DNA of 64,000 nucleotides, from positions 186,001 to 250,000 of the forward strand of contig NZ_SNUG01000001.1 in assembly GCF_012027325.1 (NCBI RefSeq). The letters run 5' to 3'. Positions 1 to 64,000 of this stretch are shown piece by piece (within the stretch, counting starts at the first letter, position 1; each line of letters starts with the position of its first letter). The notes below the pieces were generated by a model. It saw nothing but the letters and a program-made list of their open reading frames with translations. It was not told the origin of the DNA and did not search any database. Source of the stretch: Thermococcus sp. M39. Its GTDB lineage: Archaea; Methanobacteriota_B; Thermococci; Thermococcales; Thermococcaceae. A program made the position numbers and the translations under genes.

Positions 1-1
1 A

Positions 2-400
2 GCTTATGCTGAAACCGCTGAGCTTGTAGGAGCGCACAACGTTGCATTTGACTACAACTTCTCAACACAGTATCCAAAGCTTGACTTAGAGAAGCTCATA
101 ACTTACTTTGGAGATAAGACAGATGTTCTGATAGTGGTTGACTGGGATGCAGAGAGGCTCAATGAAGCTGTAGAAAAGATAAAGAGCGACCCAGCATGGC
201 AGGAAATCAAAGCTGTTAAAGAAGGAAATGTCGTTGGAATATTGGTGAGCTCATGGAGAAAAGACGCCACAGCATTATATGGACCAAGATTCATCACCGG
301 AATCTATGCCTTTGGACATGCGATTTATCCGGAATACTATCCAGACTGGAAGCCAATATATGAAGAGCTTCTCAAGAGGTTCTACAACATGGAGGGCTGA
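2..400 (+). CDS. ABC transporter substrate-binding protein (iron/tetrapyrrole type), C-terminal part
   Basis: The reading frame is open from base 2, so the N-terminus, signal peptide and lipobox lie outside the window. About 132 residues remain. They have the alternating helix/strand pattern and ending (YGPRFITGIYAFGHAIYPEY, then LKRFY) typical of TroA/FecB-type binding proteins that deliver siderophores, heme or corrinoids. The stop is 2 nt before the FecCD permease start, so this is the binding component of the same importer. It is expected to be anchored outside the membrane. The substrate cannot be read from this fragment. The chelatase genes downstream make a tetrapyrrole plausible, but an iron chelate is equally compatible with the family. 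Confidence 0.85.
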   Translation, partial: AYAETAELVGAHNVAFDYNFSTQYPKLDLEKLITYFGDKTDVLIVVDWDAERLNEAVEKIKSDPAWQEIKAVKEGNVVGILVSSWRKDATALYGPRFITGIYAFGHAIYPEYYPDWKPIYEELLKRFYNMEG

Positions 401-402
401 GT

Positions 403-1449
403 ATGAGAAGGCTTCTCTCTCTTTTCCTTTTAGTTTCTCCAATTTTTGCATTCTTCATAAGCTTATGCATTGGAGCTTATCACATCCCTCTCTCTGCTAT
501 TGTGGATATGGTGACGCTAAAAATCCTCCAGCTCATTTCTGGAATTTTAGCTAAAATAACTTTTGGAAAGGTTAATTTCACTGTTCAAATCCCCTATCCA
601 AGCGTTTATCAGACTATTCTTTTCAAAATAAGACTTCCAAGGGTTATCTTGGCGATGATTGTCGGTTCTGCATTGGCCCTCTCTGGGGCGGTTCTTCAAG
701 CTATATTTAGAAATCCCTTAGTTAACAGCTATATTTTAGGAATCTCAGCGGGGGCTGCTTTTGGCGCTGCTTTGGCTATAGGTCTTTCTCTGAGCTTGGG
801 TGTTACTCCTTTGGCCTTTGCTTTTGCTTTACTCGCTGTGTTCTTGACAACTTCTCTGGCCAAAATCGGTGGAAGAATAACTCCTGTTTCGCTCGTTCTT
901 GCTGGAGTAATTGTCAATGCATTCTTTTCGGCGTTAACTTCCCTGTTGAAGTTTTTGATGGAGCATGAAAAGCTGGCGAGCGTTGTTTACTGGCTCATGG
1001 GAAGCTTTGCAGACGCTGACTGGCATTCAGTCAAAGTTGCATTTCCTGTGATACTTCTTGGATGTGCATTGATTTATCTAATGCGCTGGCAGCTGAACGT
1101 CTTGTCTTTTGGAGAAGAAGCCAAAATCGTTGGAGTTGAAACTGAAAAGCTGAAGTTTGCTTTTATCATAATAATCTCTCTCATAACCGCTGTTTCAGTT
1201 GCTTTCTGTGGGATAATTGGCTGGGTAGGCTTAATGATTCCGCACATTGTTAGAATGGCATTTGGGCCAGATCACAAAACACTGATACCCCTAACAATAA
1301 CTGTAGGGGCTTCATTCATGGTTTTAGCTGATACATTGGCGAGGTCAATTGCCACTTATGAAATCCCAATTGGTATTTTGACAACAATCCTTGGAATTCC
1401 ATTCTTTGCGTATCTGCTAAGGAAGACGGGCGGTGGTTGGAATGCTTGA
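403..1449 (+). CDS. FecCD/BtuC-family ABC transporter permease
   Basis: This 348-residue polytopic protein has about nine or ten hydrophobic segments, the usual FecCD/BtuC topology and length. The family signature is clear around residues 85-125 (RLPRVILAMIVGSALALSGAVLQ, then NPLVNSYILGISAGA), and the ATPase-coupling loop is near residues 275-290 (GIIGWVGLMIPHIVR). It forms the homodimeric channel that moves a metal chelate or corrinoid across the membrane. It sits 2 nt after the binding-protein gene, and its 3' end overlaps the ATPase start by 8 nt. The family does not reveal the substrate. Confidence 0.93.
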   Translation: MRRLLSLFLLVSPIFAFFISLCIGAYHIPLSAIVDMVTLKILQLISGILAKITFGKVNFTVQIPYPSVYQTILFKIRLPRVILAMIVGSALALSGAVLQAIFRNPLVNSYILGISAGAAFGAALAIGLSLSLGVTPLAFAFALLAVFLTTSLAKIGGRITPVSLVLAGVIVNAFFSALTSLLKFLMEHEKLASVVYWLMGSFADADWHSVKVAFPVILLGCALIYLMRWQLNVLSFGEEAKIVGVETEKLKFAFIIIISLITAVSVAFCGIIGWVGLMIPHIVRMAFGPDHKTLIPLTITVGASFMVLADTLARSIATYEIPIGILTTILGIPFFAYLLRKTGGGWNA

Positions 1450-2212
1450 AGTCAAAGGCTTATCATTTAGCTACGGTGATTTCAGCGTTGAGGATGTCTG
1501 CTTTGAGGTGAGAGAGGGTGAGATTTTAACGCTGCTTGGCCCAAATGGTAGCGGGAAAACAACGATTCTGAAAAGCATTTACGGATTGCTGAAACCAGAG
1601 AAAAAATGTGTCTTCATAGATGGCAAAGACTTTCACTCACTTCCCCTAAAGGAGAGGGCTAAGTTAGCCGGCTATGTTCCTCAGTCTCATCATCCTCCTT
1701 TTCCCTATACTGTTTTGGACGTTGTGGTTATGGGTTTAGCTTCTCAGCTAGGTATTTTTGAGAGCCCAAGGGAAGAGCACTATCAAAAGGCTCTGGAGAA
1801 GCTCAAGCTCATAGGAATGGAGCGTTTTAAGGATAAACCCTACACACAGCTGAGCGGAGGTCAATTGCAGCTTGTTCTGATTGCTCGTGCTCTCGTGCAG
1901 GAACCAAAAGTCCTTCTCTTGGATGAACCCACTGCTCACTTGGATTTTAAAAACCAGGTAAAGGTTCTCGGGATTGTGAAGAGATTAGCAAAAGAGGAAA
2001 GTATCTCCGCTATCATGACTCTCCACGACCCGAATTTGGCCTCACTTTATTCAGACATGATTGCTCTTGTTAAAGGGGGCAGAATTAGAGCTCTTGGGAA
2101 ACCGAATGAGATTCTAAGAGAGGAAATTCTTGAGGAAGTGTATGGCGTCCCGATATGCATTCTTGAATTCAACGGATTTAGACTTATACTTCCAAAAACA
2201 GAGGTGGTTTAA
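1442..2212 (+). CDS. FecE/BtuD-family ABC transporter ATP-binding protein
   Basis: This is the nucleotide-binding subunit of the importer, 256 residues. It has Walker A GPNGSGKTT near residue 36, Q-loop YVPQSHH, signature LSGGQLQL, Walker B LLLDEPTAHLD and a switch histidine in LHDPNLA. I chose ATG at 1442 because GGTGG lies 5-6 nt upstream; an in-frame GTG at 1433 is the alternative. The gene overlaps the permease end and stops 2 nt before the next gene. It energises uptake through the FecCD permease. The C-terminal part matches the iron/B12 subfamily in length. Confidence 0.94.
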   Translation: MLEVKGLSFSYGDFSVEDVCFEVREGEILTLLGPNGSGKTTILKSIYGLLKPEKKCVFIDGKDFHSLPLKERAKLAGYVPQSHHPPFPYTVLDVVVMGLASQLGIFESPREEHYQKALEKLKLIGMERFKDKPYTQLSGGQLQLVLIARALVQEPKVLLLDEPTAHLDFKNQVKVLGIVKRLAKEESISAIMTLHDPNLASLYSDMIALVKGGRIRALGKPNEILREEILEEVYGVPICILEFNGFRLILPKTEVV

Positions 2213-2214
2213 AA

Positions 2215-3159
2215 GTGGAATTGCTGATAATTTCAGCTGGAATTGCATTCAATTTCCTAAAGCGCTCTGTCCCCGGGTTACTTATTGGGATATTCATAGC
2301 TGAGCTTCTAATCGAGAAGGGCATAGTGGAGAAAGTATCATTCATTGGTAAACCATTTGTTAAACTCTCAAACCTACCAGCAGAGTGTGCATTAACCTTT
2401 GCAACAGCTTTTTTGAACACGAGAGCCGCTAATGCCATGCTTGTGGATTTTTATAGGGAGGGCAAAATTGGAAAGAGGGAACTCTACATTGCCTCGCTCA
2501 TGAACGCTTTTCCAGCAATGGTTAGGCATTGGAACTCGCTAATTCCTATCCTCTTGGCTACACTCGGAAGGCTTGGCTTGCTCTACTTTGGAATTTTGGT
2601 TTTCATAGGACTAATCCAGACAACGGTTTTTGCAGTGGCTGGGAAGATTTTGATTAAAAATCCAAGAAAAATGAGCAATCCTCAAAATCAGAGGAGAGAG
2701 AAAAAGCCTTTTAAAGATGTCTTAAGAAATGCTTTGGCAAAAACAAAGAAAACTTCAATCCCAATTCTGAAGACTATGATTATAGTGACTTACATAACGG
2801 CCCTGCTCATAGCGGTTGGATTTTTCAATCATCTAAGTGACCTTGTGAGGAACTTTGCAGAGTTCTTACCATTTTCGCCAGAGGAGCTGAGTGTGGCCCT
2901 AAGTGCAATGGCTAGCAGTATAGCAGCCTATACTCTCGGCGCAAACCTATTAAAAGCTGGTTTAATAAGTGAAAAAGCTCTAATAAGGGCTCTTCTTCTC
3001 GGTTCAATTTTCGCAAATATAACCTTCCTAAGGGTGTTGATTCCCTATTATGTCGGGCTTTATGGTCCAAAAGATGGAACAAAGCTCATGCTCATCTCAA
3101 TGATAACGAGGAGCGTGATTATCTTGTGCATTATCGCTGTTGTGGGGGTGGTGTTGTGA
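2215..3159 (+). CDS. Gate-domain (nucleoside-recognition/FeoB-gate-like) membrane protein, copy 1
   Basis: This 314-residue protein has about eight hydrophobic segments and no signal peptide. It has two similar halves separated by a basic linker near residues 150-175. The small-residue-rich helices (around 'LNTRAANAML' and 'SSIAAYTLGANLLKAG') resemble the Gate domain shared by nucleoside carriers, SpmA/B and the FeoB pore. It starts with GTG after GAGGTGG. Its stop overlaps the chelatase start in GTGA. A diverged copy lies at 8817-9731, so the chelatase genes are bracketed by two related carriers. I infer transport of a metal ion or a tetrapyrrole-linked substrate; the substrate is unknown. 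Confidence 0.72.
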   Translation: MELLIISAGIAFNFLKRSVPGLLIGIFIAELLIEKGIVEKVSFIGKPFVKLSNLPAECALTFATAFLNTRAANAMLVDFYREGKIGKRELYIASLMNAFPAMVRHWNSLIPILLATLGRLGLLYFGILVFIGLIQTTVFAVAGKILIKNPRKMSNPQNQRREKKPFKDVLRNALAKTKKTSIPILKTMIIVTYITALLIAVGFFNHLSDLVRNFAEFLPFSPEELSVALSAMASSIAAYTLGANLLKAGLISEKALIRALLLGSIFANITFLRVLIPYYVGLYGPKDGTKLMLISMITRSVIILCIIAVVGVVL

Positions 3160-6100
3160 TATGTTTAATCATAGGTTATGGAGCAAGGGCTTTGCCTTTG
3201 CTTCAGGAAATCCTTAGAGAAGAAGGAATAAAGGGAATTGTGCTCACTGACCAGAACTGTGAGAGGGAGCTGGATAAGGTAGAGACAGCTGAGGTAATCT
3301 TCATCTATGCCCACGAGCTTCCCGAAATAGTAGAGGAGAAAATTAAAGAGAGCAAAGCTAAAGTCATCGCATGTGCTGGGCTTGAAAGCCTAGCCAACGT
3401 TCCAGAAGAAATCCTAATCAAAGCGAAGACGTATTATGTCCTTGGAGGCGAGAAGAATCTCAGAAATCTGGTCAGATTTTTAGCAAGCTTATCTGGAGAG
3501 GCAATTGAATACGAAGAACCGGAAGAAGTTCCTATGCACGGCATCTATCACCCGAATTTTGGAGTTTTTGAGAGCTTGGACGACTATTTAATGGTTTACA
3601 AGAAGAGGCCGTTAGTTGGAGTTCTTTTCTGGAGGAGTGCCTGGCTTTATAAGGAATTTAAACCAATTGGAGAGCTCATCAAAGCCCTTGAAGAAGAAGG
3701 CTTTGGTGTAATTCCAGTGTTTACCTATGGGAAAGACTCGACGACAGGGCTTGGGAGAGAGAAGAGCGAGGCTGTTGAAGAGTTCTTCATGAAGGATGGA
3801 AAGCCGATTATAGATGCCCTCGTGAGCTTAATTTCCTTCGGCACGGTTGATTTAAAGAATCTGCAAAAGCTCAACGTTCCAGTTTTTGCTCCGATAAGGT
3901 CTTACTACCAGTCCCTTGAAGGGTGGAAGAAGAGCGAACAAGGCGTTGACTATATGACTCAGGTTTATGGAGTGATAATCCCAGAGGTTGCGGGAGCAAT
4001 TGAGCCAATTTTCATAGCTGGGACCAGAAACATTGAAGGCTACAAGGTTGGAGAGCCTTACGAAGAGCACATGAAATATTTAGCCAAAAGAGTAAAGAAG
4101 TGGATCGAGCTCAGGAAGAAGCCAAAAAGCGAAATTAAAATTGCTATAGTCCTAATAAACCCTCCATGTAAAGGGCTTGAGGCAAACATAGCGGTTGGAC
4201 TTGGTTTGGATGTCCCGGAGAGCATCGTTAGACTTCTGCACAAGCTTAAGGAGGAAGGCTACTACGTTGGTGAAGATTTGCCAAAGAATGGGGAAGAGCT
4301 GATAAAACTAATTTTGGAGAAGAAAGCGATAAGCGAGTTCAGATGGACAAGCGTTGAGGAGATAGTCAAAAGCGGAGGAGCAATTGACTTTGTAGGCTTG
4401 GAGGAGTATCTGGAGTGGTTCAACGAGCTTCCGGAGGATTTGAAGGAAAGAATCATCAAGGACTGGGGAAAGCCAGAGGATGTCTTAGCTGGGAAAGTAG
4501 ACAAAGCATTGGTTGGAATGGTCTACGAAGGGAGATTTGTCGTTCCGGGAATAAGGTTCGGAAACGTCTTCATAACCCCTCAGCCAAAGTTCGGCTGTGC
4601 TGGAGCTAGGTGCGACGGAAAAGTTTGTAGAATTTTGCATGATCCAACAATAGTCCCACCGCACCAGTGGTGGGCAGTGTATAGGTGGATAACGCGCAAA
4701 TTTAGGGCTGATGTAATGATACACTTCGGAACCCACGGCTACTTAGAGTTCAGACCTGGAAAAGGCGTTGGGCTTTCTCCTTCATGCGTTCCTGAGGCAA
4801 GCTTAGATGACGTTCCGCACTTATACGTTTATGTAGTTTCAAATCCAATGGAGGGCGTTATTGCTAAGAGGAGAGGCTACGCGACGCTTATAGACCACAT
4901 CTATCCTCCAATGGGGATGGCTGAAGTTTTGGATGATTTGGATTCTCTCCTAACCCAGTATGCAAAGGCAAAGAGCTTGGGAGATGAGGCAAGGAGAAAG
5001 AAAATTTATGAACAGATTCTGGAGAAAGCTAAGGAAAACAAGCTGAGAATAACGAATCCAGAAGATGAAGAGCAGACGATAGAGGAAATACACCGCTACG
5101 TTGAGCTGATGAGAGGCTCTCAAATAAATCTTGGCCTTCACATCTTTGGACATCCACCAAAAGAGCCCGAGAGATTGGCGGAATATATTGCCACGGCAAT
5201 GGCCTATGATTCTTACGCTTCCCCTTCAATTAGGCGCGTTATAGCTGAAGTAGTAGGCTTGGACTATGACGAGATAAAAAAGAACCCCTTGGAGACGACA
5301 AATGGATTTACGAACAGAGAACTGTTGGAGATCTTCCACAAGATAGCCATCAAGAGCTTAGAGCGTCTGCTTAGGGGAGAAAGCTTTGAAGTTATTGAGG
5401 AAGAGATTGAAAAGTTTGGATTCAAAGTTAAGGAGAAAGAAAAGCTTGAAGAAACGTTTAAAAAAGCCCTTGAAGTTGCAGAGAAAATAATTGAATGTGA
5501 AAAAGAATACGACGGCTTCTTGAAGGGACTGAGTGGAGAGTATGTAGAGCCTGGTTCGTCGGGAGCGATAACGAGAGGAAAGTTTGAGATTTTACCGACG
5601 GGGAGGAACTTCTATGCAGTTGATCCAAGGACTCTACCAACTAAAGCAGCATGGCAGATAGGAGTTGAAACTGCTGAAAAACTTTTGAAAGCTTACAAAG
5701 AAAAGCATGGGAAATATCCAGAGAGTGTTGGACAAGTTCTCTGGAGCATAGACGGTTATAAGGCTGATGGAGAGCAGATAGCCCAAATTCTCTATTTGAT
5801 TGGAGTTAGGCCGGTTTGGAAAGGAGATGTAGTTGCTGGGCTCGAAGTAATTCCCTTAGAAGAGCTCGGAAGACCAAGGGTTGATGTTCTGGTTAGAATA
5901 AGTGGAATCGTGAGAGATACACTGCCGAATTACATCTATCTAATTGATGAAGCCATAGAGAAAGTTGTTACGCTGGATGAACCCTTAGAGATGAACTACA
6001 TCAAAAAGCACTACGTTGAGCACATTAAAAAGCTCATTGAACTCGGCAAGAGTTTTGAAGAAGCCCAAAGGTTCGCAAGGTTTAGAGTTTTTTCAGCTCC

Positions 6101-6914
6101 ACCTGGTGCCTACGGGGCTGGAGTAAATTTAGCAGTTGAATCATCGGGCTGGAGGAATGACGAGGATTTAGCTAAAGTGTGGGTTCAGTGGAGCGGCTAT
6201 GCTTATGGAAAAGATGCCTTTGGCGTTGAAGCTCATGAATCATTGGTTTTGAACTTAAGAGAGGTGGATGTAATCAACAGAAACCACATAAGTGATGAGC
6301 ACGACCCGACGAACTGTTGCTGCTATTTTGCACATCACGGGGGCTTTAAGACGGCTGTTGATGCCTTAACAGGCAAGAACGTTGAAGTGGTTCAGACAGA
6401 CACAAGGGACATAAGCGATGCCAAAATAGTTGACATGAAAGTTGAGCTTGAAAGGGTCGTTAGGGCAAAGCTCCTCAATGATAGGTGGATTGAGGAAATG
6501 AAGAAGCATGGCTACAGAGGGGCTAGTGAGTTCTCCAAGAAGATTCTTCACTTATACGGCTGGGAGGCAACGACGAAGCTCGTTGAAGATTGGGTTTTTG
6601 ACGAGATAGCACAGAAATACGTTCTAGATGAAGAAATGCGGAGATGGTTCGAGGAGCACAATCCTTACGCTATTGAGGAAATTGCAAGGCGTTTGATTGA
6701 AGCTTATGAGCGCGGCTTATGGAAGACGAGTGATGAATTAATTGAAAAGCTCATGGAGGTCTATTCCGAGATTGAGGGAATTTTGGAGGAGAGTCTTGGT
6801 GAAGGGGAAGTTCAAGGTGGGACAATTGAAATCTACACAGCTGAGGATGACGAACACTGGAGTGAAAAAATTGAGGAGGTGGATAAAATATGGAGCCTCG
6901 TGAAAAACGCTTAG
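3156..6914 (+). CDS. cobN: CobN/BchH-family metal chelatase large subunit
   Basis: At 1252 residues this matches the tetrapyrrole-binding large subunit of cobaltochelatase or magnesium chelatase. The family core [19 protein letters not shown] begins at about residue 523, followed by [18 protein letters not shown] Cys-containing stretch ([13 protein letters not shown]) precedes it, and a Cys triplet in [15 protein letters not shown] lies at about 1054-1056. I place the start at GTG 3156, overlapping the previous stop and preceded by GGGGGTGGTG; a longer start at 3126 lacks support. The subunit binds the porphyrin or corrin and works with the ChlI/ChlD ATPase encoded next. No tetrapyrrole biosynthesis gene lies in the window. 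Its role could be metal insertion, exchange or removal on an imported ring. Family assignment is firm, substrate unknown. Confidence 0.9.
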
Positions 6915-8812
6915 TCTTTCCATTCTCTGCAATAGTCGGGCAGGAAAAGGCTAAATTAGCTTTACTTTGTGTAGCCGTTAATCCGCTAATTGGTGGTGTC
7001 TTGCTTAAAGGAGATAAGGGGACGGGGAAATCAACCTTAGTTAGGGCTTTGGCTAACGTTTTGCCAGAAATTGAGGTCGTTGATGGCTGTCCCTTCAACT
7101 GCAATCCGAGGAATCCTTTGGAGATGTGCGACAGCTGTTATGAGAGATATGAAAATGGGGAAGAGTTACCCACAGCAAAGAGGAAGATGCGCGTTGTGGA
7201 CTTGCCCTTGAGCGTTACGATAGACAGATTGGTTGGAACAGTTGACGTTGAGCGCTTTTTAAAAGAGGGCAAAAAAGCTCTGCAGCCGGGAATACTTGCG
7301 GAAGCAAACAGAGGGGTTCTTTACATTGATGAAGTGAACCTCCTAGATGACTACATAGCTGATTCACTCTTAGATGCTGCGGCAATGGGATGGAATACAA
7401 TAGAGAGGGAAGGGATTTCCTTTAGGCATCCAGCAAGATTCATCTTAGTTGGAAGCATGAACCCAGAGGAAGGTGAGCTCAGACCTCAAATCCTCGATAG
7501 ATTTGGTTTATGCGTCGAGGTAAGCGCTCCAATGAACCCAGAGGAGAGAATAGAGATAGTTAAGAGAGTTGAAGAATTTCATGAAGATCCGATAAGCTTC
7601 TATAAGAAGTTTGAGAGCGAAGAGAAAAAGCTTACGGAGAGGATTGTTAAGGCAAGGGAGATTCTGCCCAAAGTTGAGATAAGCGACGATTTGCTGAAGC
7701 TTTTGGCTGAAACAGTCGTTAATTTGGGAATTAAAACCAACAGGGCTGAGATAGCCACGATAAAGACAGCCAAAGCAATAGCTGCCCTAAACGGAAGGAG
7801 AAGGGTTTCACTGGAAGACTTAGAGAAAGCTATGGAATTGGCTTTACCGCACCGCTTGAGGGATAAGCCCTTCCAAAAGCCACCCCAGATGAGGCCTCCA
7901 AAGTCTAAAGATGATAAGGAGCACAATCATGACCACAAACACGACCATAAGCATGAGCACAAGAAGGAAGAAAAAAGTGAAAGGAGAAACCCGGAGTCTC
8001 GAAGTCAAGGGATTGGGAATTTAGAGCAGAATTTTCGCTCAAGTGAAGCTAAAATCCCAAGGATAGAGAGTAGAAACTTTGATGAAAGCGAATTCACAGG
8101 ATACCGCTCCTCAAGAGACGTCAGCATTACAGTGGTAAACTTTCCAAAGGGAATTCCCGTCTCTTACGTTCCCCCCAAAGGTGAAATAAGGGATGTTGAT
8201 TTTTACAACTCGGTTATTTGCGCTGTATTGAATGGAAAAAAGCCTCCGATAAAGCTTGATTTAAACGACCTTCGCGTTAGAGTCAGGAAAGCAAAAGCTC
8301 CTACGCTCTGGGTTTTGCTCTTGGATTCAAGCGGAAGCATGGCTGTGCAGAAAAGAATTAGCATCGCGAAGGGAATAGCGGAGAAATTGGTTGAGAACGG
8401 CTACATCAAAAAGTCAAAGATGGCTTTGATAGTTGCAAAAGGTAATCAAGCGGAAATATTCGTTCCACCTACGAAGAACTACTGGGAAGTGCTTGAGAAA
8501 ATAGAGAGCGTTCCAACTGGAGGGAGAACGCCTTTGAGTTCGGCCCTCTATAATCTTCTTCTGCTTGCCGAACGTGAGAGGAGAAAAGACAAGTCCCTGA
8601 AAGTTAGGGCATTCTTGATAACTGACGGAAAGGCCAACGTCCCACTTTTTGGAAAGCGAATTAAGGATGAAATCATTGAGCTGGCAAAAGCTCTGAGGAG
8701 AAAGGGAATAGAACTTAATATCTACGATACGAGGGGAAGAGGAATAAATCCAGGAATTTCGTATGTTCCAGTTTTGAAGGAAGTTGCAAACGCTAAAGTT
8801 TACAGGGCGTGA
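6890..8812 (+). CDS. Fused ChlI-ChlD/CobS-CobT-type chelatase ATPase with His-rich linker
   Basis: This 640-residue protein joins an N-terminal AAA+ module (Walker A GDKGTGKS at 41-48, Walker [11 protein letters not shown], four-Cys insert [17 protein letters not shown]) to a C-terminal von Willebrand A domain with a MIDAS motif (DSSGS at about 479). Between them is a charged linker with seven alternating histidines at about 345-357. This is the architecture of fused BchI/BchD-like subunits that power CobN/BchH chelatases by ATP hydrolysis. ATG 6890 follows GAGGAGGTGG and overlaps the large-subunit gene by 25 nt, indicating translational coupling. The His run could bind or store the divalent metal. 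It is a partner of the preceding protein with near certainty. Confidence 0.92.
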
Positions 8813-8816
8813 GAGC

Positions 8817-9731
8817 TTGGACTTTTTGGGGCTCTACCTAATTTCAATAGCCTCAATTACTTTTGGGTATATTTTAGCCGAGACTCTAAGTGAGACTAAC
8901 CTGATAAAGCTCATTGGGGCTAAAACTTCCAAGATAGCAAAGCTTGGCATTCACCCGGCTCTGACGCCAGTTCCAGCGTTGTATTTGGTTAGCCCAAGAG
9001 TTGCCCATGCAAATGCCTCTGCCTTGTTGAAAGAAGGGTTAATTGAGCCAATTGACCTTTACATAGCCATCCTTGCTTCAAATCTCTCGTTGAGGGTTAT
9101 GTATATTTATCGCTATTATTTACCCGTGCTTCTACCTCTCTTGGGGATTGTAACGCTTTATTTCATTGGTTTGAGGATTCTCTTTGATTTTCTTCTTGTT
9201 TTTGTTGTTTTGATGATTGGACGTAGGAGATACAAGGGTGTAAAAGTCAACGGCGAGAATAACAAAATTAAGCTTAACTTTTCAAAGAAGGCTTTCAAAA
9301 AGGGATTAATCAAGGGATTAAAAGCCTCACTAAACTTTGCTTTAAGGTTTACGCCTCTTTTCCTCTTGGTTGTCTTTATGCTTAAGTCGGGTATCTCAGA
9401 TAAGATGACTCTTGTTTTATCTCCCATACTTGGAAAGCTTGGCTTAGACTCTTTGGGTATCACTTACATTACAACCGCTATCTTCAGCCCGAGGGCTGCT
9501 TATGGAATAGCAAAGATAATGCTGAGCCATAACTATCCACTGCAAGAGGTTTTAGCCTGCATGTTCCTTGGGAATGGATTGTTTGTTCTCTTCAATGAAA
9601 GCTGGGTTAGGATTTTGCCATTTTATTCTGGACTCTATCCGAGGGAAGTGACTTTAAGGCTTCTATTTCTTCAAGCTGGATTATCTTCTCTTTACAACAT
9701 CTTTTTGGCAATTGTTCTGCTTAAACTCTAA
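8817..9731 (+). CDS. Gate-domain membrane protein, copy 2
   Basis: This polytopic membrane protein of about 304 residues is a diverged paralogue of the protein at 2215-3159. The two share layout, a similar block ([15 protein letters not shown] here, TRAANAMLVDFYREG there) and a matching C-terminal motif ([14 protein letters not shown] here, LIPYYVGLYGPKDGT there). I favour TTG 8817, 4 nt after the ATPase stop, with GCGTGAG upstream; TTG 8784 inside the ATPase end is possible. The pair may form a heteromeric carrier serving the chelatase. It ends tail-to-tail with nadE, sharing CTAA. Confidence 0.7.
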
Positions 9732-10492
9732 AATTCTGGTCCTATTGGTAGTCTTCTTTTGTGTTCGGTTTTCTTTATTAGGTTTTCAACGTGTTCGACT
9801 TTCTCGATTGGAATATTCAACTCCTCAGCAATTTTTTCTTTTGGCATTTTCAAGTCAACTAATCTGTAAAGAATTTCATCTAAAAGTCTGTAGCTTATGC
9901 CGAGTTCATCCTCGTCTGTCTGCCCAATCCAGAGGCCAGCAGTGGGCTTCTTCTTAATAATCTTCTCTGGAACGCCTAACCTCTTAGCAATCTCCCAGAC
10001 TTCAGTCTTATAGAGGTTTATTAATGGAGCATAATCACTCGCCCCATCGCCCCATTTAGTGTAGTAGCCAGTCAAAAGCTCGCTCTTATTACTCGTGCCC
10101 AAGACGAGAAGATTGTACTGGTTTGCGTGAGCGTAAAGTAAAATCATTCTTGTTCTTACCATTATGTTGCCTTTGGTAATCTTGTCCGGCTCGAAATCAA
10201 TGCTCTTTTCAAAAGCATCAACAATTGGCTTGATGTTAATGATTTTGTAGTTAATTCCAAGAGTCTCACAAACTAATTTCGCATCTTCCACGTCTTGATT
10301 CTCGTAGTATGGCATTATCAAGCCAAGAACCTTCTCCTTCCCCAAGGCCTTCACTGCAAGGAAAGCAGTAGTAGCACTATCAACACCACCACTAACACCA
10401 ACCACTACACCCTCTACCTTGGCTTCATCAACCTTCTCTCGAATAAAAGAAAGCAGCTTTGTAATTACCTCATCATAGTCAAGTTGCCTCAT
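9728..10492 (-). CDS. nadE: NH3-dependent NAD+ synthetase
   Basis: NadE amidates deamido-NAD+ with ATP and ammonia, the last step of NAD synthesis. The 254-residue protein has the N-type ATP pyrophosphatase loop SGGVDSA, a second ATP site [18 protein letters not shown], and the ending KTEHKRRLP typical of the family. It has no glutaminase domain, so free ammonia is the donor. I chose the ATG that follows GGGGTGAT; a GTG nine bases upstream is inside that ribosome binding site. It follows the alcohol dehydrogenase gene on the same strand with a gap of about 47 nt. Confidence 0.96.
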
Positions 10493-10496
10493 TGCA

Positions 10497-10513
10497 ATCA
10501 CCCCTAAGGTGAT
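10497..10513. promoter_or_regulatory. Inverted repeat over the nadE leader (candidate operator)
   Basis: ATCACC and GGTGAT form a perfect 6-bp inverted repeat with a 5-nt spacer (CCTAA) immediately upstream of the nadE start. One arm is the ribosome binding site. A TATA-like ATTTTATAT lies next to it on the minus strand. A protein bound here would block initiation, but part of the symmetry may be coincidental because GGTGAT is the usual ribosome binding site. Confidence 0.35.
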
Positions 10514-10539
10514 ATAAAATAAAAGAAAGCTTTAAACCT

Positions 10540-11604
10540 TTACATTTCAACGGCAAGTATCTTCACGTGTTTATCTCTGTTTTTTATGAGCTCCTCGAAG
10601 CCTTTCTCTATTATTTCTTCCAGCTTAACCTTTGAAGTTATTAGAGGTTTAACATCAACTCTCTTTGATGCAACTAAAGAAATTCCCCTACAGAAGTCAT
10701 CGGCGCTGTGGGAGACCGATCCAATTATACTTTTTTCTCCAACTACAAGTCCTTTAGCATCAAAAGAGGTTAGGCATTTAAAAACTCCCAGAGCAACTGC
10801 TCTACCGCCTTTTCTTATGCTCTCTACAGCAACCTTGAACGTTTCGTTTAGTCCGACACACTCAAAGCTGACATCAGCTCCAAGTTCTGTCTCTCCTCTT
10901 ATCTCTTCAATAACTTCCTCAATACTTTTATCACTTGGATCAATTGCTATATCGGCACCGATCTCCTCTGCCTTCTTTCTCCTTGCTTTGGAAGGCTCTA
11001 CAACAATTATTTTCCCTGCTCCAGAAGCTTTTGCAACCAAGAGGACACATAAGCCAATGGGTCCAGCACCAATTATCACTACGCTGTCACCGGGCATCAG
11101 CTGAGCCTTTTTAACAGCTCTAACGCCGACTGAGAGCGGCTCAACTAATGCACCCTCTTCAAATGAAACGCTATCCGGTATTTTGTATGCCTGATATGGC
11201 CTGACTAAGGCATATTCGGCAAAACCTCCGTCTTCACTTAGCCCCGTTACTCCAAAGTTTACACATAGGTTTTCCATACCTCTCTTACAGAAGTAGCACT
11301 CGCCGCAGTGAATTACTGGAAAGACAGCAACCCTATCACCTACTTCAAAGCCTTTAACTCCTTCTCCGACCTCAACAACTTCGCCAGCAAATTCATGACC
11401 AATGGTGACTGGAGCAGTTTTTCCTGTGAGGGGGTGGGGCTCTTTGGTTGGTATAAAAATTGGGCCATTTAGATACTCATTTAAGTCTGTCCCACAGATG
11501 CCACAGGCTTTTACTTTGATTTTAATGAAGCCTGGCTTTATACTTGGCTCTCTAACTTCTTCGAGCCTTAGGTCTCTCTTCCCGTACCATCTAACCGCGA
11601 GCAT
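10540..11604 (-). CDS. Zinc-dependent medium-chain alcohol/polyol dehydrogenase
   Basis: This 354-residue MDR enzyme has the catalytic-zinc motif GHEFAGEVVEVGEGV, a structural-zinc cysteine cluster (CGECYFCKRGMENLC) and a Rossmann motif GAGPIGL. The region CGICGTDLNEYLNGP and the long insert after it resemble (R,R)-butanediol/sorbitol dehydrogenases more than threonine dehydrogenase. It should oxidise a secondary alcohol or polyol with NAD(P)+. ATG 11604 has GGTGA upstream; GTG 11613 is less likely. The exact substrate cannot be assigned. It may be cotranscribed with nadE downstream. Confidence 0.85.
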   Translation of the reverse strand: MLAVRWYGKRDLRLEEVREPSIKPGFIKIKVKACGICGTDLNEYLNGPIFIPTKEPHPLTGKTAPVTIGHEFAGEVVEVGEGVKGFEVGDRVAVFPVIHCGECYFCKRGMENLCVNFGVTGLSEDGGFAEYALVRPYQAYKIPDSVSFEEGALVEPLSVGVRAVKKAQLMPGDSVVIIGAGPIGLCVLLVAKASGAGKIIVVEPSKARRKKAEEIGADIAIDPSDKSIEEVIEEIRGETELGADVSFECVGLNETFKVAVESIRKGGRAVALGVFKCLTSFDAKGLVVGEKSIIGSVSHSADDFCRGISLVASKRVDVKPLITSKVKLEEIIEKGFEELIKNRDKHVKILAVEM

Positions 11605-11621
11605 TTTTTTCACCTGGCATT

Positions 11622-11639
11622 CATGAACAAAAATTCATG
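11622..11639. promoter_or_regulatory. Palindrome upstream of the alcohol dehydrogenase gene
   Basis: CATGAA-CAAAAA-TTCATG is a perfect inverted repeat 18 bp before the dehydrogenase start. It lies between an AT-rich TATA-like stretch (about 11641-11655, minus strand) and the start codon, a position where an archaeal repressor could act. There is no known regulator match. Confidence 0.35.
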
Positions 11640-11684
11640 GATTTAATTCTTTCCCTTTAATTCTTGAAGAAATGACAACCCAAC

Positions 11685-11693
11685 TTTTTTATA
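11685..11693 (+). promoter_or_regulatory. TATA box of mobA
   Basis: TTTTTTATA lies 31-39 bp before the mobA ATG. An archaeal start about 25 nt downstream would give a leader of roughly 10 nt carrying GAGGAAG as ribosome binding site. Confidence 0.6.
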
Positions 11694-11723
11694 CCCCTTG
11701 CTATGTAGGGGGATGCGAGGAAG

Positions 11724-12299
11724 ATGATAGCGGCAGTACTGGCTGGTGGAAAATCCCGAAGATTTGGTGAGAATAAGCTACTCTACAAAGTTGATGGAAA
11801 ACCTATTATCATGCACACCATAGAGCGGTTGCTGAAAGCTGAGGATATTGATGATGTAGTAATTGTTACATGCCAAGAAAAAAAGGAAGACTTTGAGGCA
11901 TTAGGGTTTAGAGTTCTGATTGATGACCTTTTAGTTGGGCCGATTGGGGGCATTTTTGTGACTCTAAAAGAGGTTGGCGATGCCTTCATTGCGGCTGGGG
12001 ACATGCCACTGATAAACCCAAAATTTGTGGACTACATTGTTGAGCGCTTTTATGAGAGTAAATCTTTGGCATGCATCCCAATGTGGGTAAATGGATATAT
12101 AGAGCCGTTGCATGCTGTTTACTCCAAGGATTTTCTCCCCATTTTAAAAGAGCAGATAGAGAAAGGAGAGTACATGATTCGAAAAGCGATAGAGAGGGCA
12201 AATCCTTGTTATATTACGATTGATGACCTTCCTGAAGAATTTAAAGAGAGCTTCTTTAACATAAACACGAAGCATGATTTAAAACGTCTTTTGGGTTGA
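11724..12299 (+). CDS. mobA: Molybdenum cofactor guanylyltransferase (MobA-like)
   Basis: This 191-residue nucleotidyltransferase has the MobA signature LAGGKSRRFGENKL at the N-terminus, the central GPIGGI and the metal-binding AAGDMPLI. The family transfers GMP from GTP to the molybdopterin/tungstopterin cofactor; Thermococcales use tungstopterin enzymes heavily. The length matches family members of about 190-200 residues. It stands alone between a divergent dehydrogenase and a convergent broken acetyltransferase. A related sugar-phosphate nucleotidyltransferase role is less likely given the motif order. Confidence 0.88.
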   Translation: MIAAVLAGGKSRRFGENKLLYKVDGKPIIMHTIERLLKAEDIDDVVIVTCQEKKEDFEALGFRVLIDDLLVGPIGGIFVTLKEVGDAFIAAGDMPLINPKFVDYIVERFYESKSLACIPMWVNGYIEPLHAVYSKDFLPILKEQIEKGEYMIRKAIERANPCYITIDDLPEEFKESFFNINTKHDLKRLLG

Positions 12300-12316
12300 G
12301 CACAGCGATAGGGTTT

Positions 12317-13239
12317 TCACAGTGTCTTCGCAAGAATGACAAATATGTCAAGGACTTTGGGCTTGAAAGCTCCAATTTTTTCAAGGTCTTTTTCTGAGAT
12401 TGAAGTCCTAATCTCTTTAAATCCTAACTCCTTTGCTCTACTTCCAATCTGCAAAATAAGCTTTTCAGCGTCTTCTCCCCATGCATATAACGTTGCAATG
12501 TCTTTTCCAAAGAAGCTTCCCTCAAGGATATAATAGCTCTCTCTGATTTGTCCGCTCTCAAAGTAAAGAGCATCATCTACCCAGCTATTCTATCCTTGAA
12601 TGGTGTGAACCAGTGATGATAAGAGCTCTGAAATTTTCCGAGAATTATTTCTTTGTCTTTGACTTCTTCCCAAGAGAACTCTCGAACGCTAAATTCGGCT
12701 TTAACATCTTTATTCGGAAGCATTGAGAGGTTGAGACTGATGAAGCAGCCCTTATGAAGAATGTCTTTAATTCCAACTTTTTCATAAAATCCTACTGCTT
12801 CTTTCTCTGGTGTAACTGTTAAAAGTCCACATTTCTCTTTTCTTGCAAGCTCTTCAGCTGCTTTTACAAGTTCTCGTCCTATTCCTTGTCCTCTAAACTC
12901 CCTGTGAACTTCAAGGACATCTATGTGGGCTATCTTCTTGATTCTTCCATTTATGCGCTCTTCGCTTATGAACAGCTCTAATTCTCCAACAATTTTGCCT
13001 TCAATTTCTGCTACCAGTGGAATCTGTCCGTTAAGAAGGAGGTTATTCAAATGAATGGCACATGTTTCAATACTCATCCAAGGTCCACCGTGCAGATACC
13101 TTTCCTTGAGGGTTAAATTATCGTAGAAATCTGCTTCTCTTCTCTGTCCATTTTCGTAGTGATACCACTCTTCTACATCGGAGCAGTGGACTTTTACAAT
13201 CCCATTAGTATCTTCAAGCTTGGCAATCCTAATCTTCAT
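12317..13239 (-). pseudogene. GNAT-family acetyltransferase, frameshifted
   Basis: The first segment (start ATG 13239 after GGTGATG; stop at 12577) encodes a GNAT domain with the acetyl-CoA loop EFRGQGIGRELVKAAEE and a C-terminal extension. Right after the premature TAG, the -1 frame continues as good coding sequence for about 88 codons (starting VDDALYFESGQIR, ending DIFVILAKTL) to TGA at 12317. Joining the frames gives one protein of about 305 residues. A single missing base near 12577-12590 explains the break, by real mutation or sequencing error. The downstream half keeps Thermococcus-like codon use, so the lesion is recent. An N-acetyltransferase of unknown substrate, 29 nt after the TPR gene and probably cotranscribed with it. 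Confidence 0.8.
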
Positions 13240-13268
13240 TCCATCACCAATGAAAATTGAAAAAAGAA

Positions 13269-14228
13269 TCAAAGCTCAGCTTCGCCTAAAAATTCGAGTA
13301 AATCAAGCAGCCTTCTGTCTTTAACTTTAAGCACTGCCTCACTTACTTCTTCCCTCCCAACCTTGCCATCTTTGAACAGTGCAATTGCTTTAATGCCCTC
13401 AAAGAAGTCCTTTAGCTCCGGAATGGCATTGGCGAACATATCAATGTTATTGTAAATTATCTCGAATTCATCTTCGATCATGAGCTGCCAGATTACGTCA
13501 ATTAGTGCATCAAATGCAATATCGAAGTACTCCCCTTCCTTAGCTTCTATCATAGCATAGAGGCACTCCTGTAGAGCAGCTTCATAGTTGTCCTGCTCTT
13601 CAAATATTTCTTCAAATGCTAAGTGAATTTGGGCTTTGAGCTGGGGTTTGTCAAGAACCTTTGGCAAAATCTCGGCTAGTTTTGCTTTTGCTGTTGGAAT
13701 GTCTCCTTTCTCAAAAGTTACGTATGCTCTATAAATCTGGATGTGGAGCACATCTTCATCTCTTCCAAGTTCTTTCAGAATCTCTTCTGCTTTCTCCATT
13801 AGTTCGAGTGCTTTGTCGTATTCCATTAGTTCCTCATGGATAAGTGCCATGTTGTAGTAAACCTTTGCGATGTTTTCCTTATTTCCTTTCTCTGTCTCTT
13901 CTTCAAGTATCTGTCTGTAAAGATCAAGAGACTTCTCGAGATTTCCAATTAGGAAGTATAAATCTGCTAGGTGATATTTAGCTTCGAATGTGTCTTCCTT
14001 CTCAGCGAGCTTTTCGAATTCTGATATTTTATCAATTTCAAGGAATTCGAGATAATAGTAAACAACCAACTTGTATAGCTCAGGATCTTTACACTCTAAG
14101 GCTAATTTCTCAGCTTTTTCGAGAACCTCTTTTAAGTCCTCTTCGCTGAGCTCGTCAACCTTATAGTACAAAAGGCGTGCAACCTTTTTGCAGTCCTTTT
14201 CTTCAATTGCTTTAAGAATCTCCTCCAT
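13269..14228 (-). CDS. Tetratricopeptide-repeat protein
   Basis: This 319-residue acidic protein is built almost entirely of paired amphipathic helices. TPR-type repeats are clearest at residues 100-200, for example KVYYNMALIHEELMEYDKAL and ADLYFLIGNLEKSLDLYRQI. It has no signal peptide or membrane segment, so it is a cytoplasmic protein-protein interaction scaffold. ATG 14228 follows GGGGTGA. It lies immediately upstream of the acetyltransferase and may have worked with it. No enzymatic domain is visible and the partner is unknown. Confidence 0.85.
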   Translation of the reverse strand: MEEILKAIEEKDCKKVARLLYYKVDELSEEDLKEVLEKAEKLALECKDPELYKLVVYYYLEFLEIDKISEFEKLAEKEDTFEAKYHLADLYFLIGNLEKSLDLYRQILEEETEKGNKENIAKVYYNMALIHEELMEYDKALELMEKAEEILKELGRDEDVLHIQIYRAYVTFEKGDIPTAKAKLAEILPKVLDKPQLKAQIHLAFEEIFEEQDNYEAALQECLYAMIEAKEGEYFDIAFDALIDVIWQLMIEDEFEIIYNNIDMFANAIPELKDFFEGIKAIALFKDGKVGREEVSEAVLKVKDRRLLDLLEFLGEAEL

Positions 14229-14349
14229 ACTTTCACCCCTAATATTTTTGGAGTTTTGAATATTTAACCTTATGGACTAATTCTTTCGATTGATAATTTG
14301 GAACTAGATGGAGCGATAACCTTTTTACCTCCCCTCCCTACTCTAAATC

Positions 14350-15273
14350 ATGCTTGAAGTTATATTTTTGGGAACCGGCGGGATAATGCCAAATAGAGAG
14401 AGAAATGTTCCTTCAATAGCTCTGCGTTATAATGGTGAGATTATACTTTGGGATGTAGGGGAAGGAACTCTAAGACAGCTCAACATCGCTAAGCTCAGTC
14501 CAATGAGGATTGAAAAGATTTTCATAACTCACTTTCATGGAGACCACTATCTTGGCTTGATGAGCCTAATTCAGACGATGACTCTTTGGAATAGAGAAAA
14601 GCCTCTCCACATTTATGGTCCAAAATATACCTTTGAATTTATACAAAACTATTTGAAGAGCGGCTTTTTTGCTCCGAGCTTTGAAATTCATGTCCATGAG
14701 CTTGGTGAGACAAGGTTAAAATTTGGGGATTATGAAATTTGGAGCTTTAAGGTTGAACACGGCATTCCAGCTTTGGGTTATGTATTTAAAGAAAAAGACA
14801 AGCGTGGAAACTTTGATTTGGAAAAGATTAGCGAGCTCGGCTTAAAACCCGGTCCTTGGATGAAAGAGCTTGAGCTTAAGGGAAATATTGAGATAAACGG
14901 GCAGATTATTTACCTTGAAGATGTCACTGGGGAGAGGAGGAGAGGAGTTAAGGTTGTTTACACGGGAGATACAGAGCCTTGTGGGAGAGTTAAGTTATTC
15001 TCAGAGAGAGCGGATTTGCTTATCCATGAGGCAACTTACCTAAGCGATGAAGAGAGAGGAGAGAGTTACCACACGACGGTGAGCGAGGCATGTGAAGTTG
15101 CAAAGAAGGCTAAAGTTAAGCTTTTGGCTTTGTTCCATAGGGCACCGAGATATGAATATGATGAATATCTCCAAAAAGCGAAGCAGTTGTGTAGCCATAA
15201 ATTTATAGTGCCAAAAGATTTTGATAAAATAAGCTTCAAGGGTGAAAGTTATGAGTTATCTTCGATACGTTAA
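14350..15273 (+). CDS. rnz: Ribonuclease Z (tRNA 3'-end processing)
   Basis: RNase Z cuts the 3' trailer from precursor tRNAs. The 307-residue protein is the short (RNase ZS/ElaC) form of the metallo-beta-lactamase fold. It has the zinc motif THFHGDHYLG near residues 60-69, further ligands in YTGDTEP and HEATY, and the late histidine region LALFHRAPRYEY. The exosite arm is at residues 150-200. ATG 14350 begins a short leader, probably leaderless or nearly so. Its 3' end overlaps the TraB gene start by 23 nt, indicating an operon. Confidence 0.95.
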   Translation: MLEVIFLGTGGIMPNRERNVPSIALRYNGEIILWDVGEGTLRQLNIAKLSPMRIEKIFITHFHGDHYLGLMSLIQTMTLWNREKPLHIYGPKYTFEFIQNYLKSGFFAPSFEIHVHELGETRLKFGDYEIWSFKVEHGIPALGYVFKEKDKRGNFDLEKISELGLKPGPWMKELELKGNIEINGQIIYLEDVTGERRRGVKVVYTGDTEPCGRVKLFSERADLLIHEATYLSDEERGESYHTTVSEACEVAKKAKVKLLALFHRAPRYEYDEYLQKAKQLCSHKFIVPKDFDKISFKGESYELSSIR

Positions 15274-15931
15274 AGTCATTGGAACGATGCACGTCTCTCC
15301 AGAAAGCAGAGAGAGAGTTAAGAAAACAATATTAGAAGAAAAACCGCATGCAATAGCTATAGAGCTTGATAGAAGGAGATTTTATGCAATACAGAATCCT
15401 CAAAAGATGACATTTGGAGATGCAGTTAAGTACGGGAGGAAAGGAATTATTCAGTATATCCTAACAAAAGTTGAGGAAAAGCTGGGAGAAGAGTTTGGTA
15501 TGATGCCCGGTGGGGAAATGATGGAAGCAATAAATCTGGCGGGACTTTTGGGAGTTCCTTTATATCTCATCGATGAGGACATAAATGTTATAACAATGAA
15601 GATCCTCAAAGCACCTTTTAGAGAGAAGCTTTTACTTCTTTTGGAAAGCTTGGCAGTTTTTATGCCCTTACCACTTAAACGCGAGGAAAAGGATATTATT
15701 ATGGATTTTAAAGTCATGATGACTCAGTTTAAAATGAGATATCCCTATCTGTATCGTGTTCTCCTCGAGGAGAGAAACGAGATAATGGCTAGGAATTTAA
15801 TCGCCATTGTGGACAGTTTAAAAGCAAATGGGGTTAAAAAACCTAAAGTCGTTGCAGTCGTTGGTTTGGGACATAAGAAAGGTATAGAGAAGATATTGAA
15901 CTCGCATAAGGCTTTTATATCGCCAAGATGA
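15251..15931 (+). CDS. TraB/PrgY-family protein
   Basis: This protein of about 226 residues has the TraB-domain motifs VIGTMHVSPES at the N-terminus, AIELDRRRF, and the late VGLGHKKG. The family resembles TIKI/GumN-like predicted metalloproteases and includes the enterococcal pheromone-shutdown protein. Its cellular job in archaea is unknown. ATG 15251 is preceded by GGTGA. The extra C-terminal membrane segments of the longer bacterial forms are absent. It overlaps the RNase Z gene and is followed closely by a zinc-ribbon gene. Confidence 0.85.
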   Translation: MSYLRYVKVIGTMHVSPESRERVKKTILEEKPHAIAIELDRRRFYAIQNPQKMTFGDAVKYGRKGIIQYILTKVEEKLGEEFGMMPGGEMMEAINLAGLLGVPLYLIDEDINVITMKILKAPFREKLLLLLESLAVFMPLPLKREEKDIIMDFKVMMTQFKMRYPYLYRVLLEERNEIMARNLIAIVDSLKANGVKKPKVVAVVGLGHKKGIEKILNSHKAFISPR

Positions 15932-15950
15932 TGTAGTTTTGGTGATAATT

Positions 15951-16127
15951 ATGGAAAGGCAACAGTTAAGATGCCCGTTATGTGGCGGAACAGATTTTCG
16001 AGTTGAAGAAGGAAAGCTCGACAGTAAATGGGGGTTTACAGCTCATAAAGTGAAGATAGTCATCTGCAAAAACTGTGGCTATGTTATGATGTTCTACAAA
16101 GGAAGAACTATCTGGGACTTTGATTGA
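15951..16127 (+). CDS. Small zinc-ribbon protein
   Basis: This 58-residue protein has two CxxC knuckles (CPLCG near residue 7 and CKNCG near residue 42) in a short beta-rich ribbon, the form found in many archaeal nucleic-acid-binding and adaptor proteins. ATG 15951 has GGTGAT upstream. It is the third gene of the rnz-TraB cluster, 19 nt after the TraB stop. The function is not known; the zinc-ribbon call is firm. Confidence 0.75.
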   Translation: MERQQLRCPLCGGTDFRVEEGKLDSKWGFTAHKVKIVICKNCGYVMMFYKGRTIWDFD

Positions 16128-16180
16128 AGCAAGTGTTAAGGTTTATATTTGGACGGCTTAATGTACTTTGGGGATGAGAG

Positions 16181-16360
16181 ATGATAGAACGCTTAAAGCA
16201 GATGCTTCGCGTTGATGTGATAGACGTTGAATACTCTGGGGACAAGATTATAGTGTATGTTCCAAAAGATCAGGTAAGAATTGCTGTTGGAAGCGGAGGT
16301 TCTGCTGTAAAAGCTGCAGAGCTTGTCTTGGGAAAGAAGATTGAAATCAGGGGGAGATAA
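16181..16360 (+). CDS. Short KH-domain protein
   Basis: This 59-residue ORF starts at ATG 16181 after GGGGATGAGAG and ends one base before the next start. The sequence VPKDQVRIAVGSGGSAVKAA followed by a hydrophobic strand matches the type II KH fold with the G-x-x-G loop (GSGG), similar to the KH domains of NusA. It should bind single-stranded RNA. Its position after a zinc ribbon and RNase Z fits an RNA-related role, but that is inference. It is easily missed because of its size. Confidence 0.75.
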   Translation: MIERLKQMLRVDVIDVEYSGDKIIVYVPKDQVRIAVGSGGSAVKAAELVLGKKIEIRGR

Positions 16361-16361
16361 T

Positions 16362-16949
16362 GTGACTCTTAGAGATTTTAGGAAGCAGGAGCTTGAAGAT
16401 TTGGCGGTTTCATATATAGTGTTGCTAATTCTGTTCTCAAACTTTGAGCTAAAGAACATGCCTTATGTAGCTTTGGCTGTTTTGACGGCTTTTGTTTTCC
16501 ATGAATTGGCTCATAGGCAGGTTGCGAAGAGATATGGGTACGTAGCTTTTTACAAGCGATGGGACACTGGAATTTTAATAGCCCTCTTGCTTGGCATAGT
16601 GGGGAAGATAATATTTGGTCATGCAATATTTTTTGCCGCATTAGGGGCTGTTTACATCTATGCCCCTTATCAGTATTGGGAGGATAGAGAAGCAGAGGGA
16701 TGGATAAGCTTATCTGGACCTTTGACAAACATAATAGTTGGAATAGTCGCTTTAATTTTGCTGAAGACGTTATCGCTTCCACTTCATGCAATGATATCCT
16801 TGTTCTACACTGCTATAGTGAACTTCTGGATAGCGTTCTTCAACCTTTTGCCGTTTCCACCTCTCGATGGCTACAAAGTCCTCAAGTGGAACGCTGGCTA
16901 TTGGGCTGTTGCAATTGGGGTAGCGTATATTCTAAGGTCTCTGGTTTGA
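16362..16949 (+). CDS. Site-2 protease (M50)-like membrane metalloprotease
   Basis: This 195-residue protein has about five membrane segments. The zinc motif HELAH is at about residues 47-51 and a second ligand motif LLPFPPLDGYK at about residue 165, both in the order of family M50 (Rip/S2P). GTG 16362 follows GGGGGAGAT and is one base after the KH gene stop; longer starts would overlap that gene. The family cleaves membrane-embedded substrates, often in signalling. It lacks PDZ or CBS modules, so it is a minimal archaeal form with an unknown substrate. Confidence 0.87.
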   Translation: MTLRDFRKQELEDLAVSYIVLLILFSNFELKNMPYVALAVLTAFVFHELAHRQVAKRYGYVAFYKRWDTGILIALLLGIVGKIIFGHAIFFAALGAVYIYAPYQYWEDREAEGWISLSGPLTNIIVGIVALILLKTLSLPLHAMISLFYTAIVNFWIAFFNLLPFPPLDGYKVLKWNAGYWAVAIGVAYILRSLV

Positions 16950-16957
16950 TTCCTTTT

Positions 16958-16996
16958 CAACACTTCCGGTGATACACAAGGGAAAAGTTAAAATAC
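16958..16996 (+). promoter_or_regulatory. pgiA promoter with a partial Thermococcales glycolytic motif
   Basis: CAACAC-TTCCG-GTGATA at 16958-16974 matches the TGM consensus TATCAC-N5-GTGATA perfectly in the right half and 4 of 6 bases in the left. A TATA-like GTTAAAATAC follows at 16987-16996, about 34 bp before the pgiA ATG. TGM is the site of the TrmBL1/Tgr sugar regulator. Its place upstream of TATA is the arrangement reported for activation. Confidence 0.5.
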
Positions 16997-17029
16997 TTGC
17001 TGCATTAGGCTATATTAGAGGTGATGCTG

Positions 17030-17599
17030 ATGTACAAAGAGCCATTCGGTGTTAAGCTCGATTTTAAAACTGGAATAATTGAAAATGCCAAAAAGTTAGT
17101 GAGAAAGCTGAGCGACATGAAAGGGTATTTCCTTGATGAGGAGGCATGGAAAGAGCTTGTAGAAAAGGAAGACCCAGTTGTCTATGAGGTTTATGCAGTT
17201 GAGCAGGAGGAGAAAGAGGGAGATTTAAACTTTGCAACAACTGTTCTCTATCCAGGAAAAGTTGGAAAGGAATTCTTCTTCACAAAGGGTCACTATCATG
17301 CAAAGGCTGATAGAGCAGAAATCTACTTTGCTTTGAAAGGAAAAGGTGGAATGCTTTTGCAGACACCGGAGGGAGATGCGAAGTTTATTGAAATGGAGCC
17401 CGGGACAATAGTTTATGTTCCACCCTATTGGGCTCACAGGACAGTCAATACGGGGAATGAACCCTTCATATTCTTAGCTGTTTATCCAGCTGATGCTGGT
17501 CACGACTACGGAACGATAAAGGAGAGGGGCTTTTCAAAGATAGTCGTTGAAGAAGACGGTAAGGTTATTGTTAAAGACAATCCAAAGTGGAAAGATTAA
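17030..17599 (+). CDS. pgiA: Cupin-type phosphoglucose isomerase
   Basis: This enzyme interconverts glucose 6-phosphate and fructose 6-phosphate. The 189-residue length and start (MYKEPFGVKLDF) match the archaeal cupin PGI and not the large bacterial/eukaryotic enzyme. The metal-binding cupin motif GHYHAKADRAEIY is at about residues 86-98, and the second histidine is in YWAHRTVN. ATG 17030 follows GGTGAT; upstream in-frame starts are inside the ribosome binding site. It serves the modified Embden-Meyerhof pathway together with the glucokinase 1.3 kb downstream. Confidence 0.97.
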   Translation: MYKEPFGVKLDFKTGIIENAKKLVRKLSDMKGYFLDEEAWKELVEKEDPVVYEVYAVEQEEKEGDLNFATTVLYPGKVGKEFFFTKGHYHAKADRAEIYFALKGKGGMLLQTPEGDAKFIEMEPGTIVYVPPYWAHRTVNTGNEPFIFLAVYPADAGHDYGTIKERGFSKIVVEEDGKVIVKDNPKWKD

Positions 17600-17665
17600 A
17601 TTGTCTTGTTTTGAATTTCCTCTTACTTCTTCTAAGTTGTGATAAAATTGTTCATGAGAGAAATA

Positions 17666-17676
17666 TTTATATATAA
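17666..17676 (+). promoter_or_regulatory. TATA box of the secreted-protein gene pair
   Basis: TTTATATATAA lies about 47-57 bp before the ATG at 17723. A transcript starting about 25 nt downstream would have a leader of roughly 25 nt with the strong ribosome binding site GGAGGGGGG. Confidence 0.6.
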
Positions 17677-17722
17677 CTTTAGCAGATAGTGTAATTGAAA
17701 CTTTCTCTTTGGAGGGGGGCGA

Positions 17723-18190
17723 ATGCAAAGAAGAATAGTAAGTTTGATTATTGGAATTTTGTTTTTGGTAAGCTTGCCACAGAATAACAAGGTTTCAGCA
17801 GATTACGCAGTTTCGTGGAATGTATATGACGGATGGGGCTATGTTATTCTATGGGACACTATTCCAAATCCGGATAATCCAGATTTGACATATATTGCAT
17901 ATGAGGTCTATACTCAATTGGATCTAAGATGGGAACTTATTGGATGGGTTAGACCAACAGTAAAAGTTGATACATTAGATACAGGGGAAGGTTGGGTTTA
18001 TGTGGGATCAGGAGGCTTTTACCTTACTTCAGGATGGTTTAAGTTCTATGATGAGGCCGGCTACATTATCAATGCATATACGGACCAGCCAGTTTATGCT
18101 AATGCATTTTCTTGGGATTATCCAAATATTGGGGTAGATACTACATTTAGATTCTCTTGGACTTATGAATACAGGGGGTATAGTCCATGA
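17723..18190 (+). CDS. Small secreted protein of unknown function
   Basis: This 155-residue protein begins with a clear signal peptide (basic MQRR, then a hydrophobic stretch ending near residue 27). The mature part is rich in Trp, Tyr and Asp, with repeated aromatic strands (WNVYDGWGYVILWDTIPNPD), suggesting an extracellular beta fold. There are no cysteines or known motifs. It overlaps the next gene in ATGA, so the two are translated together. The segment is AT-rich and lies between two conserved glycolytic genes, which suggests an accessory insertion. Function not recognised. Confidence 0.7.
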   Translation: MQRRIVSLIIGILFLVSLPQNNKVSADYAVSWNVYDGWGYVILWDTIPNPDNPDLTYIAYEVYTQLDLRWELIGWVRPTVKVDTLDTGEGWVYVGSGGFYLTSGWFKFYDEAGYIINAYTDQPVYANAFSWDYPNIGVDTTFRFSWTYEYRGYSP

Positions 18191-18831
18191 AAAAGTTAAT
18201 GGTGGTATTGGTTTTTGTGTTTGTTATACTTTTGCCTTTAAGTTACTCTTACTTAACCTATAAACCACCATCAATTGACAAAATGAAAGATGAATTGGAT
18301 TTGATAGCATCTAAGGATATTGTTTGCAGTGAGAAGGGTAAACTAATAAATCCTAACTTGACAATAGTGTATTATCACACAGTTAAGAAAATTGGAAGTA
18401 ACTACATTGTTTATAAAGATGCGAATTTTTCAACAGGACGTAGGCTTCAATTGTACTTAACTATAAACAAAGATGGATACTCGGGATATATTCTAGTAAA
18501 TAACACTGAGAAATATCCTCTGACAGATTCTAACTTTAGAAGATTCTATTTAATTCCTCTTCAAGAGTACATTTCCTATATCGAGAATAATGGATGCATA
18601 ATTGGATGGAAACGTGGACTCTCAAAGTTAACTGATGTTAAAGTTGTTTCTCCATCACGTCTTCAGTCCCTTACAGGTGTTAAAGAATACAGGTTCACCG
18701 CAAAATGGGGAAGTGCCAATGTTGAAATAACAACAACATCAGAGGGCATTCCTATAAAAATTGTTCAAAGATTTCCTGAGGGATCATATATAGTGTCAAG
18801 GCTATACCTAATTAATGACGAGTCAAGTTAG
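18187..18831 (+). CDS. Membrane-anchored or secreted protein of unknown function
   Basis: This 214-residue protein has an N-terminal hydrophobic segment (residues 4-22), which is a signal peptide or an anchor, and then a predicted outside domain with mixed strands. The end (VKEYRFTAKWGSANVEITTTSEGIPIKI) looks like a beta-sheet lipoprotein-type fold similar in style to LolA or outer-surface carriers, but I cannot name a family. It contains two cysteines. The ATGA overlap couples it to the preceding secreted protein. GC content is low (19 of 60 in the one line I counted). Confidence 0.68.
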   Translation: MKKLMVVLVFVFVILLPLSYSYLTYKPPSIDKMKDELDLIASKDIVCSEKGKLINPNLTIVYYHTVKKIGSNYIVYKDANFSTGRRLQLYLTINKDGYSGYILVNNTEKYPLTDSNFRRFYLIPLQEYISYIENNGCIIGWKRGLSKLTDVKVVSPSRLQSLTGVKEYRFTAKWGSANVEITTTSEGIPIKIVQRFPEGSYIVSRLYLINDESS

Positions 18832-18905
18832 TCTTTTTAGATATTTTATTTTTTCCTCAGAATATCCTTTTAGACCATAACCTTTAATTATTTCTGTTTT
18901 TGTAG

Positions 18906-20327
<1,422 letters not shown>

Positions 20328-20351
20328 TTTCTTTTCTTATTCTTTGGTAAA

Positions 20352-20461
20352 TTTTATATACGTGGATTTACTAATAATTCATGGAGTCCCATTTGGGGTT
20401 TAGGGGCTCTTCAGTGGTTTTCAAAGGCTAGATTTCATTCTAATCATCTGGAGGTGATAAT
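20352..20461 (+). promoter_or_regulatory. Promoter and long structured leader of the mannosylglycerate operon
   Basis: TTTTATATA at 20352-20360 is a strong TATA box. The expected start is near 20382, giving a leader of about 80 nt, long for this group. The leader opens with a hairpin: GAGTCCC (20384-20390) pairs with GGGGCTC (20403-20409) with one G-T pair and a 12-nt loop. The ribosome binding site GGAGGTGAT follows at the end. Confidence 0.5.
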
Positions 20462-21646
20462 ATGCTTTTAGAAGCTCCCGTTTACAAGGAAATATTCGGA
20501 GCTGTTAAGATTTATGAATTGCAAAAGCTCCTCAAAATGGATACTGAGACAGAGGAAGTGCCGATGTTTACTGTCATGAACATTCCGAGGGAGGACATTT
20601 ACCGCACACTGGGAGAGATGGCAGTTGTTGTTCCAATGAAAAACGAAAAGCTGCACTTGGTTGATGGTGTTTTGAAGGCAATACCTCACAAGTGTCCTAT
20701 AATCATAGTCTCGAACAGCAAAAGAGAGGGTCCAAATAGATACAGACAAGAGGTTGATTTGGTTAGGCACTTCTACAATTTGACTCACTCAAGGATTATC
20801 ATGGTTCATCAAAAGGATTCTGGAATAGCCAAGGCATTTGAAAAAGTCGGCTACACTGCAATACTTGATGAGAAGGGAAATGTTAGGAGCGGCAAGGGTG
20901 AAGGAATGGTTATTGGAATTTTACTTGCAAAAGCTATTGGCGCAAAATACGTAGGATTTGTTGATGCCGATAACTACATTCCTGGAGCTGTTAATGAATA
21001 TGTAAAAGACTATGCTGCTGGCTTTCTTATGAGTGAGAGTGAATACACGATGGTTCGTCTTCACTGGAGGCACAAGCCCAAAGTTACAAGGGGTAGCTTG
21101 TATTTCAAGAAATGGGGAAGGGTAAGTGAAATCACAAACCGCTATCTCAATCAGCTAATCAGCGAGCAAACTGCCTTTGAGACTACGATAATGGTCACCG
21201 GCAATGCTGGAGAGCATGCGATGACCATGAAGCTGGCTGAGATAATGCCATTCTCAACTGGCTACTCAATAGAGCCATATGAGATAGTCTATCTTCTTGA
21301 GAGATTTGGAAGATGGGAAGGGGTTGAGGAGTATCAAGATGTCTTTGATCAGGGGATTGAGGTATTCCAAATTGAAACTCTCAATCCGCACTTCCATGAG
21401 GATAAGGGACAGAGGCATGTGAAAGAAATGATTTTGATGTCTCTGGCAACCATTTATCACTCAACTTTAGCTTCAGAGAGCCTCAAGAGGAAGATACTTG
21501 AGGATTTAAGGATGCACAGCATAATAGGTGAAAACGAAGAGCCACCGAAGCCAATTGTAATGCCACCGATTAGGGATGTAGATGTGAAGAAATGGATGAG
21601 AATCGTTGAGAACAACTCTGAAACCTTACTCAAACTTGGTCTATAG
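20462..21646 (+). CDS. mpgS: Mannosyl-3-phosphoglycerate synthase
   Basis: This enzyme joins GDP-mannose and 3-phosphoglycerate to make mannosyl-3-phosphoglycerate, the first committed step to the osmolyte mannosylglycerate. It is a 394-residue GT-A glycosyltransferase (family GT55) with the nucleotide-sugar site [22 protein letters not shown] and the metal motif VDADNY. The length equals the Pyrococcus enzyme. It is followed 8 nt later by the matching phosphatase and then the GDP-mannose supply genes, the classic operon order. Expression of this pathway is known to respond to salt and heat stress. Confidence 0.97.
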
Positions 21647-21654
21647 GTGATCCA

Positions 21655-22392
21655 ATGAGAGTGATATTCCTTGATCTCGATAGGACTTTAATTGGAGACG
21701 ATTACTCACCAGAACCAGCTAAAGCTGTGGTTAATGAATTAAAAAGGAGAGGCTTTGGAATAATCTTTAATTCGTCAAAGACCAGAGCTGAGCAGGAGTA
21801 TTACAGAAAAGCCTTAAATGTTGAGGATCCCTTCATAGTGGAGACTGGGAGTGCAATATACATTCCAAAGAAATACTTCCCATTTAGTTTCAATTTTACG
21901 AGGGAAGTGGGAGAGTACTTTGTCATAGAGCTTGGCGAGAAATATGGAGCCATCAAAAAAGTCCTCGATGATCTTAGTGAAGAGTTTGGCTTAAAATATT
22001 ATGGAAACTCAAGTATTGAGGAAGTTATGGAGTTCACAGGGCTTCCGAGACATTTAGCAGAGCTTGCAATGATGAGAGAATATTCAGAAACTATCTTTCG
22101 TTGGAAAAGTGAGAAATTCATTGAAGCAATTAAGTCTAAGGGTCTTAAGGTTTCAAAGGGAAGCAGATTTTACAACGTTCATGGAAACACAGACAAAGGA
22201 AAGGCTGCGTATATTTTGCTGCTCCTTTATTCTAAGTTCTTTGGAGATATTGAATCTTACGCTGTTGGTGATGGACTCAACGACTTCCCGCTCTTTGATG
22301 TTGTTGATAAAGCTTTCATAATTGGAAATCTAAAGCATCCAAATGCTGTAAATATCAGTTCAATAGAAGAATTATTGGAGGTGATAAAATGA
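21655..22392 (+). CDS. mpgP: Mannosyl-3-phosphoglycerate phosphatase
   Basis: It removes the phosphate from mannosyl-3-phosphoglycerate to release mannosylglycerate. This 245-residue HAD-superfamily protein has the nucleophile motif DLDRTL at the N-terminus, the motif II Ser/Thr region [11 protein letters not shown], a C2B cap, and motif [15 protein letters not shown] 21655 follows GGTGAT. It overlaps the ManC start by 4 nt (ATGA). Confidence 0.95.
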
Positions 22393-23771
22393 AGACGCTG
22401 GTTTTGGCTGGAGGAAAAGGAACTCGCTTATGGCCACTAAGTAGAGAATTAATGCCAAAACAATTTATAAGGATATTTGATGATACCTCACTTTTCCAAA
22501 AGACAATAGAGAGGGCTCTACTTTTCTCAAAGCCAAAGGAAATTTTCGTAGTAACCAATAAAGAGTATCGTTTTAGAGTTTTTGATGAGCTTAGGGATAT
22601 GGGCATTGAGATTCCAAAGGAAAACGTCCTCCTCGAGCCGATAGGGAAGAACACCCTCCCAGCAATTTACTGGGGGCTGAAAACAATCCATGAGAACTTT
22701 GGAAAATCAAAAGTCGCTGTTTTGCCATCAGACCATCTAATTGATGCAAATGAAAAATACATCAAAGCTTTTAGAACAGCAGAAAAACTTGCTGAGAACT
22801 ACTTTGTAACATTTGGAATCAAACCTACAAAGCCCCATACTGGCTACGGTTATATAAAGCCCGGAGAGAAATTGGAAGGCGGTTATAAAGTTGCTGAATT
22901 TAAAGAAAAGCCAGACTTGGAGACTGCGAAAAAGTATGTTGAGGAAGGTTACTACTGGAACAGTGGAATGTTCATGTTTGACACAGAGCTTTTCATTGAA
23001 GAGGTCAAAAGATTGGCTCCAGAAATCTACAATGCATTTGAAGAGGCCAAAAGCATCGAGGAAGCTTATGAATTAGTTCCAGATATCTCAGTTGATTACG
23101 GGATCATGGAGAAGACTGACAAAGCCGCAGTTGTGCCATTGAATGTTTACTGGAACGATTTAGGAAGCTTTGATGCAATCTACGATGCATTCGAGAAAGA
23201 TGAAGACGGGAATGCAGTTAAAATTAGAGGATTAAAGGCAGATTACATAGGAATAGACTCAAAGAACAACCTCATAATGACCGAGCGCTTAACGGCAACA
23301 GTTGGAGTGAAGGACTTAATCATAATTGACACTGGAGATGCACTGCTCGTTGCTCACAGAGGGGAAAGCCAGAAGGTTAAGGAGGTTTACAAGAAGCTCA
23401 AAGAGAAGGGTGACGAGAGGGTTATCGTTCACAGAACAGCTTACAGACCATGGGGAAGCTATACTGTCCTCGAAGAAGGAGACCGCTACAAAATCAAGCG
23501 CTTGACAGTTCTGCCTGGTAAAAAATTGAGCCTCCAGATGCACTACCACCGCTCAGAGCACTGGGTCGTTGTTAGGGGAACAGCAAAGGTCATAGTTGGG
23601 GATAAGGAAATCCTCCTGAGACCTGGAGAAAGTACATTCATCCCTGCTGGGGTTAAACATAGATTAGAGAACCCTGGAAAAGTAGTTTTGGAAGTCATTG
23701 AGACCCAGATAGGTGAGTATCTCGGTGAGGACGACATAGTAAGATTCCAAGATGACTTTGGAAGGGATTGA
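22389..23771 (+). CDS. manC: Bifunctional mannose-1-phosphate guanylyltransferase / mannose-6-phosphate isomerase
   Basis: This 460-residue protein supplies GDP-mannose. The N-terminal nucleotidyltransferase has [20 protein letters not shown] at residues 5-24. The C-terminal cupin isomerase domain (from about residue 345) has [19 protein letters not shown] with the metal-binding histidines. ATG 22389 has GGAGGTGAT upstream. It is the third gene of the mannosylglycerate operon. GDP-mannose may also feed glycan and lipid glycosylation. Confidence 0.95.
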
Positions 23772-23798
23772 GATGGAGCTTTTTTGCTTTTAGCCTTT

Positions 23799-23806
23799 TT
23801 TATAAA
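23799..23806 (+). promoter_or_regulatory. TATA box of the phosphomannomutase gene
   Basis: TTTATAAA in a T-rich gap, 37-44 bp before the ATG at 23843, gives a likely start near 23828. The fourth mannose gene can therefore be transcribed on its own. The T-rich stretch just before it may end the upstream transcript. Confidence 0.55.
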
Positions 23807-23842
23807 CATTAAAATCCAAGAAACTGCGAAAAGGTGATGGAA

Positions 23843-25216
23843 ATGGGAAAGCTGTTTGGAACATTTGGAGTCAGAGGAATTGCAAATGAAAAGATAACTC
23901 CCGAATTTGCTCTTAAAATAGGAATGGCATTTGGGACTCTACTAAAAAGAGAACAGCCAGACAAAGAGCTTTGGGTCGTTGTGGGAAGAGACACAAGAGT
24001 GAGCGGTGAAATGTTGAAAAACGCTCTAATCTCTGGGCTTTTGAGTGTTGGAATAAATGTTATTGATGTGAATATTGCGCCAACTCCTGCAATTCAGTTC
24101 GCATGCAGATACTTTGGAGTTGATGGCGGGGCAGTGATTACTGCATCCCACAATCCTCCAGAATACAATGGGATTAAGCTTTTAGAGCCAAATGGATTGG
24201 GTTTAAAGAAGGAGAGGGAAGCAATTGTAGAGGAGCTATTCTTCAAGGAAGAGTTTGATAGAGCAAAGTGGCACGAAATTGGCCGCTTGGAGAAGAGAGA
24301 CATAATAAGACCTTACATTGATGCAATAAAGTCTAAGGTTGACGTGGAGGCAATAAAGAAGAGAAAGCCCTTTGTAGTGGTTGACACTTCAAATGGTGCC
24401 GGCTCGTTAGTTCTGCCTTACCTACTTAGGGAGCTTGGCTGTAAGGTTGTCAGCGTGAATGCTCATCCAGATGGGCACTTCCCAGCAAGAGACCCAGAGC
24501 CAAACGAAGAGAACCTTCAAGGATTCATGAAGATCGTCAAAGCATTAGGGGCAGATTTTGGTGTCGCTCAAGATGGAGATGCAGACCGTTCAGTGTTTAT
24601 TGATGAAAACGGGAACTTCATTCAGGGAGATAAAACCTTTGCACTAGTTGTTAAGGCAATGCTTCAAGAGCACGGTGGAGGCTTGGTTGTTACAACTATA
24701 GCGACATCACACATAATTGATGAGCTTGCAAAGCAGTATGGAGGAAAAGTTCTCAAGACGAAGGTTGGAGATTTGATAGTCTCGAGAGCTTTACTTGAGC
24801 ACAACGGTTTGGTTGGCGGAGAGGAGAACGGCGGTGTCATCTTCCCAGACCATGTCTTGGGCAGAGATGGAGCAATGACTGTGGCAAAGATAGTCGAGAT
24901 ATTTGCAAAGAGCGGAAAGAAGTTCAGCGAGCTTATTGATGAACTTCCTAAGTTCTATCAGGTGAAGACAAAGAGACACATTGAGGGCGATAGGCATGCA
25001 ATAGTTGGAAAAGTTGCCAAAATTGCAGAGCAGGAAGGCTTTAGAATCAACACAACCGATGGAACAAAGATTCTCTTTGACGATGGCTGGGTTTTAGTTA
25101 GGGCAAGCGGAACAGAGCCAATAATAAGAATTTTCGCAGAAGCAAGAAGTGAAGAGAAGGCTAAAGAATATCTTGATTTGGGACTGAGTCTTTTGGATGA
25201 GGCTTTGAAGAGCTAA
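23843..25216 (+). CDS. manB: Phosphomannomutase/phosphoglucomutase
   Basis: It interconverts hexose 6-phosphates and 1-phosphates and supplies mannose 1-phosphate to ManC. The 457-residue alpha-D-phosphohexomutase has the phosphoserine loop TASHNPPEYNGIK (about residue 93), the metal loop DGDADR, the sugar loop GEENGG and the phosphate-binding RASGTEPIIR. ATG 23843 (MGKLFGTFGVRG) follows GGTGATGG and matches the usual archaeal N-terminus. It closes the mannosylglycerate gene set. Confidence 0.94.
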   Translation: MGKLFGTFGVRGIANEKITPEFALKIGMAFGTLLKREQPDKELWVVVGRDTRVSGEMLKNALISGLLSVGINVIDVNIAPTPAIQFACRYFGVDGGAVITASHNPPEYNGIKLLEPNGLGLKKEREAIVEELFFKEEFDRAKWHEIGRLEKRDIIRPYIDAIKSKVDVEAIKKRKPFVVVDTSNGAGSLVLPYLLRELGCKVVSVNAHPDGHFPARDPEPNEENLQGFMKIVKALGADFGVAQDGDADRSVFIDENGNFIQGDKTFALVVKAMLQEHGGGLVVTTIATSHIIDELAKQYGGKVLKTKVGDLIVSRALLEHNGLVGGEENGGVIFPDHVLGRDGAMTVAKIVEIFAKSGKKFSELIDELPKFYQVKTKRHIEGDRHAIVGKVAKIAEQEGFRINTTDGTKILFDDGWVLVRASGTEPIIRIFAEARSEEKAKEYLDLGLSLLDEALKS

Positions 25217-25306
25217 TTTTAATTTTTTGCCCTTTTTAATTCTTAACCAAAAACTTTTAGGGTGTATAATCGAATCTTTTTTCATATATTGTGGAGGGAG
25301 AATTCA

Positions 25307-25789
25307 ATGAATGTGACTACTGTATTTATAAATGCTTTAGCTGTTGTATGTCTGGTTTTTGCTTTAACAAAGGATCCAGCAAAAACAAAACAAGCACTAA
25401 AGATGGCAGTGATCTCATTCTTTAGAATCTTCCCCACTGTTCTTGCCATAATAATCATTATAGGCTTGCTTTCTGGTTTCGTGCCGGAAAGTCAAATTTC
25501 TAAGATCGTCGGTGAAAACGCGGGGTTTAGAGGAGTGCTTACTGTTGCATTTTTAGGAGCAATACTCCATATCCCTTCGTTGATATCTTTTCCGTTGGCA
25601 GCATCTCTCCTTGAAAAAGGAGCTTCGATTACCTCAGTTGCTGTCTTTATAACTACACTGACAATGATTGGAATGGTCACTTTGCCTCTTGAAATAAGGA
25701 TATTGGGGAAAAAGCTGGCATTGCTTAGAAATGGATTGAGCTTTATCATTGTAATTATCATTGGGCTTATCATGGGGGCGATATTATGA
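25307..25789 (+). CDS. COG0701-type permease, first half
   Basis: This 160-residue membrane protein has about four or five hydrophobic helices. It is related to half of the COG0701/DUF318 permeases (ArsP-like). The repeat motif is FPLAASLLEKGASITSVAVF, mirrored in the next gene as FPIAATLLKKGARISNIIAF. ATG 25307 follows GGAGGGAG. It overlaps the second half in ATGA. Family members export organo-arsenicals or other small solutes, but the substrate here is unknown. Confidence 0.78.
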   Translation: MNVTTVFINALAVVCLVFALTKDPAKTKQALKMAVISFFRIFPTVLAIIIIIGLLSGFVPESQISKIVGENAGFRGVLTVAFLGAILHIPSLISFPLAASLLEKGASITSVAVFITTLTMIGMVTLPLEIRILGKKLALLRNGLSFIIVIIIGLIMGAIL

Positions 25790-26340
25790 AAAAGATGTCG
25801 AAAGAGAAACAGAAAAGAGGGTTCGTAAAAGATATGCTCTTTTTAGGGGTTACATTAGCGATTGCGATAGTTTTGTTATTAATGTTCCCTGAAAAGAAAG
25901 AACCCGTAATTTCATCTTCAAAAGGGTTCTTTATGGAAATGATTCTGATACTGTCCGCCGTGATGATATTGATGGGACTTTTTGCAGTGTTTGTTCCAAA
26001 TGATGTTATCGTGAAGTATTTGGGAAGAAGTTCTGGAATAAAGGGCATATTCCTTGCTATACTTATGGGAGCATTTCCCACAGGTCCCCTTTATGTAGCT
26101 TTTCCCATAGCTGCGACTTTACTTAAAAAAGGTGCTCGTATCTCCAACATTATTGCCTTTCTTTCAGCATGGGCATGCATCAAGATTCCTCAAGAGCTAG
26201 TGGAGCTCCAATTTCTTGGACTGAAGTTTATGATAGCGAGACTCCTTTTAACTGTAGTTTTTGTAATTGTCATGGGAATAGTGATAGAACAAATAGTTTT
26301 GTGGAGCGAAAAGACAAACAAACATGAACAAACTTCATGA
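25786..26340 (+). CDS. COG0701-type permease, second half
   Basis: This 184-residue partner of the preceding gene has a basic cytoplasmic N-terminus and then five or so hydrophobic helices. Its central repeat parallels the first protein. A cysteine in SAWACIKIPQE lies in the repeat where the first half has Thr/Met, a candidate substrate-contacting residue. In many organisms both halves form one polypeptide. Here they are separate but translationally coupled, so a heterodimer is expected. Confidence 0.76.
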   Translation: MKKMSKEKQKRGFVKDMLFLGVTLAIAIVLLLMFPEKKEPVISSSKGFFMEMILILSAVMILMGLFAVFVPNDVIVKYLGRSSGIKGIFLAILMGAFPTGPLYVAFPIAATLLKKGARISNIIAFLSAWACIKIPQELVELQFLGLKFMIARLLLTVVFVIVMGIVIEQIVLWSEKTNKHEQTS

Positions 26341-26381
26341 AGATGTTGCTACGTCCTCTTTGTAAAGAAAGTTTGTTTGTG

Positions 26382-26401
26382 GGGGAGATTCTTCTCTCCC
26401 C
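26382..26401. terminator. Hairpin between convergent genes
   Basis: GGGGAGA (26382-26388) and TCTCCCC (26395-26401) form a perfect 7-bp stem with a 6-nt loop, followed by TTTC. It lies in the 70-nt gap between the permease pair and the convergent gene at 26411, so it could end transcription from either side. Archaeal terminators usually rely on T-runs alone. Confidence 0.45.
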
Positions 26402-26410
26402 TTTCATATC

Positions 26411-26881
26411 TCAACCAAAGAAAGCACCCATCATATCCATCTGCTCTTCGCTGAAGCTTTTAACCTTGAACTCTGGCATTTCTGGGATTGATCTCTCATA
26501 ATCGGCTGGGCTTATCTTCTCAGCTTTACCCTCTTTGACTTTGAAGTACAGTCCAATTCCCTCGCTTTTGTAGGCAACTAAAAATTCTTCACTCTCAATG
26601 TCGCTCATCTTAACGAATATTGCGTTTCCACCAGTATACGGCTTTTTACACTTGAATGGAAAGCTTGCCGAATTTAACATAGCATCTCCAAGAGCCATGT
26701 TTGCCTTTTTGCCGTTAATCTCTGTCCAGAACTTAGCTCCTTCAAAGTCTCCCTCAACAACAATGAGGAACTTCTCTCCGTCAAGCTCTATTACTGGTGC
26801 TCCCTTCTTCTCCAAAATTTCAAAGAGCTGAGCTATTGTTTCGGCATTTTTTAAGCTTGCAACAAACCCTTCAACTTTCAT
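26411..26881 (-). CDS. Conserved hypothetical protein beside the Ni/Co transporter
   Basis: This 156-residue soluble protein has no membrane segment or recognised motif. The first 60 residues (MKVEGFVASLKNAETIAQLF, then a strand-rich part) and the end (EEQMDMMGAFFG, Met-rich) are its most visible features. It has one cysteine in a lysine-rich stretch, PFKCKKPYTGG. It lies 1 nt after the transporter ATPase stop on the same strand, so it is probably the last gene of that operon. A link to nickel/cobalt handling is inference from position only. Confidence 0.7.
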   Translation of the reverse strand: MKVEGFVASLKNAETIAQLFEILEKKGAPVIELDGEKFLIVVEGDFEGAKFWTEINGKKANMALGDAMLNSASFPFKCKKPYTGGNAIFVKMSDIESEEFLVAYKSEGIGLYFKVKEGKAEKISPADYERSIPEMPEFKVKSFSEEQMDMMGAFFG

Positions 26882-26882
26882 T

Positions 26883-27710
26883 TTAATGCCTCCCGTTATT
26901 CACTCTGAGCTTTTGAGTTGAAAGACTTAAAAAGTTAGCTATCTTTTCTCTGGCATCTTCGAGGTTCTTTGGAACACCTAAGTTTAAGCTGAGAAACAGC
27001 TCAATGAGAGGAGGAACGTCTAGGTTGTGAGCTTTTAAGAGTTTAACATCTCCCAAAATTTCCTCTGGAGTGCCAACCTTGATTATCTGTCCCTTATCAA
27101 TCAATGCAATTCTATCGCAGAGCGTTAAATACTCGGCTTCATGGGAGGCTAAGATTATTGTCTTTTCCCCTCTAAATTGCTCAATCAGTGTTCTAACTTG
27201 TTCTTTTCCTCTAAAGTCAAGGTTTGCAAAAGGTTCATCAAAGACCAGAATTTCTGGATCCATAGCCAAAACAGTGGCTATTGCGATCCTCTTCTTCTCC
27301 CCGAAACTTAGATACTTAATCTCTCTGCCAGCATAGCTTTCCATTCCAACAAATTTCAATGCTTTATAAACTCTCTCTTCGAGCTCTTTACCTCTCAACC
27401 CTAGGTTATAAGGGCCGAAGGCAACATCCTCAAAAACTGTTGGTGAGAAGAGCTGGTCATTTGGGTCTTGAAAAACTATTCCTACTCTCTTCCTAACTTC
27501 TCGTGGATTTTTAACTGGATTTAGCCCATCAATCAGAATCTCTCCCTTTTTAGGCTTTAATATCCCATTTAAATGCAGAATGAGGGTCGATTTCCCAGCT
27601 CCATTAGGTCCTAATAACCCAAAAACCTCTCCCTTCTTGATTTCTAAATTTATGTCTCTGAGTATTCCCTTTTCACCATAGGAAAAATGTAGATGCCTTA
27701 TTTCTATCAT
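26883..27710 (-). CDS. cbiO: Nickel/cobalt ECF transporter ATPase (CbiO/NikO)
   Basis: This 275-residue ATPase of the energy-coupling-factor type has Walker A GPNGAGKST, Q-loop VFQDPNDQLFSP (the 'NDQLF' form is typical of CbiO/EcfA), signature LSFGEKKR, Walker B ILVFDEPFANLD and switch ASHEAEYL. It drives uptake through the CbiM/CbiQ membrane complex. It overlaps the CbiQ gene by 4 nt. Whether Ni2+ or Co2+ is carried cannot be decided from the ATPase. Confidence 0.94.
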   Translation of the reverse strand: MIEIRHLHFSYGEKGILRDINLEIKKGEVFGLLGPNGAGKSTLILHLNGILKPKKGEILIDGLNPVKNPREVRKRVGIVFQDPNDQLFSPTVFEDVAFGPYNLGLRGKELEERVYKALKFVGMESYAGREIKYLSFGEKKRIAIATVLAMDPEILVFDEPFANLDFRGKEQVRTLIEQFRGEKTIILASHEAEYLTLCDRIALIDKGQIIKVGTPEEILGDVKLLKAHNLDVPPLIELFLSLNLGVPKNLEDAREKIANFLSLSTQKLRVNNGRH

Positions 27711-28363
27711 ATCAGCACACCTATCAGCGCAATTACGCTGAAGATTAGTGGTATGATGCTTTTATGTCTTTCGAATTTTGGAAATTCACCAAAGCATCTT
27801 GAAAGCATTGCTTTGTAAATTTTGTCATTTCTAATGTAGGCTCTCATAAAAATCTCGCTGAGTAATGCACCAAGCTTTTGATAATATTCCCTTTTCCCTA
27901 TGCCGAAAGCCCTTGAATCTAAGGCTCGTTTCATTCTCAGTGCTTCATCTTTAAACAAGTCAAGATAGCGGTAAGTGAATGCAAGCGTTAAAATCAATAT
28001 CCTTGGAAATCTGAGCTCTTCCATTTCAGCCAAAAGCTTTGAGAAGCCTAAAGAGTTAGATGTCACAACAACAGCTGAAGAAGACAAGAAAGCCCTTCCT
28101 AAAAGCAGGAAGAATGAGTGGATTCCTTCTTTTGTTATAGCTCCAATTGGTGTGCTTACTAAAGGCTCACCGGGATTGAAAAGTGCAAGAATGAATAATA
28201 AGCCCTCAAACCCAAGTAAAAATCCCAAATGTTCAAAAATGCTCTTTTTTGGCCTTAAAAAGATAATCAGCCCGATAAGGACCATCCCAAAATATGCAAG
28301 CTCACTCAAACTTTTTCTCGTGACAACTGCAAGGGCATAAATTAAAAGAAAGAGCAAATACAA
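27707..28363 (-). CDS. cbiQ: Nickel/cobalt ECF transporter transmembrane subunit (CbiQ/NikQ)
   Basis: This 218-residue membrane protein is the T component of the transporter. It has several hydrophobic helices and the conserved cytoplasmic coupling region with the Ala-Arg-Gly-like motif (MKRALDSRAFG). It starts at TTG 28363 after GGGGGT, 2 nt downstream of the small PDGLE subunit stop. It transmits ATP-driven movement to the metal-binding subunit CbiM. Confidence 0.9.
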   Translation of the reverse strand: MYLLFLLIYALAVVTRKSLSELAYFGMVLIGLIIFLRPKKSIFEHLGFLLGFEGLLFILALFNPGEPLVSTPIGAITKEGIHSFFLLLGRAFLSSSAVVVTSNSLGFSKLLAEMEELRFPRILILTLAFTYRYLDLFKDEALRMKRALDSRAFGIGKREYYQKLGALLSEIFMRAYIRNDKIYKAMLSRCFGEFPKFERHKSIIPLIFSVIALIGVLI

Positions 28364-28365
28364 GT

Positions 28366-28614
28366 TTAAACCCCCTTTACCAACTTAGCAAGCCCATAAC
28401 TGAGTCCAAAGACTAAGACTATTCCAATTATTCCCATAACTACGCTCTGTCCCCATGTTTCTCCATAGTCGAGTGGTGCTTCATAAACTGGATGCTCCTC
28501 AAGTCCAACTTTTTCCATTGTTGCTTCTAATCCGTCGGGGTTATCTGAGGCGAACGGCAAAGCTATTGCAAGTAAGAGGATAATAATGATTAATCCTTTG
28601 ACTATTGCTTTCAT
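28366..28614 (-). CDS. Small PDGLE-domain subunit (CbiN/NikN-like)
   Basis: This 82-residue protein has an N-terminal hydrophobic helix, the diagnostic outside motif NPDGLE (residues 26-31), and a second hydrophobic helix near the end. PDGLE proteins replace CbiN in many nickel/cobalt transporters and help load the metal into CbiM. It overlaps CbiM by 4 nt (ATGA). Short but confidently assigned because of motif and context. Confidence 0.88.
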   Translation of the reverse strand: MKAIVKGLIIIILLLAIALPFASDNPDGLEATMEKVGLEEHPVYEAPLDYGETWGQSVVMGIIGIVLVFGLSYGLAKLVKGV

Positions 28615-29225
28615 GCGGGGACACCTCCTACTTCAGGAAGCTTAGCTCTAACTGCTTGAATAATTATTATGGTCAATATGGCTTCTCCCACCCCAATTAT
28701 TGCGTGGTAACTTGCCATGAGTGTTAGAACCTTTCCAAAGGGTAGACTTTTGCTTATTCCAATTTCGATTGTTGCCAGAACTGCTGCAAGAAATACTGAG
28801 AGCCATGAAGCCACTCCAATCGCTACAATTTCGTTTATGCTCTTTAGCTTAGTGTAAACTGTATACCCTAAGAATGCACCGAGTATCCCCATGTTGAGTA
28901 TATTAGCTCCAAGCGCTGTAATTCCACCATCTCCAAAGAGAAGTGTCTGGATTATGAGAACAGCAGTCATTATTAACACAGCAGCATAGGGGCCGAGTAA
29001 TATTGCTACAAGCGTTGCTCCAAGCAAATGCCCGCTGACTCCTCCGATTATTGGAAAGTTCACCATTTGAGCTGCAAAGATTCCAGCTGCAAAAAGCCCA
29101 AGAAGGGGAATCTTGTTCTCTGGTAGGTTCTTAAGTTTCTTTGCTGAATATGCTACCACCACTATCATTATGGCATACGTCACAACTATCACAGGCATGC
29201 TTAAAAGCCCGTCTGGGATGTGCAA
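28611..29225 (-). CDS. cbiM: Nickel/cobalt ECF transporter substrate-binding subunit (CbiM/NikM)
   Basis: This subunit of about 204 residues with several membrane helices has the family N-terminus HIPDGLL and a conserved His in GGVSGHLLG. In characterised CbiM/NikM, Met1-His2 at the N-terminus helps bind the metal. I choose TTG 29225, which gives MHIPDGLL and has GGAGGTGA 5 nt upstream. The GTG at 29234 would add three residues, destroy that arrangement and sit on the ribosome binding site. The gene lies first in the operon behind a NikR-like operator. Confidence 0.9.
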   Translation of the reverse strand: MHIPDGLLSMPVIVVTYAIMIVVVAYSAKKLKNLPENKIPLLGLFAAGIFAAQMVNFPIIGGVSGHLLGATLVAILLGPYAAVLIMTAVLIIQTLLFGDGGITALGANILNMGILGAFLGYTVYTKLKSINEIVAIGVASWLSVFLAAVLATIEIGISKSLPFGKVLTLMASYHAIIGVGEAILTIIIIQAVRAKLPEVGGVPA

Positions 29226-29238
29226 TACTTTCACCTCC

Positions 29239-29290
29239 GTGCTAAATAGTGCTATCTAAATCTTAAATAGTAGCACTATATAAAAACCTT
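29239..29290 (-). promoter_or_regulatory. NikR-like operator and TATA box of the cbiM operon
   Basis: ATAGTGCTA (29246-29254) and TAGCACTAT (29271-29279) form a perfect 9-bp inverted repeat separated by exactly 16 bp. This is the geometry of the NikR operator, although the bases differ from the bacterial site. A third GTGCTA lies at 29239-29244. The minus-strand TATA (TTTTTATATAG) overlaps the outer arm, and the predicted start falls within the operator, so a bound protein would repress. Confidence 0.65.
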
Positions 29291-29368
29291 TTTGCAACTT
29301 TCCCTTGGCAACTGAAGGTTGATAAATTGGAAAAATACTAAAAACATGAAAAATAGAATCTTACTTTG

Positions 29369-30010
29369 GTGATTAAAATTAGCCTTGAGAGGAGAATTAT
29401 TGTAGTTTCAAGGGCTATTGTTTTTGTTGGACTTATAAGCGGTCTTATTTATATGCGTATTGATCACATTTATAGGAGTGTGGTTGCACTTATAGGCCTT
29501 TTTATTCCAGATGTCTTTCAGAGAAAACTAACTCCTCCAGAAAAATTAAAACCCTTCTTAAGCCCGCTTTATAATGACAAGGTTATCACAATCTTAGCAA
29601 TTTTCATTGCTGTTCATGTTTCCCTTGCGAATGTTCCATTTACAACTATGGATCTCTTTCATAAAGAATTGACAGATGCAGATATGATAAGCCATTTTCT
29701 AGGTGGATTAACAGTTTGGATAACAGTTGCTCACGTTTTGAATGAGCTTTCAAGAGAATATCTCATAAACTCAAGGCAAGTTGTTATGTATTCCTTTTTG
29801 ATTCTGTTTGTGGTAAGCATAGGATGGGAAATTGCTGAGAAGCTCAGCGAAAGTGAAATCCCTTTCATCTATGAAACATTCAGCAATAAACTTAGGGATT
29901 TAGTAATGAATACCCTAGGAGCGTTTAGTGGATTGTGGCTTGTTAAAAGGTGGAAATATCCTTTTGAGCTAACTAAACCTTTTAAAATAAAAGACGAATT
30001 GTTTTCTTGA
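29369..30010 (+). CDS. Multi-pass membrane protein, VanZ/YjdF-like
   Basis: This protein of about 213 residues has roughly five hydrophobic helices. Conserved-looking polar positions sit inside helices (ISHFLGGL, GWEIAEK, DLVMNTLGAFSG). This spacing resembles YjdF/VanZ-like membrane proteins; the similarity is from pattern only. The start is uncertain: GTG 29369 is the first usable codon, but GGTGAT there is also the typical ribosome binding site. The stop shares a base with the chloride channel ATG, so the two are cotranscribed. Confidence 0.65.
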   Translation: MIKISLERRIIVVSRAIVFVGLISGLIYMRIDHIYRSVVALIGLFIPDVFQRKLTPPEKLKPFLSPLYNDKVITILAIFIAVHVSLANVPFTTMDLFHKELTDADMISHFLGGLTVWITVAHVLNELSREYLINSRQVVMYSFLILFVVSIGWEIAEKLSESEIPFIYETFSNKLRDLVMNTLGAFSGLWLVKRWKYPFELTKPFKIKDELFS

Positions 30011-31719
30011 TGGAATTGGAAACAAAGAAATATGCTAAAAAATGGGTAGTTATTTTAATTTTCTCCTTCATGGCTGGATTAATTGGGGGGATTGGAGCAG
30101 TTGTTTTTAGGCTGATGATTGAATTTTTCCACACGTTCTTCTTCTCTGTGCTTTTGCCTCATATTAGCTTTTATGTGGGCGGATTTAATCTTGGATACAT
30201 TCTCCTTCCAGCAATTGGGGGCATTTTAATTGCTCCTCTTATAATGTATGCCCCAAATATTCGAGGGAATGGGATTCCAGAAGTTATTGAGGCGTTCATA
30301 TTCAAAGATGGCACAATACACAGCAAATTTGCAATCTTAAAGATAATAGCTACTTCTATAGCCATTGGTTCTGGAGCAAGTCTCGGAAGAGAAGGTCCGA
30401 TAGGTTTCATAGGAGCTTCTCTGTCTTCAATAACTACTCAGCTTTTTAAACTTCCAAAGGAAATGAAAAAGCTTTTAACAGCTTGCGGTCTTGCTGCAGG
30501 AATAGCTGGCACTTTTAATGCTCCATTTGCAGGTGCAATTTTTGCCCTTGAAGTCCTTTATATGGGGGCTTTCTCTCTTAATTTGGTTCCAATTTTTATT
30601 GCTTCAATTACGGGAAATGCGGTAACATTTGCCCTCTTGGACTCTGCTTCAGGCATTGTGGTGCCCTCCTCCTTAGGGTATGCCATATCAGAACTTCCCT
30701 TCTTCTTCCTTCTAGGAATCCTCTCTGGACTTTTGGCGACTCTTTTTGTGAAATCATTATACCTCTTTTTGGATGCATTTGAAAACTCTCAGCTTCCATT
30801 ATTGCCTAAACTTGTTTTTGGCGGAATGACTGTAGGATTTTTAGGCATGCTGTTTCCAGAATATGGGATTTTGGGAATTGGATATGATGGAATGAAATTG
30901 GCAATGTTTGGATTGTTGCCGATCTATGTCTTGTTTATCCTCATCATTGTTAAGATGCTTGCAACGATACTTTCCATTGCTTCAGGATACAGTGGAGGAG
31001 TTTTTGCTCCTAGCTTGTATATAGGAACAGCCTTTGGGGCAACCTTTGGAATGATTCTGAGGTTTTTCATACCTTGGGTAAATCCATCTTCGTATGCTTT
31101 GGCAGGAATGGCGGCTTTTTTCAGCGGCATTGCTCAGGCACCTATAAACCAGATTCTCATGGTTGCTGAATTGACTAAGGATTACACTATGCTCCCTCCA
31201 GCAATGTTATCATCTGTCGCAGGTTTCTTGAGTGCGAGAATTCTATTGAAAGGCTCTTCTGTCTATACATTAAAACTTGAGCGCAAGGGAATTCAAATTA
31301 AAACTGGAAAGCCCCTTATTCTGGAGACAATTTCTGTGAAAGACATAATGACAAGAAAGCCCGTATTTGTGTATTCTACTGATTCCCTCTCTCACGTTGA
31401 AGAACTGATTGCAAAAACGGGACATGACTGCTTCCCCGTGGTTGATGAGAATATGAATGTTATCGGAATAATTGGGGTTAGGGATTTAATAAACTGCCCA
31501 AGCAAAGACATGAAAGTTGGAGAGTTTATAAACAGGCCATATGCTGTTGCTTATCCAACTGAAACAGCCCAGCAGGCGTTTGAAAAGTTGATGATATTTA
31601 ACCAAAACCTTCTCCCGGTTGTTGAAAGTCCAGAAAGAAATAAGCTTGTTGGAGTTGTGACAAAAAGGGACATTTATAAAACGTATTACAGAGGTTTGGA
31701 GGGGATATACATTGAATAA
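30010..31719 (+). CDS. ClC-family chloride channel/antiporter with CBS domains
   Basis: This 569-residue protein has about ten or more membrane helices and the ClC selectivity motifs GSGASLGREGP (gating glutamate), GIAGTFNAPFAG and SGGVFAPSLY. A C-terminal CBS pair (from about residue 435, VKDIMTRKPVF and later KLVGVVTKRDIY) should sense nucleotides or ionic strength. ATG 30010 shares a base with the previous stop. Transport is likely Cl-/H+ exchange given the retained glutamate. It is next to an Na+/H+ antiporter, suggesting an ion/pH homeostasis block. Confidence 0.93.
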   Translation: MELETKKYAKKWVVILIFSFMAGLIGGIGAVVFRLMIEFFHTFFFSVLLPHISFYVGGFNLGYILLPAIGGILIAPLIMYAPNIRGNGIPEVIEAFIFKDGTIHSKFAILKIIATSIAIGSGASLGREGPIGFIGASLSSITTQLFKLPKEMKKLLTACGLAAGIAGTFNAPFAGAIFALEVLYMGAFSLNLVPIFIASITGNAVTFALLDSASGIVVPSSLGYAISELPFFFLLGILSGLLATLFVKSLYLFLDAFENSQLPLLPKLVFGGMTVGFLGMLFPEYGILGIGYDGMKLAMFGLLPIYVLFILIIVKMLATILSIASGYSGGVFAPSLYIGTAFGATFGMILRFFIPWVNPSSYALAGMAAFFSGIAQAPINQILMVAELTKDYTMLPPAMLSSVAGFLSARILLKGSSVYTLKLERKGIQIKTGKPLILETISVKDIMTRKPVFVYSTDSLSHVEELIAKTGHDCFPVVDENMNVIGIIGVRDLINCPSKDMKVGEFINRPYAVAYPTETAQQAFEKLMIFNQNLLPVVESPERNKLVGVVTKRDIYKTYYRGLEGIYIE

Positions 31720-31760
31720 ATGTTATAAGGGCCTTTCATTTATTCTATTAGGTGATTGTA

Positions 31761-33098
31761 GTGACATCAAATGTTCTAATACCCGACGTTGATACACTCG
31801 CTTACATTCTCTTCATGGTTCTTGCAGTGGGGATAATTTCGCTTTTGGTCAGCAGAAAATTTAATATCTCTTACATTCCCCTCTTTGTGTTCTTTGGAAT
31901 CCTTGTCGGTCCAGTGCTCAATCTTATAAACCGCGATCTTGCGCATGAGCTTTTCAACTACATAAGAGTTTTCGGCCTTGTAATGATTCTCTTTACAGAG
32001 GGTCATACATTAAGTTGGAGAATGCTGAAGAAGAACATCAAAACGATCGGAATGCTTGATACTCTGGGGCTTCTTATAACTGCTCTGATTGCAGGTTTTG
32101 CTTTCTCAATGCTTTTTCATACCCCGTTCATTGTTGGCTTTCTCTTTGGTGCAATCATAAGCGCAACCGATCCTGCAACTCTAATCCCCCTGTTCAGGCA
32201 GTATAAGGTAAGAGAAGACATCGAAACTGTAATTGTGACGGAATCAATCTTCAATGACCCTCTTGGTATTGTCTTAACTTCGGTTGCAATAGCTCTTCTT
32301 TTACCTCAGGCTCCGAGTGCTGCAGTTCTGGAATCAATTGCGGAATATATCTCTTTGTATCCAGCAGCTGTAGTCTTTTTCCTCTATGAACTAGCTGCAT
32401 CCATAGGGATAGGCATTGCTCTTGGAGTCTTCGGATACTATTTCATAAAGAAAACGGGAATTAGGGGCTTCCCAGAAATTGAAGTCTTTGCTTTAATGCT
32501 TGCTTTTGGTGGCTTTTTAGCTGGGGAGTACGTGAACGCCTCGGGTTATCTCGTCGCAACGGTTACAGGAATTGTGCTTGGAAATCACAAAGTGTTCTTC
32601 AGGGATAACCCAAGGACTGTGAAGAGAATAATGAGGGCAATAGAAAAGGAGGTTCACTTTAATGAAAGCCTAGCAACGCTAGCAACGATATTCATATTCG
32701 CTTTATTAGGAGCAAGCTTAGATTTGGAAATCATAACTTCAAACCTTCTGTATGGTGTAATCCTAGCGTTTGTTGTAATCTTAGTTGCAAGGCCAATTGC
32801 CGCTCTCTCAATTTTGCCTTGGTGGAAGCCGAAAGAATATCTCTTTATTGCCCTTGAAGGACCAAGAGGCGTTGTGCCTTCAGCATTGGCTAGTTTTCCT
32901 CTAACACTCGGCTTAATGTATCACAACCAGCAGATGATTCAGTGGGGCGAAATAATCCTCAGTGCAACTGTAATTACTGTATTGGTTTCTGTAATAGTAG
33001 AAACGCTGTGGGTTCCAATTTTAAGAGAAAAGCTCCTTGAAGTTGAGAGCATAGGGAAAAAGATAATAAAAGATGGATATAAGCCAAAATCATCTTGA
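31761..33098 (+). CDS. NhaP-type Na+/H+ antiporter (CPA1)
   Basis: This 445-residue protein has about twelve or thirteen membrane helices. It has the ion-binding motifs of NhaP/NHE antiporters, ISATDPATLIPLF in helix 5 and ESIFNDPLGIVL in helix 6, and a late GPRGVVPSALA. GTG 31761 has GGTGAT upstream; the earlier GTG is part of that site. It should export Na+ against H+ and support a Na+-based energy economy. Its 3' end overlaps the convergent agmatinase by 9 nt. Confidence 0.92.
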   Translation: MTSNVLIPDVDTLAYILFMVLAVGIISLLVSRKFNISYIPLFVFFGILVGPVLNLINRDLAHELFNYIRVFGLVMILFTEGHTLSWRMLKKNIKTIGMLDTLGLLITALIAGFAFSMLFHTPFIVGFLFGAIISATDPATLIPLFRQYKVREDIETVIVTESIFNDPLGIVLTSVAIALLLPQAPSAAVLESIAEYISLYPAAVVFFLYELAASIGIGIALGVFGYYFIKKTGIRGFPEIEVFALMLAFGGFLAGEYVNASGYLVATVTGIVLGNHKVFFRDNPRTVKRIMRAIEKEVHFNESLATLATIFIFALLGASLDLEIITSNLLYGVILAFVVILVARPIAALSILPWWKPKEYLFIALEGPRGVVPSALASFPLTLGLMYHNQQMIQWGEIILSATVITVLVSVIVETLWVPILREKLLEVESIGKKIIKDGYKPKSS

Positions 33099-33947
33099 CA
33101 GCATCCCAATAAGGTAAAACATTAGCTTTGCCCCAGTTATTGCTGTTATATCTCCAAGCTCAGTTCCAGCGACTTCCATAATGTCAAACCCTACAACTTC
33201 CTTTTCTTTTGTGAGCCATTCTAATGCTTCTATCACTTCCCAGAATCTCAAGCCGCCCGCTTCTGGTGTTCCGGTAGAAGGCACCATTGATAAATCAAAA
33301 ACGTCAATGTCAATTGAAATATAAATTGGCTCTGGCATGTCCTTTACGATTTCCTTAAACTTTTCAAGGCTGTACTCCCTTGCATGAATCCACCTTATGT
33401 TTTTCTCCTTGGCATATTCGACTTCTTCTCTTATGCCGCTCCTTATTCCAAATTCTGCTATACTTATTCCGAGCTCTGAAATTCTTCTTGCCACGCATGC
33501 ATGATTCCAAGGATTGCTTTCATATTCGTTCCTTAAATCTAGATGAGCATCAAAGACGATGTAGCTCTTTGGTTTTAGAGCCTTCACTGGGGCATATGTC
33601 ATTGAATGCTCTCCACCTAACATTATTGGTATAGCTTTTGAGTTTGCTTCTTTGAGCTCTTTTATTGTTCCTATTATTCTCTTTATTGTTTCTATGGGAT
33701 TTCCAGCGGCAATATCTATATCACCAATGTCCGCAATCTTTAAATCGGCTAAATCGATGTCATAATCCAGAATATAGCTCTCCAAGTTTATTGTGGCTTG
33801 CCTTATTAACGTCGGCCCAAATCTCGCTCCGGGCTTGTAAGATGTTGTCGAATCAAATGGCACACCGAATATTACAAAGTCAGCGTTTTCTGCATCAGTT
33901 AAAGGGAGGGCAGTTTTTATTGTCTCATAAGTGTAGAAGAACTCCAT
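33090..33947 (-). CDS. speB: Agmatinase/ureohydrolase family enzyme
   Basis: This 285-residue arginase-superfamily protein has the binuclear manganese motifs GGEHS, DAHLDLR and SIDIDVFDLS, and the substrate loop WNHACVARRI. In Thermococcales this enzyme hydrolyses agmatine or aminopropylagmatine to make polyamines. ATG 33947 (MEFFYTYE) follows GGTGATG. A TATA-like CTTATAA lies near 33983 on the minus strand, so it has its own promoter although aIF5A precedes it by 82 nt. Agmatine versus aminopropylagmatine preference cannot be judged from sequence. Confidence 0.92.
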   Translation of the reverse strand: MEFFYTYETIKTALPLTDAENADFVIFGVPFDSTTSYKPGARFGPTLIRQATINLESYILDYDIDLADLKIADIGDIDIAAGNPIETIKRIIGTIKELKEANSKAIPIMLGGEHSMTYAPVKALKPKSYIVFDAHLDLRNEYESNPWNHACVARRISELGISIAEFGIRSGIREEVEYAKEKNIRWIHAREYSLEKFKEIVKDMPEPIYISIDIDVFDLSMVPSTGTPEAGGLRFWEVIEALEWLTKEKEVVGFDIMEVAGTELGDITAITGAKLMFYLIGMLSR

Positions 33948-34029
33948 CTTCATCACCGGAGAAAGTTGGGGATGTTGGTTATAAGATTTAGGGTGGATAA
34001 AGTTTCAAAAGAAAGACAAAAGAAAAGGC

Positions 34030-34443
34030 TCACTCACTGCCCTTAATTTTCATGATTTTGACTCTTCCTAAGGTCTCCCAGTACTCGACGTTGATTCCTT
34101 CCTTAAGCTGTCCCTTAATTTCGTCATCGACGCCTGTTTCTATTGGGACGTCAAAGATCTCATAGGTTTCCATGTCCATAAGCTGGACTGTATCTGGAGT
34201 TATTGCAATTATTTGGCCTGTTCTCTTGTCAATTATTGGAACATCAACTTCAGCGCTTGTTGGCTTGACAATGCTCCTTACTTTTCCATCAAAAACTCCA
34301 ACTGCCTCAATTCTTGCCTTTGCTGAACCGTGCTTACCTGGTGATGAAACTGTAATGTTTACGATTTTGCATGGTTCATCCTCGATTATAATATATCTTC
34401 CAGGTTTGAGCTTACTTACCTGAACTCTTGTTTTGTCTCCCAT
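34030..34443 (-). CDS. eif5A: Translation factor aIF5A
   Basis: This 137-residue protein has two domains: an N-terminal SH3-like domain with the modification loop [10 protein letters not shown], in which Lys37 is the expected hypusine (or deoxyhypusine) site, and a C-terminal OB fold. aIF5A helps ribosomes through stalling sequences such as polyproline. The modification uses spermidine or a related polyamine, and the agmatinase gene is directly downstream. ATG 34443 follows GGAGG; a minus-strand TATA (TTTTTTAAAT) lies about 50 bp upstream. Confidence 0.97.
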
Positions 34444-34511
34444 TTTTCAAACCTCCGATAAGCGTTCTAAGTGGAGTTTGATTTGCTCATTTAAAAAATT
34501 TTTGAAAGGAA

Positions 34512-35828
34512 TTAGGCCCTTGTTTTAAGGAGCATCTTGTTCAGAACTAGCGGCAGTACTAACACGATACCAGCCATAATGCCCAGTTTTTGCCAGATTC
34601 CTAATGAAAAGATCTTTATTACCATGCTGATTCCCGTGAAAAGTGCAACTATGCCAACAATGCTACTGTACATCTTTGCTCCTTTACTAAGCACTTTTCC
34701 GCTTAATATTAATGGTATTGTTTCAATTGCCACCATTATACCAAGGAATGAAAAGAACATCGCTAGGAACAATGTTCTTAGGTAGCTGAAATTTAGAATC
34801 AATGAAACTATGAAAACTCCAGCCAAAGTTGCAGAAATTGATTTGTTCCTTGAACTCTGCATTGATTCACTTATTATATGCCCCGCTGTTTCAATCAGAG
34901 GAATGAAGGTTGTCATCCCCGCTAGATAGACGGATACCATCAGGAGATATAAAACTGTTTTGGCTTGTGGAGATTTTGCTTCAAGCAGTGCTCCTGCAAT
35001 TTTTCCGATATATCCAAGTGCTTCATTTATAGTTGCATGCCCATAAAGCACTGCGGTTCCAGGGAAGCTTACTGCGAGGGAGTATATCACGATATAAGTT
35101 GACAGTACTCCGATTAAGAGTTGCAGAACATATCCCACACCAATCAAAACTCTAGAGTCCGCCTCTTCGGGTAAAAAGGTTCCTAGAACCATGTAAAATC
35201 CGAATCCCAAACCTAGGCCAAGAAATGCTAAGAGGAGTATTTTCATTATCAACGGAAATGTTACAGGTAGAATCGTAGATCTTATGTTTCCTGTCAAAGT
35301 ATCAAGGGCAAACTTAACGGGGATTATTTTTTCCGCAGTTGTGAGGGCAAAGCTCCTAATTTGATAGTAGGAAATAATTGTGAAAACTAAGAACAGCACT
35401 GAGAACCATCCCATCAATACAATGCTTTTCTCTTTAGCTCTGAACAGAATTAGTGAAGAAAGTAGCAGTGATAGCACAACGACCAATGTTACATAAAGAA
35501 TTTCACTTTTTCCAAAGACCGATATTAGACTTACGGAAGAATAGTATATGATTAATGATGCACCAATGAGGATAAACATTAAGAGGCTTATTCCCACGCC
35601 TGGAGTCCTGGAAACCTTTGTTAGATACTCAAAGAAGAAGTATCTGCTTTTCTTTGTTGCTTCTAGACCATAGTAAGGTACAACTGTCAATGCTGCTGAG
35701 ATTACTACGTATAACGCAAGAGCCTTTAGCCCTCCTGAAATTAGTATCTGTGGAAATAGCAGAAATGTCCAAATTCCTACCATATATCCAACTATTAAAA
35801 GAATCATCAATGCTGTCAATTTCCTCAA
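34512..35828 (-). CDS. Multi-pass membrane protein, possible NSS/APC-type transporter
   Basis: This 438-residue protein has about eleven or twelve hydrophobic helices. The first helix (YMVGIWTFLLFPQILISGG) recalls the unwound first helix of sodium:neurotransmitter symporters, and the later LGLGFGFYMVLGTFLPEEADSR resembles their central part. I infer a LeuT-fold carrier of amino acids or similar solutes. Start is TTG 35828 after GGGGGATGA. It is upstream of aIF5A on the same strand with a 68-nt gap. Family assignment is tentative. Confidence 0.6.
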   Translation of the reverse strand: MRKLTALMILLIVGYMVGIWTFLLFPQILISGGLKALALYVVISAALTVVPYYGLEATKKSRYFFFEYLTKVSRTPGVGISLLMFILIGASLIIYYSSVSLISVFGKSEILYVTLVVVLSLLLSSLILFRAKEKSIVLMGWFSVLFLVFTIISYYQIRSFALTTAEKIIPVKFALDTLTGNIRSTILPVTFPLIMKILLLAFLGLGLGFGFYMVLGTFLPEEADSRVLIGVGYVLQLLIGVLSTYIVIYSLAVSFPGTAVLYGHATINEALGYIGKIAGALLEAKSPQAKTVLYLLMVSVYLAGMTTFIPLIETAGHIISESMQSSRNKSISATLAGVFIVSLILNFSYLRTLFLAMFFSFLGIMVAIETIPLILSGKVLSKGAKMYSSIVGIVALFTGISMVIKIFSLGIWQKLGIMAGIVLVLPLVLNKMLLKTRA

Positions 35829-35891
35829 GCTTCATCCCCCCTGAATGGGATATATCTTAGATTTCTTGTTAATTTAGGTATAAAAAGTTAT

Positions 35892-37618
<1,727 letters not shown>

Positions 37619-37650
37619 ATCCTCCACCCATTTTGAAGTTATCCTAAAGG

Positions 37651-37660
37651 TATATATAAG
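37651..37660. promoter_or_regulatory. Symmetric TATA box shared by divergent genes
   Basis: GTATATATAA is read as a TATA element on both strands. It is about 27 bp from the plus-strand ATG 37682 (a near-leaderless transcript) and about 37 bp from the minus-strand ATG 37618 (a leader of about 11 nt with its ribosome binding site). No other TATA-like sequence occurs in this 63-bp gap. Confidence 0.55.
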
Positions 37661-37681
37661 GCTGGTTGAAACTAGCGAATA

Positions 37682-38272
37682 ATGAAGGTTAACCTACCGG
37701 GTTTTTTGCAAAGGAATAAATTGTCAGAGGTCTTGCTTGGGAGTAAATACCGCAAGATAATGCACATAAGCGATACTCCAGACAATATTTATCCATTTAT
37801 CTTAAATTTGGTTGAGAGAGTTAAGCCCGACTATATAATTCATACTGGAGATTTAGTCGATAATATAAAGCTTGAGAGAAAACCAGAACTCAGAAATAAG
37901 TACGAAAACTCTCTGAAAGAACTGCTTTTAATTCTTGAAAATTCAGGAGCTGAGATATACATTGTGCCAGGAAATGAGGATGATATTGAAATTTTAAGGC
38001 AGAACGTTAGAACTTCAAAAATAATTCCTCCTGGAAGTGTGGTGGAAATTGAAGGAGTAAAGCTTGCTCTAGGACATGAATATAAAGATGTTGTGGAAAT
38101 TAATGGAGTTGACTTCAAATTGTATGGTCATAACTTTCGGTTGATTCCTAAAGGAATAAATGGTGTGCTCGGGATTAACTTTATTCTCTTGCCAAACAAG
38201 AGAGTGGTGAGTGTTGAATACCCAAAGGGCACTAATTTTGAAAGGGGATATCGGCTTGCGAGGGGATTGTAA
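37682..38272 (+). CDS. Metallophosphoesterase
   Basis: This 196-residue calcineurin-like phosphoesterase has its metal ligands in order: HISDTPDN, HTGDLVDN, VPGNEDD (with D in place of H), LALGHEY and LYGHN. The usual GNH motif reads GNE here, so the catalytic histidine is altered and activity may differ. Possible substrates are cyclic nucleotides or phosphodiesters. It is followed by an overlapping TAATG start of the next gene. ATG 37682 is near the TATA box, so the mRNA is probably leaderless. Confidence 0.82.
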   Translation: MKVNLPGFLQRNKLSEVLLGSKYRKIMHISDTPDNIYPFILNLVERVKPDYIIHTGDLVDNIKLERKPELRNKYENSLKELLLILENSGAEIYIVPGNEDDIEILRQNVRTSKIIPPGSVVEIEGVKLALGHEYKDVVEINGVDFKLYGHNFRLIPKGINGVLGINFILLPNKRVVSVEYPKGTNFERGYRLARGL

Positions 38273-39261
38273 TGAGGTTGCTTAGGTTCGGACCTTCAAT
38301 TTTGTTTTTGAGAACTTCTGATATTAAAAAGACAGAAGAACAGATTTCTAGAATATTTGGAGTTTCTAAAACATCAGCCAATGAGGCATTGAGAGAAAGC
38401 GGAGAGTTTGAGACTATTTTATTTATTACAGGCATTGAAGAAAAGAAAACAATACCTCATGAGGATGCGTTCTTAATAAAAAAGAGGGCTCCTCTTGTTT
38501 TAAAAGAGATTTTGAATCGTGGCATTCCCATTGAGAGGGTAGATGTGGAATGTGCTATTTTGCTGATGAGGATACCAAAAAATTTAGAAAATGCTCTAAA
38601 GGTGATTTCGGAAAAGTATAATGGACGGATTGTGAGTTTCGAGGAAGGTCTAATTGAGGGAGAAGAGGAGGACACTTTATTAGTCCTCACTGATAAAAAG
38701 CTGTCTTCTCCTATTGAGTTGGGTGATATAAAGGGCTTTATCCTAGTTTCTGCCAAATTTCTGGAGTTTTATCGCGACCTTATAATTGACATTCCAATAC
38801 TGCTGAACAAAATAGTGCCGGACTGGATTGAAATAACAATCAAACTTTACGATACGGCCAAAAGATACGATGAACACATTGAGAGGCTTCTATTAGTAAT
38901 TGAGAACTTAGACTTAGGGTTTATTGTAAGTGAGGGCTGGGACTGGGATTATCCGAGACCTTTTATGCGTGTTCCGATTTACAAGCTTAAGCTTTTGACT
39001 TGGGAAGATCCCATGAGAATTAAATTCCTGCTGAAAGGACTGGAATATAGGGAGTACAACAGACTAGTTGATATTGATGTTTTTGTTGAAAACAAAAAGA
39101 TTTCATGGACAAAAGTTGCCAAAGGATTTGACTCCAAATTTGAGCTTGCAAAAGCTGCCAGAGATGAATTGGAAAAACTGTTAAGCGGAGAGGCAAAGAA
39201 GAGACTTCATGAAATCGAAGCTAAACTTTTACAAGAGGAAGCTCCTCAGCAGAAACAATGA
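38272..39261 (+). CDS. Hypothetical protein coupled to the phosphoesterase
   Basis: This 329-residue soluble protein has no signal peptide or family that I recognise. The N-terminal half alternates strands and helices (IEEKKTIPHEDAFLIKK, then VECAILLMRIPKNLENALK), like a nucleotide-binding or ACT-type fold. The C-terminal part is basic and ends in glutamines. It starts at ATG 38272, sharing a base with the previous TAA. Its last 41 bp overlap the convergent DUF257 gene. GC content is low (18 of 60 in one line counted). Confidence 0.7.
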   Translation: MRLLRFGPSILFLRTSDIKKTEEQISRIFGVSKTSANEALRESGEFETILFITGIEEKKTIPHEDAFLIKKRAPLVLKEILNRGIPIERVDVECAILLMRIPKNLENALKVISEKYNGRIVSFEEGLIEGEEEDTLLVLTDKKLSSPIELGDIKGFILVSAKFLEFYRDLIIDIPILLNKIVPDWIEITIKLYDTAKRYDEHIERLLLVIENLDLGFIVSEGWDWDYPRPFMRVPIYKLKLLTWEDPMRIKFLLKGLEYREYNRLVDIDVFVENKKISWTKVAKGFDSKFELAKAARDELEKLLSGEAKKRLHEIEAKLLQEEAPQQKQ

Positions 39262-39901
39262 ATTCCCTCCCGTGCTCGTCAATTTTTATTGATTTCTTGA
39301 CTTTTATTATAAACTGTTTCTTTTCTTTGAGTGTTATTTCAAAAACTCTAGTGACTAGCTCTTCCCACTCATATAGAATCTCCTTTGATACTAGCTCGAT
39401 GTTTGCAAAGTATAATGCGATCCTTGATTCATCCCCTAGGAATTTTTTCATAGCACCTGCTATATGGAGGTCTAGAGTTGCAACCTCAGTGGTGTATAGT
39501 CTTAAAAGTTTATCCATACCAAGAACTATGAGAACGGTGGGTTTGTTTTTTGTGTAGTATCCCTTTAAGAATTCAATCAAATCTAAAGTGTAGACTGCCG
39601 GATCATTGGAAATATCTATTCTCTTCACAATATTGCCGTTGTTAATTATACCCCCAGCTTTAATTACATCCAACTTTTCTATCTTTTTAACGTCCCACCC
39701 CATAACTCGCAACTGTTCTTTAATTAAGTGAAGTGTGTCAAAGACATCAAGTATGATGGGATTGTAGTTGTAATATTTTGTGTATCCTAAAGCTTCTTTG
39801 AAGAGTATATGAACTGGATCTTCGGGATGGTATTCAATTAATATTGATTCCCCAAGCTTTATGCCCCCGAGATACTCAACGAGACTTTTTCCGTTTGTCA
39901 T
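39221..39901 (-). CDS. DUF257-family protein, copy A
   Basis: This 226-residue protein has the alpha/beta layout of a KaiC-like NTPase core: ESILIEYHPEDPVHILFKEA, then PIILDVFDTLHLIKEQLRVMG and a strand PTVLIVLGMDKLLRLY. A proper Walker A is missing. The block FDTLHLIKEQLR is mirrored in copy B (LDTLHVFAEHLR). DUF257 is known mainly from Thermococcales with no assigned function. It overlaps copy B by 4 nt, and its 3' end overlaps the convergent gene at 38272 by 41 bp. Confidence 0.78.
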   Translation of the reverse strand: MTNGKSLVEYLGGIKLGESILIEYHPEDPVHILFKEALGYTKYYNYNPIILDVFDTLHLIKEQLRVMGWDVKKIEKLDVIKAGGIINNGNIVKRIDISNDPAVYTLDLIEFLKGYYTKNKPTVLIVLGMDKLLRLYTTEVATLDLHIAGAMKKFLGDESRIALYFANIELVSKEILYEWEELVTRVFEITLKEKKQFIIKVKKSIKIDEHGREFIVSAEELPLVKV

Positions 39902-40545
39902 AACCTCACCTCCATTTCATGCATCAGTTCTTGAAGATATGGTGACTTCTTTATTTTCACTTTTTTGCCGTATTCTAAAACTTCCAAAATTCTGGTTGGA
40001 TTTTCCTCAAATTCAACTTTCACGTCTTGACGCAAGATGTAGGGATTTCCAAAGATGTAAGTTATTCTGCTTGTATTCCCTAAAAATTTCCTGGCAACTA
40101 CTTCAAAGAAATATTCAATGACTCTTGGCTGGTTTTCATGTCTTTTGAGGATTTTTTCTGCACCAAGGACAACTGTAATTATTGGTCTCTCCTCAATTTT
40201 CGTGAGGAACTCTTTTACGGCTTCGTGAATGTCTCTCGAGTACACTGGGATGTCATCGGTTATTCTCGCCTTCTTTATAATCTTCCCAATAGGCATTATT
40301 CCGCCTGATTTAATGACAGCGATATCTTTAATGAACCCAATATCATGTCCACTGAGTCTCAGATGCTCAGCAAAAACATGAAGAGTATCAAGAATATCGT
40401 GAATCAAAATTGGAAATCCCTTATCTTTTGCCCATTTTATTATTGAGTAGAACACAAGTTCTGGATGGTCTAACGAGCAATATTCAATCAAGATAGTCTC
40501 TCCAGGTTTTATTTTCTCCAGAAACTCATCAAGAGTATTGTACAT
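39898..40545 (-). CDS. DUF257-family protein, copy B
   Basis: This 215-residue paralogue of the preceding protein has a matching N-terminus (KIKPGETILIEYCSLDHPEL) and the shared PITTVVLG-type strand (IITVVLGAEKILKRH). Tandem ATGA overlap with copy A suggests coupled translation and perhaps a heterodimer. Neither copy has a Walker A lysine loop, so a regulatory role is as likely as catalysis. The 151-nt stretch between it and the methyltransferase stop at 40697 holds only AT-rich promoter-like sequence. Confidence 0.78.
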   Translation of the reverse strand: MYNTLDEFLEKIKPGETILIEYCSLDHPELVFYSIIKWAKDKGFPILIHDILDTLHVFAEHLRLSGHDIGFIKDIAVIKSGGIMPIGKIIKKARITDDIPVYSRDIHEAVKEFLTKIEERPIITVVLGAEKILKRHENQPRVIEYFFEVVARKFLGNTSRITYIFGNPYILRQDVKVEFEENPTRILEVLEYGKKVKIKKSPYLQELMHEMEVRL

Positions 40546-40696
40546 TCCTTGTTCACCCCCTATGATAATTGTAATAGCTCCATTATTTAATCAGTTCCTT
40601 TGTAGAGGTTTTAACAATGAATATTATGCTTGGTGTATATTTATTATTTTCTCTTCACGTTTGAAGAATATAGTAACCATTTCTGTACATTTTGCA

Positions 40697-41629
40697 TTAT
40701 TCGAGTTTCTTAATCTTTGCAACAAAAAATCCGCTTGTGTTGTGCTTGTCTGGGTAGAAGCGTCGAGCTTTCGCAATTTCTTTACTCAATTCAATTCCAA
40801 ATGGCTTAATTAAAGCAGGCTCACCATAGCGAAGAGGTAAAAGCTCAACATCAAAGTTGTCTAGAACCCACTGGATTACAAATTCATTCTCTTCGGGCTC
40901 AAGAGAGCATGTTGAATAAACCAAGATACCACCCTTCTTTAGATTCTCCAGAGCTACTTTAATCATCTTCATCTGCAGATTCTGGCAGAATTTGACATCC
41001 TCCAGTGTTCTGTTTGCTTTTCTCTCTGGATTCTTGTGGATTGTCCCACTTCCCGTGCATGGAGCATCTAGAAGGATTTTGTCGAACTCAATCCCCAACT
41101 CACCTATATAAAGCGAGGACTTGTGGAAGACTACTGTGTTTGTAACTCCTAAGCGTGATAAGTTGAGACGCATCTCTTTCAGCCTTTCCTCCCCGACATC
41201 AAAAGCATAAATTATTCCCTTGTTTTCCATGAGTTGAGCCATGTAGGAAGTTTTTCCACCTGGGGCGGCTGCCATATCGGCAACAATCTCACCTGGCTTT
41301 GGTTCAAGGGCAACGGGCGGATACATGGAGCTTGCTTCCTGAATGTAGAGAAGACCGCTCAAATATTCGGGGGTTGAGGTTATTGAGAACGGCTCTCTCG
41401 TTAAGCAAAAACCCTCCCTTGCCCAAGGAACTCGTTTAAACTGAAAACCCTTTTTGTTCAACAACTTGGTGAGCTTTGGGATTTCAATTCTAAGAGTATT
41501 CACTCTAAAGCATCTCGACAGAGGTGTTTCCATGGCCTCAGCTATCCTTATTGCTCTCTCTCCCCAGAGCTGATAATACCTCTCGGCAAAGGTCTTTGAG
41601 TAGCCGAGGCTGAATAGTCTTTCGAGCAT
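40697..41629 (-). CDS. RNA m5C methyltransferase (NSUN/RsmB family)
   Basis: This 310-residue Rossmann-fold methyltransferase has the SAM site ADMAAAPGGKTSYMAQ and the two catalytic cysteine motifs DAPCTGSG and STCSLEPEEN. The N-terminal 90 residues form the usual helical RNA-binding part (LGYSKTFAERYYQLWG, then RVNTLR). Related Pyrococcus proteins methylate C5 of cytosine in tRNA or rRNA. The target position is not evident. The start ATG 41629 has no strong ribosome binding site, and a minus-strand TATA-like sequence precedes it. Confidence 0.93.
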   Translation of the reverse strand: MLERLFSLGYSKTFAERYYQLWGERAIRIAEAMETPLSRCFRVNTLRIEIPKLTKLLNKKGFQFKRVPWAREGFCLTREPFSITSTPEYLSGLLYIQEASSMYPPVALEPKPGEIVADMAAAPGGKTSYMAQLMENKGIIYAFDVGEERLKEMRLNLSRLGVTNTVVFHKSSLYIGELGIEFDKILLDAPCTGSGTIHKNPERKANRTLEDVKFCQNLQMKMIKVALENLKKGGILVYSTCSLEPEENEFVIQWVLDNFDVELLPLRYGEPALIKPFGIELSKEIAKARRFYPDKHNTSGFFVAKIKKLE

Positions 41630-41680
41630 AAGTGAGATTTTGATGGAGGCTTTAAAAACTTGGCCATGTCTGGGAAAAGC

Positions 41681-41689
41681 TTTTTAATC
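41681..41689 (+). promoter_or_regulatory. TATA box of the HIT gene
   Basis: TTTTTAATC, preceded by purine-rich GGGAAAAGC, lies 32-40 bp before the GTG at 41721. The expected start is near 41710, leaving a short leader with GGAGGTGAGAGA. Confidence 0.5.
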
Positions 41690-41720
41690 TATCAGCGTTG
41701 CCTCTCATGGAGGTGAGAGA

Positions 41721-42221
41721 GTGAAAATAATATGGGCACCATGGAGAATTAGATACATCCGCTCACCAAAACACGATGGTTGCATTTTCTGTGATTTCCC
41801 GAAAGAGAACAGAGATAAAGAGAGACTAATCCTGTATAGAGGGAAGCATGCTTTTATAATCATGAACAACTATCCATATAATCCAGGTCATGTCATGATC
41901 GCTCCTTACAGACACGTTGGAAAGTGGGAAGATTTAACCGATGAGGAGCTTTTGGAGATAATGAAACTCTCCCAGCTTATGATAAAAGCTCTAAAGAAAG
42001 CTATGAATCCCGATGGATTCAATATGGGTGTCAACTTGGGCAGAGTTGCTGGTGCCGGAATAGATGATCACGTTCATTTGCACATCGTTCCAAGATGGAA
42101 TGGCGACACAAACTTCATGCCAGTTCTAGCTGATGTTAAGGTAATTCCACAGGCAATAGAGGAGAGTTACGAGGATCTGAAAAAGGCTTTGGAAGAAGTT
42201 TTAAGAGAGGAAAAAGTCTAA
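41721..42221 (+). CDS. HIT-family nucleotide hydrolase
   Basis: This 166-residue protein has the histidine triad HVHLHIVPRW near residue 115 and the N-terminal zinc-type CIFCDF found in Fhit/galT-like HIT proteins. The family hydrolyses dinucleoside polyphosphates or AMP derivatives. It starts with GTG after GGAGGTGAGAGA. The 3' end interlocks with the convergent thyX stop in CTAA. Confidence 0.9.
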   Translation: MKIIWAPWRIRYIRSPKHDGCIFCDFPKENRDKERLILYRGKHAFIIMNNYPYNPGHVMIAPYRHVGKWEDLTDEELLEIMKLSQLMIKALKKAMNPDGFNMGVNLGRVAGAGIDDHVHLHIVPRWNGDTNFMPVLADVKVIPQAIEESYEDLKKALEEVLREEKV

Positions 42222-42943
42222 AGCTTAGCTATTTTCTTCCACTTTTCTCTTGTCCTCTTGAGACATCCTTCTGGCATCAGGTCTTTCTCGGGACAGTAAC
42301 CGAGCTGAATGCATCTCGGCCCGAGCTTTGCCCATTTAATTATTGGCCTTAATTCCTCAACTTTTGCCATCTCTTCTAGCATTTTCCAAGCGACTTCTCT
42401 GATTTCCCACTGAGCTCTTTCACATGTCCTAAGACCAAAAAAGTGCTTAAGCTCCCTCAGGTTCATTGTTACGACGATTTTGGTTCTAACGGCTTGGGGA
42501 AGAATGTAGCGGGCGTCTTCTTGATGAATACCATTTCCATAAGTTTCTTCGTACAGTTCTATTGTCTCTCTCATGAGCTTTTTCCACTTCTCATAGAGTT
42601 CAGACTTCTTTTTAATGCTCTCAGGGATTAAAAATGTCTCTTCGACATCCTCAGGATTCAGTTTTATATACCTCTGGCTTTGCTGTGTATAGCTTGCTAT
42701 TCTGTGTCTTACAAGTTGATGACTACAAATTCTAGAACAGCCTTCAATAGCAAACGTGAAGACCGCATGCTCCAAAATGCTCTCATGTCCGTATGAGAGA
42801 ACTCTTGGCAGATGCTTCTTCACATCAGCCTTCGTTGTCCTTTCGAAGGATTCACTTTCCCACTCGCTCCAATATGAAATTAATGCAGCCCATGTTACTG
42901 TTTCTAAAGGTCTTGGTGTGTAGTTGATAAGCTTGACTTTCAT
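42218..42943 (-). CDS. thyX: Flavin-dependent thymidylate synthase
   Basis: ThyX makes dTMP from dUMP using methylenetetrahydrofolate and FAD/NADPH and replaces the classical ThyA. The 241-residue protein has the ThyX signature RHRIASYTQQS (RHR-x7-S) and SQRYIK, with a C-terminal Cys-containing end (CIQLGYCPEKDLMPEGC). ATG 42943 (MKVKLINY) is preceded by a weak GATAGG. Archaeal folate use is by modified folates, which fits this enzyme. The 190-bp region upstream is shared with argF. Confidence 0.95.
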   Translation of the reverse strand: MKVKLINYTPRPLETVTWAALISYWSEWESESFERTTKADVKKHLPRVLSYGHESILEHAVFTFAIEGCSRICSHQLVRHRIASYTQQSQRYIKLNPEDVEETFLIPESIKKKSELYEKWKKLMRETIELYEETYGNGIHQEDARYILPQAVRTKIVVTMNLRELKHFFGLRTCERAQWEIREVAWKMLEEMAKVEELRPIIKWAKLGPRCIQLGYCPEKDLMPEGCLKRTREKWKKIAKL

Positions 42944-43146
42944 CCTATCCACGAGAAACCCTCCGAGATAATGAGCACATCTCTCCTTATTATTCTTGTC
43001 GGGATAATTTTAGAAAGATAGACAATAATTTGCATTTATGTTTGTCAATAATACCGCCAAAATCTTCCCAAAACTTTCGTTAAATGATATTTTTCAACGA
43101 CGAAATAGTTATTAAAATCAAAGATTAGCTTCATGTGGTGATGCCT

Positions 43147-44094
43147 ATGGTAGTTAGCCTAGCTGGAAGGGATATTCTCTGCTTACAGGACTTTACAAGA
43201 GAAGAGATTGAGACGATTCTCGAAACAGCAAAGATGATGAAAATTTGGAACAAGATTGGAAAGCCGCACCGTGTTTTGGAAGGTAAAACTTTAGCCATGA
43301 TTTTTCAAAAGCCCTCAACAAGGACAAGAATCAGCTTTGAGGTTGGAATGTATCAGCTCGGAGGCTACGCTCTCTATTTGAACGCCCAAGACCTTCAGCT
43401 GAGGAGAGGAGAGACAATAGCAGACACAGCAAGAGTGCTTAGCAGATACGTTGACGGAATCATGGCGAGGGTTTATGATCACAAGGATGTTGAGGATTTA
43501 GCAAAATATGCAAGCGTTCCAGTTATAAATGGTTTGAGCGACTTCTCACACCCATGTCAGGCTTTAGCAGACTACATGACAATCTGGGAGAAAAAGGGAA
43601 GAATTGCTGGTCTTAAGGTCGTTTATGTTGGCGATGGAAACAACGTCGCTCACTCCCTCATGATAGCCGGAACGAAGCTCGGCGCAAACGTTGTGGTTGC
43701 TACACCAGAAGGATACGAGCCAGATGAGAAGGTTATCAAGTGGGCTGAGAAGAATGCAGCAGAAAGTGGTGGAAGCTTTGAACTCTTACATGACCCAGTC
43801 AAAGCTGTGAAAGATGCAGATGTTATTTATACAGATGTATGGGCTTCAATGGGGCAGGAAGCTGAGGCTGAGATAAGAAGGAAGATATTCAAGCCATTCC
43901 AAGTTAACAAAGAATTAGTTAAGCACGCAAAGCCCGACTACATCTTCATGCACTGCCTCCCAGCTCACAGAGGGGAAGAGGTCACTGATGATGTAATTGA
44001 TTCACCGAACAGTGTTGTCTGGGATCAAGCGGAGAACAGGTTGCACACTCAAAAGGCCGCTTTGGCTTTAGTCATGGGTGGTATTAAGGTTTGA
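43147..44094 (+). CDS. argF: Ornithine carbamoyltransferase
   Basis: This enzyme makes citrulline from ornithine and carbamoyl phosphate. The 315-residue protein has the carbamoyl-phosphate loop STRTR (FQKPSTRTRISFE), the HPCQALAD motif and the ornithine-binding HCLPAHRG. ATG 43147 (MVVSLAGRD) follows GGTGAT, matching the known Pyrococcus N-terminus. In Thermococcales it channels thermolabile carbamoyl phosphate. No other arginine gene is adjacent. Confidence 0.96.
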   Translation: MVVSLAGRDILCLQDFTREEIETILETAKMMKIWNKIGKPHRVLEGKTLAMIFQKPSTRTRISFEVGMYQLGGYALYLNAQDLQLRRGETIADTARVLSRYVDGIMARVYDHKDVEDLAKYASVPVINGLSDFSHPCQALADYMTIWEKKGRIAGLKVVYVGDGNNVAHSLMIAGTKLGANVVVATPEGYEPDEKVIKWAEKNAAESGGSFELLHDPVKAVKDADVIYTDVWASMGQEAEAEIRRKIFKPFQVNKELVKHAKPDYIFMHCLPAHRGEEVTDDVIDSPNSVVWDQAENRLHTQKAALALVMGGIKV

Positions 44095-44184
44095 ATTTAA
44101 GCTGGATTTGTGTTTTCCTTATTTTTACTGATTTTTAAGGAAATCTTTAAGAAATCCTATTCTAAACTTTGAGCGGTGATTAAA

Positions 44185-45417
44185 ATGGTAAGAAAGGGAA
44201 TACTCATAATTATAGATGGGCTTGGGGACAGGCCAATAAAGGAGTTTGACGGAAAAACGCCACTGGAATACGCGAACACACCGAACCTTGATAAGCTTGC
44301 TAAAATTGGAATCCTCGGTTTACATGACCCAATAAAACCAGGGCAACCTGCTGGAAGTGATACAGCACACCTCTCAATCTTTGGCTATGACCCATACAAA
44401 ACTTACAGAGGAAGAGGATTTTTTGAGGCATTAGGTGTTGGCTTGGATTTGGATGAAGATGATTTGGCTTTCAGAGTGAACTTTGCAACTATCGAGAACG
44501 GAATAATTGTTGACAGGAGAGCTGGAAGGATTTCGACGGAGGAAGCCCACGAATTAGCCAAAGCAATTCAGGAGAATGTTAAGCTTCCAGTTGAGTTTAT
44601 ATTCAAAGGAGCAACTGGACACAGAGCTGTTCTGGTGCTTAAGGGAATGGCTAGGGGCTATAAAGTTGGTGAGAATGACCCTCACATTGAAGGAGTTCCT
44701 CCCCTCAAGTTTACATATGAAGATGAGGAAAGCAAGCGTGTAGCTGAGATTTTGGAGGATTTCCTAAGGCAAGCTTGTGAGATTTTGAAGAACCACCCAA
44801 TTAATGAGAAAAGGAAGAAAGAAGGCAAGCCAGTCGCCAACTTTTTGCTCATAAGAGGAGCTGGTATATATCCAAACATCCCAATGAAGTTCACCGAGCA
44901 GTGGAAGGTTAAAGCTGTTGCAGTTGCTGCAACAGCTTTGGTTAAGGGTGTTGCAAGGGCTATTGGATTCGATGTCTTCACTCCAGAAGGGGCAACTGGT
45001 GAATACAACACCGATGAAATGGCGAAAGCTAAAGCAGTCGTTGAATTGCTGAAGGATTACGACTTTGTGTTCCTCCACTTCAAACCCACAGATGCTGCGG
45101 GACACGATAATAATCCAAAGCTCAAGGCAGAAATGATTGAGAAAGCCGACAGAATGATCGGCTACATAATTGAGAACGTTGACTTGGAAGAGACAGTTAT
45201 AGCTGTGACAGGTGACCATTCGACTCCATGTGAGGTTATGAATCATAGCGGAGACCCAGTGCCTCTCTTAATAGCTGGTGGAGGGGTTAGAACGGACTTC
45301 ACGGAGAGCTTTGGTGAAAGGGAGTGCATGCGCGGTGGCATTGGAAGGGTCAAAGGGCACGACATAGTTCCTATGATGATGGATTTGATGGGAAGAACGG
45401 AGAAGTTTGGAGCTTGA
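44185..45417 (+). CDS. apgM: Cofactor-independent phosphoglycerate mutase (archaeal type)
   Basis: This enzyme interconverts 3- and 2-phosphoglycerate without 2,3-bisphosphoglycerate. The 410-residue alkaline-phosphatase-superfamily protein has the metal and phosphoserine motifs IIDGLGDRP and GSDTAHLSIFGYDP, then HFKPTDAAGHDNN and TGDHSTPCE. ATG 44185 follows GGTGAT. It belongs to the same pathway as pgiA and glkA elsewhere in the window. Downstream, a T-rich stretch (from 45419) may end the transcript. Confidence 0.96.
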   Translation: MVRKGILIIIDGLGDRPIKEFDGKTPLEYANTPNLDKLAKIGILGLHDPIKPGQPAGSDTAHLSIFGYDPYKTYRGRGFFEALGVGLDLDEDDLAFRVNFATIENGIIVDRRAGRISTEEAHELAKAIQENVKLPVEFIFKGATGHRAVLVLKGMARGYKVGENDPHIEGVPPLKFTYEDEESKRVAEILEDFLRQACEILKNHPINEKRKKEGKPVANFLLIRGAGIYPNIPMKFTEQWKVKAVAVAATALVKGVARAIGFDVFTPEGATGEYNTDEMAKAKAVVELLKDYDFVFLHFKPTDAAGHDNNPKLKAEMIEKADRMIGYIIENVDLEETVIAVTGDHSTPCEVMNHSGDPVPLLIAGGGVRTDFTESFGERECMRGGIGRVKGHDIVPMMMDLMGRTEKFGA

Positions 45418-45597
45418 TTTGGTTTCTTTGTTGATGTTTCTGTTTCATCTCCTTTACCCTGTATTTCTTGAGTCAGCACGGTATGGCGTAATCAACGGGA
45501 CACCGTGAAGTCAGAAGATGGTGGCATTTCTCATAATCTAAAGCTCGTAGTTTCGAATTTGTAAAAGTTGAGAATTGGGCAGAGAAAAGAAAAAGCA
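45418..45597. other. Convergent spacer with a small hairpin
   Basis: This 180-bp gap separates apgM and the convergent L10e gene. It holds a T-rich tract and a 6-bp stem (CACGGT 45477-45482 with ACCGTG 45502-45507, 19-nt loop). On the minus strand two CTGA boxes flank the stem, but no proper C box was found. No coding potential seen. Confidence 0.4.
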
Positions 45598-46140
45598 TCA
45601 CATGGTTGAGAGGACTTTTGTTGTGATGTCGTTTCCTTGCTTGTCGTAAATTCTGTAGTAGCATCTGTAGGGGAACTTCATGTTGGCTCTTCTCATTGCC
45701 TCAAGGGCGAACTTGAGGTGTTGTCTGTTGACCCAAACAGTGAGGATTTTCTGGTCTTTTTTGACCCTCGCAGCAAGTCCAATAGGCTTTCCGAATGGTC
45801 TTCTCATACCGTTTCCGTAACGGTCTGCCTTTCTTCCTGTAGCCATCGGGTTCTCTCTGAGGACTTGGAATGGGTAAACCCTAATCTTGAAGTGGTAGTT
45901 GCTCCTACCAACGTTCTTCTGGAGGTATCTGTTGAGCTGAATTCTAACTGCCTCAAGGGCGTTTTGTCTTATCTGCATGGGTTGCTCTGCGTGAAGGCTG
46001 ACTTCAAACTCAAAATCTCCAGCGGGGTTTCCCATGTCGAAGATTGTAATCTTTGGACCGGGAGCACCTCTTATGTACTCTCTCCTTGTGTAAGCGGGCT
46101 TATCAACATCTCTATCAATCTTTGCTGGCCTTAATGCCAT
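45598..46140 (-). CDS. rpl10e: 50S ribosomal protein L10e
   Basis: This 180-residue protein ([20 protein letters not shown]) is the archaeal/eukaryal L10e, counterpart of bacterial L16. It sits near the peptidyl-transferase centre and contacts tRNA. It has the conserved loop [13 protein letters not shown] and the [12 protein letters not shown] ending. ATG 46140 follows GGAGGTGA. TATA boxes on the minus strand lie at 46191-46200 (CTTTTATAAG) and near 46236. Confidence 0.98.
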
Positions 46141-46190
46141 TCAACTCACCTCCACAATGAGCGTAATCTAAACTTAGGAAACCTATTCAA

Positions 46191-46200
46191 CTTATAAAAG
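46191..46200 (-). promoter_or_regulatory. TATA box of the L10e gene
   Basis: CTTTTATAAG on the minus strand, about 55 bp before the L10e ATG, predicts a transcript start near 46170 and a leader of about 30 nt. A second TATA-like ATTTATATAG near 46236 could give a longer leader. Confidence 0.6.
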
Positions 46201-46263
46201 TTTTGGAATGCAGAGTTCTCAAGTTTTTCAATCTATATAAATTTTTTGCAATCCGGGGGGTTA

Positions 46264-47427
46264 CTACTTCTTGTCATTTAGCTTTATAGCAATTCCAAAC
46301 AGCAGAAGCGATGCTGGGGCAAATATCAGCAGCGCAGCTTTTAAAACAATCCCTAATATTGCAATTTCGCCCAAAGAGTAGGCAAATCCAAAAACTAACT
46401 GCCCAGCGGTTGTTGATAAATTCCTGACAGCGTTTATTCCACCAATAGCTGCTGAGGCTCTCCTCGCTGATGCTAATATGCTCCTTGAAATTGGTCTGAA
46501 GGTTTGAGCGGCAAATATTGCCATTAAAATCCCTAAGAATACAGTAATTGGATTTTTAACTGCTGCCAAAATTGGTGACACCCCAGCTAAAACTGATATT
46601 GTTATGATGACTTTTCTTTCGCTGCCTAAATCGGCAAATCTCGAGGGAATATATGCCAAAAGTGTCGCTATGAAGCCGATGAGTCCAATCAGCGTTGCTG
46701 CAGTCCCTTTATCCAAGTTCAAAGTTTCGGCAACATAAATATAGGTTATCTCGCCAGAGGTGAACGCTGAGAGAAATGAAATCAAAGCTGACAACATTAG
46801 AATTTTCTTTGGATTTATTGGAGCTTTGCCTTCTTTTCCCTCTTTTTCCCTTTTAGGAACTATCTTCTCATAGAGGAGCCAGTAGGAGAGCAACATGCAG
46901 AGGGCTGTCAGGAAAAAGAAAAATGATGCAAGATACATCTGTCCTTTTAATCCAAAGCCTTGAGTTATAGCGTAAGTGTAGTTGCCCAAAAGTCCAGCAA
47001 AGTTTCCAAAGATAAAATACAAAGCTGTCACTCTGCTCCTAATTTCTTTTGGAGAGGAAACAGCAATTACAAACTGAGCAATTGGCCACGCAATGCCGTT
47101 TAGAAAGCCGTTCATGAGCTTAATTCCCATGACATGGAGCCATGAGGATGTAAAGGGATACAAATTAACAGCTAAGGCATTGCCAACCATTGCCAGAGCT
47201 CCAAGATAGACTAAGCTTTTCCTCTTTTCTAGCAACAGTCCGCTGAAAAGGGCGGAAAATGAGCGTGCTAAAATGAAAGAGGCGGAGATTATGGAGAGGT
47301 ATGCCATTGAGGCTTTGAGGATATCTCTAGTGTAGAATGCGACGGCTGGAGTGGCTAACCTAAAAGCTAGGGTCCCAGTAAAAGCCGATGCAATGAGCAG
47401 GGCTATTCCAAGATATTGCCTTCTCAT
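46264..47427 (-). CDS. Major facilitator superfamily transporter
   Basis: This 387-residue protein has about twelve membrane helices in two halves with a charged central loop (KIVPKREKEGKEGKA, near residues 190-205), the standard MFS layout. It has LISASFILARSFSALFSGLL in the first bundle and a loop arginine pattern typical of drug/solute exporters. The substrate is unknown. It lies 123 nt upstream of L10e on the same strand but each has its own promoter. Confidence 0.87.
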   Translation of the reverse strand: MRRQYLGIALLIASAFTGTLAFRLATPAVAFYTRDILKASMAYLSIISASFILARSFSALFSGLLLEKRKSLVYLGALAMVGNALAVNLYPFTSSWLHVMGIKLMNGFLNGIAWPIAQFVIAVSSPKEIRSRVTALYFIFGNFAGLLGNYTYAITQGFGLKGQMYLASFFFFLTALCMLLSYWLLYEKIVPKREKEGKEGKAPINPKKILMLSALISFLSAFTSGEITYIYVAETLNLDKGTAATLIGLIGFIATLLAYIPSRFADLGSERKVIITISVLAGVSPILAAVKNPITVFLGILMAIFAAQTFRPISRSILASARRASAAIGGINAVRNLSTTAGQLVFGFAYSLGEIAILGIVLKAALLIFAPASLLLFGIAIKLNDKK

Positions 47428-47511
47428 TGTTTCCCAACTAATCTGATTTGGAAGAATATTAAAACTTATCTCTTTGCGTTATGATGGAAATATAAACACA
47501 TCCAAGAATAC

Positions 47512-47520
47512 CTTTTTATA
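47512..47520 (+). promoter_or_regulatory. TATA box of the class V aminotransferase gene
   Basis: CTTTTTATA is 35-43 bp before ATG 47555. A start near 47543 leaves a leader of about 12 nt containing GAGGTGGT. Confidence 0.6.
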
Positions 47521-47554
47521 CAATCTTCTCACACTATTGAGTGAGGTGGTATTC

Positions 47555-48706
47555 ATGCAGATGCAGTTTGAGGACGCTTACAGGGAAGTTTATGAGATTG
47601 TTAAGCCAAAATACAAGCTCTTCACAGCTGGACCAGTTGCATGTTTTCCAGAGGTTCTCGAGATAATGAAAGTTCAGATGTTTAGTCATAGAGCCAAGGA
47701 ATACAAGATAATCCACATGGATACCCTTGAAAGGCTTAAAAAATTCTTAGAAGCTGAGAGTGGGGAGATTATTCTGTTCCCAAGTTCTGGAACTGGATTC
47801 ATGGAGGCAGCTGTTAGAAACACAGTTCCAAGAGGAGGAAAAGTCTTAGTTACCATAATTGGTGCATTTGGAAAGCGCTTTAAGGAAGTTGTTGAGGCTA
47901 ATGGAAGAAAGGCAGTAACACTTGAGTATGAACCCGGAAAAGCAGTGAAGCCAGAAGACCTTGATGATGCATTAAGGAAGAATCCCGACGTCCATGCAGT
48001 AACAATCACTTATAATGAAACATCAACAGGTGTTCTCAATCCCCTCCCAGAATTAGCTAAGGTTGTAAACGAACATGACAAGCTTCTCTTTGTAGATGCA
48101 GTCAGTGCAATGGGAGGAGCTGATATAAAATTTGACAAATGGGGAATTGACATAATTTTCGGAAGTTCACAGAAAGCTTTTGGTGTTCCGCCAGGCTTGG
48201 CAATCGCTGCTGTTAGCCAAAGAGTTTTTGAAATCGCCGAAAAGATGCCGGAGAGAGGCTGGTACTTTGATTTGCCACTCTATAAGAAGTTCAACTACAA
48301 GAAGCAAGGAACACCATCAACACCACCAATGCCCCAGGTCTTTGGTCTCAACGTTGTGCTGAGAATCATTGAGAAGATGGGCGGTAAGGAGGAGTGGCTC
48401 AAGATGTATCAGAAGAGGGCAGAGATGATAAGGAATGGAGTTAAAGAAATCGGTCTTGAAATTTTGGCAGAGCCAGGTTATGAAAGCCCAACAATAACTG
48501 CTGTCTTAACTCCAGAAGGAATAAAGGGCGATGAAGTTTACGAAGAGATGAGAAAGAGAGGATTTGAGTTGGCAAAGGGTTACGGTGAAGGAATTAAAGA
48601 AAAGACATTTAGGATTGGTCATATGGGATACATGACATTTGAAGACATTGAGGAGATGCTCCAAAACTTAAAAGAAGTTATAGAAGAACTGAAGAAGAAA
48701 GCTTAG
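47555..48706 (+). CDS. Class V aminotransferase (alanine-glyoxylate/serine type)
   Basis: This 383-residue PLP enzyme has FTAGPVACFPEVLEIM at the N-terminus, SSGTGFMEAAVRN, the TYNETSTGVLNP substrate region, and the PLP lysine in GSSQKAFGVPPG. These features match archaeal alanine:glyoxylate or serine aminotransferases. ATG 47555 (MQMQFEDAYREV) follows GAGGTGGT and agrees with Pyrococcus homologues; the upstream 27 codons are not supported. It may act in serine/glycine interconversion. The 3' end interlocks with the next gene in TTAG. Confidence 0.92.
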   Translation: MQMQFEDAYREVYEIVKPKYKLFTAGPVACFPEVLEIMKVQMFSHRAKEYKIIHMDTLERLKKFLEAESGEIILFPSSGTGFMEAAVRNTVPRGGKVLVTIIGAFGKRFKEVVEANGRKAVTLEYEPGKAVKPEDLDDALRKNPDVHAVTITYNETSTGVLNPLPELAKVVNEHDKLLFVDAVSAMGGADIKFDKWGIDIIFGSSQKAFGVPPGLAIAAVSQRVFEIAEKMPERGWYFDLPLYKKFNYKKQGTPSTPPMPQVFGLNVVLRIIEKMGGKEEWLKMYQKRAEMIRNGVKEIGLEILAEPGYESPTITAVLTPEGIKGDEVYEEMRKRGFELAKGYGEGIKEKTFRIGHMGYMTFEDIEEMLQNLKEVIEELKKKA

Positions 48707-49296
48707 CATACCTTCTCCAGCTTTATTTTTCCTTCTTCTTCAACTACTTTATAAATTGCATTAACTTTTCTAATCCCAGTTCTTATGTCATGATAGAGCT
48801 CAATTATCAGCTCAAACCCCTTTAAAGTTTCATCATCTATCTTAAGCCAATGTTTAACTTCACTCATGATGTCCCTTGAAAGTATGAGGGATGAAATTAT
48901 GAATGCATAATCGTCTACGAGTTCTTCCAGAATTAGAGGTACATTAATTGTGTGGAGAGTGTCTATAACAACATAATCGGGATTGAGCTTTTTGATTTCC
49001 TCAATCACTTCCTTTGTTCTTGTTCTAACGCTCTTTTTATCGAATTCAGTGTTTATGACTTCAATATTTTCCTTGAAAGGCTTGAATTCATTGTAAGCTG
49101 TTACAACTGCTATTTTCCACTCATCGGGAATTAAATGAACCATAGCCTCAATCAGCTTTGTTTTACCGGTTCTGCTTGCCCCGACAACTAGAATGTCGCT
49201 TTTTCTGAGAAGGGCATTTTTAATAGTCTCAAGCTGTTCTTTGGTTATGTTCCCATATCGAAGCAAATCTTCTGGAGTGAAAATGTAAACTCCCAT
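48703..49296 (-). CDS. Orphan secretion-type P-loop ATPase
   Basis: This 197-residue protein has a Walker A GASRTGKTK near residue 37, a Walker B-like YVVIDTLH, and C-terminal blocks resembling the core of type II/IV secretion (VirB11/GspE) ATPases. It is about half their usual length and lacks the N-terminal domain and zinc motif. No secretion or pilus gene adjoins it. ATG 49296 has GGTGG upstream. It might be a truncated relative working alone or with distant partners. Confidence 0.72.
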   Translation of the reverse strand: MGVYIFTPEDLLRYGNITKEQLETIKNALLRKSDILVVGASRTGKTKLIEAMVHLIPDEWKIAVVTAYNEFKPFKENIEVINTEFDKKSVRTRTKEVIEEIKKLNPDYVVIDTLHTINVPLILEELVDDYAFIISSLILSRDIMSEVKHWLKIDDETLKGFELIIELYHDIRTGIRKVNAIYKVVEEEGKIKLEKVC

Positions 49297-49542
49297 TTTT
49301 GCCACCGTAGAATACTTTGGAAACAGATAATTATAACTGTATTGGTGCATCAACGTTAAAGGAGACGTTTAAAGTTGTGAATAATTTTGAAAAATCTTTT
49401 TTAGAAATGTCGATTCTTGCTTAATTTCTTGTCAATTGTTCAAAAATTCTCATTTATAAATGCCAAAATTTGTCCAAATTCCAAAGTTTTTTGCATAAAA
49501 GACATAAACCATAAAAGTAGTGTCAAAAAATAGGTGATAAAT
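49297..49542. other. Divergent promoter region (246 bp)
   Basis: Very AT-rich gap between the orphan ATPase and the asparagine synthetase. A TATA-like ACCATAAAAG near 49508-49517 fits the synthetase start at 49543. Several direct AAATT/AATTC-type motifs occur but no clear operator, RNA gene or ORF is seen. Confidence 0.5.
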
Positions 49543-50457
49543 ATGAACGCTGTTCAATTAGTTAAAAGAGATATTGCCCCAGCTGTGGAGGTTCAAACTA
49601 AAGTTATTGAATATATGACGGGATTTTTCGTAGACAAAGGGTTCAAGTGGTTGCTTCCAGTAGTGCTCAGCTCAATAACTGACCCTCTTTGGCCAGATCC
49701 AGCAGCAACTAGGGCTCTAAAACCTCCAGAAATAGAAGCGTATGGTGGAAAGCTTAGATTAATGCATAGCATGATTTTGCACAAGCAATTGGCGGTTGCT
49801 ATGGGAATAGACAAGCTATTCATACTTTCTCCAAACATAAGACTCGAAGGGAGAGAAGCTGACGATGGAAGACATGCATATGAGTTTACCCAGCTTGACT
49901 TTGAAATAGCTTATGCAACTATGGATGACGTCATGAGCTTAATCGAAGAGGCAATCTCTGGACTTTTCAAAGAGGCAAGGAAGTGGGAGATTCTTGAAGA
50001 ACTGGGCAGAGAAGTTCCAAAGGCTAAGCCACCATTTAAGCGGTTCACTTTGGAGGAAATCAAAGCAGAATTTGGTGATGAAGATAAAGCAAGTGAAGCA
50101 ATGGATGAACCATTCTGGATTACTGATATTGAGAGAGAATTCTACGATAGAGAAGATCCAGAGAGGCCAGGGCACTTCAGAAACTATGACTTATATCTGC
50201 CTTGGGGTTACGGTGAAGTCTCAAGCGGCGGTGAGAGAGAGTGGGAGTACGATATAATCGTCAGGAAGATGAAGAAAGCTGGAATAAGCCTTGAGGCATT
50301 CAAGCCTTATCTGGAGGTCGCCAAAGCTGGTTTGCTTAAGCCTACAGCAGGAGCTGGTATAGGAATGGAAAGACTAGTGAGGTTCATCGTTGGAGCAAAG
50401 CACATAGCGGAAGTCCAACCTTTCCCAAGAATTCCGGGCATTCCTGCCATTATTTAA
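49543..50457 (+). CDS. Archaeal asparagine synthetase (aminoacyl-tRNA-synthetase-like)
   Basis: This 304-residue protein has the catalytic core of class IIb AspRS/AsnRS but no anticodon-binding domain. It has motif 2-like PNIRLEGREADDGRHAYEFTQLDFE and motif 3-like GAGIGMERLVRFIVG. It corresponds to the archaeal AS-AR enzyme known from Pyrococcus abyssi, which makes asparagine from aspartate with ATP and ammonia. This is a synthetase recruited from tRNA charging. ATG 49543 follows GGTGAT. It overlaps the convergent nitroreductase by 8 bp. Confidence 0.9.
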   Translation: MNAVQLVKRDIAPAVEVQTKVIEYMTGFFVDKGFKWLLPVVLSSITDPLWPDPAATRALKPPEIEAYGGKLRLMHSMILHKQLAVAMGIDKLFILSPNIRLEGREADDGRHAYEFTQLDFEIAYATMDDVMSLIEEAISGLFKEARKWEILEELGREVPKAKPPFKRFTLEEIKAEFGDEDKASEAMDEPFWITDIEREFYDREDPERPGHFRNYDLYLPWGYGEVSSGGEREWEYDIIVRKMKKAGISLEAFKPYLEVAKAGLLKPTAGAGIGMERLVRFIVGAKHIAEVQPFPRIPGIPAII

Positions 50458-50986
50458 GGCGGTTTCCAAATTTATTTAGATGCACTCTCTCCCACATTAT
50501 TTCCTCTTTTCTGTGTTCTGGTTTTTCTTCAGCTGGATACCCAATCCCAATGATGCAGAGAATCTTTATATGCTTGGGAATCCTTAAGAGTTCTCTGACG
50601 TAATCCTCAGCAGTTTTCTTTTCATCGTGCATCCTTTCGTGTATATGGCCCCAGCAGGCGCCTAAGCCCAAGGCAGTGGCTGCCAGTTGAATGTGCTCGG
50701 CAGCTATAGAGCAGTCATATACCCATGCACTGCTTATCTGCTCATCTCCGCAGACAACTATTGCTAAAGGCGCTGTTTCAAGGAACTTTACAGCTGGTCT
50801 CGTTTCGGCAAGCTTTTTTATTAACTCCCTATCCTTAACAACTACAAAGTGCCAGGGTCTTCTGTTCTTTGAGCTTGGAGAATAGAAGGCAGCTTCGAGG
50901 ATTTTCTCAATAAGTTCATCTGGAACTTCTTTATTCTGAAATCTTCTAATGCTCCTTCTTTTTCTTACAATTTCAAAGAACTCCAT
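50450..50986 (-). CDS. Nitroreductase-family flavoprotein
   Basis: This 178-residue protein has the FMN-binding RKRRSIRRFQNKEVP at the N-terminus, AAFYSPSSKNRRPWHFVVV, and the late ACWGHIHERM and IGIGYPAEEKPEHR. The family reduces quinones, nitroaromatics or other acceptors with NAD(P)H, or acts in cofactor metabolism. ATG 50986 has GGTGAG upstream. It is just downstream of the sudBA operon on the same strand (gap about 40 nt to its end), so the redox genes may share regulation. Confidence 0.88.
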   Translation of the reverse strand: MEFFEIVRKRRSIRRFQNKEVPDELIEKILEAAFYSPSSKNRRPWHFVVVKDRELIKKLAETRPAVKFLETAPLAIVVCGDEQISSAWVYDCSIAAEHIQLAATALGLGACWGHIHERMHDEKKTAEDYVRELLRIPKHIKILCIIGIGYPAEEKPEHRKEEIMWERVHLNKFGNRLK

Positions 50987-51026
50987 ATCGCTCACCAAAA
51001 TTATTAGAAATGAGGAAAATTTAAAG

Positions 51027-52439
<1,413 letters not shown>

Positions 52440-53276
52440 TCAAACCATCTCCCTCTCGCGCTTCCACTTCTCAAAAGAAATCTTCTCTAAATCCTTGTAA
52501 TAATCTAAACGCTTCATCAACTCATCCCAGTTCACTTGGTGTGCATCAAACTCTGGACCATCAACGCATGCAAACTTTATCTCTCCGCCTACTGTTACTC
52601 TGCAAGCGCCGCACATTCCGGTGCCATCAACCATAATTGGGTTCAGGCTGGCAACTGTCTTTATGCCATATGGCTTTGTGAGCTCTGCGACGAACTTCAT
52701 CATTATCGTTGGTCCAACTGCATGAACTAAGTCAATCTTTCGCCCTTCATCTATGAGCTTCTGAAGAGCATGAGTTGTGAATCCTTTCATTCCATAACTC
52801 CCATCGTTTGTTGTCACTATGACTTCATCACTAACTTGTTTCAGCTTATCTTCCCAGAACACAAGCTCTTTTGTTCTGAAGCCAAGAATTGAGATCACGT
52901 AGTTGCCAACTTCTTTCATCGCTCTTGCAACGGGGTAAATCTCCGCGACGCCAACACCGCCGCCTATCATTACAACTGTCCCGAACTTATCAATGTGACT
53001 AGGCCTCCCGAGAGGACCAAGAACATCGAGAATATAATCTCCCGCCTCATAAGTTCCCAGTTCGTGAGTAGTTTTTCCAACTTCTTGAGCGACTATTGTA
53101 ATTGTGCCATTCTCAGGATTTGTGTCCGCTATGGTTAAAGGAATTCTCTCACCTTTTTCGTGGAGTCTGAGAATCACAAATTGTCCCGGTTTGGCCTTTT
53201 TTGCGATTCTTTCAGCCTTGATTTCAAAGAGATTTATTCCGGGAGCTAATTTTTCTTTATGCAAAATTTCAAACAT
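52440..53276 (-). CDS. sudB: NfnS/SudB small subunit (ferredoxin-NADP reductase-like)
   Basis: This 278-residue FNR-type protein has the flavin motif PGQFVILRLHEKGERIPLTI, an NAD site GGGVGVAE, and a C-terminal [2Fe-2S] cluster (GMCGACRVTVGG, then FACVDGPEF). It pairs with SudA. ATG 53276 is near GGTGAG and begins a transcript with a TATA box on the minus strand (AATTTTTATATC, 53309-53320) that is next to the shared SurR-type site. Order sudB then sudA matches Pyrococcus. Confidence 0.94.
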   Translation of the reverse strand: MFEILHKEKLAPGINLFEIKAERIAKKAKPGQFVILRLHEKGERIPLTIADTNPENGTITIVAQEVGKTTHELGTYEAGDYILDVLGPLGRPSHIDKFGTVVMIGGGVGVAEIYPVARAMKEVGNYVISILGFRTKELVFWEDKLKQVSDEVIVTTNDGSYGMKGFTTHALQKLIDEGRKIDLVHAVGPTIMMKFVAELTKPYGIKTVASLNPIMVDGTGMCGACRVTVGGEIKFACVDGPEFDAHQVNWDELMKRLDYYKDLEKISFEKWKREREMV

Positions 53277-53333
53277 TCAAGCTCACCAAATACTAAATTA
53301 GTTTTGCAGATATAAAAATTCTTTTCACTATTA

Positions 53334-53350
53334 GTTGATAACTAACTGTT
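53334..53350. promoter_or_regulatory. SurR-type binding site between sudBA and shyBCDA
   Basis: GTTGATAAC-TAACT-GTT fits the extended SurR consensus GTT-n3-AAC-n5-GTT at every fixed base. SurR is a redox-sensing activator of hydrogenase genes in Thermococcales that releases DNA when elemental sulfur is present. The site lies about 14 bp upstream of the sud TATA box and about 9 bp upstream of a shy TATA-like CTTAAATC (53360-53367), so one site could serve both operons. Confidence 0.75.
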
Positions 53351-53416
53351 GTAAAAATCCTTAAATCTAAAATTTGACAAATATAAAAAGAAGAAATAAT
53401 TTAAAAGGTGATTATC

Positions 53417-54421
53417 TTGAGATATGTAAAACTTCCGTCTGAGAATTTTGAGGAATTTTTCAATTCTCTAAAAAACTGGGGAACAATTTATGCTCCAGTA
53501 AAACAGGGAGACATTTATTCTTTTGAGCAGGTTAATACCTTAGAAGAAGTTTCGTTAGATTACACCCGAACGATGCTTCCTCCAAAAAAGTTCTTTGTCC
53601 GTCCAAAGGACACCCTTTTAAAGCTAAAAAACGGCAGATGGGAAGAAAGCAAGGAAGTTGAAAAGATAGTTCTCTTTGGAGTTCATAGCTGTGATATTCA
53701 CGGTCTTCAAATTCTTGATAAAGTATATCTAGCTGAGCCCATTGACTCTTATTACAAAAATAGAAGAGAAAATGCGGTTATTATCGGGATTAGCTGTATG
53801 CCAGATGAGTACTGCTTCTGTAAGAGTTTAGGAACGCACTTTGCAATGCACGGCTTTGACTTGTTTTTGCATGAGCTTCCAGATGGTTGGCTTGTCAGAG
53901 TCGGGAGTGTAAAAGGGCATGAAATAGCATGGGTTAATGAAAGCCTTTTTGAGGAAGTTACGGAAGAGGACTTAAAGCATTTCAAAGAGTTTGAAGATAA
54001 GCGCTCCGCTTCATTCAAAAAGCATTTGAACAAAGAAGGACTAGCTGATATGCTAGATTTGGCATTTAACAGTCCAGTGTGGAAAAGGTATGAGGACATT
54101 TGTCTTGGTTGCGGAAACTGCAACATGGTGTGTCCAACATGCAGATGTTATGAAGTCTGCGATTTCTGGGTAAACGCTTACGAGGCTGTGAGGGTTAGGA
54201 GATATGACTCATGCTTTATAGAAAGCCATGGACTCGTTGCCGGTGGTTATAACTTTAGACCTACTCGCTTGGATAGATTTAGGCATCGCTATTACTGTAA
54301 AAGCTATTTCGACCCTTCTGCAGGCTTCAACTGTGTAGGTTGTGGGAGATGTGATGAGTTCTGTCCAGCGAAAATAGAGCATGTGAAAGTTCTTGATGAA
54401 GTTGGGGAGGCATTGAAATGA
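53417..54421 (+). CDS. shyB: Sulfhydrogenase II beta subunit
   Basis: This 334-residue electron-transfer subunit of the cytoplasmic sulfhydrogenase is thought to carry S0/polysulfide-linked electron flow. It has two [4Fe-4S] patterns (CLGCGNCNMVCPTCRCYEVC near residue 230 and CVGCGRCDEFCP near 307). The start is TTG 53417 (MRYVKLPSE) with GGTGAT upstream; the GTG nine bases earlier is part of that site. The subunit order and the adjacent sudBA genes match the second (shy) hydrogenase of Pyrococcus furiosus better than the first. Confidence 0.93.
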   Translation: MRYVKLPSENFEEFFNSLKNWGTIYAPVKQGDIYSFEQVNTLEEVSLDYTRTMLPPKKFFVRPKDTLLKLKNGRWEESKEVEKIVLFGVHSCDIHGLQILDKVYLAEPIDSYYKNRRENAVIIGISCMPDEYCFCKSLGTHFAMHGFDLFLHELPDGWLVRVGSVKGHEIAWVNESLFEEVTEEDLKHFKEFEDKRSASFKKHLNKEGLADMLDLAFNSPVWKRYEDICLGCGNCNMVCPTCRCYEVCDFWVNAYEAVRVRRYDSCFIESHGLVAGGYNFRPTRLDRFRHRYYCKSYFDPSAGFNCVGCGRCDEFCPAKIEHVKVLDEVGEALK

Positions 54422-55287
54422 ATCCGTTTCAAACTTATGATACGAGGATTTTGGAAGTTAAAGAGCTTACCTCAAGGGAGAAGCTCTTCACGCTTAGATT
54501 TGTTGATCCAGAGGTTAACAAAGAATTTACATACAAACCTGGCCAGTTTGTCATAGTTGATATTCGAGGCTTTGGGGAGTTCCCAATAAGCCTTTGCTCT
54601 TCTCCAACTAGAACCGGCTACTTCCAGCTGTGTGTGAGAAGGGTTGGAAGGATGACAAAATACATGCATAAACTTAAGGAAGGGGATATTATTGGCATTC
54701 GCGGTCCTTATGGCAATGGATTTCCAATGGAGGAGATGGAAGGTTCAAACCTCCTTTTAGTTGCTGGTGGCTTAGGAATGGCACCATTGAGGAGCGTTCT
54801 CTGGTATGCACTGGACAGCGGAAAATATGGGCAGATATACCTATTCTATGGAACCAAAAGTTATGAGGACATTCTTTTTAGAGATGAGATTATCCACCTC
54901 CTGAAGCATGGGGAGGCAATGAACTGCAAAGTGAAGCTTGCTTATGAGGTTGAGAGTCCATCATGCATTTACCTTGAGAAGGGCTTTGCTCCCAAGGTCT
55001 GTAAAGGTGTTGTAACAGATTTATTCAGAGGAGAAGAGTTGGACGTAGAAAATACATACGCTTTAATCTGTGGGCCTCCAGTGATGTATAAATTCGTGAT
55101 AAAGGAGCTTTTGAGCAGAAAGCTCTCTCCAGGCAGGATTTACATGACACTTGAGAGGAGAATGAGGTGTGGAATAGGCAAGTGCGGCCACTGTATTGTG
55201 GGAACGAGCACGTCAATAAAGTATATCTGCAAAGATGGGCCAGTCTTCACTTATTGGGAAGCTCTTTCTACAAGGGGGTTGATTTAA
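54418..55287 (+). CDS. shyC: Sulfhydrogenase II gamma subunit
   Basis: This 289-residue diaphorase subunit has an FAD-binding beta barrel (YKPGQFVIVDIRGFGEFPIS), an NAD(P) fold (GGLGMAPLRSVL) and a C-terminal [2Fe-2S] motif (MRCGIGKCGHC, then ICKDGPVF). It passes electrons between the hydrogenase core and NAD(P)H. It overlaps shyB by 4 nt and abuts shyD. Confidence 0.95.
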   Translation: MNPFQTYDTRILEVKELTSREKLFTLRFVDPEVNKEFTYKPGQFVIVDIRGFGEFPISLCSSPTRTGYFQLCVRRVGRMTKYMHKLKEGDIIGIRGPYGNGFPMEEMEGSNLLLVAGGLGMAPLRSVLWYALDSGKYGQIYLFYGTKSYEDILFRDEIIHLLKHGEAMNCKVKLAYEVESPSCIYLEKGFAPKVCKGVVTDLFRGEELDVENTYALICGPPVMYKFVIKELLSRKLSPGRIYMTLERRMRCGIGKCGHCIVGTSTSIKYICKDGPVFTYWEALSTRGLI

Positions 55288-56025
55288 ATGCTCAAGCTGG
55301 GAGTTTTTGAGCTGACGGACTGTGGAGGTTGTGCCCTAAATGTTTTGTTTCTCTACGACAAGCTCTTTGATTTGCTTGAGTTCTATGAAATAAAAGAATT
55401 TCACATGGCATCGAGCTTTAAGGAGCATGGTCACCTTGATGTAGCTATCGTTACTGGAACTGTATCCTCTCAAAGGGATTTGGAGGTGCTGAAGCATGCG
55501 AGGAATTACTCTAATTATCTAATTGCTTTAGGGACATGTGCAACTCATGGTTCTGTTCAGGGAGCTGTGGAAGGAAAAATAAGAGCAAAGTTGGAAAAAG
55601 TCTATGGTACAAGGGCTAATCCAATGAAAGCCTTGGATGCAAAGCCCATAGTTGAACACGTAGCTGTTGACTTTGCTCTGCCCGGTTGTCCGTATGATAA
55701 GATGGAGCTTTATCAACTATTAATTGACATAGCAAAAGGTATTGAGCCTGTGAAGAAGGATTATCCGGTCTGTATTGAATGTAAGCTCAATGAATATGAA
55801 TGTGTTCTTGTAAAGAAAGGTCTGCCATGCTTAGGCCCAATAACCCTTGGTGGATGTAATGCGGTGTGCATAAGATCTAAACTGGGATGCATTGGGTGCA
55901 GAGGACCTCTGCCGAAAGAAGCGAATCCAACAAGTGAATTTGAGATTCTCAAGGAGTTGGGATATGATGAGGAATACATACGAAAGAAGTTTAAGACATT
56001 TGCAAGGGGTGAGCTGAGATGGTAA
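55288..56025 (+). CDS. shyD: Sulfhydrogenase II delta subunit (NiFe hydrogenase small subunit)
   Basis: This 245-residue protein is the small subunit of the NiFe hydrogenase. It has Cys ligands in ELTDCGGCALN (proximal cluster), GTCATHG, LPGCPYD, and the later CIECKLNEYEC, GLPCLGPITLGGC and GCIGCRGPLP, enough for three [4Fe-4S] clusters. It has no Tat signal, which agrees with a cytoplasmic enzyme. It begins one base after the shyC stop and overlaps shyA by 7 nt. Confidence 0.95.
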   Translation: MLKLGVFELTDCGGCALNVLFLYDKLFDLLEFYEIKEFHMASSFKEHGHLDVAIVTGTVSSQRDLEVLKHARNYSNYLIALGTCATHGSVQGAVEGKIRAKLEKVYGTRANPMKALDAKPIVEHVAVDFALPGCPYDKMELYQLLIDIAKGIEPVKKDYPVCIECKLNEYECVLVKKGLPCLGPITLGGCNAVCIRSKLGCIGCRGPLPKEANPTSEFEILKELGYDEEYIRKKFKTFARGELRW

Positions 56026-57269
56026 TTCTTGAAGTTGGTGAGTTCACAAGGGTTGAAGGAAATGGTAAAGCAGAGATTGTCATTGAAAATAGAGAGGTCA
56101 AAGAAGTTAGAGTAAAGATAGTCGAGGGACCAAGATTCTTTGAATTGCTAACACTTGGCAGGTATTATTGGGATGTTCCAGATTTAGAGGCAAGAATCTG
56201 TGCAATCTGTTATTTAGCACATTCATTTGCCTCAGTTCTTGGAATTGAGAAAGCTTTTGGAGTTAAAGTTCCGGAGGAAATTCAACTTTTGAGGGAACTT
56301 GGTCTGATTGGGGAATTCCTTGAAAGTCATGCATTGCATTTGTATCTCTTAGTAGCCCCAGATTTGTTTGGCTATCCAGATGCAATTAGAATGGTAAGTA
56401 AGCATGGTGAACTCGTAAAAGAAGGACTTACTATCAAAAGCTTTGGAAATTACATTAGGGAGATAATTGGGGGAAGAGAGATTCATGGTATTAACATAAA
56501 ACCCGGTGGATTTGGGAGATATCCAACAGCGGATGAGCTTGAAAAAATTGAGAAGAGCTGTGATGAGCTCTTGAGGATGGCAAAGAGGGCTGTCAACATT
56601 TTTGCAACTCAAGATGTTTTTGGAGCTGTGCCAGTGTATCACATTGCTACGGATGAATATCTCTATGGAGAAAAGCTGATTGCATCTGATGGGGAGAGGT
56701 TTGATTATCTTGAGCACATCGAAGAGAAAACTCTGCCATACAGTTTTGCAAAGCAGAGCAAATACAAAGGAGAAATCTTCATGGTTGGTGCACTCTCGAG
56801 ATTAATGCTCAAAGCCGATAAGCTAACACCAATGGCGAAGGAATTATTTGAGCAGCATAAAGAGAAGCTTTCTCAAGGTTACGTCAGCTTAAACAACTTA
56901 GCACAGGCAATTGAGCTGGTATATGCAATTGAAAGAGCAAAAGAAATCGTAAGTACGCTTTTAGATAGAGGAATCAAGGGTGAGAACGTTCCAATTGAGC
57001 CCAAAGAAGGAGAAGGTATAGGCTATGTTGAAGCTCCGAGAGGAGTTTTAATCCATCACTATAAGATTGATGGGAATGGGAACATAACTTATTCCAATAT
57101 AATAACCCCCACAGCTCTGAACCATGCGTTAATGGAGCTGAGCCTCTATGAGGAAACCAAGAAAAACTACGGCACTTTAGATGAGAATTCGTTGACACAT
57201 AGATTGGAAGAGACTGTTAGGGCATTTGACCCATGCATTTCATGCTCTGTGCATCTCGTTAGACTTTGA
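56019..57269 (+). CDS. shyA: Sulfhydrogenase II alpha subunit (NiFe catalytic subunit)
   Basis: This 416-residue subunit carries the NiFe site, with N-terminal RICAICYLAHS and C-terminal DPCISCSVH supplying the four cysteine ligands. Four residues (LVRL) follow the final His, which is the expected tail for removal by a maturation endopeptidase. The length matches ShyA better than the longer HydA. ATG 56019 follows GGGGTGAG. No maturation genes are in the window. It needs nickel, plausibly supplied by the transporter at 26.9-29.2 kb. Confidence 0.95.
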   Translation: MVILEVGEFTRVEGNGKAEIVIENREVKEVRVKIVEGPRFFELLTLGRYYWDVPDLEARICAICYLAHSFASVLGIEKAFGVKVPEEIQLLRELGLIGEFLESHALHLYLLVAPDLFGYPDAIRMVSKHGELVKEGLTIKSFGNYIREIIGGREIHGINIKPGGFGRYPTADELEKIEKSCDELLRMAKRAVNIFATQDVFGAVPVYHIATDEYLYGEKLIASDGERFDYLEHIEEKTLPYSFAKQSKYKGEIFMVGALSRLMLKADKLTPMAKELFEQHKEKLSQGYVSLNNLAQAIELVYAIERAKEIVSTLLDRGIKGENVPIEPKEGEGIGYVEAPRGVLIHHYKIDGNGNITYSNIITPTALNHALMELSLYEETKKNYGTLDENSLTHRLEETVRAFDPCISCSVHLVRL

Positions 57270-57370
57270 TTTTTCTTTTTGTTTCTAGATCAAAACCATT
57301 ATAAAATCTAAGTCAGGAGTATAAACCAGCAGGGACACGATGGAGCTTGAAGACATACTCGGGGATGAAA

Positions 57371-57691
57371 ATGGGGTTTTTTAGAAAAATATTCAAAAAA
57401 CCAGAAAGAGACATTGATAAAATTGAAATAGTCTCAAGAAAGCCAGTTGGAAAGTTTAGGGTTCTTCAGATTTTCCAAATTTTAGGGAGGCAGGTTTTAA
57501 GCGGAGAAGTTCTTGAGGGTATTATATATCCGGGATACAAGGTCAAGGGAAAAGACGTTGGAGTAGTAATGGCGATTGAAAAAGAGCATAGAAGAGTTGA
57601 CTTTGCAGTTTCTGGAGATAGTGTGGCGCTAATTCTCGAGAATAAGATGGGAGTTGAAAAAGGCGAGGTTCTTGAGGTCTACCAATCCTAA
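57371..57691 (+). CDS. EF-Tu domain 2-like protein (Pbp11-like)
   Basis: This 106-residue protein consists mainly of one beta-barrel domain like domain 2 of EF-Tu/aIF2-gamma: FRVLQIFQILGRQVLSGEVL, then GIIYPGYKVKG and GDSVALILENK. A similar short Pyrococcus protein (Pbp11) was described as tRNA-binding. The start is uncertain between ATG 57365 and 57371; I use 57371 (MGFFRKIFKK). The 14-codon ORF from ATG 57340 overlaps the start in another frame. A TATA-like ATTATAAAATC is near 57298-57309. Confidence 0.75.
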   Translation: MGFFRKIFKKPERDIDKIEIVSRKPVGKFRVLQIFQILGRQVLSGEVLEGIIYPGYKVKGKDVGVVMAIEKEHRRVDFAVSGDSVALILENKMGVEKGEVLEVYQS

Positions 57692-57737
57692 CTTAAGGCT
57701 TAAAAGTCCATAAGCTTAGCTCTTTTTGGTGGTAAGG

Positions 57738-58583
57738 ATGATAATCTTTGATAATCACTTTCACGTTGACCCCTATAAGGGTCTCTTCCTTGAGGCGGTA
57801 AAGCAGTTTCACAGAGCAGGTGGAACACATCTCAATGTGGTCTACAAAACAGCTCACGATTACGGCTTTGCTGGGATGAAAGCAGAGGACTTCATGAAAG
57901 CTATGGACTTTCATATAAACCTCGTTGAGAAAATAAACAAAGAGACTCCAGTAAAAGCTTTTGCAGTTGTTGGTGTTCATCCAGCTGAGTTCGTATATTT
58001 AGCTGAAAAGAAGGGCTTGGAATATGCTAAGGATGAGGTCATGAAAGCTTTAGAGTATGCCCAAAAGCTGTGCCTTGAGGGTAAAGCAATAGCCATCGGA
58101 GAAATTGGCAGACCTCATTTTGAGGTTAGCGAGGAGATTTGGAATGCAAGCATTGAGCTGATGAAGTATGGAATGGCTCTGGCTAAAGAAGCTGATTGTG
58201 CTGTTCAACTGCATACAGAGAGCTTCACAGAAGAGAAGTTCAGGGAGCTTGGAAAAATAGTTAGGGAAGTTGGTATAAAGCCGTATAAGGTTGTCAAGCA
58301 CTATTCCCCACCTCTTGTGAAAATTGCAGAGGAAGTTGGAGTTTTTCCCTCAATTTTGGCGAGCAAAAAGGCTATGATGGAGGCTATAATGCAAGGCAAT
58401 AGGTTTTTCATGGAGACTGATTATATTGATGATAAAAGAAGGCCTGGAGCCGTGTTAGGGCCAAAGACCGTGCCAAAGAGGACAAAGGCTTTCCTTCAGC
58501 AGGGAATCTTCACTGAAGAGGATGTTTACAAGATCCATGTTGAGAATCCAAAAAAAGTGTATGGAGTTGAGATAGAGGAATAA
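57738..58583 (+). CDS. TatD-family metal-dependent hydrolase
   Basis: This 281-residue amidohydrolase-fold protein has the metal ligands in order: FDNHFHVD at the N-terminus, VGVHPAEF, IGEIGRPHF, QLHTES and METDYID. TatD proteins are DNases or related hydrolases. It differs from the classical bacterial form by a longer central region, so the substrate is uncertain. ATG 57738 follows GGTGGT. It lies 46 nt after the EF-Tu-like gene, possibly in one transcript. Confidence 0.87.
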   Translation: MIIFDNHFHVDPYKGLFLEAVKQFHRAGGTHLNVVYKTAHDYGFAGMKAEDFMKAMDFHINLVEKINKETPVKAFAVVGVHPAEFVYLAEKKGLEYAKDEVMKALEYAQKLCLEGKAIAIGEIGRPHFEVSEEIWNASIELMKYGMALAKEADCAVQLHTESFTEEKFRELGKIVREVGIKPYKVVKHYSPPLVKIAEEVGVFPSILASKKAMMEAIMQGNRFFMETDYIDDKRRPGAVLGPKTVPKRTKAFLQQGIFTEEDVYKIHVENPKKVYGVEIEE

Positions 58584-58587
58584 GTGC

Positions 58588-59448
58588 TTAGAGTGTTATT
58601 TTTTCTTTATCTGAGTATACAACGTACCTAACACCATCAACTACGAATTCACCTGCCTTTTTAAGCTTTCTTCTGGCGTCTCTGGTCTTTAAGATAATGC
58701 TTTCATAAGTCTCCGTGAGCTCAAAGCTTGCTACCACTTCTCTTTCTTGTGGAAGCCCTTCATCCCTGACGACTACTTCATCACCTGTCGGTTCAATAGT
58801 ATATGATGGGCCTATCTTGATAACCGTTTTTACTACCCCGATGGTTTTCTTGGGCTTTTCTGGAAGGATTCCAAGGAGCAAGACAAGTCCCAGAAGAAGA
58901 ATTCCCAAAGGAAGGGCATATGCTGGGAGTTCTGTTCCAAGGGAAATGGCGTGGCGAGAATAAAGAAGGGCAAAAATTCCAGCCAGAATTACCAAAAGCC
59001 CCTCTGCTCCAAGGAGATAGTGAAGGGTTTCTTCAATTCCCGAAATGTTCCAATCCTCTAGTATCCTTGCTTTTTCGAGTACGTCATCCAGGATCTCTCC
59101 AAGCACTGAGACCAGGAGGAAGTATGCCACATACGTCACGTTGAGGTTCCAGAAGTGGAAGCTATATCCAAATAGCGGGAGCAACTCACTTATAGTTCCA
59201 GTAGAGAGCAGAGCAGGCACGATGTAAAGGAGCGAAAATATCATCACAACTTTTTTAGTTCTCCAGAAAATGGTTGGAGCGACCAGAATTAGTGCCACGA
59301 GAACCATTATCGTGGTATCTGAGATGATAAAGGGAATTGCCCTTAAGGTCTCTCTAAGGAGAGCTACCGTAGAAAGGGCTTTGGAGAGTACAGCGATGAG
59401 GGGGAGTATAAGGGCTATCTTTATGAGGTAAACGGTGAGCTTTATCAT
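58588..59448 (-). CDS. Membrane protein at the end of the MoxR/DUF58 operon
   Basis: This 286-residue protein has about six hydrophobic helices in the first 190 residues, followed by a cytoplasmic or outside domain of about 95 residues with strands (VVVRDEGLPQEREVVASFEL, then GEFVVDGVRYVVYSDKEK). I do not recognise the family. ATG 59448 follows GGTGAGGTGA and lies just past the DUF58 stop, so it is the last gene of this operon. Its end is 4 nt from the convergent TatD stop. Confidence 0.72.
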   Translation of the reverse strand: MIKLTVYLIKIALILPLIAVLSKALSTVALLRETLRAIPFIISDTTIMVLVALILVAPTIFWRTKKVVMIFSLLYIVPALLSTGTISELLPLFGYSFHFWNLNVTYVAYFLLVSVLGEILDDVLEKARILEDWNISGIEETLHYLLGAEGLLVILAGIFALLYSRHAISLGTELPAYALPLGILLLGLVLLLGILPEKPKKTIGVVKTVIKIGPSYTIEPTGDEVVVRDEGLPQEREVVASFELTETYESIILKTRDARRKLKKAGEFVVDGVRYVVYSDKEKITL

Positions 59449-59449
59449 G

Positions 59450-60712
59450 TCACCTCACCATCCTTATCGTTTTCGCAAGTACGGCAGAAATCTCAGTTTT
59501 CCTGATGTCCCAGTGAACGACGTGCGAAATGGCCTTAAGCTCTCTCTCAATTGCAATTTTTCTCAGCCTCACGAGTTCTACTTTCTTGCCCGAGAACATC
59601 GAATATGGAAACAAGTCAAACACTATTGAGGGAACCCTGCCCTTGTAGTGCTTCATCAGAAGCCTGAAGGCTTCTCTGAGTTCATTTGCCTGTAGAAGAT
59701 TCGAAACAACAATTATAAGCGGGGTGTATTGGATTATAATCCTCTCGCTTTTCCTCATGGCGTCCTTGAAGTCCTCATTGGCTGAACTTAGCACCTCGAC
59801 CTCCATGAGCTTCTTTACCATGGCGTATAGTTGCCTGTTGCCCGTGGAGGGCATCATGAGCTCTCCTCTACCGACAATATAGAGACCGACGTTGTAGCCC
59901 CTACGAAGGAAGTAGTAGGCAAGAGATGCAACGAGGCTCACCGCATGCTCCAGCGGGTTCTCTTGGAAGGTACCGACGCTCATGGTGGGCCGGGCATCGA
60001 CGTAGAACATGACTGTCTTCTTGCCCTCTCTTTCGTACTCGTTCACAAGCACATTCCCCCTTCTGGCGGTCGCCTTCCAATTTATGAACTTTACAGGATC
60101 GCCTGGGCGATAGTCCCTTATCTCCTTGAAGTCCGTTGATATCGGACCCGTCAAGGAGTAGCTCGTAAGGGGAATCGGTATCTGAGAGCGGGTATTTGTT
60201 GTTCTGACCCTTCTTGGCGGCTTTATAAGGGGTAGAACTGTTATGGTCACAGGATTGCCAAGGAAAGCCGTCCCCGGTTTTCCAAGCTTCAGTAGAGGCT
60301 CAATGTAGAGTTCCGCTGGAGGAAGGGTGTAGAGACCTCTTCTTGGCACTTTTATCGAGAATGTGAGCTCTTTCTCAAGCTTTCTTGGACCCTTGAAGAG
60401 AGACCAAGCGTTGTTTCCTTTAACCAGCTCGACCTCTGGGGGAAGCGGCTGTCTGAGCAGTACCATGCCCATTCCTCTCTCAATCATCACCTTTACTCTG
60501 ATTGTTACTTCATCGCCTGGTATGTATGTCTTTTCCTCGACGATTCTCTCAATTTTAATACCAGAAGGCGGCTCCACGAATAGTCCCATCGCTAAGAGGA
60601 TGAGGGGAAAGACTGCCAAGTATGCCAGCTCGTTAACGTTGAGCAGTGTTCCGCCAATGACCATAGAGATGGCAAGATAAAGCAGGGACTTGGCGGGTTT
60701 TATGCTTCCCAT
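59450..60712 (-). CDS. DUF58 protein (von Willebrand A-like)
   Basis: This 420-residue protein has two N-terminal membrane helices, a beta-rich middle and the DUF58 signature near residue 205 (DFKEIRDYRPGDPVKFINWK, then ATARRGNVLVNEY). The C-terminal part has a VWA-like MFYVDARPTMSVG. DUF58 proteins partner with MoxR ATPases in the assembly or activation of membrane or surface complexes. ATG 60712 shares bases with the MoxR stop. The client protein is unknown. Confidence 0.9.
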   Translation of the reverse strand: MGSIKPAKSLLYLAISMVIGGTLLNVNELAYLAVFPLILLAMGLFVEPPSGIKIERIVEEKTYIPGDEVTIRVKVMIERGMGMVLLRQPLPPEVELVKGNNAWSLFKGPRKLEKELTFSIKVPRRGLYTLPPAELYIEPLLKLGKPGTAFLGNPVTITVLPLIKPPRRVRTTNTRSQIPIPLTSYSLTGPISTDFKEIRDYRPGDPVKFINWKATARRGNVLVNEYEREGKKTVMFYVDARPTMSVGTFQENPLEHAVSLVASLAYYFLRRGYNVGLYIVGRGELMMPSTGNRQLYAMVKKLMEVEVLSSANEDFKDAMRKSERIIIQYTPLIIVVSNLLQANELREAFRLLMKHYKGRVPSIVFDLFPYSMFSGKKVELVRLRKIAIERELKAISHVVHWDIRKTEISAVLAKTIRMVR

Positions 60713-61692
60713 CACTCACCCCGCCTGAAGTTCTTCGGAACCTCGACCTTTTTCAGTGTCTCCTCGACTATCATCTCAGCCGTAACGTCCTCGAAGGAGT
60801 ACTCAGGTTTGAGAACCATCCTATGAGCTAAGGCCTCAATGGCGTACTCTTTCACGTCATCGGGTATCACGAAGTCCCTGCCCTCAAGCATCGCATTGGC
60901 CTTGCTTATCTTGAGGAGCGTTAAGCCTCCCCTTGGACTTGGACCAGCTTCGACCCTTTCATCGGCTCTTGCAGTCCTCACTATCTCAGCAATGTACCTT
61001 ATAATCTCCTTATGGATGAAGATGTTGTGCTCAACGAAGTTCTGCATTGCCAAGAATGTTGTCCTGTCTATAACAGGCTCCATATCAACTGTCGGGTCAT
61101 CTTTTCTCCACCTGAGCCTTGCCTCTAATATTGCCATCTCATCTTCAAGGCTCTTTGGATAGCCGACGCTCATCCTGAGGGCAAAGCGGTCGAGCTGGGC
61201 TTCTGGCAGGGGATACGTCCCTTCGTACTCTATCGGATTCTGGGTGGCTATGACGAAGAATGGTCTCTCCAGAGTTAATGTCTCGCCTTCAATCGTAACC
61301 TGCCTCTCCTCCATAGCCTCAAGCAGAGCTGACTGCGTCTTGGGTGGGGCTCGATTAATCTCATCAGCAAGGAGGACGTTTGTAAAAATTGGTCCCTTTA
61401 CAAGCTCAAAGCGACCCAAATTCTGACGCCAGACTTTGGTTCCAAGGATGTCGCTAGGAAGCAGGTCAGGTGTGAACTGAATGCGCTTGTACTCCAATCC
61501 CAAAGCCTTACCAAAAGCCTTTGCAAGCAGGGTCTTTCCTAAGCCAGGATGGTCTTCAAAAAGCACGTTTCCATTTACCAGTGCTGCGGCGAGCGTCTTT
61601 TTGACAACTTCCTCGTTTCCGATGTAAACCTTTGAGATTTCCTTGATAACAGCTTCAGCCAGCTTGGAGTACTTCTTAGCGCTAACCTCCAT
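60712..61692 (-). CDS. MoxR-family AAA+ ATPase
   Basis: This 326-residue ATPase has Walker A HPGLGKTLLAK, Walker B LLADEINRAPPKTQSALLEAM (a near-perfect MoxR motif), sensor FVIATQNPIEYEGTYPLPEA, and C-terminal EAGPSPRGGLTLLK. It acts as a chaperone-like partner for VWA-type proteins, here the DUF58 gene. ATG 61692 follows GGAGGTGA; GTG 61701 is an alternative. It begins 6 nt after the upstream gene's stop. Confidence 0.94.
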   Translation of the reverse strand: MEVSAKKYSKLAEAVIKEISKVYIGNEEVVKKTLAAALVNGNVLFEDHPGLGKTLLAKAFGKALGLEYKRIQFTPDLLPSDILGTKVWRQNLGRFELVKGPIFTNVLLADEINRAPPKTQSALLEAMEERQVTIEGETLTLERPFFVIATQNPIEYEGTYPLPEAQLDRFALRMSVGYPKSLEDEMAILEARLRWRKDDPTVDMEPVIDRTTFLAMQNFVEHNIFIHKEIIRYIAEIVRTARADERVEAGPSPRGGLTLLKISKANAMLEGRDFVIPDDVKEYAIEALAHRMVLKPEYSFEDVTAEMIVEETLKKVEVPKNFRRGE

Positions 61693-61697
61693 ACCAT

Positions 61698-62714
61698 TCA
61701 CCTCCGTCCTTTTAATCTCCTAATGACCTCCTCAACTATTTTGATTCTCCTCTCCATATCAATCCTCTCATACTTCTTCACAAGCCAGCCAGGGGTAAGT
61801 GATGAGCGGGGGGTTTCGTGATATTCAGCAAGAGGTTCTATCAGCTTCTCAAGTTCTTCTGGGCTGGAGAGGACTTTGGAGCCGTAATAGCTTAGGTAGG
61901 CGAGGAGAGGAAGTTTTTTCTTATGCACTACAAAATCATCTATCAGTTCTCTGGCTTCCTTCAGCGTGTTGTCCTCGCTTATCTTCACCCGGGCTTCATG
62001 CTTTTCCCATTCTCCAATGAGGTACCCTTCGATGTCAGGAGATGAGAGAAATCGGCTGAGGAGGAGAGCTATTATTCCAAGGGTTATGCCCAAGAGGGCT
62101 ATATCAATGAAAAACGCCAGCTCGGGAAAGTACACGCTCAAGTACTCCCTGCCCCAGCCGTATATTAAAATCAGCCCAACCGCAATGATAAGACCTTTGG
62201 CATGTCTCTCCAGAAAGCTCTCTCCGGCAAGGGACTCAAGGAAGGCAAATATGTAGACGAGTAGTGGCGCGAAGCCAAGGTAGAGCACCAGCCTTGACCA
62301 GCCAGTGGGGAAGCCGTTGTCTGTCAGAAGGCGGGATATGCCCATAAAGACTAGCAGAGTTCCCACACCTCTAATCAAAAGGTCAGCTCGTCTTGGTGCA
62401 TCGCTGGCAATTTTCATAATGGTTAGCCCAACAATTAGCAGTGCACACCCAGTTTGGAAGTTCAGTTCTGTGGGGTTATATTGGGGTATGGCAGGATAAG
62501 TGTAGACAAAAACAGCAATACCTGCTCCTCTGAGAAGGGTTGGCAGTACGGGTACGCCAAGGCTATCGGTAACGCTTCCGAGAAACAGGAAGAGAAACAG
62601 ATACTCTAGTGGTATGAGAAGTTCTTTATATTCGCTTACTGGGGGTTGGTTGAACAGGAAGTATATTGATGCCATGAGAGCTGGAAACACAATCATTCCT
62701 GCCCTTACCCTCAC
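61698..62714 (-). CDS. Membrane protein of the MoxR operon
   Basis: This 338-residue protein has about eight hydrophobic helices over the first 210 residues, and then a charged cytoplasmic part of about 120 residues with helices (EARELIDDFVVHKKKLPLLA, then ERRIKIVEEVIRRLK). No family is recognised. The GTG 62714 start has the near-perfect ribosome binding site GGTGATC. It overlaps the upstream DUF4129 gene by 4 nt. Confidence 0.75.
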   Translation of the reverse strand: MRVRAGMIVFPALMASIYFLFNQPPVSEYKELLIPLEYLFLFLFLGSVTDSLGVPVLPTLLRGAGIAVFVYTYPAIPQYNPTELNFQTGCALLIVGLTIMKIASDAPRRADLLIRGVGTLLVFMGISRLLTDNGFPTGWSRLVLYLGFAPLLVYIFAFLESLAGESFLERHAKGLIIAVGLILIYGWGREYLSVYFPELAFFIDIALLGITLGIIALLLSRFLSSPDIEGYLIGEWEKHEARVKISEDNTLKEARELIDDFVVHKKKLPLLAYLSYYGSKVLSSPEELEKLIEPLAEYHETPRSSLTPGWLVKKYERIDMERRIKIVEEVIRRLKGRR

Positions 62715-64000
62715 TTGATCACCCCCATATCCTTAAGAGCGTTTAAAAACCTCTGGAAGTCTTCACTGGAAAGCTCAGCATCACCATACTTCGCTATCTC
62801 AAATATCCTCGTGACCCTCCGTAATGGCTCCCCATTAACCCCTCTCTCCTTAAGAGCTCTCCTTATCTCCTCCGGGGTCGCATCTTTTATTCTTACCCCC
62901 TTTGAGGAAGCAAAGGGGAGGAAGTGATCCTCATAGAGCTTGATCACGGCGTCCTTTGGTCTCAGAACATAGACCGTTCTTTTTCTCCTGCCGCTGGCCA
63001 GTTCGTGAACTCCTTCAGGAAGGGATAGCGTGAAGCTCTTTCCAACACCAATGCTCTTCCCATCAACAAGGAGTTCACCTTCTTTTGAGAGCTCAACAGT
63101 GATCTTTTCTCCAACTAAGTACACATTTCTCTCTAAGATTATCTCTGGGCTGCTAAATGTCTTGATGCTCTCAATAGTCTCGCCAAGTTCTACTCTCCTT
63201 GCAATGACAACGATGACAAGCAAACCCAGGGGTGCTAGGAGAAGTAGAAGCGCATCCTTACTCATTGAGGCATTGAAACCTGAGATCTTTAAACTTGGCA
63301 AGCTGGTGCCGGAACCAAGGTCAGGAAGTTCAATCTTTCCAATTCCGTCACTGATGTCTACATTAATTTTTCTTCCACCGATGTCAAGATTGAGTTTACC
63401 ATCAAGAGGGTTTCCAAGATTGTCAAAGACCTTCAGCTTAAGACTCCTCTCTCCTTTCTGTGGTTCAGAGATTACGAATTTGTTATCCAGCTTGGAAATC
63501 GTGAGAGCGTTGGGGGAGATGTCTATGGTACCAGAACTTAAGACTATATTCCTCTGAGCCAAGATGTTGTCATTCTTTCTTATGAATATTGGGAAAGTTG
63601 TCTCGTCTTTGGCAGGAAAGTCCACAGGGATTTTAAGGCTAAACTTGCCCTCTTTTACAGAAACTGGGAAGACACCAGAGGGAGTCTCAATCGTTAGACT
63701 GCCGCTATTCATGCCTTCGACAGTACCGCGTATTTCAAGGTAGTCCTTTCCTCCTTCCACAAGGGGTACTATATTAAAATCTGTCTTGATGACCCTCAGA
63801 GTTTTTGATACTGGAACTGAGTCTGAAGAGATAGGAACTGCAGTTATCTCGTGTTCTCCTGGTGTAAGATTCAGTAGAAGGGAGAAGTAGCCACTTGAAT
63901 CTGGAGTTACTGTGGTCACAGTTTTTCCGTCGACCCTAATCTCAACGGGAACGTTCTTACTGATCCATCCAGAGAGGTTGAAGCTCCCAGCGGAAACCGT
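62711..64000 (-). CDS. Membrane-anchored protein with Ig-like repeats and a C-terminal DUF4129-like domain, N-terminus outside the window
   Basis: The frame stays open to the window edge, so at least 429 residues are present and the true N-terminus is missing. The visible part holds Ig/carboxypeptidase-regulatory-like strands (ITVTPDSSGYFSLLLNLTPG-type and LDGKLNLDIGG), a single membrane helix near MSKDALLLLLAPLGLLVIVV, and a cytoplasmic end of DUF4129 type (RRVTRIFEIAKYGDAELSSE). Comparable operons pair such a protein with MoxR and DUF58 and often a transglutaminase domain. A catalytic domain could lie in the missing part. Confidence 0.75.
   Translation of the reverse strand, partial: TVSAGSFNLSGWISKNVPVEIRVDGKTVTTVTPDSSGYFSLLLNLTPGEHEITAVPISSDSVPVSKTLRVIKTDFNIVPLVEGGKDYLEIRGTVEGMNSGSLTIETPSGVFPVSVKEGKFSLKIPVDFPAKDETTFPIFIRKNDNILAQRNIVLSSGTIDISPNALTISKLDNKFVISEPQKGERSLKLKVFDNLGNPLDGKLNLDIGGRKINVDISDGIGKIELPDLGSGTSLPSLKISGFNASMSKDALLLLLAPLGLLVIVVIARRVELGETIESIKTFSSPEIILERNVYLVGEKITVELSKEGELLVDGKSIGVGKSFTLSLPEGVHELASGRRKRTVYVLRPKDAVIKLYEDHFLPFASSKGVRIKDATPEEIRRALKERGVNGEPLRRVTRIFEIAKYGDAELSSEDFQRFLNALKDMGVIK

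What the first reader, a model, noticed from the sequence alone, without database searches (positions are those of the whole stretch)
53334..53350. Single SurR-type site placed between two redox operons
GTTGATAACTAACTGTT fits GTT-n3-AAC-n5-GTT at all fixed positions and lies in the gap between sudBA and shyBCDA, next to TATA-like elements of both. Sulfur should switch off both operons together.
Basis: partly seen in the sequence, partly recalled or inferred. Interest (0 to 1): 0.55.

Follow-up and report, generated by a model that had tools for sequence, protein, structure and literature searches.

The report
Sulfur-switch site between two redox operons
A short DNA signal read by the known archaeal sulfur sensor SurR sits between a hydrogenase operon and a transhydrogenase operon; it is real and deeply conserved in front of the hydrogenase, was already reported in close relatives, and very probably switches the hydrogenase, and likely its neighbour, off when sulfur is present.

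Summary
By count alone it is not above chance. Conservation settles it: 39 of 40 Thermococcales regions upstream of shyB hold the exact motif, against at most 6 of 40 for any of 142 other spacings. The site is one unit of a 14-bp-period array, GTTn3AACn5GTTn3AACn5GTT, in fixed phase with the shy TATA box; the window keeps the proximal unit, while the distal one has decayed where the sud promoter lies. SurR is encoded with its CxxC. The same site is already tabulated for T. barophilus and T. piezophilus. SurR activation of shy, lost with sulfur, is well supported by analogy. Control of sudBA is likely but weaker: the motif's phase belongs to shy, it sits near sud only in some genera, and published pressure data uncouple the two operons. 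'Both off together' fits a review's account of P. furiosus but is untested here. An ordinary member of a known regulon; the array and the exchange of sud for an Nfn-Bfu-like operon opposite it are the fresh details.

The parts
53334..53350 (+). SurR long motif GTTGATAACTAACTGTT (GTTn3AACn5GTT), third GTT pointing to shy
   Evidence: exact motif in 39 of 40 Thermococcales upstream regions; T. barophilus copy published
53334..53342 (.). palindromic core GTTn3AAC; centre 22 bp from the C that opens the shy TATA element, 20 bp from the first T of the sud TATA
53320..53328 (+). decayed distal unit of the 14-bp array (TCT-n3-CAC in place of GTT-n3-AAC); overlaps the sud BRE
   Evidence: TCT/CAC in 5 of 5 genomes of the window's genus; GTT in 33 and AAC in 35 of all 40 regions
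53351..53368 (+). BRE/TATA-like element of shy (GTAAAAATC CTTAAATCT)
   Evidence: mostly invariant in 5 genomes of the genus; a CTTA-like anchor was found in all 40 regions. No mapped start site.
53310..53326 (-). BRE/TATA-like element of sud (GAAAAGAA TTTTTATAT)
   Evidence: alignment; by patterns fitted to these sequences the TATA lies 39-45 nt before the sud start in 18 of 18 sud-adjacent genomes, G032 by a pattern written for it. No mapped start site.
52440..53276 (-). sudB = small subunit of NfnI
   Evidence: PRK06222 above cut-off; best PDB match 5JCA chain S, NfnI, E 4.1e-164
51027..52439 (-). sudA = large subunit of NfnI (GltD-like)
   Evidence: TIGR01316, 710.7 bits, cut-off 471.75
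53417..54421 (+). shyB, hydrogenase II subunit beta
   Evidence: NF040829 702.6 bits, cut-off 690
54418..55287 (+). shyC, hydrogenase II subunit gamma
   Evidence: NF040830 619.2 bits, cut-off 600
55288..56025 (+). shyD, hydrogenase II subunit delta
   Evidence: NF040831 478.8 bits, cut-off 460
56019..57269 (+). shyA, hydrogenase II catalytic subunit alpha
   Evidence: NF040828 793.1 bits, cut-off 700

Best explanation
53334-53350 is a SurR operator. Without sulfur, reduced SurR (a dimer with a CxxC switch) binds the GTTn3AAC core and the added GTT, just upstream of the shy BRE/TATA, and helps assemble the transcription complex, so hydrogenase II is made. The same bound protein sits just upstream of the sud BRE/TATA and very likely activates sudBA (NfnI) too. 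Sulfur oxidises the CxxC, SurR lets go, and shy falls; sud probably falls with it. Shown here: sequence, place, conservation, phase against the TATA element, presence of SurR. Inferred: binding, direction of control, and all control of sud.
For: 39 of 40 regions hold the exact motif, the next best of 142 other spacings 6 of 40, the best of 300 letter-permuted patterns 4 of 40. Half-sites GTT2 and GTT3 are present in 40 of 40 at fixed distance from the TATA element; array score 12-15 of 15, letter-shuffled regions at most 9. Half-site columns are 93.5% conserved, spacers 53.6% (the anchor was chosen to maximise half-site matches, which flatters this figure). SurR in the same genome: NF047699 400.8 bits, cut-off 250, matches 2QLZ (PF0095) with the two cysteines kept; orthologues of 61% identity or more (293.8 bits or more) in 36 of 37 genomes of the family, while the best match in the 24 genomes outside it scores 51.3 bits at 28%. 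Two non-Thermococcales shy loci lack any core. Published: T. barophilus SHII, one long motif, forward, 67 bp upstream; G006 is that strain by its shyB start 59,761 and surR end 563,965. T. piezophilus SHII and NfnI long motifs at 69 and 72. The window core lies upstream of both TATA elements and is the only core in the gap. Sulfur lowers nfnI and SHII in P. furiosus, by the papers' passages.
Against: No binding or expression data for this genome, and no mapped start sites. The count of motifs is not above chance. The sud-facing third half-site is GTG, not GTT, in all 5 genomes of the genus; it is GTT in only 2 of 13 genomes with a close core. Core-to-sud-TATA distance differs by genus (20; 28-30; 31; 93-94; no core in G032) whereas core-to-shy-TATA is 22 or 36 in 38 of 40. 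T. piezophilus and T. barophilus pressure data uncouple the two operons. In T. barophilus shII was reported up 18-fold at 70 MPa in the comparison with the partial surR deletion, sulfur present, which simple activation does not predict. PMC10025317 reports no SurR sequence at the sh operons of its Groups 2-4. One non-Thermococcales locus (L046) reaches 10 of 15 on the array score when any anchor is allowed, above the anchored shuffles, so a partial array score alone is weak evidence.
Confidence: 0.7

Rival explanations
1. The operator serves shy alone. sudBA merely lies back to back and has its own SurR-independent promoter.
For: Phase and orientation of the array follow the shy TATA in 38 of 40 regions, including the 21 loci where another operon is divergent; the sud-facing third half-site is not GTT in 11 of 13 genomes with a close core, and sud is 93-94 bp away in 4 genomes; pressure data uncouple the two.
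Against: nfnI falls with S0 in P. furiosus; in G009, where the gap is 248 bp and the shy-side array has no exact core, an exact long motif stands with its core 31 bp from the sud TATA (a second core lies 19 bp past that TATA, a place tied to repression); the T. piezophilus authors list the site for NfnI.
Confidence: 0.2
2. SurR bound at the core blocks the sud BRE, 7 bp away, so sulfur lowers shy but raises sud: an antagonistic switch.
For: In the window's genus the core lies only 20 bp from the sud TATA and the sud BRE overlaps the decayed distal unit. In T. onnurineus SudA (TON_0057) was detected only on sulfur and SHII gamma only on starch; SuDH rises on sulfur in Pa. pacificus, and PMC6981617 Table 2 lists SuDHI as up in P. 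furiosus.
Against: The surR promoter, held to be self-activated, has its core at about the same distance, 23 bp (counted by eye). No core lies downstream of the window's sud TATA within the gap.
Confidence: 0.1
3. Chance match without function.
For: 0.38 expected per window; genome count below its reversed control.
Against: Exact motif in 39 of 40 regions from six genera, in phase with the shy TATA in 38 of 40.
Confidence: 0.01

Closest known systems
SurR site of the T. barophilus MP SHII promoter (PMC12162507, Table 2, passage read)
   Same: Same genus, same gap, same orientation and distance (GTTGATAACTAACCGTT, 66-67 bp before shyB); G006 identified as that strain by gene coordinates.
   Different: One spacer base differs (C for T).
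T. piezophilus SHII/NfnI long motif (PMC8595942, Table 2, passage read)
   Same: A long motif listed upstream of both operons, whose locus tags are consecutive.
   Different: Distances 69 and 72; sequence not seen here.
SurR regulon of P. furiosus (Lipscomb 2009, 2017; not held; known through citing papers and recall)
   Same: Motif, regulator, activation from upstream of BRE/TATA.
Nfn-Bfu of T. sibiricus (PMC9304861, passages read)
   Same: NADP/ferredoxin transhydrogenase; the paper says each Thermococcaceae organism has Nfn-Bfu or NfnAB but not both.
   Different: nuoE-like genes stand opposite shy in 21 of 40 loci, sudB in 18; that these are Nfn-Bfu is inference from NuoE/NuoF models in one locus.

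Membership tests
SurR operator (long type) | GTTn3AACn5GTT at all nine fixed bases | tested here: met
SurR operator (long type) | Lies upstream of BRE/TATA for an activated gene | tested here: met
   by conserved elements, not by mapped start sites
SurR operator (long type) | Conserved at the same promoter in relatives | tested here: met
   39 of 40 regions
SurR operator (long type) | Genome encodes SurR with CxxC | tested here: met
SurR operator (long type) | Binds reduced but not oxidised SurR | not testable with these tools
   needs gel shift
SurR operator (long type) | Transcript falls with S0 or without SurR | not testable with these tools
   only literature on relatives
Shared operator acting on both operons | Core at a constant distance from the sud TATA in all genera | tested here: not met
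   20, 28-30, 31 or 93-94 bp; no core in G032
NfnI (sudBA) | Closest solved relative is NfnI | tested here: met
   5JCA chain S, E 4.1e-164, ahead of 4YLF and 5VJ7
Hydrogenase II (Shy) | All four subunits pass the NCBIfam equivalog cut-offs | tested here: met

The most novel reading that the evidence does not exclude
The shy operator is a multi-dimer SurR array of five half-sites with 14-bp period, in fixed phase with the TATA box across the Thermococcales, of which lineages keep the distal unit, the proximal unit or both; and the slot opposite it is held by one of two differently built electron-bifurcating transhydrogenases (NfnAB or Nfn-Bfu), so that one operator may have kept hydrogenase and transhydrogenase under common sulfur control through a gene replacement.
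Probability: 0.35. Interest if true: 0.5.

Novelty: new member of a known kind. Interest (0 to 1): 0.3.

Why it matters
It would tie NADPH supply (NfnI) to H2 uptake (hydrogenase II) under one sulfur signal in Thermococcus. The comparative result gives a clean test of how SurR spacing sets activation, because nature has kept cores at 22 or 36 bp from the same TATA element.

Tried and rejected
Counting the motif in window and genome as evidence: rejected, not above control. Reading the T. onnurineus and Pa. pacificus sulfur-induced 'SuDH' as evidence about sudBA: set aside, because loci with a nuoE-like gene opposite shy show no sudB of 50% identity or more in the stretch examined and G010 has only a 46% paralogue. 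That G010 is Pa. pacificus, that g2 is Pyrococcus and that g3 holds the relatives of T. onnurineus is my recall of genome sizes, not a tool result; two tries to check the first in the paper failed on bad terms. A sud-facing mirror site: rejected for the window (GTG in place of GTT). Paper searches for the double array or for SurR with sud/shy or Nfn-Bfu listed nothing on point beyond the papers cited; only open-licence papers are held, so this does not show that it is unpublished. Structure prediction was not used: the proteins match known families.

Rows dropped before the 40-region count: G005 and G018 (contig ends; G018's upstream was never fetched), L031, L034 and L047 (same contigs as G002, G009 and G035), the non-Thermococcales L045 and L046 (used as negatives), L032, L036 and L041 (not given to the count), and L048-L050 (34-36% identity in ShyB). 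G017 and G036 are identical over 150 bp but both counted (39 distinct). G009's exact motif is near sud, not at the shy TATA, so 38 of 40 have it in phase with the shy TATA. The control genome matches were examined for 30 of 43. The automatic TATA call failed, was wrong or was off by one for L035, L042 and L043; one search replaced it. The 14/19/5/2 split of cores is my tally.

Full report
The observation. The sequence GTTGATAACTAACTGTT is at 53334-53350 as stated and is the only perfect GTTn3AACn5GTT in the window. It lies in the 140-bp gap between sudB (start 53276, minus strand) and shyB (start taken as TTG 53417). In current terms sudBA is NfnI, an electron-bifurcating NADH-dependent ferredoxin:NADP oxidoreductase.

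Chance. Motif counts do not help: 0.38 expected per window, with 30 of 100 shuffles reaching one match, and in the whole genome 33 matches against 43 for the reversed pattern. Location helps a little: 19 of 33 matches are outside ORFs of 100 aa or more, against 6 of 30 control matches examined of 43. Several of the non-coding ones stand before genes expected of a SurR regulon: surR/pdo, a second sudB-like gene (NfnII type), MnhE-type antiporter genes such as open mbh clusters (the last from recall), CoA-disulfide reductase, formate dehydrogenase and hypF.

Conservation. I took up to 250 bp upstream of shyB from 40 Thermococcales regions (dropped rows are listed under Tried and rejected). 39 of 40 hold the exact motif; among 142 other spacings of the same three words the best reached 6 of 40 and the mean was 0.21; among 300 patterns with permuted letters the best reached 4. 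The one miss, G032, has GTA-AAC-GTT-AAA-GTT.

What it really is. Anchored on the shy TATA element, the conserved unit is a row of half-sites with 14-bp period, GTTn3AACn5GTTn3AACn5GTT, reaching from 40 to 10 bp before the TATA. The second and third GTT are present in 40 of 40. By my tally, both units are intact in 14, only the distal one (36 bp) in 19, only the proximal one (22 bp) in 5, neither in 2 (G009, G032). The five proximal-only genomes are the window's genus. Their distal unit reads TCT-n3-CAC and overlaps the sud BRE, so the sud promoter seems to have grown over it; that order of events is inference. Half-site columns average 93.5% identity, spacer columns 53.6%; the anchor was chosen to maximise half-site matches, so this comparison is biased upward, whereas the test is not.

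The reader protein. The genome's L074 protein matches the NCBIfam SurR model (400.8 bits, cut-off 250) and the solved PF0095, with both cysteines of CxxC kept (CTEC). Orthologues occur in 36 of 37 genomes of the family at 293.8 bits or more (the miss, G035, is 77% complete); in the 24 genomes outside it the best match has 51.3 bits at 28% identity, with short stretches up to 41% over 54 residues. Two shy loci of Candidatus Methanodesulfokora, outside the Thermococcales, have no core upstream; their best array scores at any anchor are 8 and 10 of 15, against 12-15 in the 40.

Published status. PMC12162507 (passages) lists for T. barophilus SHII one long motif, forward, 67 bp upstream of TERMP_RS00325 at 59,761. 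G006 has its shyB start at exactly 59,761 and its surR ending at 563,965, as in that table, so its GTTGATAACTAACCGTT is the published site. PMC8595942 (passages) lists long motifs for SHII (69) and NfnI (72) in T. piezophilus. The site is therefore a further instance of a documented one.

Does sulfur switch off both? For shy, probably: SHII is listed as down on sulfur in P. furiosus and T. onnurineus, though without clear change in Pa. pacificus (PMC6981617 Table 2; PMC4463584). For sud, PMC6405883 reports that nfnI expression decreases with S0 in P. furiosus, while PMC6981617 Table 2 lists P. furiosus SuDHI as up. The reports of sulfur-induced 'SuDH' in T. onnurineus and Pa. pacificus probably concern other enzymes, because in 21 of 40 loci the gene opposite shy is NuoE-like (HMM-tested in one, with NuoF behind it; the rest by reading the translations), and PMC9304861 states that Thermococcaceae have either Nfn-Bfu or NfnAB. 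sudB is opposite shy in 18; one contig ends there. The core-to-sud-TATA distance is 20 bp in 5 of 5 genomes of the window's genus, 28-30 bp in 7 of 8 of g2, 31 bp in G009 from a separate sud-side site (with a second core 19 bp past the TATA), and 93-94 bp in 4 of 4 sud-bearing g6 genomes. The sud-facing third half-site is GTT in 2 of 13. So selection on the site is visible for shy; for sud it is suggested in three genera and not in the fourth. Under pressure, T. piezophilus SHII and NfnI move apart between 0.1 and 50 or 90 MPa despite the shared site, though both rise from 50 to 90, and in T. barophilus shII moved while nfn hardly did, so the site does not force joint expression.

Verdict. A real SurR operator of hydrogenase II by sequence and conservation, an ordinary member of a known regulon, probably shared with NfnI in this genus. 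The array geometry and the exchange of the divergent partner are the points worth keeping.

Noticed in passing
40 shyB upstream loci, e.g. L095:188-2447: The gene divergent from shy is sudB in 18 loci and NuoE-like (probably an Nfn-Bfu-type operon; NuoF behind it checked in one) in 21, as if one transhydrogenase had replaced the other in the same slot.
   Followed up: partly
upstream of the SurR array in nuoE-type loci, e.g. L095, L096: A conserved GTGCACTAAAGTAC element (up to 1 mismatch) was found in 18 of 22 loci without sudB (one of them a contig edge) and in 2 of 18 with sudB; by eye it lies between the nuoE TATA and the array. Regulator unknown.
   Followed up: partly
L055/L056, L058/L059, L061/L062 (own genome): Three non-coding places carry a fully symmetric AACn5GTTn3AACn5GTT, one of them before an MnhE-type antiporter gene.
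   Followed up: no
L035, between the shy TATA and shyB: An insertion of about 94 bp with inverted ends (ACTGTCA...TGACAGT) flanked by a repeated ACAAACTTA separates the shy TATA from its gene; looks like a small mobile element (sequence, read by eye).
   Followed up: no
L045, L046: Candidatus Methanodesulfokora carries ShyD 69-70% identical to the window's but no SurR core upstream, which suggests transfer of the operon without its operator or loss of it.
   Followed up: partly
G032 (L104): This genome has sudB next to shy but no exact SurR core in the gap; two half-sites of the array are changed.
   Followed up: partly
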